Source: Actinomycetota bacterium (GTDB taxonomy: Bacteria > Actinomycetota > Thermoleophilia > Gaiellales > Gaiellaceae). Taken from it: DNA of 51,926 nucleotides. The stretch lies in NCBI GenBank assembly GCA_005888435.1, contig VAXO01000068.1, positions 1 to 51,926 of the forward strand, written 5' to 3'. Positions 1-51,926 of this stretch are shown here, one piece after another (position 1 is the stretch's first letter; every line of letters begins with the position of its first letter). The position numbers and the translations under genes are program-made. Below the pieces are notes generated by a model. The model did not search any database and had not been told where the DNA came from. It was given only the letters and a program-made list of their open reading frames with translations.

Positions 1-1116
<1,116 letters not shown>

Positions 1117-1133
1117 CGCCCCACGGTAGCAGA

Positions 1134-1155
1134 AAACGGAGTGGTCACTCCGTTT
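1134..1155. promoter_or_regulatory. Putative TetR operator AAACGGAGTG-GT-CACTCCGTTT
   Basis: Perfect 10-bp inverted repeat directly upstream of a TACCGT -10-like element (1123-1128, - strand) of the tetR gene. Confidence 0.75.
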
Positions 1156-1231
1156 ACCGGATCTGGCCACCCTCGGGCTCTTGGTCCATAGTGTGAGCGG
1201 ACGTTGCTGCGGCCTTCGTCCACTTTCGGCG

Positions 1232-2343
1232 ATGACGAAACCGCAGCAGACCACGAGCCAGACGGTGCCGGCGAAGGGGCGCCGCCGCATCCTCATCGTC
1301 GACGACGACCCCGGGCTGCGCATGCTGCTGCGGACGACGCTCGGCCTCGACGAGTTCGTCGTCGAGGAGGCGTCGTCGGCCGAGGAGGCGGCGCACATCG
1401 CCCGCTTCTGGCTCCCGGCGGTCGTGATCCTCGACGTCGCACTGCCGGGGATGGACGGCTTTCGGTTCTGCCGCGAGCTGAAGCAGAGCGCGCGCTACGA
1501 GGCGCCGTTCGTGCTGCTGCTCACCGGCCACGAGGCCACGCGCGAGGAGATCGAGTACGCCGCGCCCGACGCGGTCCTGCGCAAGCCGTTCAGCCCCATC
1601 GAGCTGGTCGGCCTGCTCGACCATCTCGGCGAGCCGGGCACCGTGCCCGAGGCCGAGCCGGCGGCCGACGACGCCGAGCAGCTGCTCGTGTACGCGCGCG
1701 ATCTCAGCGCGCTGCTCGCGATCGAACGGCGGCAGCGGCGGCTGTTGCAGCAGTCGTATCGCCAGACCGTGATCGCGCTCGCGGGAGCGCTCGAAGCCAA
1801 GGACCCGGTGACGGGGTTCCATGCGATCCGGGTGCAGCGGTACGCCACAGAGCTCGTGCAAGGCGTTGACCCGCGCCTCCTCGACGATCCGAGCCTGGAG
1901 TACGGCTTTCTCCTGCATGACTTCGGCAAGCTCGGGATCCCCGACGCTGTGCTCAAGAAGGAGGCGCCGCTCTCGGGCGCGGAGCGTCAGATCATGCAGC
2001 AGCACACGCTGCTCGGCGAAGCGATGCTCGCCGACGTCACCGTGCTCGACGGCGCCGGCCTGAGCGTCGTGCGCTCGCACCACGAGCGCTGGGACGGCGC
2101 CGGCTATCCCGACGGGCTCGCAGGCGAGCAGATCCCGATCGCCGCCCGCATCTTCGCCCTCGTCGACGCTATGGACGCCATGACGACCGACCGGCCGTAC
2201 CGCCCGGCACGGCCGTGGGAAGAGGCGACCGACGAGATCCTCGCCGAGGCCGGCAAGCAGTTCGACCCGCGCATAGTCGCCGCGTTCGCGCAACGCGAGA
2301 TGCGGATGCGCCGCATCTCCGAGGAACTCGCCGAGACGGCGGT

Positions 2344-2347
<4 letters not shown>
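1232..2347 (+). CDS. Response regulator with C-terminal HD-GYP phosphodiesterase domain
   Basis: ILIVDDDPGLRMLLRTTL receiver; LLHDFGKLGIPD and HHERWDGAGYPDGL HD-GYP motifs. Confidence 0.9.
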
Positions 2348-4278
<1,931 letters not shown>

Positions 4279-4338
4279 ATGTGCCAAGCCTACCCCTGCC
4301 CCTCTCACACGACGGCCGACGGCCGCGTTTGATCGTCC

Positions 4339-5040
4339 GTGCGCTCGCTCGGGGCGGCTCTGGTCACCGTCACGCTCTGGGCGTCGGCGTTCGTCGCCAT
4401 CCGGTCCGCTTCGCGCCAGCTGTCGCCGGAAGCCCTTGCGCTCGGACGGCTCGCAATCGGGAGCGTCGCGCTCGGCCTGCTCGTCGTACCGCGGCGCGAG
4501 CCGCTGCCCGCAGCGCGCGACGTGCCGGCGATCGCCTTCTGCGGCGTGTTCTGATTCGCGCTTTACAACATCACGCTGAACGAGGCGAGCGGCGCGTGGA
4601 CGCCGGGACTGCGGCCATGCTCGTCAGCCTCGGGCCCCTGCTGATCGCTCTCCTGGCCGGCATCATGCTCGGCGAGGGCTTCCCGCGCCGGCTGCTGGCC
4701 GGTTGCGCGATCGCCTTCGCCGGCACGATCCTGATCAGCACCGCGACGTCGAAGCATGCGGCCGCGCCGAGCTGGAGCGCGCTGCTGTGCCTTGCAGCGG
4801 CGCTCTTCTATGCGGCGAGCGTGGTCGTGCAGAAGCCGTACCTGGCTCTCGTGCCGCTGACGCTCGGCTTCCTGACCTGGGGTTACGGCCTCACACGGAC
4901 ACGCGGGACGCATGGGGTCGACCCTGTACCTGGTCACGCCGATCGCGATTCTCCTCGGCTGGCTCGTCCTCGGCGAGGCTCCGCCAGCCGTTGCGCCCGC
5001 CGGCGGTGCGCTCTGCCTCGCGGGCGTCTACATCAGCGCA
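4339..5040 (+). pseudogene. EamA/DMT-family transporter remnant (in-frame stop, frameshifts, internal deletion)
   Basis: EamA fragments in three frames: MRSLGAALVTVTLWASAFVAIRS..GVF* / AGTAAMLVSLGPLLIALLAGIMLGEGFPRRLLAGCAIAFAG... / MGSTLYLVTPIAILLGWLVLGEAPPAVAPAGGALCLAGVYIS. Confidence 0.8.
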
Positions 5041-6455
5041 CGCAGCGCGTCGAGCGTGTCCGCCTCTTCAGGCCGCTTGTCGGGGCGGTATCGCTTCACG
5101 CGCGCGAACCGCAGCGCGACACCCCCGGGATAGCGCGTGGAGGCGTGAACACCGTCGAGCGCGATCTCGACGACGAGCTCCGGACGCACCAGCACGGCGA
5201 TCCCGCGCCGCTCGACCTCCCGCGCGAGGAGCGCCTCCGTCTGCCATGCCAGCAACTCGTCCGTCATTCCCTTGAACGTCTTGCCGACCATCACGAGCTC
5301 GCCGGTCGACGCGTCGCGCGCACCGAGGTGCAGGTTCGAGAGACGGCCCTGACGCCGGCCGTGGCCCCACTCGGCGCCGAGCACGACCAGGTCGTAGGTG
5401 CGCACGGGCTTCACCTTCCGCCAGGCCTTCCCGCGCCGCCCGGCGGCGTACGGCGACTCCGCGTCCTTGACGACGACGCCCTCGTGGCCGGCAGCGAGCG
5501 CGGCGTCGAGCACGCGCTCGGCTTCCTCGACGTCGGACGTGAAGGCGCCCGGAACCTTCAGCTTCGGTGCGAGCGCCGCGAGGCGCGCGCTCCGTTCTTC
5601 GAGCGGCGTGTCGAGCAGGTCCTCTCCGTCCACGTGCAGCAGGTCGAACAGGAACGTCTTGCCCCGGAACGCCTCGCCGTCGAGGACGGCCTGCTCCAGT
5701 GGGAGGCGCGACACCGGGTCGACGGTCCCCGCCAGCGCGTCGGTGACGTCGTTGAGGTTGCGCGTGTACACGCGGACGTCGCCGCCACGCCGGTGGATCT
5801 GAATGCGGATCCCGTCGAGCTTCCATTCCACGGCCGCGCGATCGAAGCCGGCGAACGCATCGGCGACCGTCTCGCCGGCCGACGCGAGCATCGGCAGCAC
5901 CGGCCTGAACAGCTCGAAGCCGACGTCGCGCAAGCCGTCATCGCCGGCGGCGAGCGCGATCTCCGCCGTACGCGTCAGGTCTCCGGAGAGCATGTAGGCG
6001 CGGCGGGCGGACTCGGCCGGCACGCCCGCGGCCTTCGCCACCGCGTCGATCATGATTCCGGCCAGCGCGCCCTGCCGCAGCTCGCCGGTGAAGAGCCGGC
6101 GGATGAAGTCGGCTTCGTCGCTGGTTGCGCGTGTCAGGAGCTGCGCGAGGACCCCGCGCCGACGGCCGGCGGAGCCGCCGCCGCTCGCAGCCTGAACGTC
6201 GCTGATCGCCTCGTCGAGATCACGCACCGTGAGCGAAGGCTCCGAGGCCGTTGCGTGCTCGACGCCGTAGATCGTGGAGTAGCCGACGCCGACGCGTCCC
6301 TGTCTCGGGACGCCCGACAGGATCCCGGTCGCGACCGAGACCTCGTCGGGCTCGAGCCGGTTGAGCAGCTCAGCGAGCGTCGCGACCTTGCTCGAGCGAG
6401 AGCTCGTGACGGCCACGGCCTGCGACGCGGCGACGACGTCCGCCAGCAGCGTCAT
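5028..6455 (-). CDS. ATP-dependent DNA ligase
   Basis: Adenylation motif EWKLDGIRIQIHRRGG, EGVVVKDAESPYAAGRRGKAWRKVKP; about 475 aa. Confidence 0.93.
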   Translation of the reverse strand: MTLLADVVAASQAVAVTSSRSSKVATLAELLNRLEPDEVSVATGILSGVPRQGRVGVGYSTIYGVEHATASEPSLTVRDLDEAISDVQAASGGGSAGRRRGVLAQLLTRATSDEADFIRRLFTGELRQGALAGIMIDAVAKAAGVPAESARRAYMLSGDLTRTAEIALAAGDDGLRDVGFELFRPVLPMLASAGETVADAFAGFDRAAVEWKLDGIRIQIHRRGGDVRVYTRNLNDVTDALAGTVDPVSRLPLEQAVLDGEAFRGKTFLFDLLHVDGEDLLDTPLEERSARLAALAPKLKVPGAFTSDVEEAERVLDAALAAGHEGVVVKDAESPYAAGRRGKAWRKVKPVRTYDLVVLGAEWGHGRRQGRLSNLHLGARDASTGELVMVGKTFKGMTDELLAWQTEALLAREVERRGIAVLVRPELVVEIALDGVHASTRYPGGVALRFARVKRYRPDKRPEEADTLDALRALM

Positions 6456-7648
6456 CAGTCCGGCAGCAGTGGCATCGCGAAGCCCGTCTCGCGACCGAGC
6501 AGGACGGCGCGCTTGACCGCGTCGAGCCCGAAGCGCTCTCGGATCTCGTCGATCGCCAGGTCGAGCTCGAGCTCGCACCGGCGCGCGAACGGCAGCGGGA
6601 GTTGGAATGGCGTGTCGTCGGCGAGGTTCGAGACGGCCACGCCGACGAGGGTAAGCCCTCGGCGCTCGATCAGACGCCCTTCGGCCGCCAGCAATCCGCG
6701 CGCGGTGTCGAGGATCTCCTGCGTCTCGGCGGTCGCCTCGTCCAGGGTGAACGAGCGTGTCGCGCGGGTGAAGTCGTCGAAACGCAGGCGCAGCGTGACG
6801 GTGCGCCCGACGCGGTGTGCAGCGCGCATTCGACGCGTGACGCGGTCGACGAGGCCGAGCAGCACGGCGTCGACCTCCTCCTGCGAACGGCGGCGGCGGC
6901 CGAGCGCGCACTGCGCGCCGATCGAGCGACGGCGCCGCCGGGGCACGACTCGCCGCGGATCGCGGTTGTGCGCGAGAGCGTGGAGCTGCCGGCCGGTCGC
7001 GCGGCCGAGGATCGAGACGAGCGCCCCCTCCGACATCGCCGCGACCTGGCCGACCGTCGTGACGCCGAGCTCGTGCAGCCGCGCGGCCGTGACCTCCCCG
7101 ACACCCCACAGCCGCTCGACTGGCAGCGCGTGCAGGAAGCGCAGCTCGCGTTCCGGCGGGACGAACAGGAGCCCGTCCGGCTTCGCGACGCCGCTCGCCA
7201 CCTTCGCGAGGAACTTCGTGCGCGCGATGCCGACCGTGATCGGCAGGCCGGCGCGGCGGCGCACCTCATGTCGCAGCCGTACCGCGATCTCCGTGGGACT
7301 TCCGGCAAGCCGCCGCATGCCCCGCACGTCGAGGAAGGCTTCGTCGATCGACAGGCCCTCGACCAGCGGTGCCAGGTCGTCGAAGACGCGGTACACGGCC
7401 TTGCTCGCGTCGCTGTAGGCGGACATCCGCGGCCGCACGACGACGGCGTGCGGGCAGAGGCGGCGCGCCGTACGCCCGCCCATCGCGGTCCGGACGCCGA
7501 AGGCCTTCGCCTCGTAGCTCGCCGCGAGCACGACGCCGCCGCCGACGATCACCGGCCGGCCGCGCAGCTGCGGATTGTCGCGCTGCTCGACCGACGCGTA
7601 GAACGAGTCGATGTCCGCGTGGAGGATCGTCGCCTCCTGCACGAACAT
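6455..7648 (-). CDS. dinB: DNA polymerase IV (Y-family translesion polymerase)
   Basis: ILHADIDSFYASVEQRDNPQLRGRPVIVGGG...SIDEAFLDV. Confidence 0.95.
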   Translation of the reverse strand: MFVQEATILHADIDSFYASVEQRDNPQLRGRPVIVGGGVVLAASYEAKAFGVRTAMGGRTARRLCPHAVVVRPRMSAYSDASKAVYRVFDDLAPLVEGLSIDEAFLDVRGMRRLAGSPTEIAVRLRHEVRRRAGLPITVGIARTKFLAKVASGVAKPDGLLFVPPERELRFLHALPVERLWGVGEVTAARLHELGVTTVGQVAAMSEGALVSILGRATGRQLHALAHNRDPRRVVPRRRRRSIGAQCALGRRRRSQEEVDAVLLGLVDRVTRRMRAAHRVGRTVTLRLRFDDFTRATRSFTLDEATAETQEILDTARGLLAAEGRLIERRGLTLVGVAVSNLADDTPFQLPLPFARRCELELDLAIDEIRERFGLDAVKRAVLLGRETGFAMPLLPD

Positions 7649-7655
7649 ATGTTCG
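7642..7655. promoter_or_regulatory. LexA/SOS box CGAACATATGTTCG overlapping the dinB start codon
   Basis: Perfect 14-bp palindrome matching the Gram-positive/actinobacterial CGAAC-N4-GTTCG SOS box. Confidence 0.85.
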
Positions 7656-7685
7656 CATAGGAGGGATGTCCGTGGGCGAAAGGCT

Positions 7686-7714
7686 GGGGTCAGACCCCTG
7701 CGGGGTCAGACCCC
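7686..7714. repeat. Tandem pair of GGGGTCAGACCCC palindromes (7686-7698, 7702-7714)
   Basis: Two exact 13-mers separated by TGC; second copy contains the MFS stop codon. Confidence 0.85.
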
Positions 7715-9307
7715 GGCGACCTCCGCTAGCCGCTCCTCGACGCGGGCGATCGCATCTCCGTAGACCCGGAGCTCGTCGTCGTTCGCGCCACGGCTTTGGC
7801 GCAGCTCACGGACGGCGAGCAAGCCGCGGAGGTGCAAGACGAGGTCGTCGACCGTTCCTGCCGGCGCCGGCCGGTCCTGCACCGGCTCGACGACCGGTTG
7901 CGGCGTCGCGGAGCGGACGAGGCCGAAGACGACCAGCGCGGCGACGAGAAGCAGTCCGGTCAGCACGTACAGACCGGTCTGGAAACCGTGCGAGAGGGCA
8001 GCTCCACTCGAGGCGGCGACCGCGTTCGCGTCGGCGTAGCTCGTCGTCGACGTGGCGGCGATTGCGCTCACGGCTGCGATCCCGATCGCCCCGCCGATCT
8101 GGCGGCTCGTGTTGATCAGGCCGGACGCGACGCCCGCGTCGGAGCGCTCGACGCCGGTGAGGCTCGCGATCGTCACCGGGACGAACGAGAAGCCCATGCC
8201 GGCGCCGCCCAGCACGAACCACGGGAAGAGATCCCAGAAGTACCGGCCGTCGACGGAAAGGCCGGTCAGCGCCGCGACCGAGACGGCCGAAGCGACCAGC
8301 CCGAGCGTCAGCGTGGTGCGCACGCCCAGACGGCCGACGACGACCTGCGCGACGTTCGACATCACGACGACCGAGATCGCGAAGGCGCTGAACGCAGCCC
8401 CGCTCTGGACCGCGGAATAGTGCAGGACGTCCTGCAGGTACAGCGTCAGGAGGAAGAACTCGGAGAACGCCACCGCTCCGACGATCGCCATGGCGACGTT
8501 CGCCGCTGTGAGCGTGCGCGACCGGAAGATCCGCAGCGGCAGCAGCGGCGAGCGCGAGCGCAGCTCGATCGCCGCGAACGCGACCACGAGCGCGGCCGAG
8601 CCGGCGAACAGCGTGAGCGTCGAGGTCGCGCCCCAGCCGTCGGTGGTTGCGCGCGTCGTCGCGTAGACGAGCAGCATCAATCCACCGGTGATCGAGGCAG
8701 CGCCCGGCAGGTCGAAGTGGCGATGCGCGACATCGGCCCGGCTCTCCTGCAACAGGACCGGAGCGAGCGCGATCGCGGCGATCCCGACGGGGACGTTGAT
8801 GAAGAAGATCCACGACCAGCTCAGGTAGGAGGTGAGCACGCCGCCGAGCAGAACGCCGACCGCGGCGCCGCTGCCGGACGCAGCGCCGTAGATGCCGAGC
8901 GCGAGGTTGCGCTCGCGGCCCTCCTCGAAAGTCGTCATCAGGAGCGAGAGAGCGGCCGGCGCGAGCAGCGCGCCACCGAGCCCTTGCAGGGCGCGAAAGG
9001 CGATCAGAGAGCTCTCCGACCAGGCAAGGCCGCAGAGCAGCGAGCTCGCCGCGAAAAGCCCCAAGCCGGTCATGAACAGCCGCCGGCGTCCCAGAAGGTC
9101 GCCGAGCCGGCCGCCGAGCAGCAGCGCGCCGCCGAAGAGGATGGCGTACGCGGAGATCACCCACTGCAGGTTCGTCTCCGAGAAGTGCAGGTCGGACTTG
9201 ATCGACGGCAGCGCAACGTTCACGATCGCCACGTCGAGGATGACCATGAACTGGGCGGTGACGATCAGCGCCAGAGCGCTCCAGCGGCGATTCGTTCCGG
9301 AACTCAC
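7706..9307 (-). CDS. MFS transporter, DHA2 (EmrB/QacA-like), 14 TM
   Basis: RRWSALALIVTAQFMVILDVAIVNVALPSIKSDLHFSETNLQWVISAYAILFGG; GTG start preceded by GGGAGGTCAATAC. Confidence 0.93.
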   Translation of the reverse strand: MSSGTNRRWSALALIVTAQFMVILDVAIVNVALPSIKSDLHFSETNLQWVISAYAILFGGALLLGGRLGDLLGRRRLFMTGLGLFAASSLLCGLAWSESSLIAFRALQGLGGALLAPAALSLLMTTFEEGRERNLALGIYGAASGSGAAVGVLLGGVLTSYLSWSWIFFINVPVGIAAIALAPVLLQESRADVAHRHFDLPGAASITGGLMLLVYATTRATTDGWGATSTLTLFAGSAALVVAFAAIELRSRSPLLPLRIFRSRTLTAANVAMAIVGAVAFSEFFLLTLYLQDVLHYSAVQSGAAFSAFAISVVVMSNVAQVVVGRLGVRTTLTLGLVASAVSVAALTGLSVDGRYFWDLFPWFVLGGAGMGFSFVPVTIASLTGVERSDAGVASGLINTSRQIGGAIGIAAVSAIAATSTTSYADANAVAASSGAALSHGFQTGLYVLTGLLLVAALVVFGLVRSATPQPVVEPVQDRPAPAGTVDDLVLHLRGLLAVRELRQSRGANDDELRVYGDAIARVEERLAEVAGV

Positions 9308-9324
9308 GTATTGACCTCCCAAAT

Positions 9325-9357
9325 CGTTGTACCTCTCAACGTTGTAGCAGATCAACG
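9325..9357. promoter_or_regulatory. Putative MarR tandem operator: CGTTG-N7-CAACG (9325-9341) and CGTTG-N8-CAACG (9340-9357)
   Basis: Two overlapping inverted repeats in the MFS/marR divergent intergenic region. Confidence 0.65.
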
Positions 9358-9381
9358 GTTGTCCGCGCTAATCTATTCCCG

Positions 9382-9858
9382 ATGGGTGTGACGATCCGGC
9401 AACGGCTTCCCGAGGAGCTGGTCGCTTCGACCAGCTTTCTGCTCAAGCGGCTCGGGTTTGCCGCGAAGGAGCGCGGCATGGAGGCCTACGAGCGGGAAGA
9501 CGTCCACCCGTACCACTACGCCATCCTGCTCGCCCTCGAGGAGGGTGGGCACGAGACGCAGGGCGCCATCGCCGATGCGCTGGGCTACGACCGCGGCCAG
9601 CTGGTCGGGCTGCTCGACGAGCTCGAGGAACGTAGGCTGATCGAGAGGCGGCGCGACCCGAGCGACCGGCGCCGGCACCTCGTCCAGATGACCGCCGACG
9701 GCAAGCGCAAGCTACGCCGCCTGCGCACGCTTGCACGCGAGCTGGAGGACGACTTCCTGGAGCCGCTCGGCGATGCCGAGCGCGAGCAGCTCCACGCTCT
9801 GCTGCTCAAGCTCGCGGAGAAGCACGAACCGAGCTGCGCCCCTTACAAGCCGAGCTGA
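9382..9858 (+). CDS. MarR family transcriptional regulator
   Basis: GAIADALGYDRGQLVGLLDELEERRLIERRRDPSDRRRHLVQMTADGKRKL winged helix. Confidence 0.92.
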   Translation: MGVTIRQRLPEELVASTSFLLKRLGFAAKERGMEAYEREDVHPYHYAILLALEEGGHETQGAIADALGYDRGQLVGLLDELEERRLIERRRDPSDRRRHLVQMTADGKRKLRRLRTLARELEDDFLEPLGDAEREQLHALLLKLAEKHEPSCAPYKPS

Positions 9859-9863
9859 GCCGC

Positions 9864-10262
9864 ATGGCGACGATGGCCGACCTCGACGAGCTCGCGCTGT
9901 CGCTGCCGCAGACGACGAGGCAGCTCTCCGAGGACGGGCGGCCCGAGTACCGCGTGCACGGGAAGCTCTACGCCTGCCGGCGCGGCCGACGCAAGGACGC
10001 CGTCGATGCCGAGACGGGTGAGCGGCTCGACGACGTGCTGATGTTCCGCGTCGCGGACCTCGGCGTGAAGGAGCTGATGCTCGCCGACGATCGCGGCCTG
10101 TTCTTCACGACGCCGCACTTCGACGGGTATCCGGCCGTGCTGCTGCGGATTCCGAGCCTTGCCGAGTTCGAACTGGCCGAGCTCCACGACCTCGTCGCCG
10201 AGGCGTGGCTCACGCGCGCGCCGAAGCGGGTCGCGAAGGCGTGGCTCGCGGGGCAGACCTAG
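9864..10262 (+). CDS. MmcQ/YjbR family DNA-binding-like protein
   Basis: LSLPQTTRQLSEDGRPEYRVHGKLYAC...ELHDLVAEAWLTRAPKRVAKAWLA. Confidence 0.8.
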   Translation: MATMADLDELALSLPQTTRQLSEDGRPEYRVHGKLYACRRGRRKDAVDAETGERLDDVLMFRVADLGVKELMLADDRGLFFTTPHFDGYPAVLLRIPSLAEFELAELHDLVAEAWLTRAPKRVAKAWLAGQT

Positions 10263-11212
10263 GCGCTGGACCACTCCGCGAGACGCTCTGAGAGAGCCGC
10301 GACGCTGGCGCGCAGCTCGTCCGGGGCTCGCACCGTGAAAGGGCAGCCCAGGCCGGCGAGGAGCGACGCCGCCCAGTCGAGCGAGCTGACGCGCATGCGC
10401 AATGCCGTGCCGCTGTTCTCCTCCCTCAGCTCCGCGAGCGTGCCCGGAATGCGGCGCCGCGCGTCTTCGACGGGCAGTTCGAGGCGCACCTCGACCTCCC
10501 ATGGCCACGGCACCTGCGCAAGCGAGCGGTTCACGTGCTCGAGGACGTCGAAGCCGTCCGGCGAGGTGACGGCGCGGGCTTCGGCGATCGCAGCCTTGCC
10601 GATGCGATCGACACGGAACGTGCGTAAGGCCGAACGTCCGTGGTCATGCGCAGCGAGGTACCAGCGGCCCGCGTGGACGACGAGGCCGTACGGGCTGAGC
10701 TCGCGCCTCGTCCGCTGCCCCTCGAAGGAGCGGTAGGCCAAACGCACCCGGCGGCCGCGGCGGATCGCCTCCGCCAGCAGCAACACGGTCTCCCCGGCCG
10801 GCGGCTCGCCGGTGATCGCGTTGCCCGTGAACGCCAGCGTTGCCTCGAGCGCCTCGACACGGCGGCGAAGCGCGTCGGGCAGGACGCGATGGATCTTCGC
10901 AAGCGCGCCGTCGGTCCCGTGCGCTTCGCCCAGGGCGAGCCGGCGCGCCGCAGTGAGCCCGAGCACGACGGCGGTCGCCTCGTCCTCCGTCAGCATCAGC
11001 GGCGGCAGCCGGTAGCCCGGGCGGAGGCGGTAGCCGCCGCCGACGCCACGCTCGCCTTCGACCGGAATGCCGAGCCGCTGCAGCGTCGCCACGTCGCGCC
11101 GCACAGTGCGCCGGTCGACGCCCAGCCGGTCGCCGAGGTCTCGCCCGGTGACGAGGGGCTTGGCCTGGAGGAGCTCGAGCAACTCGAGCAGGCGGGACGT
11201 CGGCGAGGCCAC
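10259..11212 (-). CDS. YafY-type HTH-WYL domain transcriptional regulator
   Basis: SRLLELLELLQAKPLVTGRDLGDRLGVDRRTVRRDVATLQRLGIPVEGERGVGGGYRLRPGYRLPPLMLTEDEA. Confidence 0.9.
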   Translation of the reverse strand: MASPTSRLLELLELLQAKPLVTGRDLGDRLGVDRRTVRRDVATLQRLGIPVEGERGVGGGYRLRPGYRLPPLMLTEDEATAVVLGLTAARRLALGEAHGTDGALAKIHRVLPDALRRRVEALEATLAFTGNAITGEPPAGETVLLLAEAIRRGRRVRLAYRSFEGQRTRRELSPYGLVVHAGRWYLAAHDHGRSALRTFRVDRIGKAAIAEARAVTSPDGFDVLEHVNRSLAQVPWPWEVEVRLELPVEDARRRIPGTLAELREENSGTALRMRVSSLDWAASLLAGLGCPFTVRAPDELRASVAALSERLAEWSSA

Positions 11213-11275
11213 CCGATCAATCCAAGCATGAATAGCGGGCGGAAATCGCCCTATTTCTCGGTTAGCGTCGACCCC

Positions 11276-12595
11276 ATGCTGACCGTTCCGCGCGGCGCAG
11301 CCCTCTACATCGGCGCCCTCGTCGGCCCCGGCCTGCTGCTCGTGCCTGCCCTGGCCGTAGAGGGCGCAGGGCCGGCCTCGATCATCGCGTGGGCGGCGTT
11401 GCTCGTCCTGTCCGCGCCGCTGGCCGTGACATTCGCGGCGCTGGGCGTCCGGCGGCCGGTCGCAGGCGGCGTCTCCGCATACGTGCGCGACGGGCTCGGC
11501 GACACCGCGGCGGCGCTCACTGGCTTTTGGTTTCTCGCGGCAGGCGTCTTCGGCGGCCCCGCCGTGGCGCTGATCGGCGGCTACTACGTCGCCGACCTGA
11601 CAGGCTCGGGCACCGGCTCGGCGGTCGCCGTCGCGTTCGCGACCTACGCCGTCGTCTTCGGCGCGAACGCGTTCGGCCTGCGGCTGTCGTCGGGCTTCCA
11701 GCTCGTGCTGTCGGCCGTGCTCGTCGGGGTCGTCGGCGTCGCGGTCGCGGTCGCACTGCCGGCGCGCGCGACCGACAACTGGGCACCGTTCGCCCCACAC
11801 GGCTGGTGGGCCGTGGGCACCGCCGCGAACATCCTGATGTGGCTGTTCATCGGGTGGGAGGCGATGGCGCAGCTCGCAGGGGAGTTCCGCGATCCGGCGC
11901 GCCAGCTGCCGCGCGCGATGACGCTTGCGTTTGCGGTCATCACCGTGCTGTACGCGGGTCTCGCCGTCGCGACGATCGTGACGAGCGCCGGCGGCTCGCG
12001 CGTGCCGCTAGCGGACCTGATGGCCGTCGGCTTCGGCGGCGCGGGACGTGATGCAACCGCTGTGCTCGCCGTAACCCTGACGATGGGCACGATGAACGTC
12101 TACACCGGCTCCGTCGCAAAGCTCGCGGCGGCGCTCGGGGTCGAGGGAACCCTCCCCCGCTGGATCGGCGGCGACGCGCACCGCAGCATCCCGCGCCGGC
12201 CGCTGCTGGCGCTCGGCGCTCTCGCCGCCGTCTTCCTGGGAGCGCTGGCCTTCGGCTTCAGCAGCACCAGCGACCTGATTCGCGCGTCGTCCGCGTGCTT
12301 CATCGTCGTGTACGTGTTCGCGCTGGCGTCGGCGGTGCGCCTGCTCCGCGGCCGCCTGCGCGCGGCGGCCGCGCTCTCGCTCGTCCTCGTGTGCGTCGTC
12401 GCCGTCTTCTCGTCCGCCTATCTCGTCGTGCCGGCAGGCGCAGCGCTGGTCGTGCTAGGCGTCAGGCTCGCAGGCGCTCGTCGATCCGGTCGAAGAACGC
12501 GCCCCAGCCGCGCTTTGCCCCCTCGTACGCCTCCGGCGGCAGCGGCCCGCGCTGTTCGAACTGCATCTCTGTCCGGCCGTCTCCGAGATCGTTGA
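11276..12595 (+). CDS. APC superfamily amino-acid permease
   Basis: GALVGPGLLLVPALAVEGAGPASIIAWAALLVLSAPLAVTFAALGVRRPVAGGVSAYV; about 12 TM; 3' end overlaps the convergent gene. Confidence 0.85.
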   Translation: MLTVPRGAALYIGALVGPGLLLVPALAVEGAGPASIIAWAALLVLSAPLAVTFAALGVRRPVAGGVSAYVRDGLGDTAAALTGFWFLAAGVFGGPAVALIGGYYVADLTGSGTGSAVAVAFATYAVVFGANAFGLRLSSGFQLVLSAVLVGVVGVAVAVALPARATDNWAPFAPHGWWAVGTAANILMWLFIGWEAMAQLAGEFRDPARQLPRAMTLAFAVITVLYAGLAVATIVTSAGGSRVPLADLMAVGFGGAGRDATAVLAVTLTMGTMNVYTGSVAKLAAALGVEGTLPRWIGGDAHRSIPRRPLLALGALAAVFLGALAFGFSSTSDLIRASSACFIVVYVFALASAVRLLRGRLRAAAALSLVLVCVVAVFSSAYLVVPAGAALVVLGVRLAGARRSGRRTRPSRALPPRTPPAAAARAVRTASLSGRLRDR

Positions 12596-12905
12596 GCGCG
12601 ACGGTCACGATCGCGTAGCTGCCTTCCTCCGGCGGCTGGTCGGTCAAAGAGAAGACGAGGCGGGCAGGTTCTTCCACCTCGAGGTACTCACCGTGCCACT
12701 CGATCCGCCGGCGCCCGGGGGCGGCGAACATCGTCAGGCGCCAGGCGCCTCCCGGACGCACCTCCATCGCGACACTGTCGAGCGGAACGTCCGACGTCGT
12801 GCCCCCGAACCAGTCGGCGAAGCGCGCCGGCTCGGTCCACTCCTGCCAGACGCGCTCGCGGGGGGCGTCGAACACCCGCGTGATCTCGATGATCGGATCA
12901 GCCAC
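12462..12905 (-). CDS. SRPBCC/AHSA1 (START-like) domain protein
   Basis: ITRVFDAPRERVWQEWTEPARFADWFGG...GGAWRLTM. Confidence 0.92.
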   Translation of the reverse strand: MADPIIEITRVFDAPRERVWQEWTEPARFADWFGGTTSDVPLDSVAMEVRPGGAWRLTMFAAPGRRRIEWHGEYLEVEEPARLVFSLTDQPPEEGSYAIVTVALNDLGDGRTEMQFEQRGPLPPEAYEGAKRGWGAFFDRIDERLRA

Positions 12906-12929
12906 TACGGAGTGTGCGGTGATGCCTAC

Positions 12930-13571
12930 TCAAGCAGGAAGCTGACGCTGTTGTTCTTTCAATTCGCGGAGGATTTCGCTGTAACTGCCGCGGACTTCAT
13001 GCGGCACGCGCCACAGGTCGATTGTGGCGAACCCGCCAAGGGTGCGAACATGGATGGTCGGCGCGTTGGCGCGGGCGACATCCCGCCCCCATTCGCGCCG
13101 TCGGCCGAAGACGGTGATTCCGGCAATGTCGACGTTGACGCCTTCGGGCACGTAGATGTCTATGTTGCCGAAGCCAACGAGCGCGGTCACGGTCGTTTCC
13201 GAATCGTCGATCTCGGCCTCGCGAAGATCTAGGTCGAGATCCGCGAACAGGGAGACCGCGAACGATCGACGACGAAGCCTCAGCCGACCGCGCCGTTCGA
13301 CATCCCCGAAGAGCGCGGTGGTGATGCGTGTCGGCTTTCTGCGCGAGGCACGCTCCGTCGATGCGTCCGGGAGGCGTTCGCGCGCCTTTACCAGCTCGGC
13401 TCCCGTTCGGGCTTTGTAGGTCGTTTCGACGCGTCCCGAGAACTCGTCGAGGGTCAGCCGTCCAGCGAGAAGATGCTCGCGCAGGGAGACGACCATCTGC
13501 TCCCGCTCGGCATCAGAGATGTGTTCGGATAACTCGCCCAAATTCCACCGCCGCTCTGCCAGGCCGTCCAC
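12930..13571 (-). CDS. DUF1707 + LiaF-like C-terminal domain protein (start uncertain)
   Basis: ISDAEREQMVVSLREHLLAGRLTLDEFSGRVETTYKARTGAELVKARERLP (DUF1707) followed by a beta-helix-like VTALVGFGNIDIYVPEGVNVDI. Confidence 0.85.
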   Translation of the reverse strand: MDGLAERRWNLGELSEHISDAEREQMVVSLREHLLAGRLTLDEFSGRVETTYKARTGAELVKARERLPDASTERASRRKPTRITTALFGDVERRGRLRLRRRSFAVSLFADLDLDLREAEIDDSETTVTALVGFGNIDIYVPEGVNVDIAGITVFGRRREWGRDVARANAPTIHVRTLGGFATIDLWRVPHEVRGSYSEILRELKEQQRQLPA

Positions 13572-13629
13572 TCCGGAACTTACCCCGTTACCGCCTGCTA
13601 GGAGAGAGCGACGGGGTAGCGTCATGTCC

Positions 13630-14835
13630 GTGAACGTTACGGCCGATGCGGCACGGCGCTTCCTCGTCGCGCGGCACTTCCTCGCGCCTGCACGGTCCCT
13701 CGCGGGAGGCCTCGACGGAGTGTTCGAGGTCTTCCGGAAGTTCGGGTCGATCCAGTTCGACCCGATCGCGGTCGCCGGCCGGAACCACGACCTCGTGCTG
13801 CACGCGCGCGTCGCCGACTACGAGCCAGCCTGGTGCGACCTGCTCTACGAACGCCGCGAGATCTTCGAGGCGACCAACAAGGCGATGTCGTTCGTCCCGA
13901 CCAGCGAGTTCCCCTGGTTCCGTCACCTCATGGGCCGCAAGGGGCCCCGGTTCCACGCCGCGGCCCTCGCCGAGAACGCCGCGGTGGCCGAGCACGTGCT
14001 CGAGCGCTTCCGCGCTGGAGGACCGTTGTCCACGCGTGACTTCGAGCGTGAGGACGGAGCGACGAAGGACTGGTTCGGGATGCCGGAGAACGCCGTGCGG
14101 TCGGTGCTGGAGGCGTACACCGTCACGGGCATACTGGGCCTCGCACGGCGTGAGGGCAACCTCCGGTACTACGACCTCCTCGAACGGCTGCTCCCGGCCG
14201 AGCTGCTGGCGCGCGAGGTGCCGGAGCGGGAGCAGCGCCTGCACAAGCTCCTGTCCCGCTACCGCGCCCACGGCTTGCTCGGCGCCGGAGGCGCCGGCGG
14301 CACCTTCGACCGCATCGCCAACCCGCCGGAGCGCAAGGAGCTGCACAAAGAGCTGGTCGAGTCCGGTGCGCTCGTGCCGGTCGACGTCGAGGGCGTGCGC
14401 GGCAAGCGCTTCGTCGTCGCCGAGGAGCTCCCGCTTTTGCAGGCGCCGCCGGAGCCGACGCCGTCCGTCGCGTTCATCGCCCCGTTCGACTCGCTCCTGT
14501 GGGACACCGCGCTGCTCGCGAGCCTGTTCGACTTCGACTACGTGTGGGAGGGCTTCTTCCCGCCGGCGAAGCGCCGCTGGGGGTATTACGTGCTCCCGAT
14601 CTTGTTCGGCGACCGCTTCGTCGGACGGATCGAGCCGCGGATCGACCGTGACCGAGCCCGCGTGGAGGTGCTCGACGTCTGGTGGGAGGTCGGCTTCGCG
14701 CCGCGCCGCGCGGAGGGGTTCGTCGACGCGATGCGCGACGCACTCCGCGCCTACCTGCGCTTCGCGCGTGCGAGCAAGCTCGAATGGCCCTCACACCTCG
14801 GAACGGAGAAACGACTCTTCGCTCCTAGCGGGTAG
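13630..14835 (+). CDS. Winged-helix YcaQ/AlkZ-like DNA glycosylase family protein
   Basis: FRKFGSIQFDPIAVAGRNHDLVLHARV...(QxD-type motif), APFDSLLWD; alternative ATG at 13624. Confidence 0.85.
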   Translation: MNVTADAARRFLVARHFLAPARSLAGGLDGVFEVFRKFGSIQFDPIAVAGRNHDLVLHARVADYEPAWCDLLYERREIFEATNKAMSFVPTSEFPWFRHLMGRKGPRFHAAALAENAAVAEHVLERFRAGGPLSTRDFEREDGATKDWFGMPENAVRSVLEAYTVTGILGLARREGNLRYYDLLERLLPAELLAREVPEREQRLHKLLSRYRAHGLLGAGGAGGTFDRIANPPERKELHKELVESGALVPVDVEGVRGKRFVVAEELPLLQAPPEPTPSVAFIAPFDSLLWDTALLASLFDFDYVWEGFFPPAKRRWGYYVLPILFGDRFVGRIEPRIDRDRARVEVLDVWWEVGFAPRRAEGFVDAMRDALRAYLRFARASKLEWPSHLGTEKRLFAPSG

Positions 14836-14840
14836 TGTCA

Positions 14841-15149
14841 TCAACGACGCAATCGCCGGTCGAGCTCGTCGAAGCTGTCGTCCCAGAATGACTCGAGCCA
14901 GTCCGCGGCGCGCTCGAGCGGACGGCTCCGCAGCCTCGACGGTCGCAGCTGCGCGTCGCGGCGCCGCACGACGAGCCCGGCCTCCTCTAGCACGCGGAGA
15001 TGCTTCGAGATCGCCTGCAGGGTGACCGGGAAGGGCTCGGCGAGCTGGGTCACCGTCGCATCGCCGCGCGCGAGCCGGCGCAGCATCGCGCGGCGCGTCG
15101 GGTCGGCGAGCGCCGCGAACGTCCTCGTCAGCTGGTCGTTGCTATTCAA
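14841..15149 (-). CDS. ArsR family HTH regulator (TTG start)
   Basis: TFAALADPTRRAMLRRLARGDATVTQLAEPFPVTLQAISKHLRVLEEAGLV. Confidence 0.9.
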   Translation of the reverse strand: MNSNDQLTRTFAALADPTRRAMLRRLARGDATVTQLAEPFPVTLQAISKHLRVLEEAGLVVRRRDAQLRPSRLRSRPLERAADWLESFWDDSFDELDRRLRR

Positions 15150-15164
15150 CCTCTGAGTTGAATA
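15143..15164. promoter_or_regulatory. Putative ArsR operator TATTCAAC-CTCTGA-GTTGAATA
   Basis: Perfect 8-bp arms; overlaps the arsR start codon and the -10 of the divergent reductase gene. Confidence 0.78.
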
Positions 15165-15174
15165 TACTCGCGGC

Positions 15175-15735
15175 GTGGGACGGATCGTGGTCACGGAGTT
15201 CATCTCGCTCGACGGTGTGGTCGAAGGTCCCGGGGGCGGCGAAGACTACAAACACGTCGGCTGGACGTTCGAGTTCGACCGCGGCGACGAGGGCAACAAG
15301 TTCAAGCTCGACGAGCTCGTCGAAGCCGAAGCCCAGCTCCTGGGCCGCAGGACGTACGAGGGGTTCGCGGCGGCATGGCCCGAACGCACCGACGAGTTTG
15401 GCTTCGCCGACAAGATGAACTCGATGCCGAAGTACGTGGTATCGACGACCCTGCAGAATGCCGAGTGGACGAACACCACGATCCTCAGAAGCCTCGACGA
15501 CGTCGCGAAGGCGAGGAACGACGTCGACGGCGTCATGCTCGTCGCCGGCAGTCCACAGCTCGTCCAGGGCCTGCTCGAGCACGATCTGGTCGACGAGCTG
15601 CGGCTGATGGTCTTTCCTGTCGTGCTCGGAACGGGCAAGCGGCTCTGGGGCGAGACGTCGGACAAGAAAGAGTTCAAGCTCGCCGACTCGAAGACCGTCG
15701 GCGAAGGAATCGCGATCCTGACGTTCCGGCGCTGA
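15175..15735 (+). CDS. RibD C-terminal/dihydrofolate reductase-like protein
   Basis: VVTEFISLDGVVEGPGG...LLGRRTYEGFAAAWP...PKYVVSTTL...LVQGLLEHDLVDELRLMVFPVVLGTGKRLW. Confidence 0.92.
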   Translation: MGRIVVTEFISLDGVVEGPGGGEDYKHVGWTFEFDRGDEGNKFKLDELVEAEAQLLGRRTYEGFAAAWPERTDEFGFADKMNSMPKYVVSTTLQNAEWTNTTILRSLDDVAKARNDVDGVMLVAGSPQLVQGLLEHDLVDELRLMVFPVVLGTGKRLWGETSDKKEFKLADSKTVGEGIAILTFRR

Positions 15736-15739
15736 AGTC

Positions 15740-15766
15740 GGGGTCCTACCCTCCGGGTCAGACCCC
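15740..15766. repeat. Degenerate pair of the GGGGTCAGACCCC palindrome (GGGGTCCTACCC ... CGGGTCAGACCCC)
   Basis: Same two-hairpin layout as 7686-7714 and 48307-48333. Confidence 0.7.
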
Positions 15767-15796
15767 GATCTAAGTACGCCGCGTTGCGGTGGGCGC

Positions 15797-15815
15797 GCGC
15801 AGGCAGAGCCTGCGC
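15797..15815. terminator. Short hairpin GCGCAGGC-AGA-GCCTGCGC between convergent genes
   Basis: Perfect 8-bp stem, 3-nt loop; no U-tract. Confidence 0.5.
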
Positions 15816-15816
15816 A

Positions 15817-16284
15817 CTAGGCGGCCGCGTTTTCTAGGTCCTCAATTACGAGCTTCTTCATCCCCATCATCGCCTGCATGACGCGCTGAGACTTCTCGGC
15901 GTCCGGCTGCTGCAGCAGACGTGGCAGCGCCTTCGGAACGACCTGCCACGGCACGCCGAACCTGTCCTTCAGCCAGCCGCACGGGCCTTCCTCCCCGCCG
16001 TCGGTCAGCTGCTCCCAGTAGCGGTCGACCTCTTCCTGGCTCTCGCACATGATCTGGAACGAGATCGCCTGATTGAACGTGTACTCCGGCCCGCCGTTCA
16101 GGGCGACGAACTCCTGTCCCATCAGCTCGAATCCGACCGTCATCACGGTGCCTTCCTCACGCGGGCCGGCTGAGCCGTAGCGCGTGATCTCGCCGAGCTT
16201 CGAGTCGGGGAAGATCGAGGAGTAAAACCTCGCGGCGTCCTCGCCCTCGGTATCGAACCACAGGCACGTCACGAGTTTGTCCAT
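15817..16284 (-). CDS. VOC family (PhnB-like/3-demethylubiquinone-9 methyltransferase-like fold) protein
   Basis: MDKLVTCLWFDTEGEDAARFYSSIFPDSKLGEITRYG...YTFNQAISFQIMCESQEEVDRYWEQLTDGGEEGPCGWLKDRFGVPWQVVP. Confidence 0.92.
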   Translation of the reverse strand: MDKLVTCLWFDTEGEDAARFYSSIFPDSKLGEITRYGSAGPREEGTVMTVGFELMGQEFVALNGGPEYTFNQAISFQIMCESQEEVDRYWEQLTDGGEEGPCGWLKDRFGVPWQVVPKALPRLLQQPDAEKSQRVMQAMMGMKKLVIEDLENAAA

Positions 16285-16362
16285 GGTCTGGCCGTCCTTT
16301 CTCTGTGCTGACAGATCCATTCTCCTAGACGGCCGCCGTGCCGCAAATTCATCGCCGCGACG

Positions 16363-17586
16363 CTAGGACGTGCGCTGGACCGCCGACCGCGTCCCCCAGG
16401 AGTTGTCCGTGAGGGTCGAGAGCGCGCGAATCCTCAGCGGCACGAGCAGGGCCGCGTGCATGAAGCCGTAGAGCACGAAGAGCAGGAAGGAGAGGCGCCG
16501 TGTGCGGTACATCGCGTAACAGCAGCGCACGAGCGCCATGAACGTGATCGCCATGACGTAGTGCACGAGGTGCCAGGGATCGACCAGCACCGCGAAGAGA
16601 AGTGAGCTGGTGATCGCCAAAGTCAGGAGGAGCGGCAGCAGCGTCTGGACGACCAGCTCGAACACCATGTACGGCGAGCGGCCAAGCAGGTACGGCAGCG
16701 TCCACAGCAGCTCCCGGTAGAAACTCTTGTTCCAGCGCAGCTGCTGCTTGAGGTAGCCACGAAGCGATTCCGGCGCGTTGGTTATGGCCGTCGCGTGCGG
16801 CGCGAAGATCGTGTCGAAGCCGGAGGCCAGCACGAGATTCGTCAGATGGCGGTCGTCTCCGTACGTGCAGGAGATGCCCTTGAACGTCTGGCTGACGTAG
16901 TCCGGCCAGCAGCGCGCCAGCATCTGACGGCGATACGCAGCAAGCGGCCCGGAACAGCAGAGCACGGTGCGGAAGCAGCTCTGAGCGGCGCGCTCCTGGT
17001 TGAAGGCGATCCAGTAACGCATGCCGATCAGGCGCGTGAGGATATTCGTCCGCCAGTTGGTGACGCCGACGTCGCCGGTGACGCCGCCGATCTTCGGGTC
17101 GGCAAAGGGCAGCACGATCTCGCGTACGCCGTCAGGTGCGACGATCGTGTCGGAGTCGATCGTGACGAGGATCTCACCGTGGCAGAGCCCGAAGGCCGCA
17201 TCCTGGGCATGGCGCTTGCCGCGGTTGCGCTCGGGCAAGAGGATCGTCCAGCCGGGCAGCGCGCCGTACTCGCGGTAGATCGGAAGCACCTCGTCGCGAT
17301 TGGGCGAGCAGTCGTCGACGATGTACACGCGGACCTCGCCCTCGTACTCCTGTCCGAGCAGCGAGTCGAAGCACGCCTTGAGACTCTTCGCCTCCTCGTT
17401 GTAGGCGGCGATCAGGATGTCGACGGAAGGTGCGAAGTTGCCGCCGCGCCGTTCACGCTGCGAGCGGCGATGATGTCGGTGCGCAAAGAACGTCTGCAAC
17501 AGGAAGTGGGTGATCACGACGACGGCGTAGGCCGCGAACGTGACGCGGAGGACGTGCAGGAGCAGCTGCGCCGCGAGCGAGCTCAC
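16363..17586 (-). CDS. GT2 membrane glycosyltransferase (NodC/hyaluronan-synthase-like)
   Basis: VDILIAAYNEEAKSLKACFDSLLGQEYEGEVRVYIVDDCSPN...TIDSDT...CTYGDDRHLT...QQLRW; GTGA overlap with the exosortase stop. Confidence 0.9.
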   Translation of the reverse strand: MSSLAAQLLLHVLRVTFAAYAVVVITHFLLQTFFAHRHHRRSQRERRGGNFAPSVDILIAAYNEEAKSLKACFDSLLGQEYEGEVRVYIVDDCSPNRDEVLPIYREYGALPGWTILLPERNRGKRHAQDAAFGLCHGEILVTIDSDTIVAPDGVREIVLPFADPKIGGVTGDVGVTNWRTNILTRLIGMRYWIAFNQERAAQSCFRTVLCCSGPLAAYRRQMLARCWPDYVSQTFKGISCTYGDDRHLTNLVLASGFDTIFAPHATAITNAPESLRGYLKQQLRWNKSFYRELLWTLPYLLGRSPYMVFELVVQTLLPLLLTLAITSSLLFAVLVDPWHLVHYVMAITFMALVRCCYAMYRTRRLSFLLFVLYGFMHAALLVPLRIRALSTLTDNSWGTRSAVQRTS

Positions 17587-19244
17587 GCTCTGTTCACCCG
17601 GACGGACACCATCTGCGTCGCGAGCGCGACGAGCGCACGGGAGAGCGGACGGTTCGGGTCCTCGTCGGGGGCCCGGACATTCAGATAGCCGAGCACGTGA
17701 CGTCGCAGCCACGCCGACGGCGCGTGCGCGGGCGCCCCGGGCCGCGAGAGCGTGGACGCCAGCAGCACGACACGTTCGTGCTCGACCTTGCCCCGGCGGA
17801 GCACGGGCCACTCCCACGCAACGGCGTGCCAGACGGCGTCCTTTGTCTCGTAGACGAAGACGCGCCCTGTCACCCCGTGACCGAGGTCGACGTGGAGCGA
17901 CGTCCGCACGTCGAAGCCGTGGAAGGCGTAGCAGTGCGCGAGCGAGTACGCGTCTAACGCCCCGAGATCGGGGCTCAGGACGGCGTCCGTCCAGACGGTG
18001 AAGCGTCCGCGCTCGGCCGCTGCACCCGTGGGGCGAAGGCGGTAACGGATCCACGTCGAGTGCGCGCCGTAGTACGGCGCCGCCCAGCCGATCCGCGCGA
18101 GCCGGCGCACCCTCCACCCCGGCCCGGCCGAGGGACGGTCGACGAACGCGGCGACGGCGGGCCGGCCATTCTCGTCCAGCCCCTTGGCCGCCACTCCGAG
18201 CTGTCCATCGGCGAGCGCGACCGCAAAGGATGCCGCGGCGACCACTACGAAGCGGACGGCGAAGCGACCGGGCGTCGCTTGCTGGGCGGGCGGCGCCGTC
18301 CGCGCGAGCGGCGAGTCGACGAGCTCGAGATCGTGCTCGTCGAAGTGGCGCCGATGCAGCCCAAAGCGCGGCAGCAGCCGAACGAGCACGACGAATGCAA
18401 CGTTCAGGGTGAGGATGCCCGCTATCGGGTGGAGTAGGTCGAAGGCAGCGTGCTCGCCGAGCGCGCGCGCTGTCAGCAGCACAACCACGATTCGCACGAC
18501 ATTCAGCGCCCAGACGAGGCACGCGCCGAAGAGCAGCCACACAAGCCGTCGCACGATCCGGCCGCGAACGAGCCAGAGCGCTGCGAGACCGACGACGCCG
18601 AAGCCGACGAGGCCGTTCACGCCCGAGCATGCGCTCGCCACGCTAACGACGATCTGGCCGCCCGCGTGCGAGACGACGTAGCGCGAGCCGCCGGAGCCGC
18701 CGACGGGAGCGGCGGCCTGGGTGAGGGCGGCCATATGTTCCACGGCCCACGCGGTGGACTGCGTGAAGGAGGACAACGCGTGCTCGAGGACGGCGTCGTA
18801 TGGCAGCGGCCAGGCGAGCAGGAGGAAGAGCACGGGGAAACCGAGGGGAATCAGCGCGCGCGATCCGAAGAGCAGGACGACGACCGCGGCAGCGAAGAGC
18901 GGCAGCGTCAGCAGGTCGAGGCGCATCGCCCAGAAGTACTTCGACCAGAGCGTGGGGCCTGCCGCCACCAGGCCGAGCGCAAGCGTGAGGAGCACGCCTG
19001 CGAGGACGTAGTCGAAGCGCCCGAGCCGCAGGAAGGCGACGAACCTGTGCCTGCGCAGCGCCGCGTAGAGCAGCGCCGCCGCGATCGGCGGCACGAGGAC
19101 GAGGTCCGCAAGCGGCGTGTCGTAGCGCCAGCTTGCCGCGAGCGTGCCGAAGGAGAAGTGGTAGGCGAGCCCGACGGCGGCGATCGCCGCCGCAAGGCGC
19201 AGGCCCGCCGGAACGGGCCCGGCGAGGTCGTCGCCTCGGCGCAT
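17583..19244 (-). CDS. Exosortase/archaeosortase family protein with C-terminal EpsI-like extension
   Basis: Multi-TM; catalytic-type Cys in SACSGVNGL, Arg in LNVVRI, His in LLHPIAG; periplasmic-like C-terminal domain. Confidence 0.85.
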   Translation of the reverse strand: MRRGDDLAGPVPAGLRLAAAIAAVGLAYHFSFGTLAASWRYDTPLADLVLVPPIAAALLYAALRRHRFVAFLRLGRFDYVLAGVLLTLALGLVAAGPTLWSKYFWAMRLDLLTLPLFAAAVVVLLFGSRALIPLGFPVLFLLLAWPLPYDAVLEHALSSFTQSTAWAVEHMAALTQAAAPVGGSGGSRYVVSHAGGQIVVSVASACSGVNGLVGFGVVGLAALWLVRGRIVRRLVWLLFGACLVWALNVVRIVVVLLTARALGEHAAFDLLHPIAGILTLNVAFVVLVRLLPRFGLHRRHFDEHDLELVDSPLARTAPPAQQATPGRFAVRFVVVAAASFAVALADGQLGVAAKGLDENGRPAVAAFVDRPSAGPGWRVRRLARIGWAAPYYGAHSTWIRYRLRPTGAAAERGRFTVWTDAVLSPDLGALDAYSLAHCYAFHGFDVRTSLHVDLGHGVTGRVFVYETKDAVWHAVAWEWPVLRRGKVEHERVVLLASTLSRPGAPAHAPSAWLRRHVLGYLNVRAPDEDPNRPLSRALVALATQMVSVRVNRA

Positions 19245-19247
19245 CGG

Positions 19248-19708
19248 CTAGTGCAGGCGCCTGCGCCGACTCCGCAGCAAGAACGCGGAGGTCGCGAGCA
19301 GGCTGAGCGGCCCGGTGCACAGGACGCGCCGGTGATGGTCTGCGACCACGCATGCTCACCGGCCATATCGAGGCGGTAGGCGAACGCGTCGAGCCCCGAC
19401 ACGTCGAAGCTGTAGGCGTATGCGTGCTCCGCGCCGTCGCCACGGAACGTCGCCGCACGGCCGGTCGACGCCCACCCGGTTCCGCCGCGGCCGCGATAGG
19501 AGAGCTCGAGCCGGTACGCCTCTCCCGCCGGCGCCTTCATCATCACCGTGCCCGTGATCGTGTCGCCGACGCACCCCGCGTCGATGCGGATCTTCGTGCT
19601 GCCGGGACCGGGATCCGACGGCGACTGATGCGGCGGCGGGCTCGCGACCGCGCTCGAGGCGCTCGTCAGGAAGAGTGCTGCGGCAAGGGCGATGCGTTTT
19701 GTCGACAC
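19248..19708 (-). pseudogene. Secreted protein with signal peptide, probable exosortase substrate; TM/poly-Arg tail out of frame by one base
   Basis: MSTKRIALAAALFLTSASSAVASPPP...AGEHAWSQTITG then, in a -1-shifted frame, VLCTGPLSLLATSAFLLRSRRRRLH* ending 3 nt before the exosortase ATG. Confidence 0.65.
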
Positions 19709-19820
19709 GGCGAGGCCTCTCGTTGGAGTTGGACGGCGCCGCAGCCGGCCGCAAGCTGGAAAAGGTCATGCACGCATCGGCAGGGGCTGACGGCCCCGCC
19801 ACCCTAGGACGAGGGACTCG

Positions 19821-21269
19821 CTACTCGGCTTCGATCGCCGGCACCGGTTCGGCGCCGTGCATCGCGGCGGGCATCTCCGCGCGGATGAGCGCCGCAGCGA
19901 CGACGATCGCCGCGACGGCGAACGCCGCCCCAATCATGAACGCGAGGTGGTAGCCGCCGTTGAGGGCGGCGAGCGGGTCGTGCCCCGAGCTGGACAGGCT
20001 GTCCGTCCGGGACGCCGCCGCGCTGGCCAACACGGCGAGGCCGAGCGCCCCGCCGAACATGAACGAAGTGTTCACGACGCCCGATGCGAGGCCGGCCTCG
20101 CTCGGCTGGACCCCGCTCATCGCCGCGAGCAGGATCGGATTGAACGTGATGCCGCCTCCGATGCCGAGCACGAGCATCCCCGGCAGGACGTCGACGAAGT
20201 AGTTCCCGTCGACAGGAGCGCGCGCGAAGAGGAGCAGCGCAAGTAGATAGAGCGCAAGCCCACCGATGAGCGGCGGCTTGATGCCGAAGCGCAACACAAG
20301 CTTGTCCGATAACAGCAACGACGACGCACCCCACAGGATCGTGCCGGGAAGAAATGCAAAGCCAACCTCGAGCGCGCTGTACCCCAGCACGCGCTGCAGA
20401 TAGAGCGCCGACAGGAAGAACCAGGCGAACATCGCCGCGGCGAGCAGTGCGCCCGTGATGTTCGCACTCGCGACATTGCGGATCTTCCAGATGCCAAGGG
20501 GCATCAGCGGAGTCGCGGCGCGGGTCTCGATGAAGATGAAGGCTGCGAGCAGCACGACCGCCGCGCCGAGCATGCCGAGCGTCTGTCCCGACGTCCAGCC
20601 CTTCTGGTTGCCATTCACGATCGCGTAGACCGCAAGCATCAGCGACGCGGTGATCGTGATCGCGCCTGCGACGTCGAGGCTCCCGCGCTTGATCGCAGCA
20701 TCCGGCGGCAGCAGCAGACGGCAAAGAAGCACGGCCGCGATGCCGACTGGCACGTTGACGAGGAAGATCCAGTGCCAGCTCAGCAGGTCGGTCAGGGTGC
20801 CGCCGAGCAGCACGCCGGCGGCGCCGCCTCCGGAGAGGACAAAACCGATCATCCCCATCGCCTTGGCGCGCTCCGCCGGCTCGGTGAACAGGATCATGAT
20901 CAGCGAGAGCGCGATCGCCGAGACGACGGCGGCTCCGAGACCCTGGATGGCGCGGGCGACGATGAGGAACGTCTGCGAATTCGAGAGCCCACAGAGGAGC
21001 GACGCGATCGTGAACTCCGCAATGCCGAACAGGAACACGCGCTTCTGGCCGAAGAGGTCTCCGAGGCGCCCCGCCAGCAGCAAGAAGCCGCCGAAGGTGA
21101 GCAGGTAGGCGTTCACGACCCAGGCGAGCGACGCCTCGGAGAAGCCGAGGTCGGTGCGAATCGACGGCAGGGCGACGTTCACGATCGTCGAGTCCAGCAC
21201 GATCATCAGATCGGCCAGACACAACACGTAGAGGGCGAGCCAGCGCCTGCGGTCGGTGAGCTCAGTCAT
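19821..21269 (-). CDS. MFS transporter, DHA2
   Basis: RRWLALYVLCLADLMIVLDSTIVNVALPSIRTDLGFSEASLAWVVNAYLLTFGG. Confidence 0.93.
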   Translation of the reverse strand: MTELTDRRRWLALYVLCLADLMIVLDSTIVNVALPSIRTDLGFSEASLAWVVNAYLLTFGGFLLLAGRLGDLFGQKRVFLFGIAEFTIASLLCGLSNSQTFLIVARAIQGLGAAVVSAIALSLIMILFTEPAERAKAMGMIGFVLSGGGAAGVLLGGTLTDLLSWHWIFLVNVPVGIAAVLLCRLLLPPDAAIKRGSLDVAGAITITASLMLAVYAIVNGNQKGWTSGQTLGMLGAAVVLLAAFIFIETRAATPLMPLGIWKIRNVASANITGALLAAAMFAWFFLSALYLQRVLGYSALEVGFAFLPGTILWGASSLLLSDKLVLRFGIKPPLIGGLALYLLALLLFARAPVDGNYFVDVLPGMLVLGIGGGITFNPILLAAMSGVQPSEAGLASGVVNTSFMFGGALGLAVLASAAASRTDSLSSSGHDPLAALNGGYHLAFMIGAAFAVAAIVVAAALIRAEMPAAMHGAEPVPAIEAE

Positions 21270-21558
21270 GACGATGAGTTTTGCCGGAGTCCTCAGTCTG
21301 TATCACGTGGATTGCGATCTGCGCCATGTCCGCTGCGCGGACGTTGGCACCGTGGGTGCGCTGGCGCGGGCGCACCTGAACGCCCGTCGGCAAGGAGTAC
21401 GTCTCCACGTCCTGCATGCGCCGCCTGAGCTCCAAAAGCTGATCGCCTTCGCGGGCCTCGAGGAGGTGCTACTCGGGAGGGACCGGGGGGAGCCCGAAGA
21501 GCGGGAAGAGCCGCTCGGTGTCGAGGAACGCCGTAAAGCCGACGATCCGACCGTCTGA
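21256..21558 (+). CDS. STAS-domain (anti-anti-sigma-like) protein, start uncertain
   Basis: [57 protein letters not shown] resembles STAS; 3' end antisense to the ECF gene. Confidence 0.65.
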
Positions 21559-22446
21559 GAGCTCCAGCACTTGTAGCGCCCACGGCTCGAAGCTCCCTCC
21601 GGGACCGCTCGGTCGGTACTGGCCGAACGCCGGCAGGCCGTTCGCGACGGTCGGGATGAGGCGTGAGCCCTTACAGCCGATGCCCGGTCCTGTCCACCAG
21701 CGCAGGATGTCCTCGCGGCCCAGCAGCCACATCTCGTACGGTGGCATCGACTGCTTCGCGTCCTCGTGCAGGAGCGACGTGATCGCATCCATGTCGTAGG
21801 CCTCGAACGCCTTGACGTAGCGCTTCAGCAGTGCCTGCTGCTCCTCGTCGAGCGGGTCGAGCGGCTCGCTCGGCGTCAGCTCGCTCGAATCGAGGGACGC
21901 ACGCGCTCGCTGCAGCGAGCTGTTCACAGATGCGACGCTCGTCTCGAGCAGCTCCGCCACCTCGTTGGCGCGCCAGCGGAGCGCCTCGCGCAGGATCAGC
22001 ACGGCGCGCTGCTGCGGCGGCAGATGCTGCAGGGCGGCGACGAACGCGAGCCTGAGCGTCTCGCGCTCCTCCGCGAGCTGCGCGGGGTCGCCTTCGCCCG
22101 GCAGGACTTGGCCGTCGGGGATCGGCTCGAGCCAGCTCGCCTCGCCCCGCGTCGTCAGCGGGCTGTCGAGCCCGCCGGGATCGCCCAGCTCGAGCGGGCG
22201 AATCCGCCGCTCCTTGCCGTTGAGCATGTCGAGACACACGTTCGTCGCAATCCGATACAGCCACGACTTCAGCGCCGCGCGACCCTCGAAGCGGTCGATC
22301 CCGCGCCAGGCCCGCACCATCGTCTCCTGCACCGCGTCCTCGGCGTCGAACGCCGAGCCCAACATCCGGTAGCAGTAGCCCGTCAGCTCCCGGCGATGGC
22401 TCTCGAGCTCTCGTTCGAGCTCGGGTGACTGGGCGGCCGTGGTCAC
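21469..22446 (-). CDS. ECF RNA polymerase sigma factor with C-terminal SnoaL-like domain
   Basis: [51 protein letters not shown]...[42 protein letters not shown]-terminal [31 protein letters not shown]. Confidence 0.92.
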
Positions 22447-22524
22447 CCGACCAGCCTACCGATGAGTTCTCGGACCGGCCTCCGTCTAAGGGATGTGACT
22501 GCGAATTTCAAGGAGGCCACCAGC

Positions 22525-23973
22525 ATGAGTGACACCACAGACAGCCGAACGCGCTGGCTTGCGCTCTACGTTCTTTGCCTGGCTAGCTTGATGATCGTGC
22601 TCGACGTCACGATCGTTGGCGTCGCGCTCCCGTCGATCCGCGAGGACCTCGGGTTCTCCGAGACGTCGCTCGCCTGGGTCGTGAACGGCTATCTGCTCAC
22701 CTACGGCGGCTTCCTGTTGCTCGGCGGACGGCTCGGCGACCTGTTCGGACACCGGCGGCTCTTCATCGCCGGCATCTCGACCTTCACGCTCGCCTCGCTC
22801 GCGTGCGGCCTCGCAACCACGCAGTGGTTCCTGATCGCGGCGCGCTCGGTGCAGGGGGTCGGCGGCGCGGTCGCGTCGGCCGTGTCGCTGTCGCTGATGA
22901 TGGGCCTGTTCACCGAGCCGGCCGACCGCGCCAAAGCGATGGGGATCTTCGGCTTCGTCGCCTCCGGCGGCGGCAGCATCGGCGTCTTGCTCGGCGGGAT
23001 TCTCACCGACGCGTTGAGCTGGCACTGGATCTTCCTCGTCAACTTCCCGATCGGCGTGCTCGTCGTCCTGTTGACGCTCCGCCTCATCCCGGGTGCAGGA
23101 CCCGTCGCCGCGGAGCGGCGGCTCGACGTGGCCGGCGCAATCACCGTCACGGCGGCGCTGATGCTCGCTGTCTACGCGATCGTGAACGGAAACCACAACG
23201 GCTGGACGTCGGCGCAGACGCTGGGAGTGCTCGGCGCAGCCGTCGCCGTATTTGGTGCTTTCCTCGCAATCGAATCGCACGTGCGCGCTCCGCTCGTGCC
23301 GCTCCGCCTCTTTCGGCTGCGCAACCTGTCGACTGCGAGCGGCGTCGGCGTCCTGTGGTCGGGCGCGATGTTCGCCTGGTTCTTCATGGTGGCGCTGTAC
23401 CTGCAGCTCGTGCTGGGCTACAGCCCGCTGCAGATCGGCCTCGCGTTCCTGCCCGGCAACCTGATCATGGGCGCGCTGTCGATCGGACTGTCGGCGAAGC
23501 TCGTGCTGCGCTACGGAATCCGGAAGCCGCTCGCGACCGGGCTCCTGCTCGCCTCCGCCGGACTGCTGCTCCTGGTGCGTGCGCCGGTCGACGGGAGCTT
23601 CGTCGCCGACGTCCTGCCCAGCATGATCCTGCTCGGGCTCGGCGCCGGCATGGCGTTCAACCCGGTGCTCCTCGCCGCGATGGGCGACGTCGAGCCGGCC
23701 GAGGCCGGCCTCGCGTCCGGCGTGGTGAACACGTCGTTCATGATGGGCGGCGCGGTCGGGCTCGCGGTGCTCGCGAGCGCCGCGGCCTCACGGACGAGCA
23801 CGCTCGTCGACGCGGGTCACAGCGAGGTCGCTGCGCTGACGGGCGGCTACCACGTCGCATTTCTGCTCGGCGCGGTGTTCGCCGCGGCCGCGGCGGTCAT
23901 CGGCGCGACGCTGATTCGCGAGAGCGCGCCGGCGCAAGAGGTAGTCGGCGAGCCTGCGGTCGAGAGCTGCTGA
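22525..23973 (+). CDS. MFS transporter, DHA2 (paralogue of 19821..21269)
   Basis: TRWLALYVLCLASLMIVLDVTIVGVALPSIREDLGFSETSLAWVVNGYLLTYGG; AAGGAGG SD. Confidence 0.93.
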   Translation: MSDTTDSRTRWLALYVLCLASLMIVLDVTIVGVALPSIREDLGFSETSLAWVVNGYLLTYGGFLLLGGRLGDLFGHRRLFIAGISTFTLASLACGLATTQWFLIAARSVQGVGGAVASAVSLSLMMGLFTEPADRAKAMGIFGFVASGGGSIGVLLGGILTDALSWHWIFLVNFPIGVLVVLLTLRLIPGAGPVAAERRLDVAGAITVTAALMLAVYAIVNGNHNGWTSAQTLGVLGAAVAVFGAFLAIESHVRAPLVPLRLFRLRNLSTASGVGVLWSGAMFAWFFMVALYLQLVLGYSPLQIGLAFLPGNLIMGALSIGLSAKLVLRYGIRKPLATGLLLASAGLLLLVRAPVDGSFVADVLPSMILLGLGAGMAFNPVLLAAMGDVEPAEAGLASGVVNTSFMMGGAVGLAVLASAAASRTSTLVDAGHSEVAALTGGYHVAFLLGAVFAAAAAVIGATLIRESAPAQEVVGEPAVESC

Positions 23974-23976
23974 AGA

Positions 23977-24007
23977 GAAACGGCCGGGGCTAGACCCCGG
24001 CCGTTTC
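23977..24007. terminator. Bidirectional hairpin GAAACGGCCGGGG-CTAGA-CCCCGGCCGTTTC
   Basis: Perfect 13-bp stem, 5-nt loop between convergent genes; contains the peroxiredoxin stop codon. Confidence 0.85.
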
Positions 24008-24670
24008 CTTCTCCTTCTCAGGCTGGGGGACGATGCGCAGCCACGGCCGCGGGGACTCCCACTCCCCGAACAGCTCCTTGGCCTCGTCGTCCGAGACGGA
24101 ACCGGCGATGATCACGTCGTCGCCCTGCTGCCAGTTCACCGGCGTCGCGACCTTGTGGTTCGCGGTCAGCTGCAACGAGTCGATCACGCGCAGCACCTCG
24201 TCGAAGTTGCGGCCGGTCGTCATCGGGTAGACAAGGATCAGCTTTACCTTCTTGTCCGGGCCGACGACGAAGACGTTGCGCACGGTCTGGTTGTCCGCCG
24301 GCGTGCGCGAGGTCGGATCGCCCGACGTGTCGGCCGGCAGCATCCCGTAGGCCTTCGAGACGCTGAAGTCTCCGTCGGCGATGATCGGATAGTTGGGCGC
24401 CGTGCCCTGCGTCTCCTCGATGTCCTGCGCCCACTTGGCATGGTTGTCGATCGGGTCGACCGACAGCCCGATGATCTTCACGTTCCGCCTCTCGAACTCC
24501 GGCTTGACCTTCGCCATGTACCCGAGCTCGGTCGTGCACACCGGCGTGAAGTCGCGCGGGTGCGAGAACAGCACCGCCCACGAATCGCCGATCCAGTCGT
24601 GGAAACGGATCTTTCCTTCGGTGGTCTCGGCCTCGAAGTCCGGAGCCGTATCGCCTAGGTACAACGCCAT
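23990..24670 (-). CDS. 1-Cys peroxiredoxin (Prx6/AhpC-TSA family)
   Basis: LGDTAPDFEAETTEGKIRFHDWIGDSWAVLFSHPRDFTPVCTTELG. Confidence 0.95.
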   Translation of the reverse strand: MALYLGDTAPDFEAETTEGKIRFHDWIGDSWAVLFSHPRDFTPVCTTELGYMAKVKPEFERRNVKIIGLSVDPIDNHAKWAQDIEETQGTAPNYPIIADGDFSVSKAYGMLPADTSGDPTSRTPADNQTVRNVFVVGPDKKVKLILVYPMTTGRNFDEVLRVIDSLQLTANHKVATPVNWQQGDDVIIAGSVSDDEAKELFGEWESPRPWLRIVPQPEKEKETAGV

Positions 24671-24726
24671 AGCCGCCCTCCCAGTAGTACTTTCCAAAAT
24701 GAAGTATTTACCTTAGCGTCGATCCT

Positions 24727-25491
24727 ATGGGCAAGGGCGAGACATTTCAGGCACTACACGCCGGCGAGCCGTTCGTCATCCCGAACCCGTGGGATGCCGG
24801 CTCCGCGAAAGTGCTCGAGAAGCTCGGCTTCAAGGCGCTCGCGACGACGAGCTCAGGCTTCGCGTTCACGCTCGGGCGACGTGACGGGGACGTCACGCTG
24901 GACGAAGTGATCGCCCACACCGCCGCGCTCGCTGGGGTCACAAACCTGCCGGCCTCCGTCGACCTCGAGAACGGGTACGGCGCCGACCCGGACGATGCCG
25001 CTCGAGCCGTCGCCGCGGCGGCCGCTGCCGGTGCGGCCGGAGGCTCGATCGAGGACTTCGACCCGAACCGCGGGATCTACGACGTCGGCCACGCAGCCGA
25101 GCGCGTCGCCGCCGCAGCAGAGGCAGCAGGCGAGCTCGTGCTCACTGCGCGCGCCGAGAACCACATCCGCGGCAACCCCGACCTCGACGACACGATTGCG
25201 CGGCTGCAGGCGTACGAGCGAGCCGGCGCGGACGTGCTCTATGCGCCGGGCCTCGCCACGCCGGAGGAGATCCGCGCCGTCTGCGACTCGGTCTCGAAGC
25301 CGGTCAACGTGCTGGCGCGCCCGAACCTGACGTTCGACGAGATTGTCGCCGCCGGCGCGCAGCGCGTCAGCGTCGGCGGCGCGCTGACGTGGGTTGCAGT
25401 CGCAGGTCTCGTCTCGGCCGCCGAACGGATCCGTGACAGTGGCGACTTCTCCGTCCTCGCCGAAGGCGTCAAGATCGACCAATGGCTGTGA
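24727..25491 (+). CDS. Isocitrate lyase/PEP mutase family protein
   Basis: FVIPNPWDAGSAKVLEKLGFKALATTSSGFAF...PASVDLENGYG...GGSIEDFD. Confidence 0.92.
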   Translation: MGKGETFQALHAGEPFVIPNPWDAGSAKVLEKLGFKALATTSSGFAFTLGRRDGDVTLDEVIAHTAALAGVTNLPASVDLENGYGADPDDAARAVAAAAAAGAAGGSIEDFDPNRGIYDVGHAAERVAAAAEAAGELVLTARAENHIRGNPDLDDTIARLQAYERAGADVLYAPGLATPEEIRAVCDSVSKPVNVLARPNLTFDEIVAAGAQRVSVGGALTWVAVAGLVSAAERIRDSGDFSVLAEGVKIDQWL

Positions 25492-26498
25492 CCTACGTCG
25501 CTGCGGCCGAGCGCTACGACCGCCTGCAGTACCGTCGTTGCGGGCGCAGCGGGCTGCTGCTGCCGGCTTTGTCGCTCGGGCTCTGGCAGAACTTCGGCGG
25601 CGAGCGGCCGCTGGAGGACAGCCGGGCGATCCTTCGCCGCGCCTTCGACCTCGGCATCACCCACTTCGACCTGGCGAACAACTACGGGCCCCCGTACGGC
25701 TCTGCCGAGGAGACGTTCGGCCGCATCATGCGCGACGACCTCCGGCCGTACCGCGACGAGCTCGTCGTCTCGACGAAGGCGGGATACGACATGTGGCCGG
25801 GCCCGTATGGCGAGTGGGGCTCGCGCAAGTACCTGCTCGCCAGCCTCGACCAGAGCTTGCGCCGCATGGACCTCGAGTACGTCGACATCTTCTATTCGCA
25901 CCGCTTCGACCCCGACACTCCGCTCGAGGAGACGATGGGTGCGCTCGACACGGCCGTACGGCAAGGGAAGGCGCTGTATGCGGGAATCTCCTCGTATGAC
26001 GCGGCCCACACCGCAGAGGCGGCGCGCATCCTGCGAGATCTCGGAACCCCGCTGCTGATCCACCAACCGTCGTACTCGATGCTCAACCGCTGGATCGAGC
26101 CGGAACTGCTCGACACGCTCGAAGAGGAAGGCGTCGGCTGCATCGTCTTCTCGCCGCTGGCGCAGGGCATGCTCAGCGACAAGTACCTGGAGGGCATCCC
26201 CGAGGGATCGCGCGCAAGCCGGAACGGTTCGCTCTCGCCGCGAATGATCACAGACGAGACCGTCGCGAAGCTGCATGGCTTGAGCCACGTAGCAAAGAGC
26301 AGGGGTCAGACCCTTGCCCAAATGGCCCTGGCCTGGACGCTGCGCGACCCGCGTGTGACGTCGACGCTCGTCGGCGTCAGCAGCATGGAGCAGCTCGAGG
26401 CGAACGTCGCCGCGCTCGACAACCTCGAGCTGAGCGACGACGAACTCATCGAGATCGACCGCCATGCCACGGACAGCGGCATCAACCTCTGGGCTTGA
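25482..26498 (+). CDS. Aldo/keto reductase (YghZ/L-glyceraldehyde-3-phosphate reductase-like)
   Basis: YRRCGRSGLLLPALSLGLWQNFGG...DLANNYGPPYGSAEETFG...YSHRFDPDTPLEETMGAL. Confidence 0.93.
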   Translation: MAVTYVAAAERYDRLQYRRCGRSGLLLPALSLGLWQNFGGERPLEDSRAILRRAFDLGITHFDLANNYGPPYGSAEETFGRIMRDDLRPYRDELVVSTKAGYDMWPGPYGEWGSRKYLLASLDQSLRRMDLEYVDIFYSHRFDPDTPLEETMGALDTAVRQGKALYAGISSYDAAHTAEAARILRDLGTPLLIHQPSYSMLNRWIEPELLDTLEEEGVGCIVFSPLAQGMLSDKYLEGIPEGSRASRNGSLSPRMITDETVAKLHGLSHVAKSRGQTLAQMALAWTLRDPRVTSTLVGVSSMEQLEANVAALDNLELSDDELIEIDRHATDSGINLWA

Positions 26499-26517
26499 CG
26501 CGAGCGGAACTTCGGCC

Positions 26518-29244
26518 TCAAGAACTGAACGCCGCCGCAAGCTCCTCGCGTGAGCGGATCCCGAGCTTCCGGTAGACGTGTCTCAGGTGGTACTCGACCG
26601 TCTTCGGACTGAGGAAGACGGCCGCTGCAGCCTCGCGCGTCGTCTTGCCTTGCGCAAGCAGCAGCGCGATTTGAAGCTCCTGCGGCGTCAGCTCGTCGAG
26701 CGTCGTCACGTCGCGGCGGCGTGCGGTTTCGCCGGTCGCGGCGAGCTCGGCCGCGGCCGTGTCGGCCCACGTCGCCGCACCCAGGCGCGCAAGCGTCTCG
26801 TTTGCCGCGCGCAAATGCTCACGCGCTTCGACGCGCCGACGGACGCGGCGGAGGCGCGCGCCGTATGCAAGCTGCGTTCGGGCTGTCTCGAAGACATCGA
26901 GTGTCCGCGCGTGAAGCGCAACCGCTTCGCCGAACGGCGCGTCGATCTCGTCGTCGGCCGCGAGTAGGCCACGGACACGCGCCGCGCGCGCAAGCGCCCA
27001 GGGCTGCCCTTTCGCGTCTGCCATCCTTTCGTGACCAGCTGCGAGGGCAACGGCCTCGTCTCGGCGGCCGAGCCGGAGCAGCGCGTCGACAAGCTCCGGT
27101 GCCGGCGAGAGGTCGACGTCTGTGATCTTCAGCGACTCCATCTCGGCGAGCTGCCTGCCGTATTCCTCGACGGCGTCGGCCGCATTGCCGAGCGCAAGCT
27201 CGAGGTGCCCGAGCGCCTGGACGACCCAGACGCCGTACAGCCCCACGCCGAGCTCGGCACAGAGCTTCTTCGCATCGCGAGCGTGTGCGCGGCAGCCGGC
27301 CTCGCGACCTTGCCTGCCCTCCAGCCAGGCGAGCCCGGCCAACGCGGCCGCGAGCTCGACGCGCTGCCCGGTCTCACGCGCGAGCTGGATCGCCTCGTCA
27401 TAACTCGCCTCAGCCTCGAGCCACCTGTCTGTCGTCGCGTGATCGCGCGCGACAACATGGAGTAGACCCGGCAGGAGCCCGAGCGCGCTCTCGGTCCGCG
27501 CCTGCTCGAACGCACGCTCGACCAACCCGCGGCCGGCATCAGCTTCGCGCAGCCACAGCGGTGCGAACCCGGTCCAACCGAGCAGGCGGGGGTCGTCGCT
27601 GAGCTCGGGTGACCGCTCGAGAATCTCGATGGCGCGGCGTCCGGCTTCGATGCCCTCGTCTCCCCGTCCGCCCGCCACCGCCGCCATGCAGTGCGCCATT
27701 GCCGCGAAGAAAGCGGTGCGCTCCGACTGCTCGCCGCCATTTGCGAGCTCAGCTGCACGTTCGGCCGCCGCGAGCATCGCGGGGGTGTCGCCCGAGTAGA
27801 AGCAGGCCCGGACCGCGTGGGCAAGCATCGTCACCGCCTCCTCAGGGTCCGCAGCGGCCAGTTCTGCAGCCTCGACCATCAGGCGGTACCCCTCGACCAC
27901 CGGCCCGCGGCGCGTTGCGACCTGGCCGCGGAGGTACGCGATCTGCGCTCGGGTCGCAGTCTCGGCTTCGTCGATCTCGGCGTCGTCGAGCAGCCGCAGT
28001 GTCCGATCGGCATCGCCCGCGAGCCACGCCGACTCCGCAGCCGCGAGGAAGAGAGAGCTGCGTGCCCGTGCCTGCGGCGCGAGACGCGCCGCACGCTCGA
28101 ACGCCGCAGCCGACACCGCATACGCGCTGCGCCCGAGTGCACGCGTGCCGGCTTGCTCGAGTGCCGCCGCCGCCGAGCGGTCGGGCCCGACACTCGCCGC
28201 CGCAAGGTGCCAGGCACGGCGGTCCACGTCGCGATCCGACAGCGTGCGGGCCAGCACGGCGTGAGACTCCCGCCGCTCGCGCCCGCCGGCTTGCGCGTAG
28301 ACAGCCGAACGCGCGAGCGGATGGCGGAACGCGACCGAGCCGGAGTCGACCCGAACCAGGCCGGCTTGCTCGGCGATGTCGAGCGCATCGACCGAAAGGC
28401 CGAGCTCGTCCGCCGCGTGCGCGAGCGCGGCGAGATCTTCTGACCCACTCGCGGCCGCAAGCAGGAGCAAACGGCGCGTCTCCTCGGGCAGCTCGTCGTA
28501 CGTGCGCAGGAACGCGGCCGAGATGCTCGTCGAGATCGGGACCGGCCCGCCGGCGGGAAGCTCCGCGACTCGGTCGGCCTCCGCGGCGAGCTCGATCATC
28601 GCGAGTGGATTGCCGGCGGTCGTCGTATAGAGCCGATCGACGACGTCACCGGTGACGTGAACCGCGGCGAGCAGCTGCGACGCTTCGGTTCGCGGTAGGC
28701 CGCCGACGCGGAGGACGCGGAGGTCGCTCCCGTCGAGCAGAGAGCGCTCGCCCTCGCGAACGGCGAGAACGAGGGCGATCGGGTCGGCGAGGAGCCGGCG
28801 CGCAGCGAAGAGCACTGCTTCGGCGCTCGAGCCGTCCAACAGGTGCGCATCGTCGACGAGGAGCAGCAGCGGCTGCTCGTCTGCGTGCGCCGTCAGCAGG
28901 CTGAGCGTCGCGGCGCCGATCGCGAACCGGTCCTGCGCACTCGGCGGGGCGAGCGCGAGCGCTCCGGCCAGCGCCGCTGCCTGCGGCGTTGGGATCGAGT
29001 CCAGAGCGGTCAGCGCGGGGCGCAGGAGCTCCGCGAGGCCCGCGAACGGGATCTCCGCCTCGGATTCGACACCGCGCGCGCGCAGCAGCTGCATGCCCTC
29101 CGCGCGTTCCGCGGCATAGTCGAGCAAAGCCGTCTTGCCGATGCCGGGCTCGCCGACCAGTGCGAGCACCCCGCTTCTGCCCTCCTGGGCTTCGGCGAGA
29201 AGCCGGTCGAGCGCGAGTCGTTCCGTTTCACGCCCCAGCAACAT
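26518..29244 (-). CDS. LuxR-family regulator with N-terminal AAA ATPase (LAL-type)
   Basis: Walker A VGEPGIGKTALLDYA; C-terminal LTPQELQIALLLAQGKTTREAAAAVFLSPKTVEYHLRHVYRKLGIRSREEL. Confidence 0.93.
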   Translation of the reverse strand: MLLGRETERLALDRLLAEAQEGRSGVLALVGEPGIGKTALLDYAAERAEGMQLLRARGVESEAEIPFAGLAELLRPALTALDSIPTPQAAALAGALALAPPSAQDRFAIGAATLSLLTAHADEQPLLLLVDDAHLLDGSSAEAVLFAARRLLADPIALVLAVREGERSLLDGSDLRVLRVGGLPRTEASQLLAAVHVTGDVVDRLYTTTAGNPLAMIELAAEADRVAELPAGGPVPISTSISAAFLRTYDELPEETRRLLLLAAASGSEDLAALAHAADELGLSVDALDIAEQAGLVRVDSGSVAFRHPLARSAVYAQAGGRERRESHAVLARTLSDRDVDRRAWHLAAASVGPDRSAAAALEQAGTRALGRSAYAVSAAAFERAARLAPQARARSSLFLAAAESAWLAGDADRTLRLLDDAEIDEAETATRAQIAYLRGQVATRRGPVVEGYRLMVEAAELAAADPEEAVTMLAHAVRACFYSGDTPAMLAAAERAAELANGGEQSERTAFFAAMAHCMAAVAGGRGDEGIEAGRRAIEILERSPELSDDPRLLGWTGFAPLWLREADAGRGLVERAFEQARTESALGLLPGLLHVVARDHATTDRWLEAEASYDEAIQLARETGQRVELAAALAGLAWLEGRQGREAGCRAHARDAKKLCAELGVGLYGVWVVQALGHLELALGNAADAVEEYGRQLAEMESLKITDVDLSPAPELVDALLRLGRRDEAVALAAGHERMADAKGQPWALARAARVRGLLAADDEIDAPFGEAVALHARTLDVFETARTQLAYGARLRRVRRRVEAREHLRAANETLARLGAATWADTAAAELAATGETARRRDVTTLDELTPQELQIALLLAQGKTTREAAAAVFLSPKTVEYHLRHVYRKLGIRSREELAAAFSS

Positions 29245-29331
29245 GCGTCGATCTTGACTAGGTGGCCCCCCGGATGCGAACGAACAGCGCGCCGCCGTAC
29301 GTTCGAGCGACCAACCGAAGGGAGGCCAGTG

Positions 29332-30411
29332 ATGGCAGCAGTCGAAGAGCCCGTCGCAATCGACGGGGAGAAGCTCGAACAGTTCGTCTTCCGCGCAGTG
29401 GACGAGGTCGGCGCGACGCTGAACTCGGCGCTCGTGGTGATGGGCGACAAGCTCGGCCTGTACAAGGCGCTCGCGGGCGCCGGGCCGCTGACACCCGTCG
29501 AGCTCGCCCGGCGGACCGGTGTCGCAGAGCGGTACGTGCGCGAATGGCTGAACGGGCAGGCCGCCGGCGGCTACGTCGAGTACGACGGAGCGACCGGCAC
29601 GTACACGCTTCCGCCAGAGCAGGCGGTCGCGCTTGCGGACGAGAGCAGCCCCGCGTTCCTGCCGGGGTTCTTCCAGGTCGCGCTCGGCAGCGTGATCGAC
29701 TCGCCTCGCGTCACCGAAGCCGCGCGCAACGGAGATGGCGTCGGCTGGCACGAGCACAATCACGACGTCTTCGAGGGCATCGAGCGCTTCTTCCGTCCGG
29801 GCTACAACGCGAACGTCGTTCCGTCATGGCTGCCGGCGCTCGACGGCGTGATCGAGAAGCTGGAGCGCGGCGCGTCAGTCGCGGACATGGGCTGCGGGCA
29901 CGGCTCGTCGACGATTCTGATGGCGCAGGCGTTTCCGAACTCGACGTTCTTCGGTTCGGACATCCACGAGGGCTCGATCGAGACGGCACGCAAGCGTGCG
30001 GAAGAGGCGGGAGTTGCGGACCGCGTGACGTTCGAAGCTTCGCCCGCGTCGAGCTACTCCGGTCGCGACTACGACCTCGTGACGACGTTCGACGCGCTGC
30101 ACGACATGGGCGATCCCGTCGGCGCGGCCCGGCACGTGCGCGAGACGCTCGCCGACGACGGCACTTGGATGATCGTGGAGCCGATGGCCGGCGACCGTAT
30201 CGAGGACAACCTCAACCCGGTCGGCCGCGCGTACTACGGCTTCTCGACGTTCCTCTGCACGCCGGGGTCGCTGTCGCAGGAGGTCGGGCTGGCGCTCGGC
30301 GCGCAGGCTGGGCCGGCGCGCATCAAGGACGTCGTGTCCGCAGGGGGCTTCTCCCGCTTCGGCATCGCCGCTCAGACGCCGTTCAACCTGGTGTACGAAG
30401 CGCGTCCTTGA
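29332..30411 (+). CDS. Class I SAM-dependent methyltransferase with N-terminal winged helix
   Basis: VADMGCGHGSSTILMAQAFPNSTFFGSDIHEGSIETARKRA; SD GGGAGG. Confidence 0.92.
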   Translation: MAAVEEPVAIDGEKLEQFVFRAVDEVGATLNSALVVMGDKLGLYKALAGAGPLTPVELARRTGVAERYVREWLNGQAAGGYVEYDGATGTYTLPPEQAVALADESSPAFLPGFFQVALGSVIDSPRVTEAARNGDGVGWHEHNHDVFEGIERFFRPGYNANVVPSWLPALDGVIEKLERGASVADMGCGHGSSTILMAQAFPNSTFFGSDIHEGSIETARKRAEEAGVADRVTFEASPASSYSGRDYDLVTTFDALHDMGDPVGAARHVRETLADDGTWMIVEPMAGDRIEDNLNPVGRAYYGFSTFLCTPGSLSQEVGLALGAQAGPARIKDVVSAGGFSRFGIAAQTPFNLVYEARP

Positions 30412-30428
30412 GCACTACGATCGACCGG

Positions 30429-32537
30429 GTGGGCCGGAGTGACACGGGTACGACGGCTCGTGAGCCCGACGAGACCGGCGTCGTCGTTCGCGACGGCGTC
30501 CGGATCCATTGGGAGCGCTACGGCGACGGGGAGCCGACGATCCTGCTCCTGCCCACCTGGTCGATCTACCACTCACGGCACTGGAAGCTGCAAATCCCGT
30601 ATCTCGCGCGTCACTTTCGCGTGCTGACGTTCGACGGGCGCGGCAACGGCCTCTCCGACCGGCCGACGGAGTCGCAGGCGTATGACGCGGTCGAGTTCGC
30701 CGACGACGCCGCCGCCGTACTCGACGCGGCCGGTGTCGAGTCGGCGGTGGTCGCCGGCGTCTCGCTCGGCGCGCTCTACGGGTTGCATTTCGCGACGCGT
30801 CATCCGGACCGCGCCGTTGGGGTGTTCATGATGGGACCGACGATCGGGCTCATTCCTCCGGAGATCGAGCGGCCGGGCCTCGTCTGGGACGAGGAGCTCG
30901 AGTCCTACGAGGGCTGGGCGAAGTACAACAGGCACTACTGGCTGCACGATTGGCGCGACTTCCTCGAATTCTTCGTCGGGGAGATCTTCTCGGAGCCGCA
31001 CTCCACGAAGCAGATCGAGGACAGCGTCGCCTACGGGCTCGACACGACGCCCGAGGTGATCGTCGTCGCGCAGGAGTCGTCCCACAACCTCGTCGACCGT
31101 GAGAACGCCGAACGGATGTTGCGGGACCTGCGCTGTCCGGTCGTGGTCGCGCATGGCACCGACGACCACATCATCCCGTTCGAACGAGGCGTGAACGTCG
31201 CCGCCCTCGCCGGCGGCGATTTCGTCGAGCTCCGCGGGTCCGGGCACGCGCTGCAAGCGCGGCAGCCCGTCCAGATCGACCTGCTGCTGCGCGAGCTCGC
31301 GGAGCGTGTCGGCGGACGACCTCCGCGTCGGCGCACGTGGGCGCGGTCGCTCGCGCGAACCAAGCGCGCGCTCCTCGTGTCCTCGCCGATCGGGCTCGGC
31401 CACGCGTGGCGCGACGTGGCGATCGCGGACGAGCTCCGCCGTCGAGTGCCCGGACTGGAGATCCACTGGCTCGCGCAGCACCCGGTGACGACGGTGCTCG
31501 AACGGCGTGGCGAGACGATCCACCCCGCCAGCTGGGAGCTCGCGCCCGAGTCCGAGCACATCGACCGGGAGGCGGGCGAGCACGACCTGCACGCCTTCCA
31601 GGCGATTCGCCGCATGGACGAGATCCTGTGCGCCAACTTCATGCTCTTCCACGACGTCGTGCGCGACGAGCAGTACGACGTCTGGATCGGGGACGAGGCG
31701 TGGGAGCTCGACCACTTCCTGCACGAGAACCCGGAGCTGAAGACGGCGCCGTACGTCTGGCTGAGCGACTTCGTCGGCTTCCTGCCGATGCCGTCCGGCG
31801 GCGAGCACGAAGCATTCCTGACAGCCGACTACAACGCCGAGATGATCGAGCACATCGCGCGCTATCCGCGCGTGCGCGACCTCGCCCTCTTCGTCGGCGA
31901 CCCGGAGGACATCGTCCCCGAGACGTTCGGCCCCGACCTGCCTCCCATCCGCGACTGGACGGAGCAGCACTTCCGCTTCGCGGGCTACATCCCGGGGTTC
32001 GATCCCGCAACCGTCGCCGACCGCGCTGCGTTGCGCGCCGAGCTCGGCTACGACGACGAGCCGTTCTGTGTGGTGTCGGTGGGAGGCTCCGGTGTCGGCG
32101 CGCCGCTCCTGCACCGCGTCGTCGAGTGTCTGCCGCCGGATCTGCGCACGCTCGTCGTCACGGGGCCGCGCATCGACCCGGACACGGTGCCGCGGCGCGA
32201 CAACGTCGAAGTGCGCGGCTACGTGCACGAGCTGTACCGCCACCTCGCCGCGTGCGACGTCGCGGTCGTCCAGGGCGGCTTGACGACAACGATGGAGCTC
32301 GTCGCCGCGCAGCGGCCGTTCGTCTCGATCCCCCTTGCCAGCCACTTCGAGCAGCGCTTCCACGTCCGTCACCGGCTCGAGCGCTACGGTGCGACGACCC
32401 GGCTCGATTACGGCGACATCACACCGGCGACGCTCGGCGCCACGCTTGCGGAGCTCCGTCGCAGCACACCTTGGTATCGGCCTGTCGACGGCGGTGGCGC
32501 CGCAAACGCGGCGTCGCTCATCGCCGAGCTGCTCTAG
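30429..32537 (+). CDS. Alpha/beta hydrolase - GT-B glycosyltransferase fusion protein
   Basis: Hydrolase: GVSLGAL nucleophile elbow, GSGHALQ His; GT: LLVSSPIGLGHAWRDVAIADELRRR...VVQGGLTTTMELVAAQRPFVSIPLASHFEQRFHVRHRLERYG. Confidence 0.9.
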   Translation: MGRSDTGTTAREPDETGVVVRDGVRIHWERYGDGEPTILLLPTWSIYHSRHWKLQIPYLARHFRVLTFDGRGNGLSDRPTESQAYDAVEFADDAAAVLDAAGVESAVVAGVSLGALYGLHFATRHPDRAVGVFMMGPTIGLIPPEIERPGLVWDEELESYEGWAKYNRHYWLHDWRDFLEFFVGEIFSEPHSTKQIEDSVAYGLDTTPEVIVVAQESSHNLVDRENAERMLRDLRCPVVVAHGTDDHIIPFERGVNVAALAGGDFVELRGSGHALQARQPVQIDLLLRELAERVGGRPPRRRTWARSLARTKRALLVSSPIGLGHAWRDVAIADELRRRVPGLEIHWLAQHPVTTVLERRGETIHPASWELAPESEHIDREAGEHDLHAFQAIRRMDEILCANFMLFHDVVRDEQYDVWIGDEAWELDHFLHENPELKTAPYVWLSDFVGFLPMPSGGEHEAFLTADYNAEMIEHIARYPRVRDLALFVGDPEDIVPETFGPDLPPIRDWTEQHFRFAGYIPGFDPATVADRAALRAELGYDDEPFCVVSVGGSGVGAPLLHRVVECLPPDLRTLVVTGPRIDPDTVPRRDNVEVRGYVHELYRHLAACDVAVVQGGLTTTMELVAAQRPFVSIPLASHFEQRFHVRHRLERYGATTRLDYGDITPATLGATLAELRRSTPWYRPVDGGGAANAASLIAELL

Positions 32538-33237
32538 CGGCGACCTCGCGCGCGCGTTCGCGCGCCGTTTCGGGAGCTGCACCTCCGGCGACCGCGAGGA
32601 GGAACGCGGCCGCGAAGGCGTCGCCCGCGCCGAACGGCGACGTGCGCTCGACCCCGTAGTCGTCCTTCAGGCACACGACCTCGTACCGCTCTTCGAGACC
32701 GGGCACGGCTTCTGCCTCCGCCCGCGTGGCGAAGACGACACGCGCGCCGAAGTCGGCGCGTGCGAGACGAGGCGATGCGAGGTCGACGGCCGTCCATGGG
32801 CCGTCGAACATCTCGAGCGCTGCGAGCGCCGCTTCGCGAGAGCCCTCCTGGAAGAGGGCAAAGCCGGAGACGAGCAGCGCATCGCCCTGCAGCGGCGACG
32901 GCACGTCGCCGCGGGACAGCCGGGCGTTCGCGCCGCGGTCCGCGACAACTGCATCGGCGAGCGCGGCCGCTGTGCCGGTGGGGAGCTCGTCGTCACGCGC
33001 GAGCCGCCCCTCGATGCCTCGTCGCTCGAGGGTCACGACGACGAGATCGCCCGCTGCGTCGCTGCCGATACGCCCGACGACCTGCACGTCCGCCCCGAGC
33101 TCCCGGGCGACGAGCGCGGCGTTCACGGCCGAGCCGCCGGCGCGAAGCTGCACGCTGCCGTGCGCCCGCTCGCCGCGCGCCGGAAGCCGATCGGCGACGA
33201 CGTCGACCATGACGTCGCCGACGGTGACGAGCTTCAC
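32518..33237 (-). CDS. PfkB family carbohydrate kinase (short)
   Basis: VGDVMVDVVAD...RAGGSAVNAALVARELGADVQVVGRIGSDAAG...SPFGAGDAFAAAFLLA. Confidence 0.9.
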   Translation of the reverse strand: MKLVTVGDVMVDVVADRLPARGERAHGSVQLRAGGSAVNAALVARELGADVQVVGRIGSDAAGDLVVVTLERRGIEGRLARDDELPTGTAAALADAVVADRGANARLSRGDVPSPLQGDALLVSGFALFQEGSREAALAALEMFDGPWTAVDLASPRLARADFGARVVFATRAEAEAVPGLEERYEVVCLKDDYGVERTSPFGAGDAFAAAFLLAVAGGAAPETARERAREVAARAARR

Positions 33238-36200
33238 GCCGAGCGGATCTCTTGCACGACGGGAGACGTCACGAGCGTTGCGGCACGTTCGGGTGCAAGC
33301 CCCGCCGCAAACGCATCGACGATCTCTCCGGCCTCGCTGTACGCAGCCGCAGCGTCGTCGTCACGTCCGAGCCCGTACGCGACACGGCCCAGCGCGGCGC
33401 GTGCATTCCAGCGCCCGTACGGGCTGACGATGCGGTCGGCGATCTGCACGGCCGAGCGAAGCGCGGCGAGCGCATCGTCCGCACGGCCGAGCCGAGCCAG
33501 TGCCTCGCCGAGCGTCGAGAGCGAGCGGGCCTCGTACTTGGCGCGCCGCGTTCTGCGCGCCAGCTCGACCGCGCGATTCGCGAACTCCGCAGCCTCCTCC
33601 GGCGTCTCCGCCTCGAGCGCGATCTCCGCGCGCGCGGACATCAGCCTCCCCGCGATCAGCCAGGTCGTCCAAGCCGTCGCGTGCTCCGCCGCCTCCCAGC
33701 GCTCGGGCCAAACTGCCTGCGCCCGGCCGATGTCACCTGCGAGCAGGTCGGTGAGCACGATGTCCGCCCCCGCGAACTGGCGCGGCATCCCGAACTGCAT
33801 CGTCGCGGAGAGCTCGAGCGCCTCTTCCGTCCGCTGCCGCGCCGTCTCGAGGTCATGGACTTCACGGTACGCCAGCGTCGAGTAATTGAGCACGACGCGC
33901 TTGGTGTGACCGAGCTCGTCGGCCAGCCGGAGCAACTCGTCCCACATCGAGATCGCCACTTCATGGCGCCCGAGCCCTGCAAGCGCCAGCGCTTCGAGAC
34001 CGCCGGCGCGAAGCAACGCGTCCGGGCTGTGCACGTCGTTGGCGAGCTCTCGCGTTCGTTGCGACAGTTCGATCGCGCGCTCATAATCACCCGCCCACGC
34101 AAGCGTGTCCGAGTGAAGGTGGAGCAGGTGCGTGAGCTCGAACGGTCTCGCGCCGGGAACCCACTGCTGGAGCGCGCGCTCACCCAGCTCGAGTGCCTCT
34201 CGCAGATCGCCCTCTGCGCCCCGCATCGCCAGACCCTCGCTCTTGTTCGCGACCGCAGCCGCCAGCCCGGCATCGTCGTGAAGCTCCTGTGCGAGGGCAA
34301 TTGCCGCCTCGGCGGTCGCAATCGTCTCTGCGTCGCGCTCGCTCCAGACATACGCGAGCCCGAGCCCCAGCAGTGCGTCCAGCTTCTGCGCTCCCTCGAG
34401 CTCCGGTACGACGCCGCTCAGCTCCTCCGCTGCCGCCTCGTATTCGTCGAGCTCGACGAGCGCACGCCCGCGTTCGACCCGGATCTGCCGTCGCAGCTCA
34501 TCGTCCTCGGCCAGCTCGAGCGCTCGTGTGTACAGCTCGATGACCGCGCTGCTCGCCCAGCTCCGGCGTGCTGCGTCCGCCGCGGCCAGCAGGTACGGGA
34601 TCGCTCTTCGCGGCTCACCTGCTTCGCGCCAGTGGTACGCGAGGATCGCCGCGAGTGCCTCCCCGACCAGGCGCTCCTCGATGTACTCCGCGACCGCTGC
34701 ATGGCGCTCGCGGCGCAGCGCGCGCGGCACCGTCGCGTAGGCCACCTCGCGGATGAGCATGTGCTTGAACGTGTACTGGGCGTCGCCGGCAACCTGGCTC
34801 GAGGAGTCCCGCCGCACGAAGTCACGAGCCTCGAGAACCGACAGCGCCTCGTCCACGTCGCCGATCGACCCGACGGTCTCGAGAATGCCCCGCCAGAACG
34901 TCTTTCCGATCACGGCCGCCGACAGCAATGCGTCGCGCGCCACGCTCGGCAGGGCATCGATCCGCGCGGCGATCGCCTCGCGCACGGTCACGGGCAACTC
35001 CTCGTCGCCCCGCTCGGCGACGGAGGCCGCGAGCTCCTCGAGAAACAACGGGTTCCCGCCCGCCACGTCAACGAGCCTCGCCGGATCCACTCCGACGACC
35101 AATTGCTCCGCGAGCGTGCGCGCGTCGTCTTCCCCCAGCGGTTCGAGCGGCAGGGTCGTCTGCGCGCCGAGACCCGTGCCCCAAGTGGGCTCGACGTCGA
35201 GCAGCTCCGGGCGTGCGGTTGCGACGAGCAGCGCGGGAGCGTCACGCGTGTGGCGGGCAAGGTATGTCAAGAGCGCCAGCTCGCTCGCGTCGGCCCAGTG
35301 CACGTCCTCGAAGACGAAGACCGTTGGCTGCGCGAGCGCGGCGCACTCGACGAAACGCCTCGCTGCGAACATCAGCAGAGCGCCGGTGGGAACCTCGTCG
35401 TCGGGCGCGAGCCCGAGCAGCAGCAGCAGGTGCCTGAGGGTCTCCGCTGCCTCGTCCTCCGGCAGCAGCTCGCGAACCCTTGCTTCGAGCTTCGGCCGCG
35501 CAGCTGCAGGCGAATCCGACTCGAGGATGCCGCTGAGGTCATGAACGATGCGCGAGAACGCCTGGTAGCCGAGGCGCTCCTCGTACGGGAGACAGCGCCC
35601 GCGCAGAATGCGGCCGCCACCGTTGTCGACGAGCGAAGCAATCTCGCGGCAGAGGCGTGACTTTCCGATTCCCGGCGGTCCGACGAGCGTCACGAGGTGT
35701 GGTCGTTTCTCGTCGGTCGCGCGGCTCCAGACCGAGCGCAGGAGCTCGAGCTCGCGGTCGCGTCCGACGAGAGGCGCCGTGCCGAGCGGGCGATCGGCAG
35801 GAGCTGTGGCCGCTTCGACGGCGAGCCATGCAGCGACAGCGTCGGCCTTTCCTTTCGCGTCGACTGCGTCGAGCTCCTCGTAGCGAACGGCGTGGCGCGT
35901 CGCGCGGTAGGTCTCGTCGCCGACGATGACGCGTCCTGGCGGTGCCGCGTTCTGCAGACGCGCAGCGGTGTTCACGACGTCGCCCGTCGCGAGCGCCTCT
36001 CCGGCGCGTGCCTGATCGACCGACACGATCGCCTCACCGGTGTTGACCGCCGCCCGCGCGGCGAGCTCCAGACCCTCGATCGCGGCCAGCACGCGCAGCC
36101 CGGCTCGGACCGCACGCTCCGCGTCGTCACCGTGCGCGATCGGGGCGCCGAAGACCGCCATCACGGCGTCCCCGATGAACTTCTCGACGACTCCGCCGTA

Positions 36201-36443
36201 CTGCTCGATGCACTGCTTCGCTTCTCGGTGGTAGGCCTGCAGCACCTCGCGGACGTCCTCCGGATCCGCCTTGTCCGCGCGCGACGTCGAGTCGACCAGG
36301 TCGACGAAGAGGACGGAGACGAGCTTGCGCTCCTCGTGGCGCGGAGCGGCCTCCGCGAGCGGTGCGCCGCAGTTGCTGCAGAAGTGCGCACCCGGCGCGT
36401 TGGCCTGGCCACAGCTGGGGCAGCGGACCTCGACGGCGGTCAT
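33234..36443 (-). CDS. Class III adenylate/guanylate cyclase - AAA ATPase - TPR regulator with N-terminal zinc ribbon
   Basis: RCPSCGQANAPGAHFCSNCG; VLFVDLVDSTSRADKADPEDV...FIGDAVMAVFG...GDVVNTAARLQ; Walker A VGPPGIGKSRL. Confidence 0.93.
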   Translation of the reverse strand: MTAVEVRCPSCGQANAPGAHFCSNCGAPLAEAAPRHEERKLVSVLFVDLVDSTSRADKADPEDVREVLQAYHREAKQCIEQYGGVVEKFIGDAVMAVFGAPIAHGDDAERAVRAGLRVLAAIEGLELAARAAVNTGEAIVSVDQARAGEALATGDVVNTAARLQNAAPPGRVIVGDETYRATRHAVRYEELDAVDAKGKADAVAAWLAVEAATAPADRPLGTAPLVGRDRELELLRSVWSRATDEKRPHLVTLVGPPGIGKSRLCREIASLVDNGGGRILRGRCLPYEERLGYQAFSRIVHDLSGILESDSPAAARPKLEARVRELLPEDEAAETLRHLLLLLGLAPDDEVPTGALLMFAARRFVECAALAQPTVFVFEDVHWADASELALLTYLARHTRDAPALLVATARPELLDVEPTWGTGLGAQTTLPLEPLGEDDARTLAEQLVVGVDPARLVDVAGGNPLFLEELAASVAERGDEELPVTVREAIAARIDALPSVARDALLSAAVIGKTFWRGILETVGSIGDVDEALSVLEARDFVRRDSSSQVAGDAQYTFKHMLIREVAYATVPRALRRERHAAVAEYIEERLVGEALAAILAYHWREAGEPRRAIPYLLAAADAARRSWASSAVIELYTRALELAEDDELRRQIRVERGRALVELDEYEAAAEELSGVVPELEGAQKLDALLGLGLAYVWSERDAETIATAEAAIALAQELHDDAGLAAAVANKSEGLAMRGAEGDLREALELGERALQQWVPGARPFELTHLLHLHSDTLAWAGDYERAIELSQRTRELANDVHSPDALLRAGGLEALALAGLGRHEVAISMWDELLRLADELGHTKRVVLNYSTLAYREVHDLETARQRTEEALELSATMQFGMPRQFAGADIVLTDLLAGDIGRAQAVWPERWEAAEHATAWTTWLIAGRLMSARAEIALEAETPEEAAEFANRAVELARRTRRAKYEARSLSTLGEALARLGRADDALAALRSAVQIADRIVSPYGRWNARAALGRVAYGLGRDDDAAAAYSEAGEIVDAFAAGLAPERAATLVTSPVVQEIRSA

Positions 36444-36489
36444 CCAGCCCAAGTCTTGCCGACGGGCCTTGAGGGTTCAAACTGGGACG

Positions 36490-37071
36490 ATGGGCAGGCG
36501 GCTGCTGTGGCTGAACGTGGGCGTGAAGGCGCTCCTCGTGGCGCTCCTGCTCTTCTCGGTCACGTCAGGCCTCGAGCGCTTCAATGGCAAGGCGATGTCG
36601 GCGCGGGCGCTCGCGTATCCGTTGGCGGCGCTGATCGTTCCGGTCGTGTGGCGGCTGCGTGGCCGGCCGCGGCCGTATCCCCACATGATCGACATCCTCG
36701 TCGTGCTGCCGTTCGTGATCGACACCGGCGGCAACGTGCTCGACCTCTACTCCGTCTGGTGGTTCGACGACGTCGCGCACTTCCTGAACTGGTGGATCCT
36801 CGTCTCGGCGTTCGCGCTCGCATTGCAGCGGACGAGCCTCGGCCGGCTGCCGTCCTGGTCGATCGCCGTCGGCTTCGGGGCCGCGACCGAGATCCTCTGG
36901 GAGCTGGGCGAGTACACCGTGATGAAGCTCGGCTCTTCGGGCCTGCAGCTCACGTACGAGGACACGATCGGCGATCTCGCGCTCGGCGGGCTCGGGACGC
37001 TGCTCGGCGCAACGATCGTCTTCGTCGCTTTCAGACGAGGCGTCGTTCGAGAAAGCTCGCCAACCGCGTAA
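36490..37071 (+). CDS. Integral membrane protein (DUF2238/YjdF-like)
   Basis: PHMIDILVVLPFVIDTGGNVLDLYSVWWFDDVAHFLNWWILVSAFALALQR...ATEILWELGEY. Confidence 0.75.
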   Translation: MGRRLLWLNVGVKALLVALLLFSVTSGLERFNGKAMSARALAYPLAALIVPVVWRLRGRPRPYPHMIDILVVLPFVIDTGGNVLDLYSVWWFDDVAHFLNWWILVSAFALALQRTSLGRLPSWSIAVGFGAATEILWELGEYTVMKLGSSGLQLTYEDTIGDLALGGLGTLLGATIVFVAFRRGVVRESSPTA

Positions 37072-37702
37072 GCGGAAACGAGATGCAGAAGAACGCCGCC
37101 AGCAGCGCGGTGTAGATCGCGAACGCGTGGGAGTTCGCCCCGACCTCGAACTGCAGCCTCTCGATTGAGCGCTGTCCCGTCGCGAGCAGCTCCGTGACGC
37201 CGATGAGCGACGCGATCGTGGTGTTTTGGATGATGTTCGCAATCAGGCTCACGAGCGGGGGCAGCAAGCGGCGCAGCGCTTGCGGCAGGATCACGAACAG
37301 GTGACGGCCGATCCAGCCGAAACCGAGCGCCCCTGCAGCCTCGTGCTGCTCACGTGGGATCGACTGGACGGCGCCGCGGGTCGCCTCGGCGACCTGCGCG
37401 CTTCCCCAGAGCGTCAGGCCGACGGCCGCTCCGGTGAACGCGCCGAAGCGATAGTGGACGTACGGCGTGGTCGGGAGCGCGTAGTAGACGAGGAAGATCG
37501 TGACGATGATCGGCAGGCCTCGCCAGACCTCGACGTAGAGCCGCAACAGCCACTCCAGCGGCCGAAAGCGGATGGTCATGAGCGTGCCGAGCAGGATGCC
37601 GATCACGGTGCTGCCGGCGACGGCGAAGACGGCGATGCGGAGGGTGTTCTTGAGCCCCTCGTGGAGCATGTAGTGCGCTACCGGGTCGACCCAGTCGGGC
37701 AT
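37031..37702 (-). CDS. Polar amino-acid ABC transporter permease
   Basis: EGLKNTLRIAVFAVAGSTVIGILLGTLMT...EVWRGLPIIVTIFLVYYALP. Confidence 0.94.
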   Translation of the reverse strand: MPDWVDPVAHYMLHEGLKNTLRIAVFAVAGSTVIGILLGTLMTIRFRPLEWLLRLYVEVWRGLPIIVTIFLVYYALPTTPYVHYRFGAFTGAAVGLTLWGSAQVAEATRGAVQSIPREQHEAAGALGFGWIGRHLFVILPQALRRLLPPLVSLIANIIQNTTIASLIGVTELLATGQRSIERLQFEVGANSHAFAIYTALLAAFFCISFPLTRLASFLERRLV

Positions 37703-38382
37703 CAGCGCGCCTCCGGCAAGGCCAGTCGCCGCTCGACGACGCGAATGAGCAGCGAGAGCGTCCAGACCACGATCAGGTACGTCACGCCGAGCGCGAAGTA
37801 GACCTCCGTCGCCTTGAACGACTCGCTCTCGAGGCTATAGGCGGTGTTCGTGAGCTCGGCGAAGCCGATCGCCGTCAGCAGCGACGTGTTCTTGAGCACC
37901 GACACGTTCGTGTTGATCGTCGAGGGCAGCGCAATGCGCGCGCCGATCGGCAGCGTGACGTTGAAGAAGGTCCCGAGCCTCCCGAGCCCGAGGGCGAGGC
38001 CGGCCTCGCGGTAGCGGTAGGGCACTGCCTCGAAGCCGGCGCGGAAGTTCTCGGTGTTGTACGCGCCGCCCCAGATGACGACGGCCAGCCAGGCGATGGT
38101 GAACGGCTCGAGCCGGATCGGATGTCCGGGGAAGTGTGGCAGCGCGCCGGCGATGAAGAAGATCTGGACGAGGATCGGTGTGTTCCGGATGACCTCGACG
38201 TAGGTGGCGGCCAGCCAGCTGACGACGGGAACGCGATGGGCGCGAGCGGCGCCGAGGACGATGCCGATCGCGAGCGATCCCGCGATGCCGATCCCCGCGA
38301 CCTTGAGCGTCTGCTTCAGGCCCTCCCAGAAGTCGGGTAGGTGGTCCCAGATGAACTGCCAGTCGAAGTTCGCCGCGAGCAT
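37702..38382 (-). CDS. Polar amino-acid ABC transporter permease
   Basis: EGLKQTLKVAGIGIAGSLAIGIVLGAAR...EVIRNTPILVQIFFIAGALP. Confidence 0.94.
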   Translation of the reverse strand: MLAANFDWQFIWDHLPDFWEGLKQTLKVAGIGIAGSLAIGIVLGAARAHRVPVVSWLAATYVEVIRNTPILVQIFFIAGALPHFPGHPIRLEPFTIAWLAVVIWGGAYNTENFRAGFEAVPYRYREAGLALGLGRLGTFFNVTLPIGARIALPSTINTNVSVLKNTSLLTAIGFAELTNTAYSLESESFKATEVYFALGVTYLIVVWTLSLLIRVVERRLALPEAR

Positions 38383-38394
38383 GGAAGAGAAGGC

Positions 38395-38422
38395 GGAGCG
38401 GCCGCGCAGGTGCGGCCGCTCC
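38395..38422. promoter_or_regulatory. Intra-operon hairpin GGAGCGGCCGC-N6-GCGGCCGCTCC between binding-protein and permease genes
   Basis: Perfect 11-bp stem, 6-nt loop, no U-tract. Confidence 0.8.
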
Positions 38423-38433
38423 GGATCAGACGG

Positions 38434-39372
38434 TTACGGACAGATGGTCGTGACGTCCTTCCCGACCGGATAGGCGAAGGTGTTCTTCGGCCGGGGGACA
38501 TTGTCCAGGAAGCCCGACACGAGCCGCGCCGGGGCGTTCGCCCGCAGGATCTTGACGAACTCGTCGCGCTTCTTCATGTACCGCAGCGCGGCGTTCACCC
38601 AGCGCGACATCGCCGTCTCGCCCTTGCGGATGCCGATCCCCCACGGGACGTTGAGGAACTTGTCGCTGGTGAGCCTGACGTCGCGGTCCTGGGTCGCGAC
38701 GCCGAGCAGGAACGCGTCGTCGAACATGAACGTGTCCGCGCGCCCGTCCTTCACCGCCGAGACTGCCAGGGCTGGCGAGTCGACCTCGAGCAGCTTCGTG
38801 CTCTTGAAGCAGTTCCTCGTCCAGGCCGCGTAGAGCGCTCCACGCGTCGTCACGACGGTCTTGCCGGCGAGCGTCGGAACCGTCACCGACGAGCTGTTCG
38901 GAACGAGCAGCCGCCCCGTCGCCGAGTAATACGGGATCGAGAAGTCGATCTGATCCGCCCGTGCCTGCGTCCAGGTCAGAGTCGAGACGATGATGTCGAC
39001 GCGACCCGACATGAGCGTCGGAATGCGGCTCGGCGTCGTGACGCACGTGAAGCTCACCTTCTTCTTGCTTCCGAACGCGAGCTGCGCGAAGCGCTGAGCG
39101 ACCTGAACGTCGTAGCCGTCGTTGTTCCCACGCACGTCGATGAAGCCGAACGGGGGGAAGTCGCACTTCACACCGATCTCCCAGTGCTTGCGGCTCTTGA
39201 CCGCTGACGGCAGCGGTGGCAGCTTGGGCTTCGCCGGCTTCGGCTTCGGTTTCGGCAGCGGTACCGGCGCGGCCGTCCGTATGAACTTCCCGCCGGGCGT
39301 GGCTGCCCCGAGCCCGGTGAACACAGCCGCGGCCAGCAGCAGCGAGGCTGCGGCGACTGCGATACGTCTCAT
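38434..39372 (-). CDS. Amino-acid ABC transporter substrate-binding protein
   Basis: Signal peptide; [46 protein letters not shown]. Confidence 0.93.
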
Positions 39373-40199
39373 CTAACGCCTCCTTCGTCGATGGTGAGCT
39401 CCTCCAAAGAGTCGGCCAACTGGAGCGTGCGCCGCAGGAATCGCTTCGTGCGTTCTGCCTGCGGCCGGTCGAGGACCTCTGCCGGCTTGCCCTGCTCCAC
39501 GATCTTCCCTCCGTCCATGAAGATCAGGTGGTCGCCGACATCGCGCGCGAACTGCATCTCGTGCGTGACGACGAGCATCGTCATGCCTTCGTGCGCGAGG
39601 TCGCGCATGACCACGAGCACTTCGCCGACGAGCTCCGGGTCGAGCGCAGACGTGACCTCGTCGAACAGCATCACGTGCGGGCGCATCATCAGCGCCCGGG
39701 CGATCGCCACGCGTTGCTGCTGCCCCCCGGAGAGCTGGTGGGGATAGCTGCGCGCTTTGTCGACGAGGCCCACGCGACCGAGCAGCTCATGGGCTCGTTC
39801 CTCCGCTTCTCTGCGTCTGACATGACCAACGCGTCGGGCGGCCAGCGTGAGGTTGTCGAGCACGCGGAGATGCGGGAACAGGTTGAACTGCTGGAAGACG
39901 ATGCCGATGCGCTGCCGCACCGCCGGCACCTTCACGCCCTTCCGTGTGATCTCTTCGCCCTCGAAGAAGATGCGACCGCCGTCGACCGGCTCGAGCAGGT
40001 TGACGCAGCGGAGCAGGGTGCTCTTGCCGCTGCCGCTCGCGCCGATGATGACGAGCGCGGTGCCTGCGGGCACGGTCAGGTCGATGCCGTCGAGGACGAT
40101 GTTGTCGCCGAAGCTCTTGCGCACGTTCTCGACGCGCACGACCGGTGTCGTTGCGCGTGCAGGCTCCGCCAGCGCCGCCCCTGTGTGCCCCGCCTCCAC
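39369..40199 (-). CDS. Amino-acid ABC transporter ATP-binding protein (GlnQ-like)
   Basis: Walker [42 protein letters not shown]. Confidence 0.95.
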
Positions 40200-40253
40200 G
40201 GCCAGTCCGGTTATACGCGTTTTGCCCAGCGCGTTCAATCTAGGCTCCGCGCC

Positions 40254-40766
40254 TTGGACGCGTTTGCGGAGCTCATCCGTTCGCGACGGACGCACAAGTC
40301 GTTCGGTCCCGACCCTGTCCCGCGCGAAACGCTCGACGAGCTGCTCGAGCTCGCTCGCTGGGCGCCGAACCACCACCGCACGAATCCGTGGCGGTTTCGC
40401 GTGCTCGGGCCGGTGACGCTCGAACGGCTGAAGGACGCGGCCGGGCCGCCGGAGGCACCGAAGCTCGACCGCGCGCGTACGCTCGTCCTCGCGTCGTGCG
40501 TGCTGAGCGGCGACCTGCAGCAGGACGAGGAGGACGTCTGCGCAACCGCGTGCGCGATCTACACCGTGCTGCTCGCCGCGCAGGCGCGCGGGCTCGCCGG
40601 CTACTGGCGCACGCCGCGCGTCCTCCGCACGAAGGCGGGGCGCGAGGCCGTTGGGCTGCCAGACGGCGAGCGCTTCCTCGGGCTGGTCCACCTGGGAACG
40701 CCGCGCGGCGAGCCACCCGTGCCCGAGCGCGCGCCGCTCGAGGCGTACCGCGAGTACCTCCCGTAG
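40254..40766 (+). CDS. Nitroreductase family protein (TTG start)
   Basis: [46 protein letters not shown]. Confidence 0.92.
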
Positions 40767-40779
40767 GTACCGTGGACGC

Positions 40780-40944
40780 ATGGCCGAATTCCCCGCTGAG
40801 GCAGGCCCACAGCAAATCGTCTGCCCTCACTGCAAGAAGACGTTCACGGCCGAGCTGATTGCCGGCCAGACCGAGCGCCACCGGGGCTTCAAGTGCCCAC
40901 ACTGCAAGCTGTTCGTCCCGGCGGCCCGGGCGCGTAACAGCTAG
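40780..40944 (+). CDS. Small zinc-ribbon protein, 54 aa
   Basis: [37 protein letters not shown]: two CPHCK knuckles. Confidence 0.75.
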
Positions 40945-40994
40945 ACGCCTGTCCCTCGTTCAAGGGATACGAGCAGCCTGCCGATGAGCTTCGC

Positions 40995-43013
40995 GTGGCT
41001 GTCGACGCTGCCGCCTCCCGCACGGACCCGCTCGAGCGAGTGGCCGCGATTCCCGGCTGGTTCTGGGTCTCGGGAATCGTCGCCGCGAGCTTCTTCGGAC
41101 GCCTGATCGCCGCGGCCGGGCGGCCGGTCCCGCACTACCTCCCGGACGAATACATCTACCCCTCGCTCGCGCGAAGCTTCGCCGAGCACGGCCGGCCGAT
41201 GATCCGAGGAGTCGGCGTGCACTTCCCGGCGCTGCTCGACCCGGTCGTGACGGCTCCGGTCTGGTTTTTCACGCATGACCCGGTGCGCGCCTATGCGATC
41301 ACGCAGGGCTCGCACGCCGCATTCGTCTCGCTCGCGGCGATTCCGGCTTACCTGCTTTGCAAGCGCCTCGGTCTCGCCGGCTGGCTCGCCGTTGCGGTCG
41401 CTGCACTCGCGGTCGCGGTGCCGGACGGCGTGTACGCCTCGAGCATGCTCGCCGATCCACTCGCGTACCCGCTCGTGCTCACAACGATCTACCTCGGCGT
41501 GTGCCTTGTCGAGCGCTCGTCGCGCGGCCTGCAGGCCGCATTCGCCGTTGCCGCCGCGCTGGCGGTGCTCGCGCGCGTGCAGTACGCGGTCGTGCCCCTC
41601 GCCGTCTTTGGCGCGGAGCTCGTCGCCGACAGGGGCCGCATCCTCGTGTCGCTGCGTCGCACCTGGCTGGCGCTGGCTCTGCTCGTCGCGCCGCCGGCCG
41701 TCCTGTTCGTGACACTCGGCTCGCAGCGCGTGCTCGGCGTCTACTCGCACGGCGACCATGCAGTGCATCCCGGGTCGCTCGTCCATTGGGTCGCCCGCGA
41801 GGCGATGCTGCTCGCGTATGCGAGCGGCTGGGCGCTCGTGCCGGGCGCGCTTGCCGCCCTTGGGCTGGCACTGGCGCGGCCGTTTCGCCGCGCCGAGCTG
41901 GCCTTCGCGGTCACGACGCTGCTTCTTGGCGGCGCGCTCCTGCTCGAAGCGGCGCAGATCGCAGACACCGACTCGCAGCGCTTCCAGGAGCGCTACCTGT
42001 TCACGCTCATCCCGCTGCTCGCGGTCGCGTTCGGGTTGTACGTCAAGCGCGGTCTGCCACTGCGGGTGCCCGTCGGATTGTGCTCGGCCGCACTGTTGCT
42101 GCTCGCGGCGCGCGTGCCGCTCTCAGGTTACGCGGCGGCGCACAACAAGGACGACTCGCCGACGCTGTGGGCCGTCCTGCGCTTCGAAGCGCTCGTCTCC
42201 GTCGGCAACGGCGCGCTCGCCGTCGCGCTCGTCGCGGCCGGCCTGTCGGCGATCGCCGCACTCGCCGCGTTCAGGAAGCTGCCCGCCGCAGTCGCCATGG
42301 TCACTGCGCTCGGCGCCTGCTGCGCGCTGTCCGCCGGCGCCTCCTCCTACGACCATTTGAGCAGCACGAGCCTGCGGCATTCGCTGAATCCCGATCTGCG
42401 CTGGGTCGACCATGCGCGCCTCGGCTCGGTCGACCTGCTCGCCCCGCCCGGCGCGCGCAAGGAGCAGTCCTGGGAGCAGCTCTTCTGGAACACGTCCGTC
42501 GACCGACTGCTCGTCCTCGGTAGCCCGCCGCTCGATCAGTTCGACACGAAGTTCGTCCGCGTCGCGCCCGACGGCCGCATCCTCGTCGACGGTCGCGCAG
42601 ACCGCCGGCCGCTGCTCGTGCAGACGTACGGGTCAACGGTGCAGCTGACCGGCGTGACACGTGTGCGCCGCGACGTGATCTTCGACCTCTACCGCCCGAC
42701 GGGCACCCCGCGGCTACGCCTCGTGGCCGCCGGCCGTTTCCCCGACAAGTGGCTCGCGCCGCGCGGCGCGATCACGGTGTGGACGAAGTCCGCCGGCACG
42801 CTAACGATCGTGGTGACAATGCCGCCCGGCACGCAGGTAACCCCCTTGCGCTTCAACAACCGGCTCGTGAACGTCCAGCCGGGCCGGCGCACAACCCTGC
42901 ACTTCCACGTCCCCGGCGGCGCACCGTGGAGCCTCCACTTCAGCAGCAAGAAACAGGGCTACCTCGCCGACCGCGCGGTGAGCGTGCTCGCGCCGGTCGT
43001 CCGATTCCGCTAA
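40995..43013 (+). CDS. Multi-TM membrane glycosyltransferase-like protein
   Basis: VPHYLPDEYIYPSLARSFAEHGRP acidic loop and about 10 TM, as in GT-C enzymes. Confidence 0.75.
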   Translation: MAVDAAASRTDPLERVAAIPGWFWVSGIVAASFFGRLIAAAGRPVPHYLPDEYIYPSLARSFAEHGRPMIRGVGVHFPALLDPVVTAPVWFFTHDPVRAYAITQGSHAAFVSLAAIPAYLLCKRLGLAGWLAVAVAALAVAVPDGVYASSMLADPLAYPLVLTTIYLGVCLVERSSRGLQAAFAVAAALAVLARVQYAVVPLAVFGAELVADRGRILVSLRRTWLALALLVAPPAVLFVTLGSQRVLGVYSHGDHAVHPGSLVHWVAREAMLLAYASGWALVPGALAALGLALARPFRRAELAFAVTTLLLGGALLLEAAQIADTDSQRFQERYLFTLIPLLAVAFGLYVKRGLPLRVPVGLCSAALLLLAARVPLSGYAAAHNKDDSPTLWAVLRFEALVSVGNGALAVALVAAGLSAIAALAAFRKLPAAVAMVTALGACCALSAGASSYDHLSSTSLRHSLNPDLRWVDHARLGSVDLLAPPGARKEQSWEQLFWNTSVDRLLVLGSPPLDQFDTKFVRVAPDGRILVDGRADRRPLLVQTYGSTVQLTGVTRVRRDVIFDLYRPTGTPRLRLVAAGRFPDKWLAPRGAITVWTKSAGTLTIVVTMPPGTQVTPLRFNNRLVNVQPGRRTTLHFHVPGGAPWSLHFSSKKQGYLADRAVSVLAPVVRFR

Positions 43014-43071
43014 CGGCGGAGCCTCGCGTCGACGAGGGCCGGAGACTAGCGCGAGCGAAGCGGCGTCCCTA

Positions 43072-43095
43072 GGACTGCGTCGTCAGACGCAGTCC
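43072..43095. other. Hairpin GGACTGCGTC-GTCA-GACGCAGTCC with the rpoD stop codon in the loop
   Basis: Perfect 10-bp stem, tetraloop. Confidence 0.85.
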
Positions 43096-44177
43096 TTGAG
43101 TCCTTGCGCTTCTGGCAAGGACTCAAGTTTTTTTAATGTGTTGTTCTCGATCTGACGGATGCGCTCGCGCGTGACGCCGAAGGCACGGCCGACCTCCTCC
43201 AGCGTGCACGGCTGTGTGCCTGAGAGCCCGAAGCGGAGCTCGATGACCTGACGCTCGCGCTCCGGGAGCGCCGAGAGCGCGTGCTCGACGTCCTCCCGTC
43301 GCAGCGACAGCGTCGCGGTGTCGAACGGCGACTCGGCCGACTCGTCCTCGACGAAGTCGCCGAGCTCCGACTCCTCCTCCTCGCCGATCGGCTTCTCGAG
43401 AGACACCGGCAGCTGCGACATGCGGAGGATCTCGCGCACCTCCTCGGTCGTTATCTCGAGCTCCTCGGCGATCTCGTCGGGACGCGGCTCGCGTCCGAGA
43501 CGTTGCACGAGCTGGCGCTCGATGTGCACGACCTTGTTCAGCTTCTCGACCATGTGCACCGGGATGCGGATCGTGCGCGCCTTGTCGGCGATCGCGCGCG
43601 TGACGGCCTGCCGGATCCACCACGTCGCGTACGTGGAGAACTTGTAGCCCTTGCGGTAGTCGAACTTCTCCACCGCACGGATCAGGCCGAGCGAACCTTC
43701 CTGGATCAGGTCGAGGAAGCTGAGGCCGCGCCCGAGGTACGACTTCGCGATCGAGACGACGAGCCGGAGGTTCGCCTCGGTCATCTGGGTCTTCGCCGCC
43801 ATGTCGCCGCGCTCGATGCGCTTGGCGAGGTAGACCTCCTGGTCGGCGGTCAGGAGCGGCACCTTGCCGATCTCGCGCAGGTACAGGCGCAGCGAGTCGA
43901 GCGACGGCTCGACGCTCAAGTCGAGCTTCGGGCCTTTCTCCTCTTCTGGTGCGGGGAGCTGCTCGTGCGGCGGATGCTTGTGCGTCTCGCCTTCCAGCAG
44001 CTCGACTCCGTGGTCGATCAAGTAGGTGTAGAAGTCTTCGACCTGCTCCTTCGTCAACTCGACGTCGTCGAGCCCTGCCGCGATCTCGTCATATGTGAGA
44101 ACGCCCTTCTCGAGACCTTCCTGGACGAGCTTCTGGAGCTCCTCGACTTCAGGAAGGGAAATTTCGACGGTGAGCAA
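43083..44177 (-). CDS. rpoD: Primary RNA polymerase sigma factor (SigA/RpoD)
   Basis: [78 protein letters not shown]; region 4.2 [18 protein letters not shown]. Confidence 0.96.
43095..43134 (+). terminator. Intrinsic terminator CTTGAGTCCTTG...CAAGGACTCAAG-TTTTTTT (+ strand) inside the rpoD 3' coding end
   Basis: Perfect 12-bp stem plus one extra C-G pair, followed by seven T's. Confidence 0.9.
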
Positions 44178-44241
44178 CGGTGGCTTACCTCCCGGCTACA
44201 TTCGCGTAGGTGGACGGGGACTCGATCTACCTGTTACACGC

Positions 44242-44273
44242 AAAAGAGCCGGACACCCGCTGCCTCCCGGCTC
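44242..44273 (-). terminator. Intrinsic terminator GAGCCGG-N14-CCGGCTC-TTTT downstream of the asparaginase gene
   Basis: 7-bp stem followed by TTTT on the - strand. Confidence 0.6.
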
Positions 44274-44315
44274 ACCCTCTCGCCCGGCGGATATTACAGA
44301 GTTGAAACGAGTTCG

Positions 44316-45170
44316 CTACGTGCGGATTTCGCCGACCCGCTCTTTGCGACTGTTCTCGAGCGGTAAGACGCTTAACTCGTTCAGGTCGAGGTCGAGTTGC
44401 GCGAAGAACGCGGCCGCTGCAGGGCCGAGCGCACGTCCGTTCCCGTCTTCGCACTTGAGCGCGACGCCGACGCTGTGACCCGCGGCACAAAGCAGTCCTT
44501 CCGCGCCGCCCTTCGCGATCCAACCGGGGAGTGCGCGCATCAGCTGCGTGTCCGTTGCGCGCGGGCCGCGGATCAGCTCCGGGTATGCGCGCATCCCGTC
44601 GGCGACGCGCCGCGCTCCCTCCAGCTGCTCCAAGCGTGCGAATGCGTGCGCCATCCGTTCGAGCGGCAGCGCGAACGTGAGGACGCCACAGCCGTCGACG
44701 GCAGCCGGAATCTCCTGCTCCTCGACTTCCGCAGCCTCGGCGTGCAGCGCGTGTATCGCGCGCTGCACCGGATGGTCGGGCAACCGATAACCATCGCTCG
44801 GCCAATCGTGCGCGCGGCAGAGAGCAAGCATCCCCGCGTGCTTCCCGGAGCAGTTGTGGTTCAGGGGGGACGGCGGGTCGCCTTCCGCGCCGCATTCAAG
44901 CTCGTCAACCGCGGCCGGAGCCTTCGCGAGCAGTCCGCAAACGGCTGCGAGCTGCGCCTCGTCGGCGAGGTGCGAGGCGGAGGCGATCGCGAGGTCGCGC
45001 GCGTCCATGTCAGGGCGCGCACGCGCGAGTGGCACAGCCTGCAGCGGCTTCGACGACGAACGCATGAACGCGACGAGCTGCGGGTCGCCGGCTTCGGCGA
45101 TCACCGCGCCGTCCTGCACCGCGACGGCGTGCACGCGGTGGACCGCTTCCACGACGTTTCCACGGCGCAC
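44316..45170 (-). CDS. L-asparaginase II family protein
   Basis: VVEAVHRVHAVAVQDGAVIAEAGDPQLVAFMRSSSKPLQAVPLARA...NHNCSGKHAGMLALCRAHDWP...AAVDGCGVLTFALPLERMA. Confidence 0.92.
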   Translation of the reverse strand: MRRGNVVEAVHRVHAVAVQDGAVIAEAGDPQLVAFMRSSSKPLQAVPLARARPDMDARDLAIASASHLADEAQLAAVCGLLAKAPAAVDELECGAEGDPPSPLNHNCSGKHAGMLALCRAHDWPSDGYRLPDHPVQRAIHALHAEAAEVEEQEIPAAVDGCGVLTFALPLERMAHAFARLEQLEGARRVADGMRAYPELIRGPRATDTQLMRALPGWIAKGGAEGLLCAAGHSVGVALKCEDGNGRALGPAAAAFFAQLDLDLNELSVLPLENSRKERVGEIRT

Positions 45171-45189
45171 GGATACCCTGATCTCCTCG

Positions 45190-46527
45190 ATGCAATGGAG
45201 ACTAAAGCGCCCACGCGGCGGCCTCTGGAGACACCCCGACTTCATGAAGCTTTGGGCCGGGCAGACGATCAGCGAGTTCGGCACGCCGGTCTCGCAGATC
45301 GCCATTCCGTGGATCGCGATCAAGAACCTGAACGAGAGCGCGTTCGCCGTTGCGAGCCTGACGACGGTGCAGTTTCTGCCGTTCCTGCTCTTCACGCTTC
45401 CGGCCGGCGTCTGGGTCGACCGGCTCTCGCGGCGCATGGTGCTGATCGTGGGCGACCTCGGCCGCGCTGTGCTGCTCGCGACGATTCCGCTGGCCTACGC
45501 GTTCGATGCGCTCACGCTGACCCAGCTGTACGTCGTCGCCTTCCTCGTCGGGATCCTCACGGTCTTCTTCGACGTCGCATACCAGTCGTATCTGCCCTAC
45601 CTCGTCGAACGCGATCAGCTCGTCGAGGGCAACTCGAAGCTGCAGATCACCGTGTCGGCTGCACAAGGCGCCGGGCCTGCGATCGGCGGCGGGCTGATCC
45701 AGGCGATCACCGCACCGTATGCGGTCTTCGTCGATGCGTTCAGCTTCGTTGCGTCGGGTGCCTTCAGCGGGGCGATCAAGAAGCGCGAGCAGGTCGCGGC
45801 GCGTGTCGAGGGGGCGCGGCAGAGCATGTGGGCCGAGCTCAGGGAAGGGCTTTCGTACGTCCTTCGGCATCCGTACCTGCGGCCGCAGGCGATGTGCACG
45901 AGCACGTCCAACTTCTTCGGCTCGATGAGCTTCGCGATCCTGCTCGTGTTCGCGGCTCGCGACTGGCACATGTCCGCGGGCATTGTCGGCATCGGCCTCG
46001 GCCTGGGCTCGCTCGGGTGGCTGCTCGGCGCCGTGTTCGTCGGCCGGCTGCAGGCGTGGCTGGGCGTCGGCACGACGACGCTCGTCGCCTGCGTCCTGTT
46101 CGGCGTACCGTGGCTGCTGATCCCGTTGGCGCCGCAGAGCTTCCCGTTGCCGTTTCTCGTCGTTGCGATCCTGATCGGCGGCTTCGGCGGGGTCGTCTAC
46201 AACGTGACGCAGGTCAGCCTGCGCCAGGCGATCACGCCCGAGCGTCTGCAGGGACGAATGAACGCGGTCATGCGGTTCATCGTCTGGGGCGCGCTGCCGC
46301 TCGGCTCGCTCGTCGGCGGCGCGCTTGCATCGTCGATCGGGCTGCGCAACACGCTGATCGTGGGTGCGGTCGGCGCGACGTTCGCGATCGTCCCGATTTG
46401 GTTCTCGCCGATCCGCACGCTGCGCACCATTCCCGAGCCCGAGCCTCCCGACGAGCCGCGGCTCGAGCCGGGGCTCGCGACGCCGCTGCAAGGGCCGCTG
46501 CCCGCGATGGAGGAGTCGAATGCCTGA
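45190..46527 (+). CDS. MFS transporter (DHA3/enterobactin-exporter-like)
   Basis: WRHPDFMKLWAGQTISEFGTPVSQIAIPWIAI...LPAGVWVDRLSRRMVLIVGDLGRAV. Confidence 0.92.
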   Translation: MQWRLKRPRGGLWRHPDFMKLWAGQTISEFGTPVSQIAIPWIAIKNLNESAFAVASLTTVQFLPFLLFTLPAGVWVDRLSRRMVLIVGDLGRAVLLATIPLAYAFDALTLTQLYVVAFLVGILTVFFDVAYQSYLPYLVERDQLVEGNSKLQITVSAAQGAGPAIGGGLIQAITAPYAVFVDAFSFVASGAFSGAIKKREQVAARVEGARQSMWAELREGLSYVLRHPYLRPQAMCTSTSNFFGSMSFAILLVFAARDWHMSAGIVGIGLGLGSLGWLLGAVFVGRLQAWLGVGTTTLVACVLFGVPWLLIPLAPQSFPLPFLVVAILIGGFGGVVYNVTQVSLRQAITPERLQGRMNAVMRFIVWGALPLGSLVGGALASSIGLRNTLIVGAVGATFAIVPIWFSPIRTLRTIPEPEPPDEPRLEPGLATPLQGPLPAMEESNA

Positions 46528-47347
46528 GCTGCCGGAGATGGAGGCGTGGCGGCGCCAGCTGAACGACCCGGTCTCGGCGTTCCCGATCGTGAAGGCCGGC
46601 CCGGGCCACATCGCGACCCTGAAGACCTTCGACCCCCCGTTGTCGGCACTCGAGGGGCGGCAGCTAGCCGGCGCGGAGCGGCGCGCGAAGCGTCTGCTCT
46701 TCCCGACGGACGACGGCGAGCTCGTGGTGCTCGTGCACCTGATGACCGCCGGCCGGCTGAAGTATCTCCAGTTCGGGGAGAAGGGCCCCAAGACGCCGGC
46801 GTTCCAGCTCATGTTCGAAGGCGGCTCCCGGCTCGTGCTCACGGAAGCCGGTGCGAAGAAGCGGGCCGGCGTCTGGCTGCTGACGCCCGAGGAAGCCGAG
46901 CAGGAGCTCGCGCACCTCGGCCCCGAGGCGCTCGGGATCGGAGCGGAGCGGCTGAAGGAGATCTGCGCGGACGAGTCGCGGCGGCTACATTCGATGTTGC
47001 GAGACCAGCGAGTGATCGCCGGAATCGGGCGCGCCTGGGCGAACGAGATCCTGCACCATGCGCAGCTTTCGCCCTACGAGTTGACGCGCGACGTGACGCC
47101 CGAGCAGGTGGAGCGTCTGGCCGAGGCGATCGACGCCGAGCTGCTGCGCGGGCTGGAGCTTCGCGAGCGCGGCGCGAACGACAAGCGGACATACCGCGTG
47201 CACAACCACCTCGGCGAGCCCTGCTATGTCTGCGGGATGTCGATCGCGCGCGTCGACTTCGAGGAGCACACGATCTACTACTGCCCCGAGTGCCAGACCG
47301 GCGGACGCGTGCTCAAGGACCGCCGGCTGTCACGGCTGCTGCGCTAG
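46520..47347 (+). CDS. Fpg/Nei family DNA glycosylase
   Basis: MPELPEMEAWRRQL; IAGIGRAWANEILHHAQLSP; zinc finger CYVCG...YYCPECQ. Confidence 0.94.
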   Translation: MPELPEMEAWRRQLNDPVSAFPIVKAGPGHIATLKTFDPPLSALEGRQLAGAERRAKRLLFPTDDGELVVLVHLMTAGRLKYLQFGEKGPKTPAFQLMFEGGSRLVLTEAGAKKRAGVWLLTPEEAEQELAHLGPEALGIGAERLKEICADESRRLHSMLRDQRVIAGIGRAWANEILHHAQLSPYELTRDVTPEQVERLAEAIDAELLRGLELRERGANDKRTYRVHNHLGEPCYVCGMSIARVDFEEHTIYYCPECQTGGRVLKDRRLSRLLR

Positions 47348-47755
47348 CGCGCGCTCGACAAGCTCGGCCGCCTCGCGCACGCGCGCGATCTCGTCCAGGG
47401 ATAGGCGGTCGAGCAGCGTCGCCAGGTTCGCAACCCGGCGCTCGCGCCCACGCTGCATTACCCGCCGCCCGTTGGCGGTCGCGTGCAGACGATGCACCCG
47501 CCTGTCGTCGGCGTCGCGCTCGCGCCGGACGAGCCCGCCGACCTCCAGGGCCTGAACGATGCGCGTCATCGTCGGCGGCCGAACCTGCTCCGCCGCCGCC
47601 AGCTCGCCGAGCGTCCTCGGGCCGCCGAAGACGAGCACGGACAGGGCGGAGAGCTGCGCAGGAGGGACGCCCGTCGCCGGATCCTCTCGGCGGACGTGCC
47701 TCAGGGCGTGGATCGCCGCAGAGTGAAAGCGGTCCGCGGCGTCGATTGACAGCTC
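47330..47755 (-). CDS. MarR family transcriptional regulator (start uncertain)
   Basis: FGGPRTLGELAAAEQVRPPTMTRIVQALEVGGLVRRERDADDRRVHRLHATANGRRVMQRGRE; reading frame extends upstream as ELSIDAADRFHSAAIHALRHVRRED. Confidence 0.85.
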   Translation of the reverse strand, partial: ELSIDAADRFHSAAIHALRHVRREDPATGVPPAQLSALSVLVFGGPRTLGELAAAEQVRPPTMTRIVQALEVGGLVRRERDADDRRVHRLHATANGRRVMQRGRERRVANLATLLDRLSLDEIARVREAAELVERALAQQP

Positions 47756-47766
47756 TCGGGAGATTA

Positions 47767-47781
47767 GTTAGCGTAGCTAAC
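47767..47781. promoter_or_regulatory. Putative MarR operator GTTAGC-GTA-GCTAAC
   Basis: Perfect 6-bp inverted repeat overlapping the TAGCGT -10-like element of the ankyrin gene. Confidence 0.75.
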
Positions 47782-47782
47782 G

Positions 47783-48283
47783 ATGTCGGACGTCCTCCAG
47801 GCCATTTACCGCGGCGACCGTGGCGAGGCCGAGCGGCACGCGGCCGGTCGCGAACTCGACATCTTCGAAGCCTCGGCCCTCGGCCGCACCGAGCGTGTGC
47901 GTGAGCTCCTCGACGCCGATCCGTCGCTTGTCAACCGTTACGGCGAGGACGGCTTCCATCCCGTCGGGCTCGCGTCGTTCTTCGGGCATCTGGAGACGGC
48001 GCGACTGTTGTACGAGCGCGGCGCCGACGCGAACCAGCTTGCGCGTAACGAGCACATCCAGACGGCCGCGATTCACGCGGCCGCTGCCGCCGAGGGCAAG
48101 GACGAGGGCACACGCTATGAGCTCGTGAGGCTCGCGCTCGAGCACGGCGCCGATCCGGACCTCGAACAGGGCGGCGGCTTCCGTGCGATCGACGCGGCGC
48201 GACAGAACGGCGACGCGCGCGTGGAGCAACTGCTGCTTGACCACGGCGCAACCGGGTCTGACCCGACCAGGGCCGGAGCGTAA
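47783..48283 (+). CDS. Ankyrin-repeat protein
   Basis: FEASALGRTERVRELLDADPSLVNRYGEDGFHPVGLASFFGHLETARLLYERGADANQ. Confidence 0.92.
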   Translation: MSDVLQAIYRGDRGEAERHAAGRELDIFEASALGRTERVRELLDADPSLVNRYGEDGFHPVGLASFFGHLETARLLYERGADANQLARNEHIQTAAIHAAAAAEGKDEGTRYELVRLALEHGADPDLEQGGGFRAIDAARQNGDARVEQLLLDHGATGSDPTRAGA

Positions 48284-48306
48284 GCCGGCGCGAAGCGCCT
48301 AAGGCT

Positions 48307-48333
48307 GGGGTCTGACCCGCAGGGTCAGACCCC
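48307..48333. repeat. GGGGTCTGACCC / GGGTCAGACCCC palindrome pair; a further copy CGGGTCTGACCCG at 48253-48265 inside the ankyrin CDS
   Basis: Same layout as 7686-7714, including the shared left flank AGGCTGGGGTC. Confidence 0.85.
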
Positions 48334-48528
48334 TCGTTCCCAGGCGTCCAGGAGCCCTTGGACGTGACGGCGCTGCTCGTCGGTGAACGGGACGTCCGCA
48401 AGCAGTCGCCGCACTTCGGACGGGTCGTCGTTCTCGATCGCGGCCTCGAGGTGTTCGCGGGTCGGCGTCGGCTGCTGGAGTTGGCGGCGAAGCCAGCGCA
48501 GTAGGCTCACCTGCGCGGCGCGCGTCAT
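48325..48528 (-). CDS. Small protein of unknown function (67 aa)
   Basis: MTRAAQVSLLRWLRRQLQQPTPTREHLEAAIENDDPSEVRRLLADVPFTDEQRRHVQGLLDAWERGV; translationally coupled (ATGA) to the upstream gene. Confidence 0.65.
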   Translation of the reverse strand: MTRAAQVSLLRWLRRQLQQPTPTREHLEAAIENDDPSEVRRLLADVPFTDEQRRHVQGLLDAWERGV

Positions 48529-49127
48529 TCCGGCAATGTGATCGTCAGGGTGTCGCCGTCGAGCGCGACCGAGCCCCCGAGCGCGCGGACGACGCGGACT
48601 GCGACCGCGGCACCGAGGTCGCGCAGCTCCTCGCCGAGCACGACCGGCGCCGATGAGGCCGTCACGGGTGAGACCGCGAGCGTCGACCCGTCCACGTGCA
48701 GGGTCACCTCGTCGAGACCGCCGTGGCGCAGCGCGGCCTGCGCAAGTGCCGAGACGCCGCGCTCGGTCCCCTCCGGGTCGACGTGCACCTCTCCACCCTC
48801 CCCGCTCACCTTCACCCGATCCTCGCCGAGGTTCGCCGCCGCGGCGCGAGCGAGCTCGAGCGTATTCACCGCTTGCATGCTCGGCTCGTAGCGGCCGTCC
48901 TCGATGCGCGCCGCCGTTCCGAGCTCGTCGAGTAGCTCCGCGAGCTGGCGCGACGCGATGTCGATCATCTCCATGTAGCGCTGCTTCGGCTCGCCGAGAT
49001 CGCCCGTGCGGATCAGCGTCTGCGCGAACCCGTGGATCGTCGCGAGCGGCGTCCGCAGGTCGTGTGCGGCGAGCGACACGAGACGCGCAAAGGTGGAATC
49101 GTTGGCGGCCACAGGGCTGCGTGACAC
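48525..49127 (-). CDS. HisKA-domain sensor kinase-like protein with degenerate ATPase domain
   Basis: FARLVSLAAHDLRTPLATIHGFAQTLIRTG H-box; no DxGxG G-box visible. Confidence 0.8.
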   Translation of the reverse strand: MSRSPVAANDSTFARLVSLAAHDLRTPLATIHGFAQTLIRTGDLGEPKQRYMEMIDIASRQLAELLDELGTAARIEDGRYEPSMQAVNTLELARAAAANLGEDRVKVSGEGGEVHVDPEGTERGVSALAQAALRHGGLDEVTLHVDGSTLAVSPVTASSAPVVLGEELRDLGAAVAVRVVRALGGSVALDGDTLTITLPE

Positions 49128-49139
49128 TAACCTGTCTCC

Positions 49140-50141
49140 ATGGCCGAGTCGCGACCTCTCCTCGACGATCTGCAAGCCTCGACGCCCGAGGTGCGGCTCG
49201 GGCTGTCGCGCGCCGGCGTGCAGCGCGTCGAGAAGGCGATCCGCCTCCGCTGGGGCGGCGCGGAGAAGCTGATCTCCTCCGAGATCGACTGCAGCGTCGA
49301 CCTCGATCCCAGACAGAAGGGCGTCCACATGTCGCGCTTTCCGGAGGTGTTCGAGGAAGCGATCGACGAGGTCGTCCTGGAAGAGGCGTTCCTCGTCGAG
49401 GAGCTGGCCGAGCACATCGCCCGCCGCATCGTTGCGCGCCAGTCCGCGGGGCGAGCGGAGGTGCGGATCAGGGCCCGCTATCCGCTGGCACGGCGCACGC
49501 CGGTCACGGGGCTCGCGACGCAGGAGATGATCGCGCTCGTGGGGATCGCCGCCGCATCGGAGGCGGGCGTACGGCGGATCGTGGGCGTCGAGGCGACCGG
49601 CATCAACGCGTGCCCGTGCGCGCAGGGGCTCGTGCGCGGCCAGGCGTCGGAGCGGCTGCTGGAGGCCGGGTTCGGCGAAGGCGCCGTCGAGCGGATCCTC
49701 GAGCTCGTCCCGCTGGCAACGCACAACCAGCGCGGGCGGGGGACGTTGTACGTCGGCAGTGACCATCCGGTCAACGCCGAGCAGCTGGCGCGGATCGTGG
49801 AAGGCTCGATGAGCTCGCCGATCTACGAGCTGCTGAAGCGTCCGGACGAGTTGTTCGTCGTCGAGCACGCGCACCTGCAGCCGCGCTTCGTCGAGGACTC
49901 GGTCCGGATCGCGCTCCAGTCGGCGCTCGAGCGCTATACGGAGCTCGACGACGCGGACTTCCTGCTCGCGCGCCAGCTGAACTTCGAGACGATCCACGCC
50001 CACGAGGTCGTCGCAGAGCGGCACGGGACGGTCGGCGAGCTTCGCCGGGAGCTCGAGTCGGGTGAGCCCGCACCCCGGCACACGGAGCTACGCGAGTGGC
50101 TCGGCGGCACGCCGGAAGCGGAAGCGGTTCTCGGTTCCTGA
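49140..50141 (+). CDS. folE2: GTP cyclohydrolase FolE2/MptA family
   Basis: STPEVRLGLSRAGVQRVEKAIRL...SRFPEVFEEAIDEV...VGVEATGINACPCAQ...THNQRGRGTLYVG. Confidence 0.93.
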   Translation: MAESRPLLDDLQASTPEVRLGLSRAGVQRVEKAIRLRWGGAEKLISSEIDCSVDLDPRQKGVHMSRFPEVFEEAIDEVVLEEAFLVEELAEHIARRIVARQSAGRAEVRIRARYPLARRTPVTGLATQEMIALVGIAAASEAGVRRIVGVEATGINACPCAQGLVRGQASERLLEAGFGEGAVERILELVPLATHNQRGRGTLYVGSDHPVNAEQLARIVEGSMSSPIYELLKRPDELFVVEHAHLQPRFVEDSVRIALQSALERYTELDDADFLLARQLNFETIHAHEVVAERHGTVGELRRELESGEPAPRHTELREWLGGTPEAEAVLGS

Positions 50142-50696
50142 GCGGAGCCGCGCGATGTTCGGGCGGTGCAACACGACCACCGCGACCGCGGCGATCGCGG
50201 CGAACCCGATCACCGGCCACGGCTCCTCGAGCAGCACGGCGATGACGGGCAGCGACACCGCGGCGAGCATCGACGCCAGCGACGCGTAGCGGAACACGAC
50301 GAAGACGACGATCCAGACGGCCGCTCCGACAGCGCCGACGACGGGCGCGACTCCGAGGAAGGCGCCGCCACACGTCGCCACCACCTTCCCGCCGCGCTGC
50401 CACCTGAGGAACAGCGGCCGCCAGTGCCCGAGCATCGCCGCGCCGCCGGCGAGCACGCCCGCGAGGTGCGAGACAGCAAGCGTTGCGGCGAGCGCCGGCA
50501 CGAATCCCTTCGCCGTGTCGAGCACGACGACCGGCAGCCCGAGCCGCCAGCCGTATGCGCGCCAGACATTCGTGCCGCCGATGTTGCCGCTGCCGTGCCG
50601 CCGGATGTCCTCGTGCTTGAAGAGCCGCACGAGCCAGTAGCCCCACGGCATGGAGCCGAGCACGTAGCCGGCAACGATGAAGGCAACCGTCGTCAT
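50088..50696 (-). CDS. plsY: Glycerol-3-phosphate acyltransferase PlsY
   Basis: YVLGSMPWGYWLVRLFKHEDIRRHGSGNIGGTNVWRAYGWRLGLPVVVLDTAKGFVPA. Confidence 0.94.
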   Translation of the reverse strand: MTTVAFIVAGYVLGSMPWGYWLVRLFKHEDIRRHGSGNIGGTNVWRAYGWRLGLPVVVLDTAKGFVPALAATLAVSHLAGVLAGGAAMLGHWRPLFLRWQRGGKVVATCGGAFLGVAPVVGAVGAAVWIVVFVVFRYASLASMLAAVSLPVIAVLLEEPWPVIGFAAIAAVAVVVLHRPNIARLRSGTENRFRFRRAAEPLA

Positions 50697-51160
50697 GCAA
50701 GGTCCTTGGACATGAAAACGGCGCGCTCGTCGTACCCGGCGGCCCGGTACAGCGCACGCGCGGCGTCGTTGCCGCCCCAGACGTTGAGGTCGATGCCCCG
50801 CAAGCGCTCGGCGCGAGCCTCTTCCTCGATCAGCTCCAGGGCCTTCCGCCCCAGCCCCCGGCCACGCAAGCGCTCGTCGATGAAGAGGTCGTAGATGAAA
50901 GCGCGCTCCTCGCCGCGCGGCGCCCAGAATAGGCGGCCGACCGCCTCGGCCGTCTCCGTGTCCTCGATCGCCGAGATCCGCTGATGCTCTTGCCGGACGC
51001 CGTCGGGGAAGAGCGAGGCGTGATCGGCGCGGGACTTCTCCTCGGCAGTCTCCGGCGTCATCCCCGCCTCGTCGACGAGGCTGCGCACATATTCGACACG
51101 CTGTTCCGCGAGATACCTCTCGAACTCGTCGTCGCGCAGCGGCCGAAGCCGAATGTCCAT
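50693..51160 (-). CDS. GNAT family N-acetyltransferase
   Basis: FIYDLFIDERLRGRGLGRKALELIEEEARAERLRGIDLNVWGGNDAARALYRAAGYDE. Confidence 0.93.
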   Translation of the reverse strand: MDIRLRPLRDDEFERYLAEQRVEYVRSLVDEAGMTPETAEEKSRADHASLFPDGVRQEHQRISAIEDTETAEAVGRLFWAPRGEERAFIYDLFIDERLRGRGLGRKALELIEEEARAERLRGIDLNVWGGNDAARALYRAAGYDERAVFMSKDLA

Positions 51161-51162
51161 CG

Positions 51163-51783
51163 TTACGTCTGGATCTGGTACTTCGACACCCAGTCGTTGA
51201 CCGTCGACCAGTCGAGGTTGTCGAAGAACGCGTCGATGTACGACGCGCGGTCCGTCTGGTAGTCGAGGAAGTACGCGTGCTCGTACACATCGAGCGCGAT
51301 CAGCGGTGTCGCATTCCAGATCGGGAACGTGTTCTGCGCGTCGCCGACGTAGTTGAACAGGCGCCCCTCATCCCAGTCGTATGCCGTCCACGCCCAGCCG
51401 CGGCCGGCCATGCCGGTCGCCTTCAGGTCGGTCCGCCACGCCTGAAACGAGCCGAAGTCGCGCTCGACCAGGTCGCCGATCATCCCCTCCGGATCGCCAC
51501 CGCCTCCGCCGAGATGCTCGAAGTAGATCTCGTGGTTCTTGATCCCCCCGACGGCGAACGTGAGATCGACCTTGAGCGCGCGGATGTCCGAATAGACCTG
51601 GTTGGCGCTCGAGGTGTCGACCCCGTCCAGCTTCTGGAGGATCTCGTTGCGCTTGTTGACGTAGCCCTCGTAGAGCTTGTAGTGAGCCTCGATCGTGGCC
51701 CGCGAGATGCCGTCGAGCTCGTAGAGCTCGGGCTTCAGCTGCCGCGGGGTGATCTCCTCGAACTTGAACGCAAGCGTGGCCAT
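51163..51783 (-). CDS. Fe/Mn superoxide dismutase (divergent copy)
   Basis: [43 protein letters not shown] metal-ligand motifs. Confidence 0.93.
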
Positions 51784-51829
51784 GGCCGGGGAGCATATCC
51801 TCGACCCACATTCAAGAAAGGAGCGACCG

Positions 51830-51926
51830 ATGGCCCTTGAGGTCCCGCCTCTTCCGTACGACTACAGCGCGCTCGAGCCGCACATCGACGAGCAGACGAT
51901 GCGCGTCCACCACGACAAGCACCACC
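51830..51926 (+). CDS. Fe/Mn superoxide dismutase, N-terminus (runs off the right edge)
   Basis: [41 protein letters not shown]. Confidence 0.9.

Follow-up and report, generated by a model that had tools for sequence, protein, structure and literature searches.

A probable single-substrate exosortase unit in Actinomycetota, with a substrate gene apparently disrupted by a 37-nt deletion

Why would an exosortase in the genome of a soil actinobacterium sit beside a single small secreted protein that shows no PEP motif? The question is raised by a compact locus in the window (the whole stretch of DNA that was analysed, 51,926 nucleotides), in which the initial annotation had proposed a substrate, an exosortase and a GT2 as one translationally coupled unit. 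The gene set and the gene order were as described, but the substrate gene is frameshifted and the unit is not intact here. We consider it probable that the locus represents an actinobacterial exosortase unit dedicated to a single substrate, and that the gene for this substrate was broken by a 37-nt deletion. The unit and its flanks contain the following features.

15817..16320, minus strand: flank, outside the unit; PF06983 (3-demethylubiquinone methyltransferase-like) protein
16363-17586, minus strand: GT2, 407 aa, NodC/class I hyaluronan synthase type (TIGR04242, PF13641, 7sp7, motifs)
17583-19244, minus strand: exosortase, 553 aa (PF09721, TIGR04178, active-site triad, hydropathy)
19245..19310, minus strand: substrate tail remnant PLSLLATSAFLLRSRRRRLH followed by a stop, read in the exosortase frame and not in that of the signal peptide (frame translation; likeness to the L005 tail)
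19304..19318, minus strand: deletion junction, lacking 37 nt that are present in G009 (L005), the VPEAP codons among them; frame shifted (DNA alignment, frame translation, GC3 switch)
19318..19708, minus strand: 5' portion of the substrate gene with the signal peptide and a Cys-bracketed secreted domain, in frame to about ...ASCAP (ORF, GC3, BLASTP)
19821..21269, minus strand: flank, outside the unit; MFS transporter

The exosortase gene is an intact ORF without internal stops. Its product scored above the cut-offs of both Pfam PF09721 (82.6 bits, cut-off 25.7) and NCBIfam TIGR04178 (48.9 bits, cut-off 23), and all three active-site residues were found (Cys206, Arg251 and His272), a triad that was invariant in 14/14 compared exosortases. 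With these models exceeded and these residues present, the protein belongs to the exosortase/archaeosortase superfamily, and the Cys/Arg/His signature that had been read from the sequence was confirmed together with the HMM assignment. Hydropathy indicated an EpsH-type transmembrane core followed by a further transmembrane segment and then a C-terminal domain. The protein fell far below every curated NCBIfam cut-off for the named Xrt subfamilies (XrtA-XrtX, XrtG); the best named score was for XrtV (57.1 vs cut-off 313), with XrtA at 50.4 (cut-off 208) and XrtG at 21.7 (cut-off 102.75). A sequence search of solved structures returned no match to the exosortase, and AlphaFold, run for it with three sequences, gave a mean pLDDT of 53, a model too poor for fold searches.

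The C-terminal domain (17583-18300, minus strand) carries a near-invariant CYxxHG motif with Cys438 and was recognised by no family model; CYxxH was present in 13/14 of the compared exosortases, and its Cys is possibly a second functional cysteine outside the membrane. This extension had been described as EpsI-like. It does follow the exosortase core and one more transmembrane segment, and by eye the spacing C-x4-G-[FYW] looks like that of EpsI, but no homology to EpsI/DUF3485 (PF11984) was obtained with Pfam, NCBIfam or hhalign, including an input of 14 sequences and a comparison with a DUF3485 protein. Because the clade lies below every named Xrt cut-off and has a CYxxHG C-terminal domain of its own, we call it a new variant.

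The downstream GT2 gene is also intact, and its GTG start shares the 4 nt GTGA with the end of the exosortase gene, as had been noted. The best named model was TIGR04242 (NodC, 352.3 bits, below its equivalog cut-off of 550); in addition, the protein matched PF13641 (92 bits) and the structure of a viral hyaluronan synthase (7sp7, E=1.2e-52). The motifs DSD, GDD and QQLRW were all present, and these DxD, GDD and QxxRW elements, together with the homology to a solved hyaluronan synthase, identify a processive membrane GT2 of the hyaluronan/chitin synthase type. The likeness to NodC chitooligosaccharide synthase and class I hyaluronan synthase that had been claimed is therefore upheld, whereas the sub-equivalog score sets the enzyme apart from NodC itself and its product is putative. 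Overlapping exosortase and GT2 genes were found in the window, in L005 and in L006, and overlapping substrate and exosortase genes in L060 and L061. When the window was compared with G009, the exosortase had a pairwise dN/dS of about 0.25 and the GT2 one of about 0.22, values that mostly reflect the time before the lesion and so show past constraint and do not date the lesion.

The substrate gene was expected from the initial annotation to encode a small signal-peptide protein with a TM-Arg tail. A signal-peptide ORF does begin at a GTG codon at 19708 and reads ...QTITGASCAPGRSACSRPP..., but the tail is in a second frame and the two do not form one ORF. The signal-peptide frame (...AWSQTITGASCAPGRSACSRPP...) stays open until 18908, that is, into the exosortase gene, and the tail that had been quoted (VLCTGPLSLLATSAFLLRSRRRRLH, then a stop) lies in the exosortase's own frame. 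GC at third codon positions (GC3) is high in the signal-peptide frame to about 19310 and from there in the tail frame; both pieces were therefore once coding and are now out of register. When the window was aligned with the DNA of a congener (G009, locus L005), a single 37-nt gap appeared at the junction, between TGTGCACCGGG and CCGCTCAGCCTGCTCG. The VPEAP codons are lost in this gap and the frame is shifted, so that the encoded product would not be sortable. The 5' part matched the intact L006 substrate by BLASTP (E=5e-12 for the pair), and the score of the remnant tail against the L005 tail PLSLLGTASLLLRRRASH was reached by 16/5000 block shuffles. Since the signal-peptide frame no longer ends just before the exosortase, translational coupling of these two genes has presumably been lost in the window.

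The intact orthologues in G016 and G122 are single-frame secreted proteins that end in ...SCAPxxQVPEAPxxxLLPxSxxG..LL..RRR, a PEP-CTERM-type tail. The first (L006; another genus of the same family) has 163 aa, ends in SSCAPGHQVPEAPLSLLLPVSVLGIGGLLAARNRRRSAAS and precedes an exosortase that is 51% identical to that of the window; the second, from another family in the order, has 247 aa and ends in SCAPSAQVPEAPRPILLPLSIVGTFGLLGLVAYRRRRNPTTTA. Within the genus, the tail of the L005 substrate reads SCAPGLQVPEAPLAVLLPLSLLGTASLLLRRRASH. Directly upstream of orthologous exosortases we found single-frame substrates with VPEAP (G016, G122), VPESP (G693), VSESP (G930, G882), VPDVP (G479) and VSEAA (G917); the tail in G853 carries a weak VDEVV version. 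Alignment places a PEP-type motif, a hydrophobic stretch and a basic end in the intact relatives, and what the window has lost is precisely this conserved motif. Homologous loci keep the small TM-Arg-tailed protein, a condition on which the initial annotation had staked its reading; its statement that the substrate has no PEP motif does not hold for intact relatives, which have VPEAP, VPESP or VSESP. In the window, the missing motif is probably the result of a lesion and not of design.

How many such substrates does a genome hold? Across the genome of the window and those of G009, G010 and G016, no match to the PEP-CTERM model TIGR02595 exceeded 16 bits; the model missed even the known tails, and none of the CTERM models (TIGR02595 and others) scored the clade's tails above its own cut-off. 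A custom tail profile was therefore used. It was built from the three tails of G122, G016 and G009, the same ones that it recovers, so that the finding lies in the lack of further matches: each of these genomes gave exactly one strong match (E 1e-19 to 1e-24), and the next best had an E-value of 0.17. A single substrate per genome, as proposed, is thus supported in three relatives, and the several targets per genome that are a trait of PEP-CTERM/EpsH systems were not seen. In the window genome the profile found no second tail protein below E 0.2; this genome is a MAG (88.75% complete, 144 contigs), a second substrate may sit in its missing part, and the absence is accordingly no proof.

Damage to the substrate gene is not confined to the window. 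The locus or a remnant of it was present in three genomes of the genus (that of the window, G009 and G010), none of which has an undamaged substrate gene, and the damage takes a different form in each. In G009 (L005) the substrate frame breaks before DAYAY, and the exosortase has a 27-nt deletion that removes the CY of the CYxxHG motif; in G010 (L029) the substrate is cut down to a signal peptide joined almost directly to the tail VPTALVVPAALLATWATLLFRSR, with an exosortase fragment beside it. Pfam gave no confirmation of a possible IS element next to the copy in G009.

The RibD_C gene (15175-15735) and the MFS gene (19821-21269) mark a matching region in G009 that has no exosortase unit, and the G009 copy of the unit lies on a different contig from this region; the unit thus has a patchy occurrence and no constant position, which is consistent with transfer and loss. 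The flanking MFS, sigma-factor and RibD_C genes have 72-80% DNA identity and are partly syntenic in congeners, and GC is uniform along the window. On one side lie two divergent paralogous MFS transporters (19821-21269, minus strand; 22462-23973, plus strand; about 73% DNA identity), and between them is an ECF sigma factor that contains a SnoaL-like domain (21469-22446, minus strand); the whole block is contiguous in G009.

A family-level search found the exosortase or part of it in 4/103 genomes, and PF09721 matched at E<=1e-5 in 4/399 sampled genomes of the class and 13/398 of the phylum; in the order to which G693 belongs, 10/219 genomes had a relative of this architecture. Substrate, exosortase and GT2 adjoin one another in G016, G693, G930, G882, G853, G479 and G917, and also in the damaged copies of the window and G009. 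Distant Actinomycetota share this gene order, with the tails VPESP, VSESP, VPDVP and VSEAA. For five of the 14 exosortases compared, no substrate was seen immediately upstream. Four of them (G768, G867, G868 and G883) also showed no GT2 immediately downstream; the fifth, G814, has a gene that is GT2-like by eye. The pairing is therefore common but not obligatory. Two of these relatives, L100 (G867) and L103 (G883), lie directly 3' of a gene that by eye encodes a phosphate-type ABC ATPase, with no substrate upstream and no GT2 seen downstream. The exosortase of G575 (VPEP tail, DUF3485 neighbour) was left out as a classical diderm type and perhaps contamination. Elsewhere in the phylum, XrtS-like (L064, G572), XrtP-like (L067, G746) and XrtG-like (L062, G415) actinobacterial exosortases are each accompanied by a GT2 and one small tail protein, which suggests that the pairing of these three elements is general in the phylum.

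Several other explanations of the locus have to be weighed. The missing 37 nt could be an artefact of metagenome assembly or consensus, in which case the organism's unit would be functional and its VPEAP-type substrate unbroken. In favour of an artefact are the fragmented state of the MAG, the separate frame break in the same gene of G009, and an exosortase and a GT2 that look well kept; a clean deletion of 37 nt is, however, atypical of short-read error, and the damage of three congeners in three ways, including the truncated exosortase of G010, fits real decay. We infer that the deletion is in the DNA, and we regard the artefact as unlikely, though the most serious of the alternatives. We attach less weight, and only a small chance, to the idea that the exosortase is kept for other, unrecognised substrates in trans and that the adjacent one is expendable. 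That idea would account for an exosortase and a GT2 that have no stops and low dN/dS, and for the exosortases of G768, G867, G868 and G883 that have no substrate directly upstream, but the tail profile found no second tail above noise in the genome of the window or in G009, G016 and G122.

Could the two frames instead be joined by programmed ribosomal frameshifting, giving a real tail that has no PEP motif? Coding GC3 in both halves and the hydrophobic stretch and Arg cluster kept in the remnant tail are compatible with this. The G009 gene, however, would need a shift in the other direction and at another place, the intact relatives need none, and the stretch that is missing is the conserved motif itself; frameshifting thus seems very improbable. 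We rate lower still the idea that the contig is contamination from a diderm bacterium. It is suggested by the fact that PEP-CTERM exosortases were in 2006 reported only from outer-membrane bacteria (PMC1569441), yet it is largely refuted by the flanking synteny (genes 72-80% identical in DNA and partly syntenic in congeners), to which are added the uniform GC along the window and the relatives of the unit in many Actinomycetota genomes.

If the locus is a dedicated unit with a broken substrate gene, as we think probable, the families and the relatives allow a model of how the intact form might work. Sec would export the small protein, which its C-terminal V[PS]E[AS]P-hydrophobic-Arg tail would retain in the membrane, and the exosortase (through Cys206/Arg251/His272) would cut at or near the V[PS]E[AS]P motif and pass the new C-terminus of the substrate to an acceptor. 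The membrane GT2 is predicted to polymerise and extrude a beta-linked, probably amino-sugar glycan, which could be this acceptor or else a matrix that the protein joins. In the window, loss of the recognition motif would have left an unsortable product, and an exosortase and a GT2 without a partner. We know of no acceptor for bacterial exosortases. Substrates of archaeosortases are lipid-anchored after cleavage (PMC7157517), and transfer to an acceptor is therefore a reasonable model for exosortases as well. The recurring order of substrate, exosortase and GT2 suggests that a glycan is part of the reaction. Tentatively, as a possibility that we think has perhaps a minor chance of being right, an uncharacterised Actinomycetota exosortase subfamily (EpsH-type core plus CYxxHG domain) may join one V[PS]E[AS]P-tailed protein to the glycan of its own hyaluronan/chitin-type synthase; this would be protein-polysaccharide conjugation outside the outer-membrane world, lost target-first in the genus. 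With a single substrate, a single enzyme and a single glycan synthase, such a unit is the minimal set for testing the exosortase acceptor; the intact copies in G016, G693, G930 and G882 show which proteins would serve, and the damaged copies in three congeners provide a natural loss-of-function series.

Finally, we compared the unit with known systems. The 2006 survey of PEP-CTERM/EpsH systems (XrtA type; Haft et al. 2006, PMC1569441) found them only in outer-membrane bacteria and not in Actinomycetes, and the median number of targets was eight. The unit shares with them the EpsH-type Cys/Arg/His protease and, in its relatives, secreted targets with a PEP-type motif, a hydrophobic stretch and an Arg cluster; it differs in being actinobacterial, in having one adjacent target and in lying outside a large EPS cluster, and both its exosortase (below the XrtA, XrtB and EpsH cut-offs) and the tails of its clade (below that of TIGR02595) fall short of the corresponding models. 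A search of a limited literature collection gave nothing relevant on actinobacterial exosortases, XrtP or an exosortase together with a hyaluronan synthase.

NCBIfam already curates Gram-positive pairs of an exosortase and a GT, namely XrtG (TIGR03110/TIGR03111) and XrtP (NF053846). The XrtG system, as in L062 (G415), likewise combines an exosortase with a neighbouring GT2 and a small secreted protein that ends in a transmembrane tail, but XrtG is a short core (about 190 aa), whereas a long C-terminal domain and a motif of the VPE type mark the clade of the window; besides the low XrtG score given above, the GT of the window reached 53 vs 364. The XrtP system, as in L067 (G746), is again an Actinomycetota exosortase with a partner GT2 and a tail protein; the GT of this locus scored 514 bits against NF053846 (cut-off 520), and both L062 and L067 lie somewhat below the formal cut-offs. 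The GT2 of the window, in contrast, had no NF053846 match at E<=1 and is NodC-like instead. Since XrtG and XrtP systems are curated, the idea of an exosortase working with a GT is less unusual than claimed in the initial annotation, which had spoken of an unusual actinobacterial protein-sorting and glycan-coupling system: a unit of this kind is indeed present in Actinomycetota, and it joins a kind of system that XrtG/TIGR03111 and XrtP/NF053846 already represent.
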